64,000 nt of DNA from Podocnemis expansa (lineage: Eukaryota; Chordata; Testudines; Podocnemididae), in contig ML682005.1 in the NCBI GenBank assembly GCA_007922195.1, positions 31,519,672 to 31,583,671 of the forward strand, read 5' to 3'. The translations under genes were made by a program, and so were the position numbers. Below, piece by piece: positions 1-64,000 of the stretch (the stretch's first letter is position 1; every line of letters starts with the position of its first letter). The notes beneath the pieces are model-generated. The model did no database searches. It saw nothing but the letters and a program-made list of their open reading frames with translations, and was not told where the DNA came from.

Positions 1-1317
1 AAAATACTCTAGTGGCTGGGGGTGGTGGTTGTCTAGTTTCTTTCATACATCTATTTTAAAAACAGGAGTTCATTAGCACATAATGCCAACATCTCCCCTC
101 ACTTCCTAGTGCATTGAGATTGGCAAGTCCATAACCCTTTGGAAGCCCATAGCATTTACAGTGTGATAGTTCTGGATTCTGAGCTATTAGTGGGGTTAGC
201 AAACTGACTGACTGTTGGTTTCCGGAAAGAGGGTGTAATTGAACAGAAGGCTAAGCAGACTCTGGCAGTGGTGCCTTCATGGCTCAAGGGTAATCTGTTG
301 TCGATTCTTTGTGATTTGCTCTTCAGACTGTAATGTTTGGTATTATTTCTTAAAGCTACAGCTTCTGGAGTCAGCAAATTAAGTGAAAATCTCCACTTTC
401 CTTTTTTAAACAGATTTCTAGGCCTTATGATTGCAGAGAAAAGCCTGACAGTACCATCATTAAAGCTCTAAAGACTAGAAGACAAATAAAAGCAACCATA
501 AATTTGCTGTTTTAAAATGTCATAGTATTTTAAGCCAAACTAATCACTTTTTTTAGGAGGATGGAAGTTGACCCATAGTTTTAGAGCGCTTGGAATTGGC
601 AATACTGAATTCATCAGAATGTGTGCTCCATAACTGATGAGTGGACTTTGTCATCTCATATCTGAAACACATAAGGAACCACCAGTGTCTAGTGAACAAA
701 GCCCCAGTTCAGCAAAGCAATGAAATACATATTTAACTTTTAGTTAGATATTGAAATCATGTGGTTAAACTGATTTTTTTTTCATGCTGGTGGGATATCT
801 TTTTTGTGCCAAATTTAATTTAGACAGGTATTTTCTGCCCTGTTATTATCACCACAAATCTAAGGATCAGTTCTCAGCCTGGTGACTCTATGTGTCATGT
901 AAGAACATTCATTGGGTAAGTTTAGAGAGAGAATTTTGATAGGAAAAAAAGATTAAGTGGGAGAACATGTCATTTGTCTCACCCTTTTCACAGCAAATTT
1001 GAAATTGGGGGAATGAGAGAGGTATGATCACTTGGAAATGGGGTAGATTCCTCATAATGTCTGGAAAAGGTGATCACTCACTCTTTAGCTCCCTCTTCCT
1101 TTATTTATTATGTTCCATGATCTTTTATTGGTGTGTTGACATATCTATTATTGATACTGAGAACAGTGGAGAATTTCAGAAAACATTACTGGGCTCAGTA
1201 GATAACACAGAGGGGGGAAAAAAGTCAGTACCTTGAGAGAAGTCTGATAGTCATATGAACTCCTGATGTATAGAACCTGCTCAACTCACAATAGATCTGG
1301 AGAAAGAAAAAGTAAGA
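1..1317. other. Intronic sequence without recognisable genes
   Basis: AT-rich sequence with only short random reading frames. No repeat family, promoter or RNA gene was recognised. It lies upstream of the exon at 21446 and is presumed intron of the same gene. Confidence 0.5.
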
Positions 1318-1660
1318 CCATTAATATTTTTTATTGGACCAACTTCTGTTGGTGAAAGAGACAAGCGTTTGAGCTACACAGAGGTCTTCCTAAGGTCTGA
1401 AAAAAGTTACTCCGAGTGTCACAGCTAAAGCAAGATCAAACTGATATTTTAGCGTAAATAGCATATAAGCTAAGGGACCATTCAAGTTGAAGTGTATGTA
1501 ACTGCAGAAGGTTTGGACTTGTACTGAATACTTTTTATACCTGCTCCAGAATATATTTTCAAACAATGTGAGATACCTGTGTATAATTCCATTATTAAAT
1601 GGGATATGGGATGACAATTCTCACACTCTGCTGTAAAGTTTGCTACTTTTTGTTCCTGCT
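1318..1660 (-). repeat. Old Penelope-like terminal-repeat fragment (second subfamily)
   Basis: The stretch around 1335-1405, with the motif TTGGACCAACTTCTGTTGG, resembles a common reptile repeat. On the minus strand that repeat has a hammerhead-like layout: a CUGANGA-type box, a GAGCT/AGCTC stem and a GAAA-type box. Here the boxes are decayed (CTTAGGA and CAAA). The tail past 1420 matches the usual downstream part of the repeat only loosely. Assignment is from pattern memory and the element is clearly degenerate. Confidence 0.45.
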
Positions 1661-1794
1661 GAGTAGGCATTGTAAAGTGGTAGAAACCCTCAACAGATAG
1701 CAACAGAAGGATACCGTAGTATTTGCCTTTAAATAACATGACATCAAATTTTCATGCCATATTTGAAATGTAACAGCAAAATGACCACACTCCA

Positions 1795-2590
1795 CCCCCT
1801 TCAGGATAGGTTGTAAAGCTGTAGTTTTCTGTGTAGTACTGCTTGGTGAAGGAATACATCAGCTGTCACATCCAGGAAAATTGGGCCCCTATTATAATCA
1901 GATTCACATGCCCTCCAGTGTATATCTGGGAAGGTAAAATCTCCAATAGTCATACAGTTCCCAGTAATATTTCCTTCATTAAAGGTCTTAAAAATGTCTC
2001 TATCCATGTCCAGATCAGATCTCGGTGGTCTGTAGCACCCCCCCCCCCCAAGCACTATCCGAGGAGAAACTCTAATAGTTATCTTCCCTAATGTGATTTT
2101 TACCCAGACAGACTTTATCAATTCCATCACTTCTAATTTCTTTACAGTTTATGCAATGTTACTCCACTGTCTTTGCCATTACATCTGTCTTTCCTAAACA
2201 GCACGTTATCTTCGATACTTGTATACCAGTCATGACTACTATTCCACCATATTTCAGGCATCCCTACAGGATCTGGTTTCACTTCCTCTGCTAGTACCTG
2301 CAGTTCCTCCATTTTGTTACCCAGGCTCCTTGCATTGGCATACAAACATTTTAATTTTTGCTCTTTTGACTTTACTCATGTTTCTTACCTGATTTGGGAC
2401 AGTTGTTCTACTGACAATATTGCCTATTAGATTAGAATTTATACTACTCTTCCTTTTAATGTCCATTCTGCTCCCCACATCTGTGTCTCTTTTTTTATTT
2501 CATTTTCCTCCTTCTCAATGCTAAGATCAGACATGGAGATTATCTGGGTGTCTCCCCCAACTCCCTAATTTAAAGCTCTCAATCAGTTTC
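1795..2590 (-). mobile_element. Degenerate CR1-group LINE, ORF2 endonuclease part (3' truncated)
   Basis: Minus-strand frames at 2345-2142 ([20 protein letters not shown], then EIWWNSSHDW) and 2130-1801 (GGCYRPPRSDLDMD, then MTIGDFTFPDIHW) match the apurinic endonuclease domain of CR1 ORF2. The nearly intact copy at 41-45 kb has the same blocks: [34 protein letters not shown] and [10 protein letters not shown]. Stops and frameshifts separate the blocks, and a C10 run lies at 2039-2048. The region 2350-2590 is the ORF1/ORF2 junction. It continues at 2790-4190 beyond a Penelope repeat insertion. No reverse-transcriptase part follows, so the 3' end is missing. Confidence 0.75.
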
Positions 2591-2591
2591 A

Positions 2592-2788
2592 AAGGAGGTA
2601 GCCATGTTAGTCTACTTCAGGAAAACAAACGAGATGTCCTGTGGTACTTTTAAAGACTAATTTATTTATCACATGAGTTTTTGTGGGAGAAAATCCCATT
2701 TCAGATGCTTCAAAGATGGGTATCTTACAGAATGAGAGGAAAATAAATTCAGGGAAACATAAGTCATGGGATCAAGTCAGACAGTTAG
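2592..2788 (-). repeat. Penelope-like terminal repeat inserted in a CR1 copy
   Basis: The sequence has the recurrent landmarks of this window's repeat family: GCCATGTTAGTCTA, CCTGTGGTACTTTTAAAGAC, a GTGGGAGAAAATCCCA stem and AGATGCTTCAAAGATGGG. It is close to the copies at 19.8 and 32.75 kb, including the following GTCATGGGATCAAGTCAGA tract. On the minus strand the core reads CTGAAA, a stem of GGGA/TCCC, then CAAAAAC, a decayed hammerhead-like arrangement. It interrupts the CR1 ORF1 region. Confidence 0.65.
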
Positions 2789-2789
2789 T

Positions 2790-4190
2790 TAGTCAGTCTG
2801 CTTGCCTTCCTGTTCAGGTGATGTCCATCCCAAGAGAACAGTCCTCTGTCCATAAATGCCTGCCAGTGACCATATACCCCAAAGTTCTCCTTATAAAACA
2901 GCTGTCTGGGCCACCTGTTGATCATCAGAATCTTGTCATGGCTTTGTTACCCTCCTCTAGGGACAAGCAGAATTCACTGAAGATCACCTGAGCCTCAGTT
3001 TCCTTAAGAGTCCCCCACAGCCTGGCGTAGAGTCTTTTGATACAATCTTGCTATATCATTTCTACATACATAAAAAAAAATCAGAGGATTATTTCTAACT
3101 TCTGTTAGGATTCTCTTCAGCCTCAGGTCCACATCTCACATCTTAATACCCTGCAAGCAGCTCACTCTTCTGTTCTCTGGACTAGCTCTAGTTACAGGCC
3201 TGTCTGTCCTTCTCAGCAAGGAGCATTGACTTGCCTTTTCCTGGTAACAGTGCAACTCGCCAGCCTATCTTTATTTTTCTTCTGGCTGCAAGTCTCCTTT
3301 GTAATCCTCTGCAACTGCTCCTGTATCCTCCTAGGACTTTTATTTGATGATACCTCCATTAACTTATCCATTCTTCGTATAGGACTAGCTGCTCTTCTCT
3401 TCTTCCTTGTCCTCCTATCTTCAGTAAACAACTGCTGTGACCCATCTTCATTTTCTAACCCCATAAACTTGTTTCTGAGTTCTAATTCTCCTTCACTAGC
3501 CATCTTTTCCTCTGCTGGCGTCTCACAGTCACATGCTTTCACTGGCCACTTCCCTCACTCAGCATTCTCCTTTCAGAGGTGCTCAATTCTGCTTCCATCT
3601 GCATCTGTTTTTTTTTCCCCTACAGCTTCTTCATTTGTCTGCTCCATCAGCTGCTCAAACACCCTTCTAAACTCAACAAGAGTTTCCACCAGCTTCTCCA
3701 ACTCTCAAATATTCTTTTCAATCAGCTCTATGAGGCAGTACTTCATACATACAAAACTCTTTTGAGGTATCCCCTCCAAGATCCTGTACTTTCCACAGCT
3801 TCCACATCCAGTCATCTTCACTGTCTCTTCCACTGCTTGAATAACTACTTCTTCTGCCTCTGTGACTGTCATTGCCTTTCTCCTTACTTCATGTTAGTGA
3901 GACACAGAAACAGGAAGGGGAAGCAAAACACACCCTCAATTAGGCACCCCAAAAACCCTAAATACCATTCTCCCTTCCCCACCATACATCCCCCCCCAAA
4001 AAAACTCCCACTAAAACTTCTCTGTTCTCAGCCCTATTTGGCACTGCCTGTGCTGCTGCAGTTTGGTCAGTGCTTGCTTGAGCAGCTGCCTTAATAGCCC
4101 CCTGAGAAGGGAAGCCCCACTCCTAATTTGCATCAGCTGATCTCATAGCACCACTCAGCTCCAGCTCCTGAAAAATGAAGGGGGGGGGAG
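2790..4190 (-). mobile_element. Degenerate CR1-group LINE, ORF1 and 5' part
   Basis: This is the upstream half of the CR1 copy that resumes at 2590. On the minus strand, 3542-3213 encodes a Lys/Arg-rich segment (ELELRNKFMGLENEDG, then RRTRKKRRAASPIRRMDK) typical of the N-terminal part of CR1 ORF1. The segment 3100-2790 matches the esterase-like second half in decayed form. The plus-strand 179-codon frame at 3226-3765 is its antisense shadow, rich in F, S and L. The region 3770-4190 is C-rich, probably the 5' end, with a G9 run near 4180. It is a different and older CR1 lineage than the copy at 41-45 kb. Confidence 0.55.
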
Positions 4191-6364
4191 CTCTACCTAA
4201 ATGTGATAACAAGGAGAACCAAAATTAAGATGGATTGAATAAGTTAAATTGACCATATGCCTTTAATTTTAAAGATGTGTTTGTAAATTCTGTATTCTTT
4301 TAAAAAAGACTTTTCTTACTCACAATCCATATTTTTCAGTGCATTTTCTCTATTGATTATGCTGCCTTGAGGATGTAAACACATCAAAAATGCTTTTTCT
4401 AGGTTTATTTCTGGTGTGCCATTAATTTGTTTGCATTTCTAATGAAGTTTACATTCATATAATAGTAAAAATCAATGTCATTTGACTAAAAAATCTCAAA
4501 AATCTCATTTTATATGCTTAGAGAGTTTATATCCCCGACAAAGAGTGTGGGTAATTGAAAGTGAATAGATGACATGTTAAGTGATTTAATGGTCTTGTGT
4601 GCTTAAAATGATAATAGATTCCCAAGTTGCTTCTACATGTTTTTAGAAAATGATCGGAACCTTTTGCATTTTCAGCATTCACTTTTAATACGACTGCAGA
4701 GTATTAATAAGGAAGCCAAAGCTAAGTGACAACCAAGAATTAGTTTTCTGTTTATCTTGGATGTTTATATCATACAGAATTATGATTTACTTTTGTTACA
4801 TGCAGGTTTTCTTCACGTGAACTAGGTGCTCAGCATAGTCAATGCACAAGGCTAATTTTAATCATTATTACCATAATCACAGGTAATCATTTTAGCCTCC
4901 AAAATATTGTACATGATCAGCACAGAATTTACTTAGCAATTGATTGGATGTCTCAAATATGAATACAATGGATTTATACCTTAAATCGATAGGAAGCAAC
5001 ATAATATCTAAAGTCATGCAAATATGCTCAGTGACAGGTAGCTTTTATTTGTGAGCAAATTTGTTGCAATAATATAGGCCGGGACTGCAGTCTACGTATG
5101 GATCTCTTCTCTTACCCAAGGGTAGGATGAGATGTGAGTTGCCTCCACTAATCCCTGTCTTTCCCCTGGACAATATGGACATGCTCAGAGGTCTAGGATC
5201 TGCATAGGGAGCAAGGAGAAACAGAGCTGGTTAGTGAGTGGGGAAGTGCATATATTATTCAGACCTTTGCACATTCTCCCATGGAGTTTAGGCAAAAAAC
5301 ATAATTAAGCCAAGGACTACATTAATTATTTCCTTCATGCAGATCCGTTGCTTGGGGTTACTGAATGGTGCTTTATACTACAACTCCATTGGCTCTGTTG
5401 TACATGGGGCTTGGTGAATGGAGTGCCAGAGCTAGTATAAAGGCACAATACTACCATGCAAATAAGTCTGACCTCTTGCATTGTGAAATGTGGAGCAGAA
5501 ACAGCCCCTCCCCACACCCACACACACTGTACTATGTTACACTATGATTCTATAGTAATATCCCTCTCTTCTTCTTCCTGCTCCCCACCGACAGAAAGAT
5601 CTCTTTGAAGAAACCGTCCCATATAGCCATCTCTACCTGAATGGTGTTTTGTTAAGGGGGGATAGAGGCTGTAGATTGGGAGGAGTACCTGTAGTAATCC
5701 CGTGCAACAATTTTTATAATGCTAGTCACTTCCTTCTGCTGTCAGCATTGGTGAATGTTTTCTAATGATGGATCAAAGGGAACCTTTTTTGGTGTTTATT
5801 GATGCTTCTTACTCATTTTGGCCAGTTCACCTTCATCTTCTGATATGCTGCCAAAATTCTGATGACTCGAATATCAATTTTGTATATATATTTTTTTTTA
5901 CTTCAGAATCACACTCTTCACTCCTTTTTCATTATAAAGCCTGTTGAAACCTTAATACATATGAATGAAAAGGGCATAAGGGATTAACTTTGTTCCTTTC
6001 CTATTTTCTAAATTCCTAAATGATTAAATTCTTGACACCTTTTCTTAAGGGTTGTACAGACATTCCTCTGAATTAATAAAAACTGTTTGATATTTTCAGA
6101 AATGAACTACTGGACAGGTGGTATTAACTGAACTGGAAGATTTGCTAATTACCAGTGGTTCCAAGGGGTAACATTGGGAGGAAAATGTGTGCACTCCAAG
6201 GATCAGGGATGTTTGGATCTGAACATTTGTTTTAGGCTTCTCATTACTTCAGTGGTGTCAATCATGATTTCTACTAGTGTAAGAAAGATCAATCAGATAT
6301 AAAAAATGAACCACTTAAGTCATTCAAAGGTAGAGATTAGAATGAAGAGAATACTTTGAATGCG
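4191..6364. other. Intronic AT-rich sequence, nothing recognised
   Basis: No reading frame above about 60 codons has family resemblance, and no splice-flanked open segment or recognised repeat was found. There is a T9 run near 5890. Confidence 0.5.
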
Positions 6365-6475
6365 CTAACCATGAGAGTTCTGTGACACCTTAAAGACTAA
6401 CAGATTTCTTTGAGCATGAGCTTTAAGGGGATCCAACCCATTTCATCAGATGCATGCATGGTGAGATCTGTAAAG
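6365..6475 (-). repeat. Penelope-like terminal-repeat fragment with an intact CTGATGA box
   Basis: The landmarks are GAGAGTTCTGTGACACCTTA, AAGACTAACAGATTTCTTTG and CATCAGATGCATGCATGG. Read on the minus strand, 6449-6443 is CTGATGA, the exact first conserved box of a hammerhead ribozyme. It is followed by a weakened stem II (GGG/CCC pairs) and TAAAGC in place of GAAAGC. This fragment has the best first box of the copies here. Confidence 0.65.
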
Positions 6476-7640
6476 CAGAACAAAGCCCTTTTTTATTGAA
6501 ATGTTTGTGTAGTATAAACCATTAATGGCTACAGCGCTAGATGACATTGATTTTTATCCAAGTACTCTTTTTAACAGTCTCAAGGCTTTTCGGTTTTCAA
6601 TCATTTTTAATCACAAAGAGAAAAAAAATCATTGTGTGGCTGTGTAATGTTTTTGGTCTGTCATGGGATTCTTTTTCTAGTGTTGTCATCAGGAGTCAAA
6701 TTAAAAAAATAGGGCAGAAGATTGGAGAAAAACAGGAGATAAGATGATTTTTCTGTGCATAGCTTCATGTTGTACAAAATTAAACAATAGGAAAAGCTTT
6801 TAATTTTAAGCACTTCAATTATATTGGGTTAGCAGCAGTGGCAAATTCAGATTTAGAGGCATTTCAAATGCTGTATTTCAGCTGACAGCTCTTAGATTAG
6901 AAGATGCTAGGTCTATCAAAAATTGCATGCCTTTTATTTGTCAAATGACTAAAGACCTGAATAACCTCATAAAAATTACTGCCTATAATTCTAGCATTTA
7001 TATTATGATAGGCAGTATGAAGGCAATAGCTTTCATGAAGCTTTTTTAAAGTGAATTAGATGGGGAAAACCTATATAATCCTCAAGTTTTAAATGTGCTT
7101 TGGAAATCGTATACTCTATGTTCCTTAGAGTTTGATGTGTTTCTGTGAAGTCCACCAGAAGGAAACTGGAGAAGATTTCTTTTTATTACTGCATGCTTCC
7201 TAAGAGTAGACCTATTACATCGTAGAAAAGAAAATATTTTTAACTTCAGACAATGCATACTGAAATTTTATGCATGAAATACTCAGTTCCTAAGTAACAA
7301 CTAACATAAATTTTTTCAGAAATTTTATAGCAGACACTCCCATTAGCTTAATGGGCTAAATTCTGAGGTTGTTCTTACTTGTTAAACACTCAATAACATC
7401 TATGGGAGTTTTCTTCAGTAAAGAATGAGTCAAATTTGAGTAAAAATCTCAGAGTTTAGTTGACCACTTAATAACATTCTTATGTTAACTAAAACCAGCA
7501 CCATAATACCAGGAGCTTTGATTCAGTAAAAATATTGACACAAAAGTGACACTAAAACCCTGAGCTTTCATTCTGACTCATAGAATTTAACTGAAGCTAG
7601 TGAGTTCTGCATGGTGCAGGATCATAATGAAAATGCCAAT
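6476..7640. other. Intronic sequence; weak old palindromic interspersed repeat at about 7345-7450
   Basis: Mostly featureless AT-rich sequence. At 7345-7450 the opening GGGCTAAATTCTGAGG and closing GAGTCAAATTTGAG resemble a decayed reptile/bird interspersed repeat with complementary ends. Identification is weak. Confidence 0.35.
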
Positions 7641-7765
7641 GAGGCTGTTGTTATCCCTATTCTATAAATGGAGAAACTTCAAGTGAATAATTGTGAGTCT
7701 AAAGGCTACATAGAGATATAGTGTCTGAACTGAGATTAAAATGACTCTTAAACTTATACTCAGAC
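7640..7765 (-). repeat. CORE-SINE/MIR-like fragment
   Basis: The motif CTATTCTATAAATGGAGAAA, followed by a stretch resembling the usual 'total added, tested for, not accepted' MIR antisense pattern, marks an old CORE-SINE on the minus strand. It is degenerate and short. Confidence 0.4.
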
Positions 7766-7814
7766 CATGGAATCTCTCTCAACCTAAATGAAATGTAAAA
7801 TATAAAAGTTGGTA

Positions 7815-7925
7815 GAGAAACAGTTTCCAAAGGGGGATTTTCTCCCACAAAAACTCATGGAATAAATACATTTGTTGGTCTTTAAAAGTGCCCCAGGAGT
7901 CCTTGTTTGTTTAGCTTTTAATGCA
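7815..7925 (+). repeat. Penelope-like terminal-repeat fragment
   Basis: GGGGGATTTTCTCCCACAAA is followed by CTCATGGAATAAATACATTT, GTCTTTAAAAGTGCC and CAGGAGTCCTTGTTTG. This is the plus-orientation counterpart of the repeats at 2.6, 19.8 and 32.8 kb. The hammerhead-like stem II is GGGGGA/TCTCCC, followed by ACAAAAAC in place of GAAA. It is truncated upstream of the CTGANGA box. Confidence 0.6.
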
Positions 7926-8223
7926 CTGTCTCTGTAAATTTTAAAGAGATAACACAATGTGCATTACAAAATATTCCACAGTGAATTTCATAAATAGAAA
8001 AACTCTGTATGAAATAAAGTGAAACAACTGTCTGACATGTAAAAACACACAGAAAAACAAGTATCTGCAAGAGGGGATGAAACAACCAAGCTTTAAAAAT
8101 AGAACTACTGGAAAAGGACTGGAATGAAATGGAAAAGAGAATCAGAGCACAGCTTGCCCACAGTGGAGAGTTATGGAAGTCTTACCAACAGACCAGTCAG
8201 TTTGGCAAAATGTTGCAGTAGTG

Positions 8224-8409
8224 CAGGCGTGGCCAAATTGTGGCTTGGGAGCCACATCTGGCTCTTGAATGAAAAAGTGTGGCTCGCGGAAGAATGTCAC
8301 AAATCAATTTAGTGGGTAAAAGTATATGGCTATATGCCTCAGTACGGCTCTTGAAGGTTTAATAATCAACTTGTGTGGCTCTTGAGTTCCATAAGTTTGG
8401 CCACCCCTG
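8224..8409. mobile_element. 186 bp non-autonomous hAT MITE
   Basis: The termini are inverted: CAGGCGTGGCCAAATTGTGG at the left and, read from the right, CAGGGGTGGCCAAACTTATG. This is the classic CAGGGGTGGCCAA form of hAT elements. Flanks are CAGTAGTG (8216-8223) and CATAGTGT (8410-8417), which agree as an 8 bp duplication if one base was lost. The interior repeats GTGGCTCTTGA-like words. No coding capacity. Confidence 0.8.
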
Positions 8410-9261
8410 CATAGTGTTTCATAAATTCCCTTGTTACTGACTGCATGCTTGGCAGTCTCTACAGTAATCACATGACATCTGGCTAAAGTGGGAGGGAATA
8501 TGACTGAAATGCCAGAGACCTAAACTCTGCTCTGAATTGGACCACTTTTTTTTAAAAAATGCATCTTATGTTGTGTCTGTTTAACAAGTGCAGAAAACTG
8601 GCAACTGGTGTAGCTCTAGTATTTACTTAACAATCTGACTAATGCAGGCTGTTTTTATCTTCTGATACTTGTATGCATCTCACAGTGAGAAGTTTTCAAA
8701 ATCTTTGCAGATATTTCACTTGAATTTGGAGCAATTTCTCATGTGGATGAAAAGGGAGGGGTTGGAGGTAGAGCAAATCTTCACCATGTGGGCTGTTTTG
8801 CCTGTGACATTTGCTATGACTCTAGAAATGTTGAAAGATATATTGGTTACATACGAGTTATAGCCATGTCCATCCTTTATAATGATAGACATTAGGGAGA
8901 TGTACAGTGATTGGGAATATGACTGTTAATACCTGTGTGACGGTGCCAGTTTCTGATGCAGTGTTATAAACCTCTGCTAAAGACAAATTCTCTGTCTCTT
9001 GGGTGATCAAGAATGCTGAGGAAATAGCTCCAGCAATTCATGGAGTCCTCAAGTCTCTTATTTCCAGTTAGTTTGGTTTTAGACAGCACTGTATTGTTGA
9101 TTATCTCCTTTCAATGGATAGAGATGAGGTATCCATGATATTTCTTTAGGATTGGTCAGCTACCTTGGAAATTATCAACCAGAAGGTGCTGCTGACTTAC
9201 CAGTAGACTTCCTCTACTGTGGAATTACTGTAGAGTAAGTCTGTTTTTGATATATCTAGAA
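8410..9261. other. Intronic sequence, nothing recognised
   Basis: No repeats or exon-like segments recognised. The 64-codon frame at 8669-8863 has no family resemblance. Confidence 0.45.
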
Positions 9262-9649
9262 CAATGGTTCTTAACCTTTTTTTCATTTGCAGACCCCTAT
9301 ATTTCAAATGGAAGATGAGATCCCTTTAAAAATCTATTGTCAAAATAAATAGATAATTCAACCGCCCTTTCACACTGAGGACATTTGTAAATGTATTAAG
9401 CTCAGCACACTTACCAAGTGTACTCATCCTCAGATCATTTTTGTTTCATACTTGGTGTACACTGAACACACTTTGCAAGGGAGAACAACCAACCAGCCAT
9501 ACCATGACCAGAGAGAACAGTACCAAGGACACCCCCTTCACATGTTCTCAGTGAGGTTTGTTTTAATCATTTGCAGAAGTACTTAGAGCTTTCACAGTGA
9601 AGGTCAATCATTCCAAAATTAAACAAACCACACTGGGAAATAGATTATC

Positions 9650-11650
9650 AGCCCAATGTGAGTGTGCTCTAAGTCTATTGGAAAACTTGTGAGCAACAAC
9701 ATGAACTCACCATTTTGTCGTCATTTCTAAAGAGATGGTTGAGTTTACTTCTTAGTACAAAGCACCTGAAAGTTTGTTAGGATAGAGTTTAGTTTCAATC
9801 TTAGAGCTCCTATGACATCTCATTTGGTTTGAGTTTTCAGTGATACTAATGTCTTGTCTACATTGACTGGAAGATTCAGCGGTAGGCAATGAGAGATACG
9901 CAAGCTGTGTAGAGTAGCTTGTGTATTTCCTGTCAGCTTCTTAACTTTGATTTACCATAGCATCTTTACTTCATTGTGCTGACGTGAAATTTACTCCCAT
10001 TGATGTAGCATTAATCTTTTGCCAGGGGTGGATTTATTAAATCGACTTCTGCATCAATTGAGCGGGTCTCCACTGCCAGTCGATCAATCCTGAAGAATTG
10101 ATCTGACAGTAGCAAATTTGCTGCCATCAGTGAAGACATAACTTCAGACTGAAAGCCCACTTTCACATAAATATGTTGTGGTGAATGTCATCAAAACTTT
10201 GATGGTCTTATCTGTCAGATCAGGATATGCTTTTTTATTTTCAGTCAGAACCAGGCAAGAAGTTCCTATTTGAATTCAAGATTCAGTCTCTTGGTGAGAA
10301 GAACTCCAGTAACTGCTCTTTCTCTTTAGCTGTTAGATAGGACCTAGATTTGGATTTTCCACAAAGAGGTTACATATCTGCTCATTTTCAGATTTCAGGA
10401 ACATACTGGTGAAACTGAGATTTGAGTGCCACCAAGTGTTCCTCTATTTCATTTTTCACATAACTGTCTAGTGCCAACCCATTTTCAGCCAAAAAGCTGT
10501 CAAGGATTTCAAAAGCTGTCAAAGTAGTTTTCTCTTACTTGAGAACCCAGAGTTGAAGTTTTGTGAAGAAAGCTTGAATTTTGTCACACACACTGAAAAC
10601 CATTACATTCTTTCCTTGCAATACTATGTTGAGGTCATTCAGGCATGAAAAAATATGAGACAGGTAAGCAAGACACAAAGCCATGCTTTGTTTCCAAGGT
10701 GACACAATATTTCAAATGGACGGTGAAGAAAAGAAACTTGCACTTCTGAATGCAGTTTGAAAAATATACAAGCGCTTTGCCTCTTGACAGCTAGTACACT
10801 TCAGCATGAAGTAAATGCATATATTTGCTCCCCATTTCAATGCCAAAATTTGAAAATATACATAAATTGACTCATCAAGCGCTGGTAAAATTAACCATTT
10901 TCAAAGCCATATTCAAGACACTTTTAAGGTTGCCTGGCATTTTCTTAGTTGCCAGTGACTCTCAGGGAATACTGCAGTTTTTCCAGTGAACATCAGGGGC
11001 AACTTTCTGAATATGTGCAACTAACCCTAGAATACTGCTTGCCATTGAACATGCATCAGTGCAAATGCCAATGCACTTACCTCGGTCCATGCCTTTTGTT
11101 TTCAGGAAAGCATAAACTACATTGAATAAGTCACTTGCACATGTTCAGGTTGATAAAAAGTGACAAAACAAAAAATCTTCCAACACCCCACTTTCAATCT
11201 CATTTTCTGCGTATAGAAGTAAGTTGGCAACACCAATATCTGTAGATGGGTCTAGCTGTAAAACAAACCACGAGTTCCTCTTGATTTGGACCATAAACTG
11301 ATTTTTATGTCTTCAGCCACTTCATGAATTCAGCATGAAACAGTATATTCTGAGGGAGGTATTAAATCACATTACTTGACTACTTTCACACTCATCATTT
11401 CTGTCACCATATCTTTGCTGAAGGTAGAAACAGATCTGCAATTGTGTGAGGTTTTCCAGCCTTTTTCACAGAAAAAGGTTCTTCACTGTGAATACAAAAG
11501 TGCTTGAAAGCAGAATGGATAGTTTTCTTTCCCGTTGTCAGTTCACTCAGTTTCGGATTGAAGAAATGGTTACTTTTGTCTTTTAAACTGAGAATGCTTT
11601 GTTTCAAGGTGGTGATGCAGATTGACTGATTTCAGACACATTAAAGAGAA
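9650..11650 (-). pseudogene. Decayed hAT transposase (ZBED5/Charlie type)
   Basis: In order along the minus strand: 11607-11404 has KAGKPHTIADLFLPSAK, the conserved block before the catalytic region of Charlie/ZBED5-type transposases. About 11260-11190 reads LDPSTDIGVANLLLY, the catalytic Asp region with ST-D. About 11115-11040 reads KGMDRGKCIGICTDACSMAS, equivalent to the KCVGVCTDGA block that carries the second acidic residue. About 10630-10510 reads LNDLNIVLQGKNVM and DKIQAFFTKLQLW, the insertion-domain helix. About 10450-10400 has EEHLVALKSQFHQYVPEI. At least one frameshift and several stops separate the blocks, so no functional protein is possible. The enzyme would excise and reinsert the transposon in the nucleus. 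Confidence 0.85.
9847..10142. mobile_element. About 296 bp MITE nested in the hAT transposase
   Basis: ATGTCTTGTCTACATTGAC at the left and, read from the right, GTTATGTCTTCACTGATGG form imperfect inverted ends of the TGTCTACAC type. The enclosed sequence does not align with transposase and its removal would bring flanking transposase blocks together. Similar termini are seen at 17.6, 36.24 and 38.1 kb. Exact ends are uncertain. Confidence 0.5.
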
Positions 11651-11799
11651 CTTCATAATGCAGGACACATTAAAGCCTTTGGTCATCAGGTCCTAGTGCA
11701 TGTGAATATATTTTGGGTCATATTATCTAGTGTCCTTCTGAGATTCAGTAACACTATTGAAATGCTCACTTTGTCATTTCTTTCTTGTAGTAAGAACTG

Positions 11800-11800
<1 letters not shown>

Positions 11801-11830
<30 letters not shown>
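11801..11830. repeat. (ATT)10 microsatellite
   Basis: Ten perfect ATT triplets, followed by an imperfect GTTGTTTG tail. It lies inside the hAT-Charlie element. Confidence 0.95.
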
Positions 11831-12310
11831 GTTGTTTGCCTTTCTCCAGTCAGAATTATCTTTCTTTGTTAAATGATTGTATGACACCAACGTATTCTCT
11901 GCCTCCCTATTTAGCTGAAATTTTGCTCTTCCTGTCTTAAACCATAGGTTCACTTTCAAGTTCAAAATGCATAAGAAAAAAGTAGCATACAGTATCTGCA
12001 GAAAATTGAGTGAACAGAATTCAACAATAAATATTGCACATGCTCAGCATGGTATTTGATACAGCGTAAGAAAAGACACTAAACTGTGGTCTTGTATGGA
12101 ACTGACAACACTTCTGGGGTCCGACCCATTGGTGGGAGTATTCACATACTTCGGATTGATCAGAAAAATTGAATGCCTTTTCTGGGGTCCAAAACTTCAT
12201 TTTCATAGTCGCCTTTCATGGACCCCTTAGACATAGTCTGTGGACTCCCAGGGGTCTGCAGACCACAGGTTGAAAACATCTTGTCTAGACCATAGTATTG
12301 GATCTTTGTC

Positions 12311-12343
12311 TGTTTTTTGTTTTTGTTTTGTTTTGTTTTGTTG
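12311..12343. repeat. (TTTTG)n simple repeat
   Basis: A run of imperfect TTTTG units just right of the hAT element. Confidence 0.85.
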
Positions 12344-12724
12344 TCTGTTCAGTTGCCCATTTTATTCAGTGTATATTTGGAGCCAAAAAGGAGATAGACA
12401 ATGGGACCATCATGATCATCTAATTGGACATCCTACATGCTTCAGGGCACTGAACCTTTTTATTCTCCTGGAATAGGCTTATAACCTGTGGCTGAGTTAC
12501 TGAAGTACTCAGATCATGATTCAGACTGTATGTTTCAGAGAATCCATCTAATTTAAACCTTCAAGTGATGCAAGTGAAAGGTGAAACCCTCCCAGGATCT
12601 CTGCCAGTCTGACCTGATGGAGTACTCCTTCTCAACCCCCATATGGTGATCAGTTAGATACTGAGCATGTGGGCAAGACCCACCATCTAGACATCTAAGA
12701 AAGAATTCTCTGTAGTAACTAAGG

Positions 12725-12960
12725 CTAGGTTTACTATACTAGCAAATTAAACAAGCTTAGTCTGAACTAATTTGAACCCTGTCTACACTAGCCCTTGGCT
12801 AGTTCAACTCAAAAATATTTTAGTTTGAACTAGCCGCTTAGTTCAAACTTGCCACTTTGGCTAGATAAAATGAACATGATGTAGACATGCTAGTTTGAAC
12901 TAAATGAGTTTTTGAACTAAGAACAGTTTTTTAGTTTGAGCTAACTACATGCCATTTAAG
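12725..12960. mobile_element. MITE of the AGTTTGAACTA family
   Basis: The stretch contains repeated AGTTTGAACTA and AGTTCAAACT words in both orientations. Its left part (GGTTTACTATACTAGCAAAT and CTGTCTACACTAGCCCTTGG) matches the reverse complement of the right end of the larger element at 38119-38958 almost word for word. It is the same family in opposite orientation, shortened at the right. No coding capacity. Confidence 0.65.
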
Positions 12961-14171
12961 ACAGTCTCATCATACCATCCCCTTCATAAACTGATCTAGA
13001 TCAGTTTTGAAGCCAGTTAGGGGTTTTATACCTACTTCTTGTTTCAGAATTTCATTCCTAATGGTTAGAAACTGTCATTTAATTTCAAGCCTATATTCAC
13101 AAGTGGCATTTGATGACTTCTTTTGAGGAGAATGGTTGAGGAGCCCTGCTGTATGACGTCACCTCTTCCCTGAGACTCTACTCATTCACTACCCCCACTC
13201 TACCCCATCCTCCACATGCCACATGGGAGGAACAGGGAGGAACGGGCTCAGGCCAGCCCAGACATCGCAGTTACCATCCTCTACTGCTTCAGGGAATGCA
13301 GCATGGGAGCTGGTGTGGGTAGAATACAGGGTGCACCCCTGAAAACAAAGGATGGCTGCCCTCTCTGCCTGGTGAGTGGAACCCAGCTGGTGCAGGGGAT
13401 GCAAGGCAGGCCCTGCTCCTAATCAGCCCTCTCCCTTGAAACCTCTCTCTCCCCTACCGCACAGCTGCTCATGCCTCTTAGCTCTCTCCCCTATTACAAA
13501 AAGATACTTCATTTACTGAGGTAACATTGATCTTTCTCCCACAAATGATAAACTCCTTAGTGGTCAAAACTCAAGTACTCATACCAGTTTATAATGGCAG
13601 AGTTCTGAAAATGCATATACAAGAGGAACTAACTGGGACTGCAAAACTCTTGAGAACCCCAGACAGATTCTTCCACATTGGTTTCTTTTCCCTGTACCTC
13701 TTTTCTTCAAATAAACTGTTGCTTATTCATTTTTTCTCTGAAAAAGCAACCCTGCCAATGTGAATGCACCTCTAGGTCATGGGGATTAATGAACCGTGTA
13801 TTACACAGTTACTACAGTGCTTCTGGAGTATGCACACCATTCAAAAGTTACCATCTGACTGGTATTTGATCAGCCTGGTCAGGTGTGTGTTTTTTGTTTT
13901 TTGTTTGTTTTTTTTTTAATGGATTTGCCAGTTGAAAAAAAATGCTGGATTTTTTTTAATGTAGGTCTAAAAGATTTGCACGATTATCATAATACACTAA
14001 TGTTAAGTGTCTGTGTCCAGCTAAAGGTGCTTCAGTACTCCCACTTCCACAATTTAAAGTGATAACAGATCAAAATTGTTATCTGCCTAACAGTTCTCAG
14101 GTGCCTTGTGCATGTGTGTGACAGAAGGTTTGAGTAATGTGAGTGAGGAGATTTGTAATGTTATCAATCTT
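12961..14171. other. Intronic sequence with T-rich tracts
   Basis: There is a modestly GC-richer patch at 13180-13480 without recognisable family. T/G-rich runs lie at about 13886-13918. Short frames at 13189-13422 overlap on both strands and look non-coding. Confidence 0.4.
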
Positions 14172-14365
14172 TATCTGTAGATGTTCCAAAGGGATAGCCA
14201 TGTTAGTCTAGTCCAGCAAGACAAACACATTTATTTGTCTCATCAGCTTTTGTGGGAGATAATCACCAAGCATCTGACAAAGCGGGAGTCTCTTCCATGA
14301 AAGCGCATGATAAAATTGTTAATCTTTAAAAGTGCCACCAGACTCCATGTTTGTTTTATCTATAA
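14172..14365 (+). repeat. Penelope-like terminal repeat, partly palindromic
   Basis: GCCATGTTAGTCTAGTCCAGC at the left and TTAATCTTTAAAAGTGCCACC near the right mark the family. The core at 14273-14312 reads CTGACAAAGCGGGAGTC, then CTCTTCCATGAAAGCG. That is a CTGANGA-like box, a weakened stem II, then an intact GAAA. The left half contains a second inverted partial copy (CATCAGCTTTTGTGGGAG), as in the palindromes at 37.9 and 54.6 kb. Confidence 0.65.
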
Positions 14366-14448
14366 ATGTGTTAGCTCTCTAAATAATGTTAAAAATGGAT
14401 AGGTTACAGTTTCCTTCTGATTGGGGGTTGGAGTGCAGCAGGCTTGCT

Positions 14449-14502
14449 GTGTGGGTGGGGCTTGCACCTGCTTTTGTGTGGGTGGGGCTTGCACCTGCTT
14501 TT
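14449..14502. repeat. Perfect tandem duplication, 2 x 27 bp
   Basis: The unit starts GTGTGGGTGGGGCTTGCACC and continues TGCTTTT. It occurs at 14449-14475 and again identically at 14476-14502. Confidence 0.9.
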
Positions 14503-14995
14503 GTACTTCAAAGATGGTAATCCTACCTTCAACTGAGGGGCCCTGATCCTAAGGATCATGCCCTAGTTCACATATTCATCAGGATTAAAAACCTAGAAGA
14601 AATTCAAGCACAATGTTTTGTCTGCATTCTGGGCTGTGTGGATATCTATAGCCTGAGGTTTGCAGAACCCTGGAAGGCAACACAGCTAAACTATCCTATC
14701 CCCCAGCCGCTAGCACCACCAAACTGTTTTGTGGAGTGTTTTGGAATCAGCTCTGTGTGTGACCTATGCAGAGTTTCATTCCTGATACTTACCTTGAGGC
14801 AGCAGAAGTCTGTAAGAAATTAATTCCAATCAATCCTAATGGTGAATTAGGAACCGCAGAAGCAGCCTCTCATTTGCTTTCTTGAAGGAAATTGTGATAT
14901 GCCTCTTCTTAGGGCCACAATGTTTCATTTTAGAAAGATGTATTATAGCCCCTGGCTGAAACAAATTCCTCAGCTGTGGCAGGGAAGGATGGTCT

Positions 14996-15200
14996 CATGG
15001 CCAAAGCATTGGCCTGATAATAAATAAATTTGTGTACTATACCCAACTCTGCTACAGACTTTGTGTGTGACCTTAGACAAATCACTTAACTAATTTTTGC
15101 TGCATTTTCCTGATATATTCAATATGGAGAGTACTTCCATACTTAACAGGTTGTTTATTGTCAGCACAAATTGGTTGTGAGGTCTCCTTAAACTCCAGTC
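14996..15200 (+). repeat. CORE-SINE (MIR-like) element
   Basis: GTCTCATGGCCAAAGCATTG (start) and CCCAACTCTGCTACAGACTT, then TGTGTGACCTTAGACAAATC, follow the layout of a tRNA-derived CORE-SINE. The last of these is the diagnostic core. It has decayed, and an end tail near 15200 is not clear. Confidence 0.65.
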
Positions 15201-16728
15201 CTGAGTGCCACAGAGAAGCATACAAATAATCTGGAATAAGTAGCATTATCTTCATTGTTTTGTGATATCAGCTGCATATGACTAATCTGGTTTTGAACCC
15301 TTTTAAATGGGTTCTGAACACATTGTCAGGCCATTCCTCTCTCGTAATCACCTGAACTCATATTACCCAACTGGATACCGTTTTCCATAATCTTTGACAG
15401 CTGTGTGGATACATGTGGATATCCATAGCTCAAAAAGTGTATTTTGTGAATTATTACCTTGTTTTTCAGGACATTGTGTGGTCATACTTCTGTCTTGAAT
15501 CTGAACCAGTGTGATTCTGTATTTTCATATACAGTATAAGATATAATAGTTCAGCTCTGTAAACATTTTAAAATCTAGATAGTCTTTAAAAGCAATGAGG
15601 TACTGGGTCACTTCCCTGAATAAACTGCATGTAAATGGTAGCTCTGGACATGCCTTCAATGTTAATGTGATATTATACATTTGTCCATGAACGACTGATT
15701 TTATGTTTATATGATAAATGTATACATTTGCCTTGTCTGGACACTTACATATAACCCTGTACAGATCAGTCCATAGCCAAGCATTTAATTTCCAGCTTTT
15801 CATAATAATTTTTCATACAGAAATGTTCTAGCTAGAAAGAGTTGACTGAGGAGCACAAAAATTTATCTTTAATGAATAAGGCCTTTAATTATATTCTACT
15901 GCTGGTATATGCGCACGACTGTAAAACTGCTGAAGAGAAGAGTAAGTAATTGAAAGCAATTTAAGTATGAATTTATTAAATCAATTAGATTTACAGAAGT
16001 GATTTGAAACATAGTACTGCTATATTTTGTGCACCAAGTATATAAAATCTAAAGTAGTTGCTTGTAAGTGCGGCATAAGTTCTAATGGGAATTTGTCTCG
16101 GTTATAATAGTAAAAATGATTGATTCTGCTTGTCTTGAAAAGCTTATTCTGTAAGTTATTCTTTCCCTAATAGCACCACAGAGGTCGGCCATACACTTTT
16201 AGTTTGCCTGGGAATTTCTGGACCTAATAAAGGATTTCATAAACTGGTACGAATTTATAACGTCAGTTCAAACAGATCTGTTTTTCCTTCCACAAGAGAA
16301 GCAATATATCCTAGATTAAATTTAACATAAAAGTTAATCATATTTCATATGATAGGTTTCACATATACATTGGACTTTTCCATCTGATATGCTGTACATC
16401 ATCTGTGGTGGTAATATTTGAAAAGTAAATTGATATGAATTGCACAAAAGGTAATTTTATGTGCCATGCAATAGCTAAAGAAAAGGAAAGCAAACAGCAT
16501 AAGAAGGAGCATGCTGAAGTGGTTAATAGAAAAAGCAGCATCAGTTGCTGTATTTATAGTTAGCCAGTGTGGGTGGGCTATTCAGAAAGGAACAGAATAA
16601 AGAACATCTAGATAGCATAATGATTTATTCAAATAAGCACAATTTGCTGAAGTTTAACTTAAGTTGCCCAAGGGAATGAGTGTAGTAGTAGTGGAATCCC
16701 AATAGTTATTTTTGTTCATAGGAGTAAT
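15201..16728. other. AT-rich intronic sequence, nothing recognised
   Basis: The 92-codon minus frame at 15525-15803 lacks splice context and family resemblance. No further repeats recognised. Confidence 0.45.
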
Positions 16729-16736
16729 AGGGAAGG

Positions 16737-17589
16737 CAGGGGCATTGCTGACTGGGGGAGGGACCCGGGACACAGGCCCTGGCCCCGCCCTGGCCCGCAG
16801 GCCCCACCACCAGCCACCAGGCCACTCCCCCTGGCCAGGGACAGGGCCCAGCACCGCTGCATGGCTCCTCTCCGGGGCGCCAGGCCACGAACCGACCTGC
16901 CCTGCCAGCAGCCACCTCCCCCCACTGCCCCAGGCCAGGCTCCATGCCCCAGTGGCATCTCCCCGGATCCCCCTGCCGGGCCATGCAGCTCCCATGCACC
17001 GGTTCTCGGCCGTCTCCAGGCCAGGCCCCCGGGAGCCTCCGAGACTGGGGAGCGTCCCCAGGCTGGGCAGCAGCATCTGTCCTGAGGGGCTCGGGATGCA
17101 GGGCGGGGACGGAAGCTCTGTGTCCCCCCCCACCGTCCCCGCCATCCCCGGGGGTGGAACCGCCTCCGCGCACCGCCAGGACCCTGAACAGGCCTGCCTG
17201 GCCCCCGGCCCCAACAACCAGCTCCCTCTGCCCCAGCCCCAGCCTGCAGCGGAGATGGAGGGTCCAGGCTGGTCCCAGCGGGCTGCATGTGGGGAGCCCT
17301 GGACCCCCAACAGCCCTGCGCCGCTCCAGCTCTGGTGCTGCCTGGCCCGGCTGGGGCGGGGAGGGACGGAGGGAGCATGACGGGCGACTGGGCACCACAT
17401 TCTCCGCTGGGGAGGGGGCCACCACGGCCACGGGTGACCAGGCCCAGGATCCCCAACCGGGGACGGGGCTGCTGCGGCTGCCGGCGGCTGGGTCCCGGAT
17501 CTCCAGCCCAATTGGGCTGGAGATCCGGGGCACCAGCGCTGGGTTTCAGGGCACATGCCCCGGAGTGCCCAGCACCAGCGACACCCCTG
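16737..17589. mobile_element. 853 bp GC-rich non-autonomous hAT element with perfect 8 bp target duplication
   Basis: The element is flanked by AGGGAAGG on both sides (16729-16736 and 17590-17597). Termini are CAGGGGCATTGCTGACTGG and, inward from the right, CAGGGGTGTCGCTGGTGCTGG, a hAT-style inverted pair. The interior is strongly GC- and CpG-rich against an AT-rich surround. Six-frame openness, including 295-300 codon frames on the minus strand, is due to composition and not coding. It shares its right-end words (TCGCTGGTGCTGGGCA) with the element at 38150-38461. Confidence 0.88.
17494..17529. repeat. Perfect 36 bp palindrome
   Basis: The half-site CCCGGATCTCCAGCCCAA is followed immediately by its exact reverse complement, centred between 17511 and 17512. 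There is no spacer and no mismatch. It lies near the right end of the GC-rich hAT element. Confidence 0.97.
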
Positions 17590-17611
17590 AGGGAAGGTCT
17601 CATAATACTTA

Positions 17612-17900
17612 GGCTATGTCTATACTGACGGTGGCAAAATCACGGCTGTCAGTGGGCTCTTCCACGTGTGATTGAGGGGTCTCTCAAGACCACTTGGTTG
17701 CTCTGGACTTCAGTAACTCCAGCCCCTGCAAGGGTGTGATGCTAAGACAAATGGATGGCATACCTTAGTGCAGTGTGCAGGAGGAGTTAAGTAGGCATTA
17801 GTAAGGTGATGGGAGATACACAAAGTATTTTACATACCTTGAGTATCTCCTGTCGACTGCTGCCATAAAGTGCAGCAAGTGTAGATTAGGGTTTATACTG
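17612..17900. mobile_element. Probable MITE of the TGTCTACAC type
   Basis: The left TAGGCTATGTCTATACTGAC and the right end read inward (ACCCTAATCTACACTTGCTG) form imperfect inverted termini. It starts about 15 bp beyond the GC-rich hAT element. Boundaries are approximate and no clear target duplication is seen. Confidence 0.5.
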
Positions 17901-19769
17901 ATAAACCTATATAGTATATTTTTCATGTTGAAGAGGAATTATCAGTGTTTGTACAGTCTACCACCACTTGTATCTATTTGAGTACACTTTTTATGGGATT
18001 TTTAGGACCTGAGGGAGCCATTTATGAAGGTGAGACAAAACAACATCTAGTCTTAAATCATTTCTGTTCATGGATGGTAGAATTATGCTGAGAATCACAT
18101 CTCTACCTATTTTAGGCTTCCTAGTATAATTGTCCCCTTGAGGCATTAGAAAAGCTAATGAAAAATGTAAACACAAATACTGGGATAATTTGCTATGTTC
18201 AGATTCCTGCAAATCCTGAATGCACAACTGTTTGACTTCAATATCTGATAAATTGTTAAGACAACTAATAAAACTGTCATTTTGAAATTATTTATATTCT
18301 AGAGAAAAGTTGAGTTGAGGCATGTGTGAATGCATACCATAGGTTTCATTAGGACAGGATAAAAGTCAATATATCTTTCTTTGATAGGATATTTGTCTTA
18401 GAGTAAACCAAGGGAACAGAATGGAGTTTGTTCACTTTTAAAAAAGTGTTTCTAGAGTCCAGGCCTAAAAAACCAGTGGATCTAAGACAAGTAGAGTGCT
18501 TGTCAAGGGAGTGAATGATACAGTACGCTGTTCTTTAAGAATACTGTTAAGGTAATAGCACCCTAGAATGGGAGCATATGCAAACTACAGAATATAGGGG
18601 ATTGTATTACCAGGAACATTACATGTAAAACAAGCAGAGTAGTTATTTATTTCTAGTCATCACTGGTTAAGCCTGAGATGGAACACTATGCTCAGTTGTT
18701 GGTACCAGCACTTAGGCACATTTCAGAGAGTTGAAGAGAAAACTGTTCTTCAGATTTTTCCAAGAGAACTGTACATGTTCTTTAGTTTAGAGAAAAGTAC
18801 AGCAGAGGGGATGTCATGATATAGCTGACTTTTCTTTTTCTATGGGATTTTATTGACTCTTTTTAATTTTTTACCACTTGCAGCAAAAAACACATTTTAC
18901 TTAGTGTGTCATGTTTTTAAATGCTATTTTCTGTATAGACTATTATTCTTTGTGGTGATGACAGTTTCATTAAGATAAGGGTGAACGTGGAGATAGTACC
19001 CAACTTATTCCAATTCTTTCTGCAAAACATCATGTGTGATATTGTGCATTCCTGAGCCAAGGCTGATGTCCTCGACTAATTTTCAAATAAATAGTTTTGC
19101 TTTAGTGTCCTTACTCATTGTACCTGAATAAACTTGTTTCCATATTAAAATAACTTTATTTGTTTATGTCCCCCCCAAAACCCAAAACAACTGTCTTATC
19201 TCTCAAGTAGCCTTTCTGTCACATGTATTCAACCTCTGTTTATGCCTATTTCCTTTTTTGGTTTTTGCTTTACTGTCGCAGCTGTAATCTGTCAAATGAT
19301 GTGATGCCAAGTTCATTTGTGCTCAGTTCCAACTTCCAATTGGGTGCTTTTATTTTTAAAAAGTAAAATAATTTCTTGTGCAAACTTACCAGTAAACATC
19401 TTGCTCAACCCATTAATCTTGTGACAGTAATATAGTACATTCCAAAATGTACTGAACAAATGATTTTAAATGTCACCTTCATTAATTTGGGCCAAGTTTA
19501 ACCAGAATGGAAGCATGGGGTGAGGGAGGGGGAAATATATATATAAAAAAGTTATATGCCACCGTTATTTTATAGTGGATTAGGGGTCAACTATATTGGA
19601 ACAAACAGAATGCTGGTTTCTCCCACTTTGTCTTCACACATAATGTGATGAATTGGAGTTGTGGCTGCAAAATTTATGAATTCTGATTGATATTATGATA
19701 TTGTATGATAAAAAATTCCTGTATCGTGTGTGTGTGTGTGTCCACTGCTGCTGACAAACCCTGAAAAAG
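17901..19769. other. AT-rich intronic sequence
   Basis: No exon or repeat family recognised. There is a short (GT)n tract near 19725-19741 and a C7 run at 19170-19176. Confidence 0.45.
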
Positions 19770-20110
19770 GAAAACAGGCAAACAGTCTGATGGCACTTTT
19801 AAAGACTATTGCATGAGCTTTCTTGGGAGAAAATCCCATTTTGTCAGATGCTTGAAGATGGAGAACTTAAAGAGTGGGTGGAAAATTAATGCAGGGACAT
19901 ATAAGTCATAGGATCAGGTCAGACTGAAAAAGCAATTCAGTGCAGTTGTTTAGTTTCAAACACTGAAGAACAGCATCTAGGAGGGAGGGAGGAAAGCAAA
20001 ATCACCTGTTTTGATGGGGGAAAGAGCCATAGTCTCTTTTCAACCCTAAATTGCCAGTGTCAAATCTCTATATGAATTCCAATTCTGCAGTTTTTCTTAG
20101 AAGCTTTGAT
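19770..20110 (-). mobile_element. Penelope-like terminal repeat and adjacent end, minus orientation
   Basis: Landmarks are GTCTGATGGCACTTTTAAAG, GAGAAAATCCCATTTTGTCA and GATGCTTGAAGATGG. The downstream part (AATCACCTGTTTTGATGGGG, CCATAGTCTCTTTT) matches the copy at 32.75-33.35 kb. On the minus strand the core is CTGACAA, stem ATGGGA/TCTCCCA, then AGAAAGC. It abuts a Penelope coding fragment of opposite orientation at about 20110-20140, giving an inverted junction. Confidence 0.65.
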
Positions 20111-20134
20111 TTGTTATCCATTTGCGTAAGTACA

Positions 20135-20475
20135 GCTAACAATGCAGTAACCTGCAGATACCTTCCTCTCAACACTGCAAGAAGAAATATTCTACATAGC
20201 CTTCTCCTGATAGTCAGAACAACAGACTGGACTTCTACATAGATTGCTTCCGCCACTGGGCAAAGGCTGAAATCATGGATAAAGAACATCCCTTACACCT
20301 TAACCTCAGCTATGCACAACACAATGCCATTCACAGCCTCAGAAAGAACTCTGACATCATCATCAAGGAGGCTGACAAACGAGGCATTGTCGTCATCATG
20401 AACAAATTGGATTACAATCAGGAGGCTTATAGAAAACTCTCCAACACAGTATTTTATAACAGTTTCTTATTCCAC
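20135..20475 (+). mobile_element. Penelope-like retroelement, N-terminal reverse-transcriptase-region fragment
   Basis: The plus-strand frame from about 20230 reads IDCFRHWAKAEIM and, from 20275, LNLSYAQHNAIHSLRKNSD, then IIIKEADKRGIVVIMNKLDY and NQEAYRKLSNTVFY. The pattern L..N.DI.IK.ADK.G.VV, then DY..EAYR.LS, is the diagnostic region upstream of the RT fingers in Penelope-like elements. The family usually has Pro-Ala-Asp-Lys-Gly-Gly where this copy has EADKRG. It ends abruptly at 20475 without an RT palm or GIY-YIG domain, so it is a dead fragment. Confidence 0.8.
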
Positions 20476-20536
20476 GTGTGGTAGTTCTTATACCCACTAG
20501 TAATTTCAAATGTAAAACTTTTTGTTTTGATGGTAC

Positions 20537-20558
20537 TTTAAACAAACAAACAAACAAA
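20537..20558. repeat. (AAAC)n simple repeat
   Basis: About five AAAC units. Confidence 0.85.
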
Positions 20559-20716
20559 AACCTAGTTGCATCACCTGCTAGCACTTTGGTTTTCACACTC
20601 TTAAGATATTTGACCAAATGATTCTTAATTTAGCACAGAAAAACTAGGTTAGCATGTTATGAAAGTAAGTATTTTAATTAGGAGTTGGCCAAAGAAAACA
20701 GATATAAATGGATTTA

Positions 20717-20822
20717 GATGGTCTGACATTATTTAGTTGGGGTTGGTCCTAGTTTGAGCATGGGCTTGGACTAAGTGACCTCCTGAGGTCCCGTCCAAAT
20801 CTAATCTTCTCTGATTCTATTA
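20717..20822 (+). repeat. CR1 3' end fragment
   Basis: GGGCTTGGACTAAGTGACCT, CCTGAGGTCCCGTCCAAATC and TCTCTGATTCTATT match the conserved CR1 3' terminus, with its ATTCTATG-like end. It is 5' truncated, as is usual for CR1. Confidence 0.8.
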
Positions 20823-21637
<815 letters not shown>

Positions 21638-21979
21638 TAAAATAATCTATCATTGCAGTTCATTCACATAAACGATGGTAATATTGTTAATGTGCTAATA
21701 CATTTTAGCACTTCTTAATGGTAATGGTATTGTAGTATTTATGTTTTCAATTAATATGTTGCATATGTTTCTATTTATGGTCTTAGAACTGCAATCTTTG
21801 ACATTAGAATTTGACCTTTTTTGTCCCTCTTTCCATTGCATTGCCAATATGAGATTCTTTCTTAAGATTTTCTCTCTATATATAGATAGATAGATATAGA
21901 TATAGATATATAATTAATATCCCTCCAACTTACCCTTCTGCTGAGTATGCTAACTAGACTAGTACTGGACAATTTGGAC

Positions 21980-21984
<5 letters not shown>

Positions 21985-22039
<55 letters not shown>
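21985..22039. repeat. (TG)27 microsatellite
   Basis: An uninterrupted TG run, preceded by a TAGATA/TATAGA-rich tract at about 21875-21915. Likely polymorphic. Confidence 0.95.
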
Positions 22040-22043
<4 letters not shown>

Positions 22044-23279
22044 TATAAATAAAAAGATCTCATTAACTAATTCTTCAACATTCCTATGAGCACAGAATAT
22101 TTGAAATAACAAGAGCACACAATTCTGCTGCTTTTTCCCAATACTTTCTCCTGGTTACCAAACTCCAGTTTAATCCTTTTCATTATAAATTGTCCTTAGA
22201 TATCTTAGATTACTTTAGATTCAAGATCATTACTGATAGTTTTGTATTCTGACTGCAAAATCATGTTGAGAGACTGTTATCTTGCCTGAGAAAAGTGATG
22301 ATTATAATTGGTTTGTGCTACAAAGTTATCTTATACTGCTGAAGTGAAATAATTTCCGTGCTCATATTGGGTACATCAGCGCTCCAATAAAACACCATAG
22401 CATGGCTACAACTGTCCTTGGTCAGTTGACTTGGTTTCACAGGACTCAGGCTGTGGGTTATACAATGACAGTGTAGATGTTTGGGTTCTAGCTGAGTTCT
22501 AAGACTCTGCAAGAGGGGAGGATCTTCAGCCCAGGCTCCTGCCCAAGTCTGAAAGTCACAGTGCAGTTTTTAGACTTGCAGTCTGAGCTCTGTGAGTTTG
22601 AGTTAGTTGACCTCTGATCTGATGCTCACTGTCCGTCCCCCATGTGGATGTAACCATTCTCCCTGAGTGTTATGTGAGGGAACAAATTTTCAGCCACCTT
22701 CTGAATCCAAATAAGTAGGGAAGAAAATCTTTCTTTTGGACCCATGTAATTTTGTGATACTGTCTGAAGAAGGTCTATTCCTAAAATTTAGTAGTGAGAT
22801 TTCCTATTTCTTCAATAACAGTATATCTAGACAATCCATCCACATAAAGAGAAGGACCTGTATTTTCAGACATGAATAGTGATTTTGGGTGAACCAATTT
22901 TTAGGTGCTCAGCTTAAGATACCTAGAAGGAATTAATGTGGTGGTAACTGAAAGTGAGGAAATAATATCTTTGGCATGGCAAGTGCCTGGGATGTGTATA
23001 TAAGGTATCCCAACACACAGCTCTGTGTACACTTCCATCCTGACCTATTGCACCCTTGTTAGAACATGATATAATGCTCCCATTCCTACACAGGCACTAT
23101 CAATTCTTCAGAAGCTGATGCTAGTTTTGTGATTTGGACAGAAAGTTCTTTTAAGGAGCTGAGTGAAATCAAGTTTTAGTTTATTTATGATCTCAGAGTA
23201 CTTGAGAACATGTTCTCATGTGCTAACCAATAATTTTCCTTTTATTATTATTTTTTAAAATAAGCAGTTATGTACTCAT
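22040..23279. other. Intronic sequence, nothing recognised
   Basis: Only short frames, without family resemblance or splice context. Confidence 0.45.
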
Positions 23280-23558
23280 GTGGGGTAGATTAAACTGTGT
23301 TGTTATGGTATAGTGGGCTTCCCCAGAGTGCCATGTGGGACCACAGTATTGCTTTGTCCCCTTAACTCTCCAGACCGCATTGTCTCGCACACTGCTTTGC
23401 TAGTCACAAGCTGCAAACTACTCCAGGTGCTGTTATCACTCAGCCTGACAGTAGGTGGAACCTCATCCCCAGCTCTCAAAGCAACTCATGAATCTCACAG
23501 AGGAAGGCCCCAAATAATCCCTCCCACTTCTTTTCTCTGCATCCCAAAGTTGTCCTGT
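23280..23558 (-). repeat. Possible older repeat surrounding the solo LTR (left part)
   Basis: Moderately GC-rich sequence continuing on the far side of the LTR (24336-24840), so the LTR probably inserted into an older repeat. The minus strand of the right part carries AATAAAAGGTTATG near 24415, which resembles an LTR polyadenylation region. Family unknown. Confidence 0.3.
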
Positions 23559-24331
23559 TGTAACCTGCTAGGGTGGGCTCAAATTCATTCAATTGCCCCT
23601 CTCCAGTGCCTCACAAAGAAAACCCCTGATGAAAGCAACTGGAGAGCCAGGATCCAGTTGTTAAAAGGACTCACAGCGAAGACTGCTCAGAGTTTCCATC
23701 CCACATTAAACTATTACTCAACAGAAACGTAACAATGAACTTTATTAACTGACTAAACACACCTTATCCTAAGGAACCATAATACTTTTAAACAAAACAG
23801 TAAGAAACCCAAGAGTCCCAAAGTTCAGGTGGAGTCACCCTTATCTCAATTGCAGTCTTTTAAGTCCTTGAGGCTTGAATGCAGAATGTAAGCAATCCTC
23901 ATCCTCTCTAGCTGCAGGAATCTTCAGGCAGATGCCGTGCAGTCCTTTCTTCCTCCTGTGTAGCCAGCACCATGCAATCAGGTCACTGGCCATCCAGCTC
24001 TCAGTTCCCCTGCAGACAACTCCCCTGCAAAACAGTCGAAAGCTGGGAGAAAACATCCTGCAGTCCACTCCTGCTCAGCTCCTTTCACTGAGTCCCTTAG
24101 CCAATGTCCTCTGCAGCTCTCTGTTTGCTCCTCTCCAGGCTTCTCTTCTCAGGCTTCACCCAGGGCATGCAACTCCAGCAAGACAATAAAACTTGTAGAG
24201 CATGCTCAGTGTGCTCCCTCACCCTCTTACCAGAAGTTTCTGGTTTCTGGGCTGCAAAATCTGCCCAGCAACGTAACCCAGCCATAAGGGTCCCTAAAAG
24301 AGATTGCACCTATTTAGGCACATGGGTTACA
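23559..24331 (-). mobile_element. 773 bp solo LTR with 4 bp target duplication
   Basis: The termini are TGTAACC at 23559 and GGTTACA ending at 24331, the perfect TG...CA inverted ends of an LTR. CTGT flanks both sides (23555-23558 and 24332-24335), a 4 bp duplication of gypsy/ERV1 type. On the minus strand a polyadenylation signal AATAAAG lies at 23746-23740, with a plausible R/U5 afterwards, so the LTR is in minus orientation. No internal retroviral genes or second LTR are nearby, which fits recombination between two LTRs. Frames of 60-139 codons in the region are incidental. Confidence 0.78.
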
Positions 24332-24335
24332 CTGT

Positions 24336-26735
24336 CATGCCATGGTCAGAAGTTTGGCCAGTACGTTTACCAGCCCGTTTGCCCCTCCTTCATTGTGGAG
24401 GAGTCATACATAACCTTTTATTAACTGGGTTAGGATTTTTCCAAATGCTTCACAGCATCACACTGTTTTAGTCAACATAAAACAGGTTTATCAACTGTAG
24501 GGGAATGGACTTCAAATAAGCATAAGGTTTGGCATAAGAAATCAGAGAAAGGAACCAAAAGAAATAAACATGAAAACTAGATCTTAAACCTTTAACACTA
24601 GGCAGTATCTAGATTAGACATTTTGCTCTCCCCACTCAGATGTTCCAGTTCTCAGTACACAGGCTTCTCCAAAGCCTGTTTCCAGTCTCTTAGTCTTCCA
24701 GAGTTCCTGTTGCTTTCAGCATAGATGGGGGAGGTGAAAGGACCAATCATGCAGCCTGTGTTCTTTCTTCTTTTATATTTTCTGACTGCATGACCATTAG
24801 ACAGTAGTCTAGGCATCTCTGGGTGAGTCCTGCTGGGCCACAAGGTTGCTTAATCCCTCTCCTCTTAGTGAGTCATGGAGTTTAGCAATCTCTATTGAAC
24901 AGTTTTATGCAACTGTCCTTGTGTTATAAATTCTTTGTTTACAATTCCTTTGTCAGCTCTGACAGCTGTTGTGTCCCCTCTATCTGCTGGGTGGGGGGTA
25001 CCCTCTGCTCTAACTAGCAAGCTTATAACATGTTGTAACTACAGCAAAATCTTTAACATAATACATAATAGCAATATGCATATTTTGACAGTACAAATTG
25101 TTTTAGCAGATTATGACCTTCCTTTAGGAATCTTACATGACATGCTTAATATAAATTACTACAACCATGCAGAAATAATGAATATACAATTTATTGTGTG
25201 CTCCTTGTGAGTCGGATGTCATTATCAACTTAAATTTAGAATGAATGTAAAAAAGTGACTGATGTAATATCAGTCTCTGAACCCCAAACAAGCACAGTAT
25301 TTAGGGAAGCCTAGAACTAGCAAAAAAGAGGTTTGGGACTATAAGCAAAGAAGCTTTCTTTTGTGATTTGTTTTCTCAGGGAAACAAGGCTTTGTACATT
25401 ACTTCTAAATAAACAATATTTCATCCAAGATTCTATCAGTTTTTTTCTCCTAACTAGTACAACCAGCCACAGTCCAAATTTTGTTAACTTGAGTCAAAAA
25501 GTCTGACAGTATTTTTGTATGATTTAACTCAATGGGGGTTATTTTTCTCTTAGCTAGATTTCAGCTGTCAGTTTTACATCACAGCTAGAGTCTGGAAACT
25601 TTGGATATATCGTAGCAAGAAATGAAGAAAACTCCCACAGGATCTGACCAAATCCAAAACAAAGACTGAACTTGAATATCATGTTCAGCTTTATTAATAC
25701 TTGTAATATGCTGTACATTTTATTTCTTGTGGAGTTACAAACATGAGCATTTCTGAATCAAATTTGTGAAAACAAAATTGAGCCTGTTAAGTATAATCCT
25801 TTGAGATTTCCATGTTACATTTTTAAGAAAACACAGAAGATTTAGCCGTGGGATGATGACTAATTTTGAAGACTTTTTAAAAAACTTTTGTATGATATTA
25901 CAGTACTGCAGTACCTAACTATGTTGTCTGCTTTATCATTGTTGCAGACAGCCAATAACGTAAAGGCACCTCTCATGCCCTTAAAATAGAAGGGTGGCTT
26001 TTGGATTAGAGGCTGCATTCTGTATCTGTTTGATTTCAGAACCATCAGTGATTTATTAGCAGAAAGAGAATAGAGGAAAAACAAAGCAGGTAAAGCAAAG
26101 GAATCTAAGAAAATATCTTTATAACAAAATAAATCCTGTTGGGGTCTGATTATATATGAAATTGGTAGTGGCAACTGAAAATTTTCTCTCATGATCAGTA
26201 CTAGAAACATAGACATTACTGACTTCTGACAGGTAAGCTGCTTATTTGAAATTAATTGATATCAGTTCAGTTCCTATTTAGGCAGGGTATAACAATCACA
26301 CACTCTTAATTAAAACTAATTGGCGCTCTTGTTAGAAGTTGCAACAGAGAAGTTACATAAGAAATGAATAGTCATGAGGAAAACTATGTAAAAGTAGCTT
26401 CATACAACATACAAGTTGGTGGGTTCATTAGAGGAATCTTACAGTGCAGCCCCCCATCTTAAATTTGTTCTTTGAAGAAATGGAATATTTCTATTTCCTT
26501 GCTGTCTGTCTCTCACTGAGTTCACCACTGTAACACATGGAGCCTTCTCTAGCATGTGTGCTTTATAATTAGGAGCTACAGTTTGTTTTTTTCAGGGTTA
26601 TCAGAAGAAAAAAGAAAATAATGCTTGCCAACAGTAAGGCAGGAATTAAGAATATCGCCAAGCAAATGATACCAGGGCAGAATGTGGAAGAACAACTCAT
26701 ACTTTGTAGGATATAGGAGCATGTCCTAATGTCTA
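24336..26735. other. Mostly unassigned sequence; right part of the repeat around the LTR to about 24840
   Basis: 24336-24840 is probably the other half of the older repeat split by the solo LTR. Beyond that it is AT-rich, without recognised features. The 118-codon minus frame at 25860-26216 has no family resemblance. Confidence 0.4.
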
Positions 26736-28745
26736 GAGTGGGGATTGGCAATTCACAGCTCTGGAGCCACGTGTGGCTCTTTAACAGCCACCATGCAGCT
26801 CAAGGGACACCACGCTGCAGGGGGATGTCCTGCTGGCCCCAGCATTGGAGCCAGATTAGAGGGCTCTCAGTCAGCCCACACTGCCCAGTCTGGGGACACC
26901 GGGGCCTCCACCACCCACCCACTGCATAAACACACAGTGGCTGAGCAGACGCACTGCAGACCCTAGTGCTGATGGGTTGTGCAGGTAGGGGGGTGAGTGT
27001 GGACAGCCGGGGCCATAGGCTATGCCACCCTCCCTCTTCAGCTCTGCTCCACTGGCGGGGCAGAGAAGTGCTCTCCTCTGCCCCCCTACCCCAAGGCAAC
27101 CACCCATCCCCAAGGGTTGAAGGGTGGCTGGCATGGAGCTGCTAGTTCTGGGGGCAGGGCCCTAAAGTGACCCACTCAGCAGAGTTTGGGCTGCTCCCCC
27201 CCCAGCACAGAATGAAGTGGCCCAAACTCTGCTGAGCAGGCCTCTTGAGGGCCCTGCCTCTGAAACCAGCAGCTCTGTGTGGGCTGTTCTCCACCCCCTG
27301 GAGAGGGGTGGCTGGCTGGGGGTAGGCAGGGCAGCAGGGTGCACTGCCAGCAGAGCAGAGGGAGGGTGGCGCAGCCTCTGGCCTCAGCCATCCGCGCTCA
27401 TCCCTCCCCCCTGCACCCCACTAGCTATGGGTTTTGCAGTGTGTCCACTCAGCAGCCTTGTGCTTATGTGGCGGGAGGGTGGTTGCGGCCCTAGTGCTCC
27501 CAAGCTGGGTGGCCTGGGAGGGCCAGGAGCCCTTTAATCCAGCTCTCATCCTGGGGCTGGCAGGGTGTCCCCCTGCAGCCTGGCATCCCTGGAGCCACAT
27601 GGTGGCCAGAAGTAGGTGGGGCAGCTGGGGCCAGAGGCCATGTTGGCCTTCCTCCACTCCGCTGCAGATGCAGAGCAGAGCTTCTGGTTGCCCAGGTGCC
27701 CCGGCTGACCGCTGCTCCCCAGGGAGCAGAGTGTGGCCAGTGCAGGGCTGCTGTTTTCAGGAGCAGGCCCTCGAGTGGCCCACTCCGTGCAGTTCAGGCC
27801 CCTTTTTGCCCACCCCCACCCAGCACTGAATATGTCCACCCCAGGGCGTGGGGGCGAGGTGGCCTGTGTTCCATGCTGGGGGACCTGGGGGAAAGTGGTT
27901 GAAATCCCTGAAACTTGTGTGCTCTAGGACCCTGCCCCCTGAAAGCAGCAACCACCTGCCGACCACTCTCCAAGAGGAGAGGAGGGGCAGCTGAGAGTGC
28001 TGCTCAGTAGCAGAAGCAGAGGGAGAGCCGCGGCTTCTGGCCACAGTCACCCATCTTCCCCCCCTCCCTCCTGCAGCTACAGAGGCTGCAGTGCAGCCAC
28101 TTCTGGCCCATGTGGTGGTAGGGCATGGTGGCACCAGTGCCCCAAAACTGGTTGGCGTGGGCTGGGACCTCCCAATCTGTCGCTAGTACTGAGACCAACC
28201 AGGTGCCCCCATCAGCCTGGCACCCTGGGGGCTGTCACATTTGCTTCCCCCCTTGCTTCATGCCCCCCCACCCTCAGCATCCCTCTTCTGCACAGAGCAG
28301 AAAGGGTCCCAGCCACTGGGGAGGGGCTGCACAGGGCTGGGGGAGGCTAATGTGTGTTGTCCCCTGGGCACTTGGTATGCCACTGGTTGGCGGGGGGGCA
28401 CCATCCTGGGGCTCAGTGGGAGCACTAGTTTGGCCAGCAGTAGTGGGAAGGAACCACTGGGCTCCAGAAGGGCCAGCCAGGCTTGGGGAGGTGGGAGGAT
28501 GACAGGAGGTCTGACCACCTTGGGCTGGGTGGGGAGGAGGAGAGGAAATATTCTGTCTCAAGGCTGGGTGGGCATGCCAGCAGGGTCAGCTGCACTGCGG
28601 GGGGTGGACTATTAGGAGCTCGAAGGCCAGCTCGGCATGAGAGGATGACAGGTGGCACCTGGGGCCAGCCAAGGGGGCCAAGTCAGGCTTGTCTCTGGAC
28701 CAGGGAGGGAGAGGGACTGCAGCTGAGCAGGGGGAGAGCTTAATT
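26736..28745. mobile_element. About 2 kb GC-rich composite repeat with internal inverted copies
   Basis: The left edge GAGTGGGGATTGGCAATTC resembles a hAT terminus, and GGAGCCACGTGTGGCTCTTT follows as in the MITE at 8224. No matching right terminus is found, so the element is probably truncated or rearranged. Inside, about 26785-26955 is an inverted, diverged copy of about 27430-27610, and about 28085-28230 is a third copy in the orientation of the second. Numerous overlapping frames of 60-130 codons in all six frames reflect GC richness. Sharply GC-rich against AT-rich flanks. Confidence 0.55.
27175..27236. repeat. Perfect hairpin, 17 bp arms
   Basis: CTCAGCAGAGTTTGGGC at 27175-27191 is perfectly complementary to 27220-27236, with a 28 nt loop. 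The word GAGTTTGGGC recurs in the hairpin at 30726-30824. Confidence 0.95.
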
Positions 28746-29459
28746 ATGGCTTAGGAAAAGCATGAAGATCTTCTTCTTAGTTAAGTGCAGTCTGAGGAAG
28801 ATTATATTAGCATTTAGGTTTTTCTTTTCATTCCTAAAACACAGATTTAAATCAATCCACTTCCTCCTTCAGCACACGAAAGAATTGTATTTATGATACA
28901 ATAGGCAAAATGTCTTTAACCAGCCACAAAAACAGTTTGTTGTTTTCTCTGCTCACTTGGCAGGAAATTACCTTATGTATTCAAGGTAAAATGTTTGACC
29001 AGATTATTTCTGTTCTTGAAATAAGCAAATGGAAGGTTGTCATTCTTTCTGATTCTGCTGGGCTTTCTATATTTCATTTTATGATCTACATTATTTTTTG
29101 CCAATGCACTCAGTTCATTCATAGCTGAAGCCTATTGTAACAGATTTTGAAAGGATATCTGAAAACGTACTAGACATTACATTTAAGACTCCAAAAGTTT
29201 GATTTATATAGATTAATGCAGTAATCTGAGCTGCTGCCAGATTTACTCATTATTTTATGTAGCATTGAAGACATGAGTTGTCAAACTGATACATGGGCCT
29301 TCAAGAAAAAAAAAGATAATGTCTTTGCAGAGCTGTTTATAAACTCTTTACCCATTTGTCTGAAATAAGAAGCATTTTATTTCTTCAGGTTTGTTACAAC
29401 TCTTTAGTCAAACGTGTACAGTCTTGTGTGTTGATAAGCACAGATCATTTAATTGCATT
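28746..29459. other. AT-rich intronic sequence
   Basis: Nothing recognised. Frames at 28910-29128 and 29356-29547 lack family resemblance, and the second ends in a SINE tail. Confidence 0.45.
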
Positions 29460-29550
29460 ATATGAAGTTCTGTCAAGTACAGCACCTAGAACAATGGGTA
29501 TTGTTCCATTACTGGAATTTCTAGGTTGCTACAATATAAATAAATGATAT
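29460..29550 (+). repeat. SINE/CORE-type 3' tail fragment
   Basis: AGTACAGCACCTAGAACAAT, followed by GTTGCTACAATATAAATAAA, matches the 3' tail of common reptile CORE-SINEs (GTACAGCGCCTAGCACAATG type). Only the tail is recognisable. Confidence 0.55.
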
Positions 29551-29929
29551 TACTTTTGTTCTTTCAAAACAGTTACTAGGAATTTTGATGATTGTGATGT
29601 CTTGCTATTACTTTCTCAATTCTGTTTTTGTTTTTTCTGTTGCTGTTATTAATAACTGAAACCATTGTTATAACAATGAAGAAAACAAGGTATATATATG
29701 GGACATGAATATATAAGATATTATGGAGGAACTTATTTATGATGTAGATAGGAAATGTGCATTTTTATTAGAGAGGGGGAGAGAGAGAGATCCCTATTCT
29801 TATAGTAAGAACTCAGATATTTGTTCCTCCTTAAAGATATATTTTTAGGGAATACTGTTTGTGCATTGGCAGTTTTTCAAAGAGAAGTTATAGAGGGCAC
29901 AAGAGCAAACTATTCAACTGCACAGGAAA

Positions 29930-30411
29930 GATTCCAATAATCTAAAAATAAAATAATAAAAAGAATCCTACAAAAAGTAGAAACTCAGTCAAATAACAAA
30001 GGATGACTATAAACAAATAACACAAAAAATTAGAAAAGAAAAATTAGAAAAAAGATTAGAAAGGCCAAGGCACAAACCGAGATCAAACTAGCTGAAGGCA
30101 TAAAGGGCAACAAGAACACATTCTACAAATATGTTAGAAACAAGAAGAAGACCAAAACAGTGTAGGAATGTTTATTCAATAAAGAGGGAAAAACAATAAC
30201 AGAAAATGTAGAAATAGTAGAGGAACTAAATGACTTCTTTGTTTGGTTATTCTCCAAGAAGGCTGGTGACAACTAGACGCCTAACACAGTGAATGGCAGG
30301 AAAGATGGGATAGGACCAGAAGCTAAAATAGTGAGAGAACAACTTAAAAATTATTTAGACAAATTAGATGTTTTCAGGTCACCAGGACCTGCTGTTTTGC
30401 ACTGCAGAATA
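29930..30411 (+). mobile_element. Old CR1-group LINE, ORF2 part 1
   Basis: The plus-strand reading with stops and frameshifts fits the linker between endonuclease and reverse transcriptase of CR1 ORF2. [16 protein letters not shown] sequence lies near 30110-30150, an EELNDFFVWLFSKK-like block follows at about 30220-30260, and VREQLKNYLDKLDVFRSPGP lies at 30331-30390. The equivalent in the copy at 41-45 kb is [20 protein letters not shown]. It is interrupted at 30412 by a foldback element and resumes at 31220. Confidence 0.75.
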
Positions 30412-31219
30412 CAATTCTTCCTCAATTTCCTGGACCCTGATTGTCCGGACTTCAGGATATTCGGACAAATCTTCTGAAGTCTGGGGCCCTGGCTGTGCTG
30501 CTCCGGCAGACAGGGAAGGGGTCCCTAACCACCCCCCCCTTCTAGCTTCCAGGAACGGGGGTCTGGGGGCTGGAGGCTACTGCACCCACCTGCCCATCCG
30601 GCCTCACCGCAGCGGGTGGAGCAACTGGACAGCCAACCACCAGCCAGCCGCGCCTCCCGGGGGAGGAGGGAGCCAGCACTGAGCTCCTGCATGCGGGGTC
30701 AGGATGCTGGAGCAGCCCGCCCCGCGCCCAAAGAGTTTGGGCTGTTTCACCCCCAGCCCCCCTCCAATGGGTCTGCTCATGACCAGGGGGTGGCCAGTGG
30801 TGAAACGGCCCAAACTCTTTGGGCACAGGGTGGGCCGCTCCAGCATCCCAACTCTGCGCACCGGAGCTCAGCACCAGCCCCTCCTCCCCGGGGAAGCATG
30901 ACTGGCTGGGGGTCGGTGGTCTGGCTGCTCCACCCCCTGCGGTGAAACCGGGCGGGCAGGCGGGTGCAGCAGCTTCAGTCCTCGGCTCCTGGCCATCCCC
31001 CCCATTCCTGGAAGGGGGGGCAGTTAGGGACCCCTTCCCTGGCCACCAGACAACATTGTCCAGTGGCCAAGGACGGGGGCCCTAACCACCCCCCCTTCCA
31101 GCTCCTGGGAGGAGGGAGCCGACACTGAGCTGGGGGAAAGGAGGCTTTCTATTTTCCAGACATTCGGAAAATTCGGGTACCTCTTCCCCCCCATAATCCA
31201 TAACATCGAGGAAGAACTG
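30412..31219. mobile_element. 808 bp foldback MITE with TA duplication, pogo/Tigger-like ends
   Basis: The inverted termini are CAATTCTTCCTCAATTTCCT (left) and CAGTTCTTCCTCGATGTTAT (right, inward), flanked by TA at 30410-30411 and 31220-31221. The arms remain recognisably complementary toward the centre near 30775. One inner segment, 30726-30751 with 30799-30824, is 26 bp with one mismatch. The element is GC-rich and non-coding; overlapping frames of 60-110 codons are compositional. TA duplication and ends suggest a Tc1/mariner-superfamily (pogo) origin. Confidence 0.8.
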
Positions 31220-31655
31220 TACTCAAAGAGTTTACTCAGGAGATATCTGAGCCATTACTTATTATCTTCGAAAAGTCATGGAAGATGGGACATATCCCAG
31301 AGAAATGGAAAAGGACAAATATAATACTCCTCTCTAAAAATGAAAATAAAGACAACCCAGCAACTTGCAGACTAGTTAGCTTAACTTCTGTGCCAGTAAA
31401 TATAATGGGGCAAATAATTAAAGGGTTGATTTGCAAGCATCTAGAAGACAGTAAGGTGTTAAGTGATAGTCAGCATGGATTTGTGAAGAACAAGTCATGT
31501 CAAAACAACCTAATAGATTTCTAAGATGGGGTATCCAAGCCTTGAGGATAGAGGGGAAGTGGTAGTTGTGGTATATTTAGTCTTTAAAAGGGGTTTTGAT
31601 ATGGCCTTGCATCACTTTCTCATTAACAAATGTCTGGTATGAACAGGCTACTAGT
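31220..31655 (+). mobile_element. Old CR1-group LINE, ORF2 part 2 (reverse transcriptase)
   Basis: Continuation of the copy at 29930-30411. From about 31225 the frame reads LKEFTQEISEPLLIIFEKSW, then KMGHIPEKWKRTNIILLSKN, NPATCRLVSLTSVPVNIMGQ, IIKGLICKHLEDSKVL and SDSQHGFVKNKSCQNNLIDF. These are RT blocks 1-2a of the CR1/L3 clade (RPVSLTS and QHGF motifs, here RLVSLTS). Removing the foldback and one TA brings the two parts into the same frame. A stop follows at 31524 and the rest is worn. No catalytic YADD block is present. Confidence 0.8.
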
Positions 31656-32744
31656 TTCCCTTTGCTTGAGTTTCCATGGTTAATTTTTTCCCAAAACCCC
31701 AAGAAGCCTGAAAAGAAGACAGACTTGGCTTCATTTCACTTTTAATGGTTTGTTTTGGTTTGGTATGGTTCACTCGTTTTTGTTTCATTTTCCTTTTCAA
31801 TACAGAAAATGTTAAAGACCACAATAATTTCTAATAACAGTCCTGTTCTGAATCTTAAAAGACATCTTCAGTCTGAAGACATGACTGGTAAGCATAAAAT
31901 TAGATAAACCTATCCCCTCTATGATTCATCATAAATTTTAAAAAAAAAGTGACAGTTGAATCGAGGGATGCGATGTGAAGAATTTAATGTACAAGGAAAA
32001 TAAGATGCCATTATAATTGGAGTGAAGGTTTAGTTGCCATTTTAAACTGGAAACTTACAGATTGAATGTTTGTTAATTCAACCATTTTAGCTCTAATGAA
32101 GGCCAAATAACAGTTATATTGGTGTCTTGATATGCGATTGGAATACTAGTAAATTAAAATATACTTAATACACTGCACTGGCTTCAGTAATTAGTGATTT
32201 CTGTCAGAATTGCCTGGTGTGCAGCAAAGCAGAAACTGCTAACACAGTAGAGTGCATTCGAACTGTTGTGGTACATCCAGTAGGAGCTCAGGGAGTTTAC
32301 TGTGCTAAGGGGATAACAATATTGGTCAAATTATATGCATCTGAAAAATCTCAGTTCACATATGCCTTGTAGTTTCTCAAGTAAAATCTCTGAAGGTGCT
32401 GTTTGTACCGAGCATGCTCCAGTCTTAGCTTGCAGGGGCTTAAGTAGGACTTTCTCTGCAGTTGCTGCTGCTGGCTTCTGTGGTGACCTCTGGCAGACCA
32501 TATTTTGCCCACTCCTGTTCTATATGTTATTAATGCTCCCTCTACTGGTGTGCAGGCAGCATGAAGATAGAATCTACCTGACTTGATTGTAAGGCCACTA
32601 GAGCAGGAAGGTGAGGGAGGAATGCAACAGACAAAGTACATGAAAGGCAGACTGGAACTATCTGGGCAGAGAGATGGGGACTTGTGAGGGAGTGGGAAAT
32701 GGAAGGAAAGAAAACACTGTGAGTTGGAAAGAAAGCTTGAATTA
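31656..32744. other. Intronic sequence including the candidate exon at 31806-31887
   Basis: Apart from the exon-like segment, nothing is recognised. Frames at 32335-32754 overlap on both strands and lack family resemblance. Confidence 0.4.
31806..31887 (+). other. Candidate cryptic or poison exon inside the large intron
   Basis: A T-rich tract ending AATACAG (to 31805) is followed by 82 bp open in one frame (KMLKTTIISNNSPVLNLK and on) and then a strong donor CTG|GTAAGC (GT at 31888). It is not a multiple of three. Spliced between 21616 and 60206 it would put the downstream exon out of frame, and a TGA would follow after two further codons. It could be an alternative terminal or poison exon, an exon of another transcript, or chance. 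The open frame is short enough to arise by chance, so the splice sites are the main evidence. Confidence 0.33.
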
Positions 32745-33350
32745 AATAAAACAAATTAGTCCTGTGGCATTGTAAAGACTAACAAATTTATTTATCCCAT
32801 GAGCTTTTGTGGGAGACAATCCCACTTTTTCAGATAATCTGAAGATGGGGAACTTACAGAATGGGGGGAAAATAAATGCAGGGAAGTGTACGTCATAGGA
32901 TCACGTCAGATGGTGACAGCAAATCAAAGCAGGTGTTAAGATTCAAACACTGGGAAACAGCACATAGAGCAGCAGTTCCTGACATTTTTTCTGCTACGGC
33001 ACACCTTACTACCTTTAATTAATTTGAGGCACACCACCATATAGTTTCCAAATAAACTCATGAATATTTCTGAGCCAATGAGCCAATACAGAGCTCTTTG
33101 AGTAGTTTTCCAAAAATTTTGTGGCACATCTGATCAGACCTGAGAGCATACTGGTGTGCCATGGCACACTGGTTGGGAAACACTGATATAGAGGATGGTG
33201 AGGTCAAATCACCTGTTGTAATGAGAAAAAAAAATCCATAGTCCCTATTTAGCCATTTCATATTTATCATGTGATAAATAAATTTCTTAGTCTTTAAAAG
33301 TGCCACAGGACTCCTCATTTGTTTTGCTGAATTAGACTGACATGGCTATA
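32745..33350 (-). repeat. Penelope-like repeat pair, interrupted by a hAT MITE
   Basis: The left part 32745-32969 has CCTGTGGCATTGTAAAGACT, CATGAGCTTTTGTGGGAGAC and CCCACTTTTTCAGATAATCT. On the minus strand the core is CTGAAAAA, stem GTGGGA/TCTCCCAC, then AAAAGC. The right part 33194-33350 continues the element (CACCTGTTGTAATG, CCATAGTCCCTATTTAGCC). It then switches to an inverted terminal-repeat end (GTGATAAATAAATTTCTTAG, AAAAGTGCCACAGGACTCCT). The copy is therefore flanked by oppositely oriented ends, and resumes for a few bases at 33835. Confidence 0.68.
32970..33185. mobile_element. 216 bp hAT-Charlie MITE nested in the Penelope repeat
   Basis: Termini are CAGCAGTTCCTGACATTTTT and, inward from the right, CAGTGTTTCCCAACCAGTGT, typical of hAT-Charlie. 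The 8 bp flanks ACATAGAG (32962-32969) and ATATAGAG (33186-33193) agree at seven of eight positions. The interior carries GGCACACC words, once near each end in inverse orientation. Non-coding. Confidence 0.87.
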
Positions 33351-33826
33351 CAGGGGTTAAAGTATAATTTGGTGGGCCCCGGAACCATTCTAATTGGGTG
33401 GGCCCCCCTCCTGCTCCCAATATCCGTTCCCCTGTCCCAAAAATTCACCCCTGGCCCCCAATACTCCCCCCCCCCCGCCCACAGTGCGAGCCAGGCCACC
33501 TCAGTACTCACCAGCAGCACAGTGGGCCAGGAGACTGCAGCATGTGCATGCACAGGGGAGCCTGTCCCCCTCCCCTGCATGCCGGAATGTGCGGCGGAAT
33601 GCCCTTCTGGGGCCCACTATTTTTGGGGGCTCAGTGTTTGGGCCCTTAAAAATAAAAGATGGTGCTGGAACGCTGCATTCCGGGGCCTGCTGTTTTTCAA
33701 AAATGGGCCCCAGAACGCAGCATTCCAGCACCATTTTCTATTTTTAGGAGGCCTGGAACTCTGAACCTCTAAAATAGTGGGCCCCGGAATGGTGTTCTGT
33801 GCCATTCTGGTGTACTTTAACCCCTG
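33351..33826. mobile_element. 476 bp GC-rich hAT MITE, CAGGGGTTAAAGTA family
   Basis: The ends are perfect 14 bp inverted repeats, CAGGGGTTAAAGTA and its complement. Flanks TGGCTATA (33343-33350) and TGGCTATC (33827-33834) form an 8 bp duplication with one change. The interior is rich in GGGGCCCACTATTTTT-type words. Three mutually overlapping frames are compositional. It is related to 57897-58581 and inserted at the very end of the Penelope repeat. Confidence 0.88.
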
Positions 33827-33834
33827 TGGCTATC

Positions 33835-35058
33835 TCTCTGGAACTTGGATTAAATAGAAATGGAGAGTGCGGAGGACCACAGGTACTGGCTCTGTAAACT
33901 GCGTGAAGGGAAACTGGTATGAGGAGCACAAGAAGGGAGACGGGAAGAAGAACAGATGTGCAAGAAAGAATTGGACTGAGATTGGGAGCTTAGAGGAGGA
34001 GATAGGGACTATTTGGGCAAGAAGATATGCCTGAAATGAAGAGCAAGGAGGTTTGGAGACTGGCACTGGCTTGATGAGTGGACTGCGATTAGGGAGCCAA
34101 GGGGAGACAGGACAAGGGCAGACTGGATGGGACAGAAGGGTCTGGAGTCGCTAATCCATAACCTACTTCTGAACCCGTATCTGAACCAAAGATTATAGAC
34201 TCTCAATATTTCTCTGTTAGCAACTCTGCGAAACCCACTGGCAAAATGTGTGTCACTTTTCCTTGGGAGGATGGCAATCTATCTATTCCTATCATCAGTT
34301 ACATGGTTAGTTAAAGTGGCAGAGATCTGTATTGAGGATCTAATGGTTCAACTCTGTGGATGCCAATATGTTTCCACATGAGAAACTGAGATTTCAGATT
34401 TTATGAACACACTCCCATACACACTAACTATGTAAAAAGAATCTTTAGTTTGCAAAGCTCTCAAAAGTTAGGAAATGTCCATGCAACCAGAATTTTGTGT
34501 TTTTGTGCTACGTATTGTGATGCATACTTTAATAACATGCTCATGTGTTAGTTTTTCAAAGGAAAAAGTCAACAGATTTTTTCCCCTCCCATGTCTTCCT
34601 GAGTCTAGCTAACACTGTAATACTACCAGTAAATGGGAATACTTGCTCATTGTTAATCTATATATTTAATTATATCCCAAGTTAAAAATGGGAAATTTTG
34701 TTTTCCTGAGTTAATATTCTTTCATCTCACCTGAGACATAATTATACTAATTCTAGAGAAGCACTGGACCTATACAAATGCACTTGGACTTTACCTACGG
34801 GTTAGCAACAAGATCTGGCCATGAGAAATTGGAATGTGTCAGAATATAAATATTTTTAGGCATTCACATCCATGAGAAGTGCTTTTCACACATACAAAAA
34901 AAAAACAAAAACCCACAATACACTTTTTAGAACCAGGTGTTTTCACAGCTCTGTCTGTTCTACGTTTATTTCATTACACTGTGGTGACACTGGTAACAAA
35001 GTGTTGTCTCAGTACCAGAAACTTCAGCTGAGCAGATTACTTCTTTCTGTGAAAAGAT
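33835..35058. other. Intronic sequence, nothing recognised
   Basis: There is no repeat family or exon. The A9 run near 34898 and short frames are unremarkable. Confidence 0.4.
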
Positions 35059-35104
35059 CAGGGCCTTCCCTAAGGGGGGGGTAGGGCCCCGGGTGAATTG
35101 CCCT
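35059..35104. repeat. Short GC-rich hAT-end fragment
   Basis: CAGGGCCTTCCCTAAGGGG resembles the terminus of the element at 36436 (CAGGGCCATCCCTAGGG). Only one end and about 45 bp are recognisable. Confidence 0.35.
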
Positions 35105-36237
35105 CTTTTTATAGAGAAAATACTGTGGTTCTTTTGGATAAATACAGCCAAGAGACAAAGGAAATCGTAGGTAGTCCAAATGGTGTTGTCCAGAATGTGG
35201 AAAACAATGAGAAGAATAGATCTGCTGTGTTTTAGGCCTGGCTTCTGGAAACACTTTTGTTTAAAAAATGTATGAGAGAAAATATCAGGGACAAGTTTTA
35301 AAAACTAACAAATGATTAAAGTGTTACCTTTATTTGCACTACTTGTGAGCTAGTGCCGACATAAAGCATAATGAAGGTGTTTGTGACATTTACTTTGATT
35401 TTAAAATGGCAATGACTGTTTTAGAGTATTGCTTTCCAGCATCTGCCACTTTTTGTAATTTGTTTTTGTAGTATGTTATTTTTTATTTTATGATACAGAT
35501 CTTTGGAAGAAGCATATGGAATAGTGTCTAAATGAATGCTTTAACTTGCACCAGCTACAGAACAGTATTTTGTTTAGGAATATTACATGACAAACCCAAT
35601 AAAATGATCATTGGAAGCAAGCATATGCATTTACCAGGTTTTTTGGCAGAAGCATCTATTGAAAGAATATGATTATCATTCTTACTGTTTTCTCTAATTA
35701 TTTTAAAAAGGCAATTGGGGTAAAATAATATATCATGTATTGGATTGCCTATAAATGTAGGTAAGCTGTCTGATTTAGAAGTTTTGTCACTTGAACTAAT
35801 AAAGGACAGAAACTACACTGGTCCCATGTCACATACGCCTCTCTATATAACATATCGATCATATAGTGGAAAAGGCTAAGGAAATCTTAAAATAAAATCA
35901 AATACCACACAGGATAACAGTCAAATGCAATAGCACCAGTGATCTCTCACATATTAATCTCTTTCAAAATGAAACACAGTTTTCCAATCTGAGAGGCTAC
36001 ATTGGCATTCTGTTCTTCTTTCCCATCTACAGGGATTTAGAACACTTTGTAGATGCAATAAAAGTTCCAACAGATCCTTCCTTGCTGCTGGGCCCAAATC
36101 TTTGTGAATAATCAGTAAAGGAAAGTCAAAACTGAAGAGATCCAAACTTTCAGAAATGAATAAGAGGGTTTCAAGTAGTGCCAAAAAATTATATCTGATT
36201 TGTAGCAAATAATTCTCCAGGTGGAAACAGAGACACA
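35105..36237. other. Intronic sequence, nothing recognised
   Basis: The 97-codon minus frame at 35954-36247 has no clear family. The plus strand is AT-rich and closed. Confidence 0.4.
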
Positions 36238-36717
36238 TTGTGTACATCTACACTTCAATTAGATACCATGGCTGGCCCATGCCAGCTGACTCAGGCTTGA
36301 GCTAGTGGGGTTCAGGCTTGAGCTGGAGTGACACAGATTTTGGATGGTGCTGTGAGCCTGAGTATCTACATTGCAATTAAACAGCATTGTAGCCCAAGCC
36401 CTGCAAGCCTGAGTTAAGTGACACAGGCCAGCTGCCAGGGCCATCCCTAGGGCAGGGCAAATCGGGTGGCTGCCCAGGGCCCTGTGCTTTGGGGGGGCCC
36501 CGCGCGGCCACACTCCTCCCCCCCTGGACTGGGCAAGCTGGTGAAAAGCAGTGGCCTGGTCCATGCCCCCCCCCCCGGCACTGCTCCAGCACACAGTGGA
36601 AAGTGCTGGGAGGGGAGTGTGGGGGCCTTGCAGAAGGGAATTTGCCCCGGGGCTCCGCACCCCCCCAGGGATGGCCCTGCCAGCTGCAGATATCTAACTG
36701 CACTGTAGACATATCCA
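36238..36717. mobile_element. MITE with TGTCTACAC-type ends, split by a hAT MITE
   Basis: GTACATCTACACTTCAATTA (left) pairs with the right end read inward (ATATGTCTACAGTGCAGTTA), including a shared TTAGATA beyond. The interior (TCAGGCTTGAGCT twice; GCAATTAAACAGCATTGTAG) is a repeat type common in turtles. The element at 36436-36679 interrupts it. Target duplication not clear. Confidence 0.65.
36436..36679. mobile_element. 244 bp GC-rich hAT MITE with perfect 8 bp target duplication
   Basis: CCAGCTGC flanks both sides (36428-36435 and 36680-36687). The ends are perfect inverted CAGGGCCATCCCT, with GC-rich continuation. The interior is very G/C-rich, with long G and C runs. Overlapping frames of 80-133 codons on both strands are compositional. 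Nested inside the MITE 36238-36717, hence younger. Confidence 0.92.
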
Positions 36718-37799
36718 ATATATCTCTATTCTCCCCCTCTACAGAATTATTTGCTTCAAATCAAATGTAATTTGTTAGCAGTGCCTGAAACTTTCTTTTT
36801 TATTTCTGTTTTTTTCTACAGTTGCATTATCACCTGAGTCAGTCCAGACTCTAGTGGCAGAAAGTTTCAGTTCCCCTCCCTTGTACGCAGGCCTGTCTTT
36901 TCAGACAGAACTGAGTTTGTACCAGATGAAAGGATGTCATTTGTAAAACACAAGTTTTACATGTCGTCTGTAAAACATAAGTTTTTATTATTTGCAACAT
37001 GGGAGAAAATTATGCAGAGAAGTGCTAGAAATAAGAAATATCAGCTTTCTTAATATAATTTGAGGTAGTAATGCAGAATGATACTTTTCTTCCAAATCTT
37101 AAAATGCACATGTGGAGTAAATGAGTATGTATAATTAGTACATGCAAAATTAAGATAAACTGCACCAAATGTCAATTCAAGTTCCAACGCTACTCTGTAA
37201 GAAGGAGACTGATGCTGACAGACTTGCTCAGGCCAAAGTCATAGGCCAATTGACAGGTGGGCAAATATCAAAGAAGTGTTACATGTATCACCAGTAATAT
37301 GTATTCAAATAAATTCACTTCCATGCCACTAGAGATAAAAGATGTACGTTATTGTATTCATTTATCTGTAAGCAGTTGTTTTCTCTTGCATTTCATTTAC
37401 ATTGTATATACGCCTGTATTTAGTTAACCCTAGATTAAAGTGTGTGAGAAAGTATACAAGAGATCAGTTCATGAAAAGTAGTGAAAACCCTTTTGTTTGC
37501 TATTGCAAACATTTGCATTTGTGTATAACCCTGTAACTGAATTGCTCATAAAGGAAATGTAATGAAAAGCTAATGAAGGACTGTCACTAGAAATTCTAAT
37601 TGCAAAGCAAGTGGCCATCATGTGAGTAAAAACACTTACCATGTTGTCTGCAAAAGAATCTATGAGTCCTGATTCAGAGAAAGATCCTTTATCTTTGGAC
37701 TGTTTTAATCTAACAGGGTGGAATAACTGAATGAGAAGACAGATCCCCAGAGATTTTCTGGTTAGTCCCAAGAGACTTTTGGGAACCTGGCAGGTTATT
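36718..37799. other. Intronic sequence, nothing recognised
   Basis: AT-rich. The 100-codon minus frame at 37469-37771 has no family resemblance or splice context. Confidence 0.4.
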
Positions 37800-38118
37800 T
37801 CCAGGGCAGTAGCTGTGTTAGTCTGTGTTCAGCAAAAACAACAAGAGTCCTGTGGCAGCTCAAAGACTAACAGATTTCTTCAGGCATAAGCTTCTGTGGA
37901 CTCCAACCAACTCTGTGAGATGCATGAAATGGAAACTACAGTTGAGAGGTATATATACACGTGCCAGGATGGAGGAGGGCAAGAGTGTGTGTGTGTGTGT
38001 GTGTCATCCTGGCATGTGTATATATAACTCTTAACTGTAGTTTCTAATTCATGCATCTGACAAAGTGGGTTGGAGCCCACGAAAGCTTATGCTCAGAGAA
38101 ATCTGTTACCCTTTAAGG
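37800..38118. repeat. Large Penelope-like palindrome with a hammerhead-like core in both arms (left and middle part)
   Basis: 37832-37971 is inverted against 38005-38118 and then 38959-38995. The innermost 51 bp (37921-37971 with 38005-38055) match at 46 positions, separated by a (GT)10 tract. The right arm core at 38057-38084 is CTGACAA, then stem GTGGG/CCCAC (38065-38069 with 38076-38080), then intact GAAA. This is the best-preserved stem and third box in the window. The left arm carries the complementary version. The repeat is interrupted at 38119 by a MITE. Confidence 0.8.
37985..38004. repeat. (GT)10 microsatellite at the palindrome centre
   Basis: Uninterrupted GT units lie exactly between the two inverted arms. 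Confidence 0.93.
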
Positions 38119-38958
38119 ATGAGTCTACATCCAAAACCTTAGTTTGAACCAGTGGCATCGCTGGTGCTGGGCATGAGGGTGCTCGAGCACTGAGTCCCAG
38201 CGCCAGTGTCCTAGCTCCGCCACCAGGACACCTGCAGCAGTGGCTGTCTTCTCCATTCCCATCCCTGGCCAGGGGTCCGGGACTGCACTGACTATGGCGG
38301 CAGCTATCTTTCTCTGTTCCATCCCCGACTGGGGGTCTGGGCCGGGCCACCTGCAGCAGGAGTCTAATCTGGGCCCTGCCCGGGGCCCCAGACAGGATTG
38401 GGCCCAGGAGGGTGTTGGCCCTGGGCCCCCCTGGTCTTTTCCTGGGCCTATGTCACTCGTGGTTTGGACTTGCTTAGTCAAAACTAAGCAATTCGAAGTT
38501 AATTAGAATTAACCACATTTTTTTAGTTCAAACTAACTTTTTAGTTTGAACTAGTTGTGCCTTTTTTAGTTCAAACTAACTTTTTATTTTGAACTTAAAG
38601 AGCATGGCTAGTTCGAACTAAATGTTAGTTAACTTAGACTAGGCACGTTATTCCACTAAAAGTTAGTTTGAACTAAAAAAATGCAATTAGTTTGAACTAG
38701 CCACTAGTTCGAATTTATTTAGTTTGAAGAAGCATGATTACATGATGCTAGTTCAAACTAAAGTTCAAAATAAGTTCAAGCTAAACAGTTAGTCCGAACT
38801 TTCCATTCAAACTAATGAGTTCAAACTCAGCTTTGCTTGGTTCAAACTAAAAAAAAAAATAGTTTGAACTAGGCAAAGCCTAGTGTAGACAGGGATCAAA
38901 TTAGTCTAGATTAAATCTCCTTAATCCGGACTAGTTTGCTAGTGTAAACATATCTCAT
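38119..38958. mobile_element. MITE of the AGTTTGAACTA family, split by a hAT element
   Basis: The ends ATGAGTCTACAT and, inward from the right, ATGAGATATGTTTACAC are weak inverted termini. Flanking sequence joins as CTTTAAGG|TGCCACAGGA, which is the normal continuation of the Penelope repeat, so it is an insertion. Between 38460 and 38890 the words AGTTTGAACTA and AGTTCAAACTA alternate many times. Much of the element is a set of short interlocking palindromes. It is related to 12725-12960. Confidence 0.75.
38150..38461. mobile_element. 312 bp GC-rich hAT element nested in the MITE
   Basis: Flanks GTTTGAAC (38142-38149) and GTTTGGAC (38462-38469) are an 8 bp duplication with one change. The left end CAGTGGCATCGCTGGTGCTG shares its words with the right end of the element at 16737-17589. 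GC-rich, non-coding; the 85-118 codon frames on either strand are compositional. It is the third and youngest layer of this nest. Confidence 0.75.
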
Positions 38959-38995
38959 GGTGCCACAGGATTCTCATTGTTTTTGACGGGTTATT
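38959..38995. repeat. Continuation of the Penelope-like palindrome
   Basis: TGCCACAGGATTCTCATTGT and TTTTGA complete the repeat that stopped at 38118. It pairs with 37832-37860 of the left arm. Confidence 0.75.
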
Positions 38996-40881
38996 ACATC
39001 TCTGGTTTCATTTTGCATTTACAGTCTTTGATTTGACCATTAATGTAATTTACCAGCTTTAGCCTCTCAATAACCATAATTTAATTTTCTTAGCTAATAA
39101 ACATTTAGTTAGATTATCAGAGAATTTGCTGGTTGTATCTACCATCTTTGATCTGAGATCTGGAGTACCGGTTGACCTGGGGGTAACAGACTTGTCCTTT
39201 GGAATGATGAGAAACTTGATATGGTGTGATTTTTTTTAAATTATGTGACCATTATGTCACTAAGTCCAATTTGCCTGGGTGGCAAGATAGGCTGGAAAGC
39301 CAAATGGGGAGATGATTCCATGATAAGAAATAGAGGGATCCAGGAGTTCATATTTGTTACTGACTTGTTGGAATCTAATTATATTATCAGTTTTATGATT
39401 GTAATTTATCATCAGTCATGTCATATTTTCTGACAATCTGACCTACGATGGGAACTCACAGTTGTGAGCCATTCCAGAGAACATGACAGAGACATCTGCC
39501 TGAGACGCCTTTATCTTGTTTTGACTTATATCTAAAGCGGTTGAATAATATTAATGAAGATGAGTTATTTACAACATTTCAGTCATTTTTGGAATAAAAC
39601 ATTGAACAAAAGTGTTTTTTTTAAATTATATATCCAGCCAAGCATATTCATTGAGGCTATCCCCTTATTGCAAGGGAAGAAAAAGTACATGGTTGCCTAT
39701 TCTTAAGCAACAAAAGTAATAATTTACATTCAAAAAAAAGGGAGGGAAATGCAAAGTATGTTACTTATGTAAGATCATCATTGAGTACCTGAAACTGTTA
39801 AGTCAATGGAAATTGAGCGCTTTCAGTACCTTGTACATTTGGGTCTCTCTGTTATGAATTTTTTTGGGCAGAGACCATATACCATCTTCAGTATGACATA
39901 GAGCTCCATGCAAATAGTCTAAGTTTAGCAAAGACTTAATACAAATTAATCATATGCATCCCCAGCTTTACATATATTAACATTTAGAGATACAAACTGT
40001 CACTGTTCCCCTTTAAATAAACAGAATTACTAGTTCTCAAAATGAAAATTAATCTTTTATTCCTTGGGGAATAATGCCACATATTACTTTAAAAGATTTC
40101 TAGATTAAATAACAAAATCATGAATGAAGGAGGGGGGTGGAGGAGATTTGTGATTTTGCCAATGACCAAATGAGAAAGCAGTAAGCAAGCTAAGCAATTA
40201 TCTGTCATCATCCATTTTTAACATATTTTAATTTTTCTTTTATTTAGGCAATGCATGAGTGAGTTTTCAGTTAAGCATTTTTGGAACACAGGTGGCAGTT
40301 TCCTAGTGGGACAAATTTTCGATTGGATAATTACATTAGTATTCCAAGTAGCAGTTCAGCTCTCTGTATAGCCTGTGTGGTTCTTGTTTATTTCTTTGTT
40401 TGTATGTTTATTGTTGTGTTTGGATGACTCTTTTTAATCTAAAGTCTTGGTGTAAAAGCCTCTAAAATGCAGGAAAACTTACCCAGTTTTACAGTTTTTT
40501 TCCATGAGAAGGATGCCATCTCCCTTCCCCCAAATTAAATTTCTTTACCTACCCAGTTTCAGTTTAGCCTTTTCTGTTCCTCATTTCCTCCCTTGCTATT
40601 CAGTTTTCACTCAAGAGGTGACTGTACCTTTGGTGTGGGTCAGCGTGAAGTAATCTCTTTTTATAGTTTCTATAGCATTGTTTATGACTTGTATTAGAGT
40701 AGTATCCATGATATGCTACACAATGAAACACTATCTGGCCCTCACACACAGTCCTTCTCTTGAAGATTTGACAGTCTAATCAGTTGGTTACATTTATAAA
40801 GTATTTTAGGATACTTTGGCATAGAAAGGACTAATATAATATAATACAATAATATTGTAATAGCTGAGCATCTGCACATAT
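38996..40881. other. AT-rich intronic sequence
   Basis: Nothing recognised apart from short A and T runs. Confidence 0.4.
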
Positions 40882-41148
40882 AGAATCATAGGGTTGGAAG
40901 GGACCCCACGAGGTCATCTAGTCCAACCCCCTGCCAAAAAAAGCAGGACCACTCCCGTTAGATCATCCCAGTCAGGGTTTTGTCCAGCTAGGCCTTGAAC
41001 ACCTCAAGAGATGGAGATTCCACCACCTCCCTAGGCAGCTTATTCCAATGCTTCACCACTTGCCTAGTAAGGAAGTTTCTCCTAATATCCAGCCTGGACC
41101 GCCCCAACTGTAACTTGAAACCATTGCTTCTCGTTCTGCCCTCTGTTA

Positions 41149-44020
41149 CTACTGAGAACAGTCGAGCTCATCCTCCTTGGAGCAACCCTTCAAGTAGTTG
41201 AAGGTTGCTATCAAATCCCCCCTCAATCTTCTCTTCTGCAGGCTAAATAAGCCTAGTTCCTTCAGTCTTTCTTCATAGGGCTTCTGCTCCAGCCCTTTGA
41301 TCATTTTTCTTGCCCTCCTCTGGACTCTCTCTAATTTGTCCATGTCCTTTTTGTAGTGGGGAGCCCAAAACTAGACATAGTATCCCAGATGTGGCCTCAC
41401 TAGTGCAGAATAGAGGGGAATGATCACATCCCTCGATCTGCTGGCAACACTTCTTCTGATGCAGCCCAGTATGCCATTGGCCTTTCTGGCAGCAAGCGCA
41501 CACTGCTGACTCATATCCAGCTTCCCATCCACCATGACTCCCAGGTCCTTTTCTCCAGTGCTGCTATTTAGCTGATCACTCCCCAGCCTATAGCAGTACA
41601 TGGGGTTTTTTCATCCCAAGTGCAGGATTTTACACTTGTCCTTGTTGAACCTCATGAGATTCCTCTTGGCCCACTACTCCAATTTGTCTAGGTCTCCCTG
41701 AATCCTGTCCCTGCCCTCCAGGGTGTCTGCCGTTCCCCCCAGTTTGGTATCATCCGCAAACTTACTAAGTGTGCAGTCTATCCCATCATCCAGATCATTA
41801 ATGAAAACATCGAACAGAACTGGCCCCAGGACCGACCCCTGGGGCACGCCACTCGTTACTGCTTGCCAACTTGACATGGAGCCATTGATTCCTACACGCT
41901 GAAACCGTTGATCTAGCCAGTTTTCTATCCGCCTTACAGTCTACGCATCTAACCCATACTTCCTTAATTTGCCAATGAGAATGCTGTGGGAAACTGTATC
42001 AAAAGCCTTGCTAAAGTCAAGGTATATCACATCAACGGTTCTTCCCGCATCCACAAATCCAGTCATCTCATCGTAGAAGGCGATGAGGTTGGTCAGGCAT
42101 GATTTACCCTTGGTGAATCCATGCTGACTGTTCCTGATTACTCTATTTTCCTCCAAGTGTTTCAGGATGGATTCTTTGAGAAGCTGCTCCATGATTTTTC
42201 CAGGGATTGAGGTGAGGCTGACAGGTCTGTCATTCCCTGGATCCTCCTTTTTGCCTTTCTTGAAGATAGGTACTATATTTACTTTTTTCCAGTCCTCTGG
42301 CACCTCCCCTGTTCGCCATGAGTTTTCAAAGATAATGGCCAACGGTACTGCTATCTCATCAGCCAGCTCCCTCAGCACCCTCGGATGCAGTTCATCCGGC
42401 CCCATAGACTTGTGCACATCTAGTTTCTTTAAGTAGTCCCTAACCTGACCTTCTGTCACCAAGGGCCTCTCTTCTTCTCCCCAGTCTACCGTACCTAGTG
42501 TAGTGGGCTGGGATTTGACCCTGCTTGTGAAAACTGAAGTAAAAAAAGCATTGAGCACTTCAGCTTTTTCCTCATCCTCTGTCACGAGGATGCCTGCCCC
42601 ATTCAGTAGGGGGCCTACACCATCCCTGATCCTCTTCTTGTTATTGGTATACTTGTAGAACCCCTTCCTGTTATTCTTCACATCCTTTGCTAGTCGCAAC
42701 TCCATTTGTCCTTTGTCCTTTCTGATTTTATCCCTGCAGTCCCGAGCAATGTCTTTATATGCCTCCTTAGTCATCTGTCCTAGCTTCCACTTCCTGTAAG
42801 CATCCTTTTTATGCTTCAGCTCAGTGCAGAGCTCTCTGTTAAGCCACAGTGGGCGCCTTCCGCATTTGCTGTGCTTCCTCCTTATCGGAATTGTATCTTC
42901 CTGTGCCCTTAGCAGGGTTTCCTTAAAATGCACCCAACTCTCTTGGACACCTTTCCCCTTCAGATCAGCCTCCCAAGGGATCCTGCCCATCAGTTCCCTG
43001 AGGGAGACAAAATCTGCTTTTCTGAAGTCCAGGGTCTGCGTTCTGCTTCTTTCCTTCTTTCCTTTAATCATCAACTTGAACTCAATCATTTCATGGTCAC
43101 TGCTACCCAGGTTGCCATTCACTTCTACTTCCCTGATACATTCTTCTCTATTTGTGAGCAGCAGATCGAGAGGTGCAAGGCCCCTAGTTGGTTCCTCCAG
43201 CATTTGTACCAGGAAGTTGTCCTCAACATTCTCCAGAAACATCCTGGATTGCCTGTGCACTGCTGTATTGGCCTTCCAGCAGATGTCAGGGTAATTGAAG
43301 TCCCCCATGAGAACCAGGGCCTGTGCTCTATAAACTTCTGTCAGTTGTCCATAGAATGCCTTATCCACCTCCTCCTTCTGATCTGGTGGTCTATAGCAGA
43401 CACCTACCACAACATCCCCCTTGTTGCTCTCCCCTCTAAACTTAACCCACAGACTTTCAACTGGCTTGTTTCCACTTTCATAATGAAGCTCTGAGCAGTC
43501 ATAGATCTCCTTTACATATAGTGCTACTCCTCCCCCTTTCCTTCCCTGCCTGTCCTTCCTGAACAGTTTATAACCATCTATTGCAGAGCTCCAGTCATGC
43601 AAACTATCCCACCACGTCTCTGTTATCCCAATCATGTCATAGTTCTTTGTCTGCGCCAGTACTACCAATTCCTCCTGCTTGTTTCCCAGGCTCCTTGCAT
43701 TTGTGTATAGGCACCTAAGATACCCGGCTGATTGCCCTACTTTCCCATTTTGACTTTCAATTCTATTGTATCTACCTCCCTGCATTTTCTTTTGGTGTTG
43801 AACTCCCCCACCTGCCTCAGGCATTAGGGCTTCATTAGAGCATCTAAGAAGGTTATTTGATTCCCCCCGTATGTTCCAACTATCCTCTCTTCTATCCCTG
43901 GAGTTACAGTCCAGGCACCCCCCAAGTTCCATCCCATCCCCCTGGTCTCCCACATTGTCACTTACCTGTGGGCTTTGGTCCCCTTCCCCCGTCAGACCTA
44001 GTTTAAAGCCCTCCTCACTA
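41149..44020 (-). pseudogene. CR1 ORF2 endonuclease/reverse transcriptase, four in-frame stops
   Basis: The first 670 codons (to 41941) are uninterrupted. They hold the APE-type endonuclease ([42 protein letters not shown]) and then RT blocks up to [27 protein letters not shown] and [13 protein letters not shown]. The same frame continues after TAG at 41943-41941 with [14 protein letters not shown] and the catalytic FADDTKL. It continues past TAG at 41676-41674 (after LDKLE), TGA at 41613-41611, and TAG at 41373-41371. The C-terminus reads [18 protein letters not shown] and ends at 41149. No frameshift is visible. There is no ATG near the beginning, so the start is uncertain. It is inactive as it stands. 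Confidence 0.9.
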
Positions 44021-45059
44021 GGTCAGCCAGTATGCGTCCATATACGCTCTTCCCCTTCCTCAAAAGATGGAGTCCATCTCTGCCTAGCAGTCCTTCTTCC
44101 TGAAACAGCAACCCATGGTCAAGGAAGCCAAAGCCCTCCTGACGACACCATCTTCGCAGCCAAGTGTTCATCTCCAGGATGCATCTGTCTCTGCTCAGGC
44201 CTCTACCCTTGACCGGAAGAATCGAGGAGAACACCACCTGTGCTCCAAACTCCTTCACCCGCGCTCCCAGAACCCTGAAGTCACCTTTGATCTGCTGAGG
44301 ATCACCTCTCTCAGTATCATTGGTTCCTACATGGATGAGAAGCATGGGGTATTAGTCAGAGGGGTGGATGATTCTTGACAATCCCTCTGTAATGTCTCAG
44401 ATGCTGGCACCTGGCAGGCAGCATACCTCTCGAGAGACCTTGTCAGGGCGACAGATGGGTGCCTCCATCCCCCTCAGAAGTGAGTCCCCAACCACCACAA
44501 CTCTACGTTTCCTCCTAGCTGTGGTGGCTGTGATCCTCCCAGCCTCGGGGGTGCATGACCTCTCCTCTTCCACCTCCTTCACCATCTCTAGCACCACATA
44601 ACGATTCTTCACCACAACGGAGGGTGGGTTGTGGGCAGGGGTGGAGCACTGCCTACCGCCAGAGGTAACCAGCTGCCAGTGTCCTCCCCCTGCCACAGGC
44701 TCCCCATCCAGCTCCAGTGCTGTGGCAGTAGTCCCTGGCACCTGGATAGTGCCCTCCTTCTTGCACTTCTCATGGATGCTGTCGAGGAACTTCTCCAGGG
44801 TGTGGATACTCCTGAGCCAAGACACCACCTCCTGTAACTCTCCCAGCTGCCTCCTGAGAGATTCGACCAGCAGGCACCTGTCACATCGATTCATCTCCCC
44901 AGCCAGATCGTTGGAGACAGGGAACTGCAGGCTGCAGTCCCTGCAAGTCCACACCAGGGTCTGGATAGAGATATCTATGGTCAGGATGTCTGTCTGGCTA
45001 CAGGCACAGGTAGAAGAGACAGAAGGGGCGCTGGCAGCAGTGCGGCTGCTCTTCACCAT
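43998..45059 (-). pseudogene. CR1 ORF1 with esterase-like domain, two in-frame stops
   Basis: It begins MVKSSRTAASAPSV at 45059; the open frame runs further upstream into flank, so this Met is chosen because it starts the family-like sequence. The N-terminal part has a CxxC..CDRC-like pair (TCRDCSLQF, MNRCDRCLL) and a coiled region. The C-terminal part is an SGNH/GDSL-type esterase domain, with block I VVVVGDSLLRG, block III HVGTND and block V DGLHL. A TGA (44399-44397) falls just after LPGASI and a TAA (44354-44352) before YPMLLIHVGTND. Both are in frame and no frameshift is seen. ORF1 of CR1 binds nucleic acid, with an esterase of uncertain role. Its end overlaps the start of ORF2. Confidence 0.85.
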
Positions 45060-45135
45060 CGTGGCCTCACCAAACTCCTCCCCAAATTCCCTCTCAAACT
45101 CCCCTGTTTGCTGTCCCCTGTTCGCAAGCACATAT

Positions 45136-48100
45136 GAAAGCCACCAAATCAAGGGTCTTACTTTATGGGACAATTTGGCAAATCATGGTAGCAACAAATT
45201 ATATTTATTTTATTTAAGTCCAGTATTTATAGTTGTTTAATGGTGAAGTAGGGGCATGTTTCAAAAGGCATTATCATTGGATTGCTTCCCTTCTTTCTTA
45301 AGTATGGCTATGAAGAGCAGACATCGCATAACATTACCAAAACTATATCCCAAAACACACAAAGATTATGAAGGCAAGAGAGGAACATAACAGAAAGAAA
45401 AATGCATATTCACACAAAGTACCAGAAAATATTGACAAGTCTTATCTAAAACTAGTGTCAGATGCACTAATAGGTTGCTGTGATGATTTGTATTATTCTA
45501 ACATGCCCTTTTCAGATTCTTTGAAGATGACCCAGTTCTATTTCTCCAATCTTTCTTTTAATTTCAGGAAAGGAAAATTTCAGTTAAGACACCAAACAAG
45601 ATTCTCAGGTGAAAATTGTCATGGGTTCATTGAAATCAATGGATCTATGGCAAGTTAACCATTGTTCTGATTCTGCCTCTCTAACTCTAGACTGTTCAGG
45701 ATGCCTAGGCTGTCTACCTGTTCAGTCTTACCATCTGACTCTAGCAAATCAAAGCAAGCAGAAGCTCCTTCCATGTAATCTTCCAACTCCAAAATGAACA
45801 TTAAAACCATAAGATTCCAGCATTTTTGCATGTTGCTATGGAGATAAATTCATACTCCAGAGAACTTGATTGGAATACTCCTACAATACATCATATTGTT
45901 ATAAACCATTAAAGGGACTCAGCATAAAGTTCTATCAGGTGTTCACCAATAGTATTCTTCTGTTGTTTCTTTCATATACCTCTCCTACTCATATAATATT
46001 TCCAGTTAGAATAAAACTGATGATTTCTCACAGTAAAACCACTGAGTCTGTACTAAATTCATTTCTTTCTTAGACTTGGGTCATTATTGTGGCCATGTGA
46101 CACAGTGTCAGTCACCTACACCTATTCATCACTTGCTGCACTTTGCAAGGCTCTCCACAGGGACCAAATTGAGGAGATAATTGATTAAGGACTGGATGTT
46201 TAAACAATTAATAAGGTGATTCAGATCACTAGCTGGAGACAGTTAAAAGGAGACGGGCAGGCCAGAGAAGCTTGATGTTAGGCAGGAGAGATTCTGATAG
46301 CTGGTGTTAGGGGGAAGAAGGTAAAAAGTCTTCTGCTGGAACAAGTGACACATGGCCTTGCATTTGCTGTGGGAGGGTATGTGAGGACTGTGCAAAAGTG
46401 AGTGCAAAGGAAAAGCTCTCTGTCCTATTACAGTCTGGGATAAATGAGTTCAGTTCTACACATATATTCATAAAGATATAAGATCAAGCTTTCCTTTCCT
46501 TTCATTTTACAGTTGCATATTAGGTTTATTAAGGAAATAAGAAATATGTTCCATACACAAAATAAAGCAGAAGCTAGCTTCAAACCATTTATCTGTAACT
46601 GTTCAGAAATTCCTTCTCTAACATCAGGGATTTCAGAGGTCATGACTAGGAAAGATAGTGTACATATCTGCAGTGCTCGTAATTACTCTATTTTTTACAG
46701 AGCTGTATTCTCTTGACTCCTTTAGTGTGACTGAGCCATCTGGATGGGATATGTTTTATTATTTCTTAGGGACTGTGCTAACAAGGCTCATTTTTTGTGG
46801 CTTTTGGGACTATAAATGTATTGTTATGGTAGTTTAGTGAGATTCTCCACAGGTCTGATCTCTCTGTCTCAAAGTGAATGCAAATTTATGGGGAATAGTA
46901 TAGAAAGCCTGCAGACATAATGTGCTTTTTGATATAATCTGCATATAATGCATCATGATTCATAACTCTCACTAAAAGGCTTATAAATTCGAACAACCAA
47001 AAACCCTTCATTGGGGAGGAGGGAACTTTTGATGTCCCTCCCCTCAATGCACACACATCTATCCTGCATGCAAATTTCAAGGGCAAGGGGAAGCTGACTG
47101 GGAACTGTTGGGGAGGATTGTTGATGGGTAAGACACGAAGTAAGTGGTAGGAGGCAGAACTAAAATGGGTCTGTGTTTTAACTCATTACCTGTATACTTA
47201 GTTTACACATAAAGCTTCTCTGGCACTTGTGTAAAAATGGGACTTTGTCTTGATGTTCACATTCAGAATTTTTCATCATTTCCCAATGTTGATTAACATA
47301 TATTGTTGTGCAGTGTTGTTTTCCTGCTAGTCATCATCTCAGAGAGGGCTTATGGGTCAGTTATGCATACCTATCTAGCTTCGCAAAGTGCTTTTCAAAA
47401 GCCATTGTTTAAAGGAGAGATATTCTAACGCATCCCTCCTGAATTCTTGTTTGCCTTCTTAGTTGTATTTACAGTCCAGTAAGTTTCACAGCTGCATGCT
47501 GAAGCCCAGAATGCTGCAGCTGAGAACACGTTGAATGTCGAAAAGGCTGCCCTTATTTAAATCTAAATGTCACACAGTCTTTTTTCTCTTTCTTTTTTTT
47601 TGCGGGGTGTAGTGGGGGGGGGGATAACTGAAGATTGCTCCCTAATGCCTCTTTTTCTCTTACCCACTTGCAAGCTACGGTCAATGCCAGCTCATGAAAA
47701 CAGATACTATTCATTCCTCTTACCTATCATTGTTATTGTACATTACCAAAAGCTCCTTTCCCACCCCTTGTAGAAAATGTTTCTTCCTGATGTTATGAAA
47801 TATACCTGTCATCCTAGGCCATATTTATTATTTCTGCTAAGCCTGATGACAGACCATCACTGATAGCTAAGGTTAAGATGTAGTCATGGTTATTTTTAAT
47901 AAAGTAATGAACAGGTTGTGGGCAATAAACAAAAATTCACAGTCTATGACCTTTTGAAGACTCTTACTATAAACACCCCTGTCTAAATCTTAGAGGAGCA
48001 GCCCAGGGGACCACTGCTCTGGGGGCTTCAGGGGCCAAAAGCTGGCACCTGCTCTGACAGTGGGTGCTGACTATCCTTGCCTGTTTGTTGATCTGAGGCC

Positions 48101-49064
48101 CCTGGGGTCAGCTATCCGATGGAAGCTGGGACCATTGCTCTGTCTGATCCACAGGGCCAGCCACACAAATAGTGGCCAGTCAGTTACCCCCAGGTTCACT
48201 ACAGCAGCAGCAGCCTGCACGACTGACCTCAAGGCTAGCTGTTCAGGTGGCCCTGAGGGTAGTCTCACTGGTTGCTGCAACTGTGGAAATGATGGAGGCC
48301 ATGGAATCCATGGCTTCTACAACTTCTGTGACAGCCTTTCAGTTTTACTGATAGTCATACTTTCCTCAGGAAAATGATCACACATGGACCAACTGAGACA
48401 CATCAATAGGTTTATCTTGCCTTATTGTTAATGCATGTGAACATTATATAGTGAGCTACAGTACTAACGCTTCCCCCCGCACCCTTTGCACTTTCTCATT
48501 AACTTTGGACCTATACACATCCAGTCAAAATTTGAAAAAGTGTTCCTTCATAAGAAGAGAACTGAGTTTTCTGTGAGCCATAATATTTGTTCCAAATTTA
48601 TTCTGTAGACTATCCCCTTTCATTTCCCTCCACAACTAGGAAGAATAATTCAAAAGATCAAAAGGAAAAATGTGTTGGTTGTTTTCATCATTCCAAAATG
48701 GTTATGAAGGAAATATGTAGTAAAATTATTAGATGATCATTCCCTTGTCCAATCTGACAGGATCTTCCATCTCAGGGTCTGGTTCCACATGAAATGGTTT
48801 GAACCTGACAAATGACTGCTCAACAATGTCTTCACTAAAATAGGGTGTTTGACACTAATGTAATATATGCATTCCTAATATAAAGAGTCCTTTCAGCTCA
48901 AAATCAAAGCAAAAAAATTACAGAAAAAGGACTGATTAATTTGGCTGCTTTGTGTCACTAGGAAAACCCAAAATAAGTTTATAGCTAGTTTAATCAGGAA
49001 GTTAGGGATTCTCCAGTATTTACAGGAAGAAAATCAGGATCCAAATGTCTCTGACTGGGAGGAT
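45136..49064. other. Intronic sequence, mostly unassigned
   Basis: 46095-46420 has an LTR-like look (TGTGACACAG start, GTTAAAAGG, GC-richer) without matching end. 48000-48300 is a GC-richer patch with no family. No exon-like segment with splice sites noticed. Confidence 0.35.
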
Positions 49065-50440
49065 AGATTAACAGATTTCAAGGGCAGAAGAGATCATTAT
49101 AATAATTTACTCTGACATCCTCTGTAATACAGACCATAGAACTTCACTTACATAGTTCTTAGAGCACATCTTGGGGGGGGGGAGGGGGATCTATCTATCT
49201 TCTAAAATTTCCAGTAATGGAAATGCTGCCACAGTCCTTTTAAGTTTTTTTTTCCAATGGTTAGTTACCCTAATTGTTAAAAACACATGATCTGCCATAT
49301 TGGAGCAGACCATCTTGTCCAATATCCTTTCTTTGACAGTGGCCTAGACTGCAGGGAAGGTGTACAGAACAAGGTAATTACAGAGTGATCCACTTGTTTA
49401 TAACTCCTGCCTCCTAGTAGTCAGAGCTTTAGGGTCTCCTGGAGCATGAGAGTGCATCCCTGTCATTATTAACAGCCATTGATGGATGTATCCTCCATGA
49501 ACTTATAGTTATTTTTTTAAAAACTCAGATATGTATTTGGCCATTAAAACATCCCATGGTAAAGAGTTCCACATGTTAGTTGTGTTGTGTAGGAAAAAAT
49601 ACTCTTTTTTAATTAAACTTGCTATCTGTTAATTTTGTTGCATAACTCCTGGTTTATGTATTATGGGAAAAGGTAATTAATACTTTTATTTACTTTTTCT
49701 ACAACATTCATGGCTTTATAGACCTCTCATATTTACCACTATTTGTTTTTTAGCCCTCAAGCTAAGCAACCTTAATCTCCTTCATCTGTTCTCACAAGGG
49801 AGCTCTTATATATCCTTGATCATCTTTCTTGCCCTTCTCTGAAACTTTTTAGTTCTACTGTATTCTTTTTGAGATGGGGGTGACTGGAAATGGACATAGT
49901 GTTCAAGGGGTGGGCACACCATGCATTTATATAATGGCATTATGATACTTTGCCACGTTTCTCCCATTTCGTACTAGTTCCTAACATACTAATAGTCATT
50001 TTTGACCAACGCTGTACATTGTAGAAGTTTTCAGAGAAGTAACTATAGTACTTACGATCTTCTTGACTGGTAGAAACTAATTGAGAACCCACCATTTTAT
50101 CTGAATAGTTGATTCTTTTTTCCCCCAATATGTATTACTTTGCTCTTATCAACACTGAATTTCAGCTGTCATTTTCTTTCCCACTTGCGCAGCGCAAGGT
50201 CCCTCTGTAATTCTTTGCAGTCTGCTTATGACTTACTTATCTTGAATAAGTTTGTGTTGTATGCAAATTTTGCCACTTCCTTTACCCACATTATTAATGA
50301 GTATGGTAAACAGCACAGGTCCAAGTATAGATTCTTAGGAGCCCTTGTTATTTGCTCTCTCCATTCTGTAAATTGGTCACTTATTCCTACTTTTGTTTCC
50401 TATTTTTTAACCAGTTATTGATCCATGAAAAGACCTTCCC
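49065..50440 (-). mobile_element. Old CR1-group LINE, RT C-terminus and 3' end
   Basis: The 3' end at 49065-49150 reads AGGGCAGAAGAGATCATTAT and TGTAATACAGACCATAGAAC in CR1 3'-end style. Upstream on the minus strand, 49790-49960 and 50140-50330 parallel the CR1 regions KLERVQ...ARKMIKGL and the FADDTKL-to-DKCK stretch. It contains many stops and frameshifts and is much older than the 41-45 kb copy. Confidence 0.65.
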
Positions 50441-50561
50441 TTTTACCCTATGGCTGTTTAGTTTTCTGTACTAGCCTGAAATTGCCAGGATCTCCCCTGG
50501 AATCTCCTGCTTCTATATCTAGGTACTACATTTCCCTCATTGCCCAGACTGTGGCCTAGAG

Positions 50562-50749
50562 CAGTGGTTTTCAAACCACAGGCTGGCAACCAGTACTGGG
50601 TCAGAGACCCTCAAGTACTGAGTCCTGGTACCCCCTGCTGCCGTCACCAGAAGACTGGAGTGCATTTCTAAAAGATGTAATTGTTGGGTCATGGCATAAT
50701 TTTTTTTTTTTTTTAACTGGGTCCTAAGAAAAAGGTTTGAAAACCACTC
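50562..50749. mobile_element. 188 bp hAT-Charlie MITE
   Basis: CAGTGGTTTTCAAACC at the left and, inward from the right, AGTGGTTTTCAAACC are close inverted ends. Flanks GCCTAGAG and ATCTAGAG match at six of eight positions. A T16 tract lies at about 50699-50714. Non-coding. Confidence 0.83.
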
Positions 50750-50751
50750 AT

Positions 50752-52000
50752 CTAGAGAGGACTACTGATGTTCAGCTGACTATCCACCAGGACCCTAAAT
50801 CTTTTTAAACTGTGCTTCCAGGATAGGGTCCCCCATGATACAGCGTGCCCTGTATTCTTTATTTCTAAATGTATACAGTTGCATTTAGCTGTATTAAGAT
50901 GCATATTGTTCGCTATCGCCCAGCTTATGCAGAAATTCAGATCACCCTGTATCAGTGACCTGTTCTCTTTATTATTTACCATTCCTTCCATTTTTATGTA
51001 TCTGCAAAATTTATCAGTGATGATTTTGTATTGTTCCAGGTTATTAACCAATTTGTTAAAGAGCATAGGAACAAGAGCTGATGCTTGTAGGATTCTACTA
51101 GAGACACACCTGCTCAGTGATGATTCCCCATTTGCAATTAGGCTTTGAGGCCTATCAGCTAGCCGGGTTTTGAACCATTTAATGTGTCGCATGATAATTT
51201 TATATCATTTTGTAAAGTAGAATGTCATACAACCAAGTCAAATGCCTTACATGATTCAAAGTGTATTTCAACATTGTGATTACTTGTATCAATCAAACTT
51301 CTGATGTCATGAAAAAAAAAGTTAATTTGACAGGATCTGTTTTACAAAAAATCGTGTTATCTGGCATTACTTACATTATATTCCTTTAAGTCTTTATTAA
51401 CTGAGCCGGGTATCAACCATTCCATTCTCTTATTTAGGACTGATGTCACTGACAGGCCTATAATTATTAAGCTGATCAATGTTATGCCTTTTAAATATTG
51501 GCATATCATTAGCTTTCTTCCAGTCTACTGGAACTTCCCCAGAGTTACATGACTTACTGAAAATCACCATTAAAATTCCAGTGAGCCCCTTTGCCAGCTC
51601 TTTTAAAACTCTTGAGTGAAAGTTATCCAGACCTATATGTTTAATAATGTAGCTGATATTTAATATTCTCCTGAGATACTATTGGAATAGAAAGAGTGTC
51701 TTCATTGTCATTATACAACTACATCATCTGGCTTTTCACCAAATTCAGAATAGCAGACTTATTTTACTATTTTACCTTTCGGGCACTAACCTTAATTCTA
51801 CCATTTCCATCTAGTAGAGGGACCGACACCACTGTCAGGGTAATTTTTGCTCTTAATATACTTAAAACACTCCCCCTCACTGTCTGTAGATTTCTCTTAC
51901 ATCTATTTGCTTTCCTTACTGATTTTCTAAATGTTCTAGCTTTTGTTTTATATTCATTAATTTTCTCTCTTTCTCTCTTGTCCAGCTAGGGTGCTTGTCA
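50752..52000 (-). mobile_element. Old CR1/L3-group LINE, reverse-transcriptase part
   Basis: The minus frame 51192-50752 reads RHIKWFKTRLADRPQSLI, LFNKLVNNLEQ and LNFCISWAIANNMHLNTAKC. These are the RT regions equivalent to NWL..RPQ, LGPLLFN..INDLEQG and WA..N.M.FN..KC. 52000-51200 holds earlier RT blocks in decayed form. It differs in sequence from the copy on its 3' side, so the two are separate insertions. Confidence 0.65.
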
Positions 52001-52329
52001 CATAGAGGAAAATGGAAGCATCTGGAATCTCTGTAAAAACTCTCATGAAGCAATATGCCAGTTTTAAAGCAATTTTTACTCAGAATCTCTCTCACACATG
52101 GCAGGTGCAAAGTAACATTCCATATATTTAGCTGTAGCTCCATTTCAAGGCCTCTATGACATGGTGGATATAATTCACTTCACCTTTGAATGTGTATTTA
52201 AGGCTCTGCATGATGTGTTTGACAATTTGTATGTTTTCACCCCAGCTGCACAATGGGGAGTCCTTGATTTTTCAGTTCTACATTAGGTAGCTGCATGTTT
52301 TACTTGTACACTGCTCAACATGGCCCATA

Positions 52330-53075
52330 GCCTGCATGGCAAGTCAAAACCATGCCAGTGGTTTGTTGGGACTGTAAAACTGTGTCAATGTGGAATGATA
52401 GATGGGGTCCAGACATCACTGTTCCCTGGTCAGATACAGAGACATAAGGTGGACATGTGTGGTTTTTGCAGTTTCAGGCATTGTTGAGGCATGCTATCCA
52501 TAACCTGCCAGATGGGAAGCTCTGGGTAGTCTTCGGTTCATTCAAGTTCTCATGCTGAGGCTATATCTTGACAGATAGTTGGAGGTTCAATGTTTGCTAA
52601 AACAGAAATCCACAGTAGAAGCATTGATTTTAAACTTCCACTGTTAAGTCACATGGTCTGATGCAACTGCCTATCCACAGGTGAAGTATGGCACCTTCTT
52701 GCCCATACTGGTGCATAGCACTAATCAACTTCATGTACCAGGGACAAGGCTGATGTTTTTAGTGCTAGGACAGTTCATCCCAGCTGGTTCTTGCTAACTT
52801 TTGCATAACGATGGTGTGAGTCTTTAGAGGCTACCTTTTTGAGGTGGTTGAGAAAGGTCAGTGTATAATCAAAAATGACTCTGAGATGTGTTGGCTTTGG
52901 TTAGTCAGCCCACAGTTCCACTTCAAAATTTGATGGTTAGATTGTTTTGTGAGAGATTGTTGTCAGGGTGGAAAGTAGAGACTATGTTTTGCTTAGATTT
53001 AGTCTCAGCTGCCACTTTTGGTCTGCCATAATGTTAAAGTCAGATGTAAGGGTCACTTCTAGTTCTTTGATTTGT
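52330..53075 (-). mobile_element. Non-LTR retroelement, RT C-terminal fragment of another clade
   Basis: In several decayed minus frames: KVAAETKSKQNIVSTFHPDN, HL.K (QPPQKGSL), a QEPAG*TVLALKTSALSLV stretch, then CYAPVWARRCH and ANIEPPTICQDIA. This order (WQLRLN..KT..S.FHL; LGV..D.tL....HL; LRT..LALV.S.AEYC.PVW; GI.PP) is the C-terminal RT region of jockey/I-like LINEs, distinct from CR1. The clade is not settled by eye. Confidence 0.6.
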
Positions 53076-54601
53076 GTCAAACCAACCCAAAACAAAATAT
53101 TTCATTTCAGTTTTCCTAATGGAAAAACAAATATTTCCCCCATAGAAGCTTTTGACATTGCAGAAACTGCCTTCTCTGTCCTAAAAATTTCCCACATTCC
53201 AATGGAAAATTCCAGACTGAGTGTAATAGGAAATAATGACATCCAAAAAAGTTGATATTGTTCCTTTTAAATTAAACAGTACTGTTCAGAAGAAATCATT
53301 TTTACTGAGTAGAGGATGTCTGGTTATAGAAAATTACTGTGGCATCTGATTGCCAAAATCTATTATGGAACTTTATAAATTCATACCTTGATGGTTAAAA
53401 AAAATCAAAACAAAAACTACTAGAAGTCTGCTTGTAAATGTAATAAAACTATGCTAATATGTAAGAAGTGCAACTACTGTGACTCCTCCCTGTCCTTCCC
53501 ACAAAGATCATTAGTTCTTATTTTTATTCATTTAGCTGAATTCATTGACTTGCAAAGATGGCAAAATCATACATGTCAGTATAGCTAAAGATCTTGTGAT
53601 AAACTTAATATATTCATTTTATAGATGGGTAAATGGAAGCACAATCTTAGAAAGACAGCACCCCTGGAATGACAGCTGTTTAGCCACACAGAGCAATACT
53701 TAACAAATTAGGACAGAAAACAGAGTTAAATGCCACATCCTTTTGAAACTGGAGGATGTATTTAGGTAGAGAGAAAGTAAGTACCTAATCATAATAAAAA
53801 GACATCTAAAAAAAATAGAAAGAGGTCATTGGTTTTGATGTTTTCTGTAATGCTGAGCTTTCTGTAACTTGTTAGTAAAATGAAAGACTTAATCAGATGT
53901 CCAAAGACTATAGGAATAAACTATACCTGTTAGAGCTACAATGTAGCTACTCTGCTGTGAGCATATTGAATGTGGCCTCCTTAAACAAAGTCATCTGTGT
54001 CATCTCATTATTACCTTTATTCTGTAGCTTTTCAGTACAGATATAGAAAGTAAAAATAAGTGAAAATTCTGGCCTGTTTTGCTACAAACAAGTTTTACTT
54101 CTCAGAAAACAAATGATGAAAGTTGCAATAAATATTTCATCTTTAAAAGATGAAAAATTAAAACCATCCCTTAGTGACATCTTGGCTTCAGTCCCTTGAT
54201 CAGAAGAATTCACTGGAAAACAAGATGAAACTCAGACACTGAAGCAATTATTAAAGGAAATGAACATGATAAAAGATAGTTGAGAAAGTCCAAAGAGTTG
54301 TCACTTAAAGGAGAAAAATGAATGTCTGTTTTGGAGTCCTTCATGAATAAGTTATAAGTGTGTTAATGTCTCATGTTTCAGATAAATAAGACTGAGCTGA
54401 GACCGTGATTTGATGGCAGACTTTATAAACTGATCACAATAGAAATAGGACAATGTAGCAAATTAAGTACAAGGCATTTCCTGATGATGAAATGGCTGGC
54501 TAGCTGAAAGTGATGTGTACCATTAATTCCAGTCAGTCATTATAACCATAGAAATGCCATGAACTATGATTATTGCTATTAACATTTCAGAAAGAGAAGA
54601 A
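53076..54601. other. Intronic sequence; possible MIR-like fragment at about 53600-53660
   Basis: ATTTTATAGATGGGTAAATG near 53617 is reminiscent of antisense MIR. Otherwise AT-rich and featureless. Confidence 0.35.
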
Positions 54602-54755
54602 ACAATGAGAGTTCTGTGGCACTTTAAAGACTAACAGATTTCTTTGGGCTGGAGCCCACAAAAGCTTATACCCAAAGAAATCTGTTAGTCTTTAAGGTGC
54701 CATAGGACTCTCATTCTTTTTGCTGTATACAGACTAACATGGCTACTCCTCTAGC
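54602..54755. repeat. Penelope-like palindrome, 45 bp arms
   Basis: 54604-54648 and 54671-54715 are inverted repeats with three mismatches, spaced by 22 bp that include GGAGCCCACAAAAGCTTATA. That is the right half of stem II, ACAAAAGC in place of CGAAAGC, and the following segment. Beyond the right arm the usual TGTATACAGACTAACATGGC end follows. The CTGANGA box and 5' half of stem II are lost, so this is an end-to-end fusion of two fragments. Confidence 0.78.
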
Positions 54756-54809
54756 AAAAGAAGAGTTTTTTTCTTCCTCGCCCCCCCAGCACCTTTTGCT
54801 ATAATATGA

Positions 54810-54887
54810 TTAGCAGTCTGTGTCGCAGTGAACTACTGTATATGCTGGTTAGCAGTATGTGTCGCAGTGAACTACTGTATATGCTGA
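54810..54887. repeat. Tandem duplication, 2 x 39 bp
   Basis: The unit starts TTAGCAGTCTGTGTCGCAGT (54810) and again TTAGCAGTATGTGTCGCAGT (54849). The remainder of each unit is the same apart from the last base. Confidence 0.93.
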
Positions 54888-55129
54888 TCTTAGTCTGACA
54901 AGAATCACCATTGAAAGGAATATGATATCTGGAACTGTAATAAAGTATACAGTCCTTCAGCATTTACCAGTCTTCTCACTACACTTACCAGTCACACTGT
55001 AATGGTACAGTTCATGGTATATTCTTTAGCTGTACTTGAACTCAAGCCTGTATTTAGCAAAACATTAGCAGAACCTCAGCTTTAAACTTTTGCATAATCC
55101 TAGGGTAATCAATAGGACTATGTGCAATC

Positions 55130-55152
55130 TTTTTTTTTTTTTTTTTTTTTGC
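55130..55152. repeat. Poly(T) tract, about 20 bp
   Basis: An uninterrupted T run followed by GCTGG. It could be the tail of a minus-strand retroposed sequence, but none is recognised next to it. Confidence 0.85.
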
Positions 55153-55227
55153 TGGTTCAAGGTCTCAGATACCAAGATTACATGTCATTTTTAATTACTA
55201 TAGATAAGTAAATTAGATACTCTTGAG

Positions 55228-57515
55228 TAATGATAGGCAACCTATGCTAGTCAGTGGGCCATTGACTTCCTCCTTTTATTGCAATAGGTCTCAAGATTGA
55301 AATCAGGCATGTACACCAACGATGACCTCACAAATTCATACAAATACATTTAATACAGGCTGGATATTTCATAACAAGTTATTAAGATGATTATTATTTC
55401 ACACATTAAGAGAATTGTCATCAACTTCAAATAGTAAAGAAAAAGAAGTATTTATTCATGCTTTCCTTATAACATATCATACACAATGATGTGACATCTG
55501 GTTGTATCTGTCCTTCACAAACTGTTTTCAAATTCAGAGTCAGTGATGTGCAGCCGCATCACAATTCTTCACTGAGGTTTCCATCCATTAGTCTGTTGTA
55601 CTTCTTGCATTTGATGTGTCCCATAGCAAAAAATGTCTGTTCATATGTATTTGTTGAACCAAAGATTGACAATTCTTTGCAATGTAATGCCATAGAACTT
55701 GCCCAGGGATATTCTTCCAAAGTTCTTGTATATCTTCCCTCTTCAGCTGGTTAATCTTGTCTTCATCCAGGACACACGTGAGAAGTAATTCCTCCTCAAA
55801 CTTTCTTTTATCAACCCCAAACCTTTGACATAGTGTGGCAAGTTGGCTCGAATGAAATTCAAATGGATTTGGTAGCAACAAGAAGAGCTTCAGATCACTC
55901 AGAGAAGCTGTTCTCAAAATGCTCTGCCCATATAGGCAGCATTTCCATGTGAACTGGTGTATCATATTCTTCATTTCCTTGATCAGAGAGTTTGTCAAGC
56001 ATTTTTTTCAAATTAGTGAGTGAAGTCATGTGATGTTAACTTAGTGGATATCAACTGCAGCTGTAGCATGAATTTTCTGACACTAATAATTAATGTAGGC
56101 CCTGAACAAGGGCTGATTTCTCCTCCCCCTTCCCCTCTGTGCAGTTACTCATTTAACAGGTTCAGGTGACCAGTGATGTCAAAAGGACACACCAAAAATC
56201 CAATTTCTACTAACTCTGGGCACATTTGAGATATCTGAGGAAGAAATTGCTTGATAGTAAGTAGAAATGCCAGGAAGCTGTCTAGTACTTTATCATGGCT
56301 TAGCCAGCACACTTTGGTGTGCATGACGAGATCTCTACAGTGTTTTAATTTGGTCCAAAAGTTCCACAGACTGACAGTGATTGAGAAGGTAAGAGCATAT
56401 GAAACTGACAATCCTATCACTTTGTACATTACAGCTTTCAATCCATCGCCCTTTCCATGTTTAGCATTGAACACTTGTTGGTATGATATGCAGTGCACAC
56501 CAAATATGTCAAGTACACAAGCTTTTAACAAATCCAAAAACCCATGGTGTGTAACTGAGATAATTTCTTCCCAAACATAACCCAATCTCCTTGGAAAAAA
56601 AATACTAAATGCCTTGGAAAAAACTGAGCACTTTATTCAAAATTCTTTGATCATGTTTAGATAACTGTCAACACAACGAACCCCGATGAAGACCTGAGCA
56701 ACATCGTTAATGTCTTTGAATTCATCAAATACTACCCTGATGGCCTTGCTTGAACATATAATTCTAAAAAGCTGCTTTTCTAGGTCAGCAGCTTCGTTGT
56801 TCTCTCTGCAATTCATAATATGCCTGCTGAGTTGCAGACATCTAACACGACCAATAATTTCTTCTTGGTTTTTCAATCCATCAAATGTAACACCTGAGGA
56901 TTCAATAAAACATTGTTTTACTAATTCACCATTTAAGAATGGCTTTTCATTTTTTGCAAGTAACCAAATATGAAAAATAGACAAAGTCATCGCATCATTC
57001 TCATTTAATGTTTATCTATGTACCTGCTTCTGTGTTTTCTTTGGCTTCTTTCAGATTTGAAAGTTCTTGAGCACATTGGGGAGAATCTACCAGGAAGTTT
57101 CCTAGATGAGAGAAATGGAGTGTTACATAATGTCTCTGAACATAGTATTTTTTTGGGAACTCATGTCACTTCATTTCAAATTAAGCAAAATTGCTTCCCT
57201 TTATCTTCAATAACACAATAAGCCAGCTCCCATTTCTTTTTTACCGTTCTGCCCTTGTCACCTATTTTCCTCTTTTTGGCTACAACCAATTTGGATACAT
57301 CATCTTCTGTAACTTTTGATTTTGCACTTGATTCTCCTACCACACCATTTAAACAGGAAGTGATCCATGATAAAATTAAGGGCAAATTACTGGCAAACAT
57401 GCTATAGGTAAGCCCACCACTTACAACCACCAGCAGTACCACACTGCCGTGCTTAGTAGATTGATCTTGGAAACTTATCTCATGTGATGTTGCCATATTT
57501 AAAAACAAATGTTGT
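55228..57515 (-). mobile_element. Second hAT-Charlie transposon, GTF2IRD2-like transposase lineage
   Basis: The left edge GTAATGATAGGCAACCTATG resembles a hAT terminus (CAGTGATGGGCAACC type). The minus-strand coding remnants run to about 57510. The right terminus is not identifiable. It is a different lineage from the element at 9262-12283. Confidence 0.7.
55540..57508 (-). pseudogene. Decayed hAT transposase, GTF2IRD2/EPM2AIP1-like
   Basis: In order on the minus strand: 57290-57176 has AKKRKIGDKGRTVKKKWELA followed by CVIEDKGKQFCLI, the BED-finger-like N-terminus of GTF2IRD2-type hAT proteins. 56990-56637 has HIWLLAKNEKPFLNGELVKQ and DEFKDINDVAQVFIGVRCVD, the catalytic DESTD-like region with Ser-Thr replaced. 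56585-56145 has a VCWLSHDKVLDSFL-like block (normally RWLS.GKVL.R). 55998-55588 leads to the C-terminal dimerisation region (KKYNRLMDGNLSEE, near 55560). Frames are interrupted between blocks, so it is not functional. Confidence 0.78.
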
Positions 57516-57896
57516 AAATACTATGTGTGTGACTTCAATTACATTAAGGAATTTAGTTAATCAAAATTATCAGCAGATTATATAATTAATATTAATTACA
57601 AAATTACTGTAAATCTTGAGTGGGAGAGTTTGCTCAAAACTCTTTCTAGGTTTGTCAGCTTTGAACTCAAGGAATTTGTTTTAACCTATCAAGTCCTAAA
57701 TAGCTGGGTTTACAATCCTTCTGATCACCTGAGGCTTTGGATAAATGGTGTGGCAATGGAATGGTTCACTCTAAACTGCTAGTGTAGGCAAAATCAACTT
57801 TAGAATATGCTAATGTCATCAGATTGAAGTCTAGTGTCCCCCACTAGGCTTCAGCTTGGCCAGATTGGCCCATGCTTAAGTCCAAACTAATATATA
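57516..57896. other. AT-rich sequence beyond the hAT transposase
   Basis: May contain the missing right end of the element; nothing diagnostic is visible. Confidence 0.4.
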
Positions 57897-58581
57897 CAAG
57901 GGTTAAAGTAAGCCGGAATGCATAGGAATAGTGTTCTGGGGCCCACTATTTTTAGGAGCTCTGCATTCCAGGGACCCTAAAAATAGAAAATGGAGCCAGA
58001 ATGTTACATTCTGGGGCCCACCATTTAAAAATAGTGGGCCCCAGAACGAAGTGTTCCATCACCATTTTCTATTTTTATCTCCCCCCCAATGCTGAGCCTT
58101 TAAAAATAGCAGGTCCCAAGACACCATTCCTGTGCATTCCAGGAGGCAGGGAGCTGCCCCAACCGGGGCTGAGGCTCTGGCTTAAGCCTGCTCTGACTGA
58201 GCATGCTCAGTGACAACAGGCTCAGGCTGGACCCTCAGCCCGGGCTGGGGCCGCTCTGCAGTGACATGGTGTCCAGGTGGTTCAGGGGGACAGGTGAGCT
58301 GGCCCAGCAGGGTGAGGGCATGGGGAAGGGGGTCAGCCCCAGGCAGTGGGAGAAGATGGCGCAGCACAGCAAGGGGTTGGGGGGACCAGCAGTGAGACGG
58401 GGGATGGGGCAGTGGCTGGGGTGGCACGTAGGTGTGTGGAGGGCAGTGGCTGGGGCAGAGGGGCAGTAGCTGGGGTACTTGGGGGGGGCCCACACTAGCA
58501 CAAGGGAGGCCTGGCCTAGCATGAGGGGGCCTGCCAATTTAGGATGGTTTCAGGGCCCACCAGATTATACTTCAACCCCTG
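57897..58581. mobile_element. 685 bp GC-rich hAT MITE, CAGGGGTTAAAGTA family
   Basis: The left end CAAGGGTTAAAGTA and the right end read inward (CAGGGGTTGAAGTA) match the 33351-33826 element, as do the internal GGGGCCCACTATTTTTA words. The central part is GC-rich and different. No clear target duplication remains (AATATATA versus ATTTTGGA). Overlapping frames of 60-103 codons on both strands are compositional. Confidence 0.78.
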
Positions 58582-60205
58582 ATTTTGGAACGTGTTGGTT
58601 AGCACCATATAACTTCCTACCACCCTTTTCTGTTTTAGTAGAGAGAAACTCTGAGACACCACTTTTTTCTCCATTAAATACTGCCTCTGCTGAGATCTGT
58701 GCCTGTCTAAAGGGCTGCTAGCTGGGTATTTGCTTCTGGAGTTTAGTCTCCACATTGCATTATCAGAACCCAGATCTGTTAACTATCTAGTGTACTGCAA
58801 AGCTCTTCTAGTCTCCTGAAGTTTCTGGGAATTGAGGGCTGGAAGGATTTTTTCTGTTTGGTCTGTAGAGGTGGCTCTTTTGCTTTGCAGATGGTTATTC
58901 ACTGGGAACACAAAATTGTGTGATAAAGAAGGGCCTGCAGAACTGAATGAGTGCTTAGTAAATATTTTCCAGCTGAAATAAAGAAGCCAGGGAGGAGCCT
59001 GTGTTTATAAAACCAGTGATCTGGGGGCACCTTTGGGGGTACCTGCAAACATCCCATTTAAAACATTCCTAGCAGGTTTAAGGGAATATTGGGTTGAAGG
59101 GAGTGTCGGGGGGGGGTGAATTCTGCTGGTATACTACTAACTAAATTATCATTGAAAAAAGCTAATTTGTTGTTGGTCTTGTTTTAAAAAAAAAACGCCT
59201 CTGAAAGCAACCTATTTATTTATTTTTGCTATGGGCCACATCATTCTGCAAGCATTTGCTGTTTAGTGCAGCTACCTGTATGTCCACAAGTCCATCAGTA
59301 GGTCTTTACCAGTCACCATATGCCCTGCATTTCAAATGGTCCCAGTAGAACACATTTTTAAGGAATAAAAATAGAAGCTTTTTTTTTTCCTCCCACAGAA
59401 TGCAGCTTTAGCTAAACTTGATTGCCAAGTTTTGTTGTCTTGAGAGACAATTAATTTTTCTTCTGTTTAATTGGAAAAGGAAAGATTCTCGAATCCGTCA
59501 TACTCCTTCCTTTAAGCACACAAACTCCTTGGATTTATCACAAGCTCAGGGAGAAAACTTATGGGAGCCCCTTACTAAAATATTGGCTGTGCCTCACTGG
59601 GTTTGTATCAAAAGCCACAACTAAGTTGACTTTCATCCATCAGGTTTCATTCTGAAAGTTTCACAGAAGTCAGATTAGAATTCTTCAGGGAAAGCTCCTG
59701 GTAACCTTAGTTTTAAAGCATGACTGCATTTTATTGCTTTTCCAGTGACTTGGCATGTACTTTATTGACAGCAGCATACAAACTGGGTGAAATATATAAG
59801 GATAGATAAAATATTCTCATACATAATTAGAAGAAGTGTTCTAGGTTATCTCTTTTTGTCCATAAAGCATCACCTAAAGTTTTAACAAAAGAATCTGTTT
59901 CACAGATAATACATGATGATGAAGACATAAGTAATAAAACTGGGCAAAATTTAGCATAAGACCCACTGAGTATAATGTTACCTATCCTAAGACAAGATTG
60001 CTCCCCGGTCGTGCACACGTGTGTGTGCATGTGTTTGTGCGTTTGTGTGTGTAAAACGTATGTGTGATAAAAGCTTAAACGTAAATGTAACTTTAAAAAA
60101 ATCATCCTCAAATATTATGGATGTTACTTCTGGCTATTGTAATCACACTCAAGATAGAAGTATGTGTGGTACATTTCAAAACCAATCAAGTCTGTTTCCT
60201 TTCAG
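58582..60205. other. Intron up to the second exon
   Basis: No elements recognised. A GT-rich tract lies at about 60015-60055, and the pyrimidine tract of the acceptor at 60189-60204. Confidence 0.4.
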
Positions 60206-60309
60206 CTCGATGACTCACTAAACCAGATTCAGAAACTGCAGCGATCTCTGGATGAACAAACAGAGGCAAATGACAATTTACAGGTTCAACTTAATCATCT
60301 GAAAAACAG
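60206..60309 (+). CDS. CCDC102B: Internal coding exon of the same coiled-coil gene, probable CCDC102B
   Basis: This is a 104 bp exon. The acceptor is a strong pyrimidine tract ending TTTCAG at 60205, and the donor is an excellent CAG|GTAAGT with GT at 60310. It starts in phase 0, matching the end of the exon at 21616, and ends two bases into a codon. The translation runs LDDSLNQIQKLQRSLDEQTE followed by ANDNLQVQLNHLKN, a textbook heptad coiled coil. The segment around KLQRSLDEQTE is what I recognise from CCDC102 proteins. The next exon lies beyond the window. Family assignment is from memory of the family, not a search. The exon call rests on the splice sites, open frame and phase match. Confidence 0.82.
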
Positions 60310-62289
60310 GTAAGTGCTTTACCCATTTAATACTCTGATTCTCAGCTGAAACATTAATGCAGGAAGATCAAGTGAAGATTCACTTTCAGCAATTATCTCT
60401 CAGATTTACATCTGTCCAGTAACTATTACAGTTGTTTGGTTTTCCCATACATTTGTGGTATGAATACATCTATTGAAGCTCATGCTGTAAACTGCTGTTT
60501 TTAATCCATCTGGGTGAGAATGGATGATAAACACACCAAAATAGGTACAGTGAATCAGGAAAATGACAGGAGACTACAGGCCCCATGCTGGGGACAATGT
60601 ACAGCTCTCTTGCTAAGTGTGTTTGTCCAAGGCAAGCTCTGTGTTGTTCCGGACATTCAGAGAAGTGTCTGTTGTGTTCCTCATAGGCAGAATTAAAATC
60701 ATGCTCCAGTCTCGTTTAGCCAGGTATTTTTTGGCCTCCCTCTTCCCCACTCCTCCCTCCACCCTTTACAGTGAGTAATGTGTGCTCTAGGTCACTGCCA
60801 GCATACAAAAGGAATGCCAATTATGACTGATCCTCCTGTATCCTTACCCAGTCATATGTTAGCAAGCCACAACCTGTGTGTAAATGGTCAACGTTCATGT
60901 GAAACTGGAAATAATGAATAATTAAAAGAAAACAATCAAAACTGCTTTCCAGTAGATTATGTAACCAATACTATAGGATGGAACCTGCCATTTTTGCAAC
61001 GGTTGTAGGAGAATACTCTTGTATTTACATTGTTTATCTCATTATCCAATAGCATGGGCACTATCCAAAGACAATATACAACTGAGACTTTGGGGGGGGA
61101 TGTCAAGGGGGAGTATATAATGCTCCATTAATTTTCTGTTCTTAAAGAGGCTATGTATAGTGTGGCTTTTTCTCTTACTGTAAGGGTTGGTATCTTATGG
61201 GTGTCAAACTGAAGCTGGAACATTGAAATAGATATATCTGCACCAACTTTTGTTTCCTCTGAAGTCTGCAAAAATATACACATCATGAAAACACATCTTA
61301 CGCACCTCTATACAATGCATTTATAGTTCTAAGCCTCTCACCTGAGTTTGAATGCTTATCTTGATTGGTAGTGAATGTTTGTTTCATGTTAATCAAGAAG
61401 CTGAGAAGTGAACTTACATTTCAGAAATTCATCCTTTCTTTTTTTAAAATAACATCTTTTTTCTTTTTTGTTGCTGTTGGTTTGTCATGGTGTTGTGGTC
61501 GTCCCCCCTCCCCGTTACCTGTTACATCTGAGAGACAGATTACAACCATTTTCTTGCTCACCCAACAGTAATTCTGAGCCTGATCGTCCACTGCATTGTG
61601 CTGTCATGCCTGTGCAAAATGAGTCTAAAACTCAAATTGTGTACTCACTCTGCATACACCTAAATGACTGCCCAAGGTGCTAAGCAGTGCCGAATTAGGC
61701 TTACAAATCAGGGATTCTAGGGCTTTGGGAAAGATAATATTCAGTCAGCATATTTCCTCTTGATATATTTTAAAGATCTACAATGCATGATGCATTTTGA
61801 ACCTGCTCAAACATCATGGGTTCAAGAATGCCTCCTGGTTTCATGCTGTTTCAGCTCAGTCGTCCACTCGGTGTTTGTTTACTTCTTGATAAAGTGAGTT
61901 AGAAACCACAGTGTTTTCAGTCTTTTTCTTTTGCCATCCTATCTTCAGATAAAATAACCTCAAAATGTCTGATCATATTGTGCCACTTAAAATTACTTTT
62001 AGGGTACACTCTGGTTAAAGAGACTGAGGAATGTAGAAGAGACTTTTGAGTTCTAATGGTACCATAATGCAGTACTAATGATATATGTCACAGTTATCTT
62101 TGGTTCTTTGTCAAGTTTCTGGCCTCTGAGTGCACTTTCCCAGGTGGCAGCTCTTGTGCCTTTAATCTCCTGGTGTGGAATTCCAGAATTTTTACACTCT
62201 CGGGATGTCATAGGTAGATCAAAATCTGTCTCAACATGTTTATCAACATGCAGTCCCAAGTTAGGTTTCCCTGTGACCAGAGATGTAGG
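60310..62289 (+). other. Start of the next intron
   Basis: Begins with the donor GTAAGT. Otherwise ordinary AT-rich sequence with no recognised repeat. Confidence 0.45.
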
Positions 62290-62690
62290 GTGAGATTCAT
62301 AAATGGACTGAAGCATTTAATGCTGACCATCTGATTTCTAGATGCCTAAAAAATTACAGGAACTACACTGCAATCCAGAAAGTCAGAGTTAGGTATAGGC
62401 TCCTAATGCAGTGAATGAAGTGAGATGAAACCTCAGAATGGACTCCACAAAGCAAGAATTCTAGGCAAGCAGCTGTCTAAGCTAGCAATGACAGGGTTTG
62501 TGCCCTAAGCCCTGTTCTCTTATCGTGCTAAATGAGTAAATCCAGACTTCATGGATGTATCTCTCTCTGCTAGTGATCCGTGAATGGAAGCCCCTGCTGA
62601 TTAGGTTCCCCTAGCACCTCCTGAGGGAATAATTTAAGTGCTTACCTCATGCCACACAAACAGGGAGAGGCGGAGCCCACCTTATATCTC
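62290..62690. repeat. Possible interspersed repeat of unknown family
   Basis: The style (GATTCATAAATGGACTGAAG, GGACTCCACAAAGC, CTAGCACCTCCTGAGG) resembles a decayed reptile interspersed repeat that continues into the tRNA-like palindrome downstream. Boundaries not determined. Confidence 0.3.
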
Positions 62691-62830
62691 TTAGCCCAGT
62701 GGTTAGAGCACTAGCCTAAGATGTGTGAGACCCAGACACAATTCACTCCCTACTCTAGCAGAGACACAGGGAGGATTTAAACAGGAGCTCCATCCCCTAA
62801 AAAGGGTGCTCTAACCACTGAGTTGTCAGA
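62690..62830. repeat. tRNA-like palindromic repeat
   Basis: TTAGCCCAGTGGTTAGAGCA at 62690-62710 resembles a tRNA D-arm/A-box. An inverted near-copy (TGCTCTAACCACTGAGTT) lies at about 62808-62826. It is not a tRNA: there is no acceptor stem, anticodon arm or TTC arm in a tRNA layout. It is probably a repeat derived from a tRNA-related SINE, present as a foldback. Confidence 0.55.
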
Positions 62831-63414
62831 TATTCTCATATGAGGTGGCCCCTCAGTTTCTTCTGTTGAAGTTATTCCACCATGGTTTCAATTGTAAGTG
62901 TGACTGGAGCAGGAAAATGGATTTGGGGTCTCCCACGTGGATCAGGGTAAAGGAAAATGGACATCATGAGTAAGAATGACCTTGAGCAGATACTTGGGTT
63001 CATGCGTATAGGTAATAGGGCTGCGAACAGTGTGAGATAGTGAGGGAAAGCTATGCAGCATAGAGGATAGAGACCTGCAATGACACAAGAATTTTATAGG
63101 ATTAAAAAGACTATTAAGAAGGAGATGGCCCAAAAAATGAGAAAAGGAGATTCTCTGATGAGCTTGCAATATTGCCCAGCCATAATGATCCAGGGCATAA
63201 TGATTTAGTGACTTGCAGTAGGACACAGAAAGAAATCCAATCAAACTGGTCATGTATACCCAGAGCCTTTCAAAGCCAAGTGAATGGTGAGTTTCAGATG
63301 ACTTCATAAACAGAGGTTGTAAAGAACATCAAGACTGCTACCCCTCTATTCATGTGGAAGATTATTGTTAACTCACAGTAAATTTTGAATGAAAGGATTC
63401 CATTATCTTATCCT

Positions 63415-63560
63415 ATCAGGCTGCAGAATGATCTCCCTCAGGAAGTGGTGTATATCCCATCACTTGAGAACAGGAAATGGATTGGACTAACCAGTTCATA
63501 TCTATAGGGAGAAATGTGCTATGGGAAACCATCCTGAATTGCCAGAAAAGTAGACTAGTC
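63415..63560 (+). repeat. CR1-group 3' end fragment
   Basis: GCAGAATGATCTCCCTCAGG, then AAGTGGTG and GGATTGGACTAACCAGTTC, resemble the CR1 3' untranslated region after ORF2 (wording like 'GAATGATCT..CC..GGAAGTGGTG'). The terminal ATTCTATG unit is not visible. Confidence 0.45.
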
Positions 63561-64000
63561 CTTATACCAGTTTTATTGCATCATTCCTTAATGCCATGAA
63601 AATTGTTTGACAAAACTGAAAAATGTTATATAACATTTCCAAAGCCCTTCAAAATTTGATTGCACTTTCTATTATAGCATCCATGATTAAAGCTGGCCAA
63701 CTGGACCAAGTCTGATGCTTGGCTGCTGTATTGAACAAGGTATAGAACAATTTTTTATGCGGCTTTGGTAGATCATCTTCATAAAAACCTGAGTGCTTGC
63801 CTTAAAGTTTGAGGTTATTCCAATGAACAGGACAACATATTCTTGGCAGACATGAACGTGTAGCACACTAAACTGTGGGAAGGGAAGGAAATAGCATTGT
63901 GCCACAGTAATACAAACATTTTTAATTACACAATAAAATCAACACCTACTCTTTTTTAAACACCATGTCTGCATTTTACAGCTTAACCATGTGAGTCCAA
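63561..64000. other. Intronic sequence, nothing recognised
   Basis: AT-rich with short frames only. Confidence 0.4.

Follow-up and report, generated by a model that had tools for sequence, protein, structure and literature searches.

A repeat family dispersed through the 64-kb window (the whole stretch of DNA analysed here) appears to carry a fossil minimal type I hammerhead ribozyme, of a form lacking stem III, within the conserved portion of a Penelope-like retroelement from a reptile, probably a turtle. We put the probability of this reading at roughly 75%. The preliminary description of this DNA had already proposed a Penelope-type hammerhead for the family, and the proposal is supported by the parent sequence inferred from the copies, a changed pair in stem II, the short stem I, a palindrome in place of the missing stem III, and an apparently shared 3′ end. 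On this reading the family is a new but decayed member of the Penelope hammerheads, which are themselves already known.

The Best-Kept Copy

The arrangement is clearest on the plus strand at 38053-38092, in 40 bases reading GCAT-CTGACAA-A-GTGGGT-TGGA-GCCCAC-GAAA-GC-TT-ATGC. The following elements can be assigned within it.

38053..38092 (+): best-kept subfamily A copy, boxes and stems
38053-38056/38089-38092 (+): stem I
38057-38063 (+): box CTGACAA
38064 (+): extra A, after CTGACAA
38065-38070/38075-38080 (+): stem II, loop TGGA
38081-38084 (+): GAAA, then GC and TT
between 38088 and 38089 (+): predicted ancestral cut

CTGACAA, a GTGGG/CCCAC stem, and GAAA had been placed in hammerhead order and spacing at 38057-38084, and these coordinates are exact. 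The copy reported at 38041 is likewise real, but it constitutes one arm of an inverted pair at 37859-38117. The arms of this pair are ~76% alike and flank a TG tract, and a single transcript across it would fold as a long hairpin.

Copies of the Family in the Window

Thirteen stretches of the 64-kb window match a joint profile of two subfamilies at E ≤ 0.1 (weakest 0.012), although these E-values are optimistic, as ten of the 13 overlap rows that built the profile. The box segment is present in eight of them, and our core counts cover these eight copies; the five left out (54645+, 54648-, 33267+, 14264-, and 38958+) are missing the segment before stem II. Copy rows were aligned by hand, the box of the 7843 copy being the least certain. 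The copies previously listed at 14273, 19850, 32838, and 2690 are all real, another lies at 7821-7860, and the exact CTGATGA claimed for the minus strand was found at 6449-6443. The second subfamily also exists, but the 1.33-kb repeat to which it was ascribed was not found: the longest listed self-match spans 452 columns, self-inverted stretches aside. Besides the best-kept copy, the family is represented by the following features.

37884..37923 (-): subfamily A copy, box CTCACAG, AGAA; head-to-head partner of the 38053 copy
37859..38117 (unstranded): inverted pair of subfamily A copies
6414..6453 (-): subfamily A copy, exact CTGATGA (6449-6443), TAAA, broken stem II
14270..14310 (+): subfamily B copy, CTGACAA and GAAA kept, stem II with G.U and C.A, GC at the UH position
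19811..19851 (-): subfamily B copy, CTGACAA and GAAA kept, stem I of 4 bp, stem II pair 1 broken
32797..32837 (-): subfamily B copy, CTGAAAA, complete 6-bp stem II, AAAA
2671..2708 (-): subfamily B copy, box short by three bases, AAAA, full 3′ tail
7821..7860 (+): subfamily B copy, box badly decayed (hand alignment there), five of six stem II pairs
54645..54750 (+): subfamily A copy, starts near the stem II loop, without box, full 3′ tail
54648-54593: inverted partner of the 54645 copy
33267..33348 (+): subfamily B copy, homology begins ~2 nt before the predicted cut, full 3′ tail
14192..14264 (-): partial inverted subfamily B copy, faces the 14270 copy
38958..38989 (+): weak 3′ fragment of the family, E 0.012

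Family copies are dispersed or head to head, the latter often (inverted pairs at 37859-38117, 54595-54724, and 14192-14364), and no tandem copies were seen in the window. Searches of viral-contig, genome-contig, and phage collections returned no copy from outside it; reptile genomes are not to be expected there, and the result has no bearing on distribution. Another repeat, at 33351-33842, directly follows the 33267-33348 copy, and parts of it recur at 57881-58581. Further long self-inverted stretches lie at 26787-27606, 30481-31071, 33582-33810, 38471-38871, and 57915-58140; they are perhaps palindromic DNA transposons.

Conserved Boxes and Probable CpG Decay

None of the eight copies has both boxes intact together. 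Exact CTGANGA occurs in one (the 6449 copy) and CTGACAA in three. Exact GAAA is also found in three (the 38053, 14270, and 19811 copies), which are those with CTGACAA, so that it never accompanies exact CTGANGA. At box positions 7-8 the eight copies read CA five times, TG once, and AA once, with one gap; at positions 11.1-12 they read CA four times and CG, TG, TT, and AG once each. Most of the lesions lie at two CpG sites and are mainly CA or TG. As TG and CA are most simply derived from CG, these sites point to a parent with CTGACGA and CGAAA, and the decayed copies together suggest that it was probably CTGACGA-A-stem II-CGAAA. CA nevertheless outnumbers TG at the two sites by 9 to 2, whereas strand-symmetric decay predicts equality, and the boxless copies 54645+ and 14264- likewise have CA at 11.1-12. 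This excess argues against every copy having simply decayed from an intact parent; some masters, mainly of subfamily B, may have lacked G8 or G12 by the time they spread. Judged by sequence, damage to the core, to the stems, or to both has inactivated the copies in the 64-kb window, none of which looks able to cut.

The core order proposed earlier holds, but all eight copies have one A inserted between box and stem II, where the usual hammerhead has stem II directly after the box. In the plus-strand hammerhead of Chrysanthemum chlorotic mottle viroid, an active ribozyme, A9 and stem II are likewise separated by an additional A. That ribozyme has a stem III and belongs to a viroid, unlike the copies here.

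Stems, Stem III, and Folding

Tallied over the eight copies, 41 of 48 stem II cells are paired, as are 30 of 32 in stem I, which is only 4 bp long; the UH before the predicted cut is kept in seven of the eight. The stem II of the preliminary description is real, yet its size is 6 bp and its loop is TGGA or TTTTC-like according to subfamily. At pair 6, U.G is found in two of the three A copies, the remaining one being broken there; all five B copies have A-U, and the 54645 copy has C-G. The earlier claim that stem II is maintained while loop and sequence differ is thereby borne out, and this one pair, changed on both sides between subfamilies, counts as supporting, not strong, covariation.

Between A15.1 and U16.1 there are only two bases, GC in six copies and AC in two, which leaves no room for an intramolecular stem III. 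From A15.1 to U16.1 the sequence is AGCU in five of the eight, AACU in two, and AGCG in one. Because AGCU is self-complementary, a 4-bp stem III could form between two cores. An alternative stem III, GC-UUAU-GC with the cut after GCUC, was rejected, as the post-cut bases are by eye unpaired with those preceding the box.

The predicted fold of 38053-38092 consists of stems I and II, and 5 of 200 shuffles fold as well as it does (z -2.13). Two other motif segments fold weakly better than shuffles (32797, z -1.61; 19811, z -0.84), and 6414-6453 folds no better than shuffles (z 0.59). A pseudoknot-free double hammerhead can be drawn. In each of the three copies tried, however, it is less stable than the best dimer, in which extended duplexes score better (A38057, -22.7 versus -31.6 kcal/mol; B19850, -16.1 versus -19.8; A6449, -7.7 versus -20.5), and in all three it is also less stable than two separate monomers.

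We would reconstruct the ancestral core as stem I (GCAU/AUGY), CUGACGA, the extra A, a 6-bp stem II, CGAAA, GC, and U16.1-H17. Two RNA copies would pair through the palindromic AGCU from A15.1 to U16.1, and the paired RNAs would cut each other at GCU(U/C)/AUG. The cut would fall ~79 nt before the 3′ end where the long copies stop.

Chance Expectation and Rfam Scans

A relaxed scan allowing at most one mismatch per box picks up two window loci, at 38057 and 32833, each a member of this repeat family; on first-order Markov sequence the mean is 0.45 per 64 kb (both strands, 20 runs). Taken alone, this excess is not strong. When perfect boxes were sought in 162 Mb of simulated strand, 35 combinations of box, stem II, and GAAA were found and none once the UH and a stem I of 4 bp were also required, a figure that pertains to the inferred parent and to no actual copy, with the freedom used in inferring that parent uncounted.

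Scoring against hammerhead covariance models, proposed earlier as a check, gave no match: Rfam reports no hammerhead in the whole window at the gathering threshold or at E ≤ 10, and none at E ≤ 10 in the two single-copy segments scored, 38030-38120 (91 bases) and 6385-6480 (96 bases). Two marks of a canonical type I hammerhead, an intramolecular stem III and an Rfam model match, are absent. The two best sub-threshold Rfam matches, MIR781 and mir-1277, were set aside as palindrome artefacts, lying on the inverted pairs at 54604 and 37935. The best match on the 6449 copy, snoR60, was taken as chance (17.5 bits versus a gathering score of 40).

Ends and Coding Content of the Host Element

Among the 13 stretches, most of which trained the profile, six have profile ends at 247-252, five at 228-233, and two elsewhere; of the six long ends, those of 7843 and 14264 have poorly aligned tails. 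In the four clear long copies the sequence stops 77-80 nt beyond the predicted cut, with GGCTAC or a variant of it. Our confidence in the fossil hammerhead is slightly reduced by these less clean 3′ end clusters and by the loss of the drawn dimer to two monomers. An optional 3′ part of ~14-24 nt contains AGACTAACATGGCTAC. The opening nine bases of this sequence form an inverted repeat with TGTTAGTCT, in which they are the 3′ arm. The resulting 3′ stem, TGTTAGTCT/AGACTAACA, is perfect in the 37806-37883 and 54672-54750 copies; all four 3′ stem-loop segments folded are no better than shuffles (z -0.56 to 0.71). Penelope copies can bear an optional tail of 30-40 bp (PMC11167929).

The 5′ ends of the 13 profile stretches are scattered. 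Two of the 13 start at 166 and 171, near the cut at 167/168, which is not significant (rough Poisson ~0.07 by hand), and the start at 171 lies inside an inverted pair.

Ten of the 52 listed open reading frames were scanned, and none contains a Penelope domain (telomerase-like reverse transcriptase or GIY-YIG); the Penelope label thus rests on anatomy. On the minus strand at 41944-44022 there is a 693-aa open frame with exo/endonuclease and reverse transcriptase domains, as in LINEs, which stops inside the reverse transcriptase. We take it to be a LINE, probably of the CR1 kind.

The leatherback turtle microsatellite primer Dc013 contains a 16-base word (PMC3596356). The complement of this word is one base off the subfamily A profile consensus. 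Presumably the word is a variant of this repeat.

Comparison with Known Hammerheads

The closest parallels are the minimal Penelope hammerheads, which two reviews describe as having no helix III (PMC7761336; PMC6155905). The likeness, drawn through reviews, lies in the type I order, the missing stem III, the palindrome at the stem III site, and the repeated element; the family here differs in the extra A after CUGANGA, in its decayed copies, and in the lack of tandems in the window. It differs also in having two nucleotides, GC, at stem III, where one of these reviews gives usually none (PMC7761336). Another review says that hammerhead dimers depend on a palindrome at stem III and that eukaryotic ones need a tandem arrangement as well (PMC6466107).

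In the Poseidon element of Anolis carolinensis (PAc), the cut lies at +26, and reverse transcription begins 85-92 nt farther, at +111-118, within an AC-rich stem loop (PMC11167929). This spacing resembles the 77-80 nt from predicted cut to 3′ end here. PAc RNA is cut only with the element protein. PAc copies are in tandem, whereas those here are dispersed or inverted and no coding region was found for them. Ribozyme-dead Poseidon RNA inserts equally well in vitro, and the cut coincides with neither the start nor the end of any read (PMC11167929). The satellite or retrozyme hammerheads of newt and axolotl share a weak stem III with a palindromic loop and a better performance as dimers, but they sit in 330-350 bp tandem repeats and have loop contacts, unlike the family here (PMC7229834).

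A literature search returned nothing linking a hammerhead ribozyme with Chrysemys or Testudines; a search on hammerhead, Penelope, and turtle gave unrelated work only, and a word search for the repeat gave nothing. Lunse, Weinberg, and Breaker reportedly described about 150,000 variants in 2017, and this hammerhead may already be among them.

Alternative Explanations

The relic could have been carried by a retroposon other than Penelope, either SINE-like or retrozyme-like. The short copies and the absence of a Penelope protein domain from the ten ORFs scanned are in keeping with this, and retrozymes also harbour hammerheads (PMC7229834). The animal retrozyme hammerheads described there lie, however, in short tandem repeats and have loop-loop contacts (PMC7229834), whereas the copies here are dispersed or head to head and have no stem III. 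The 3′ end spacing, moreover, resembles that of Poseidon. For a tortoise genome 139,606 Penelope copies, spanning 30.0 Mb, are listed (PMC11315351), to which this repeat family could not be linked. We regard a non-Penelope carrier as unlikely.

A greater departure would be to see in the motif a chance look-alike, a conserved repeat hairpin (GCAT/ATGC, GTGGG/CCCAC, and an internal loop) that was never a ribozyme. The hairpin is the lowest-energy monomer fold, and the broken boxes in all eight copies, the silence of Rfam, the extra core base, and the CA excess at the CpG sites would all agree with this. Against it, the conserved core positions are recoverable from the copies once CpG decay is granted at G8 and G12, together with the UH and both stems, and the full motif never arose in the 162 Mb simulated, subject to the uncounted freedom in inferring the parent. 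On balance a mere hairpin seems very unlikely. It is exceedingly improbable that a host gene keeps one copy as a working ribozyme, in the manner of amniote intronic hammerheads; there is a precedent in RECK and other introns (PMC6155905), but every one of the eight box-bearing copies has a core or stem lesion.

Implications

The fossil minimal Penelope hammerhead might further represent a subclass, marked by the extra core A and a 4-bp palindromic AGCU as shared stem III, in which cutting was obligately dimeric and set the 5′ ends of insertions. We hold this quite unlikely. Were it true, copies starting at the cut, such as that at 33267, would be footprints of germ-line ribozyme activity. Specialist attention would be best directed at the additional A and at the AGCU palindrome. 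Given the Poseidon results (PMC11167929), what hammerheads do for Penelope-like elements is still debatable. An old, many-copy reptile family such as this one could reveal whether cleavage mattered in vivo, through 5′ ends at the cut and the state of the boxes across subfamilies.
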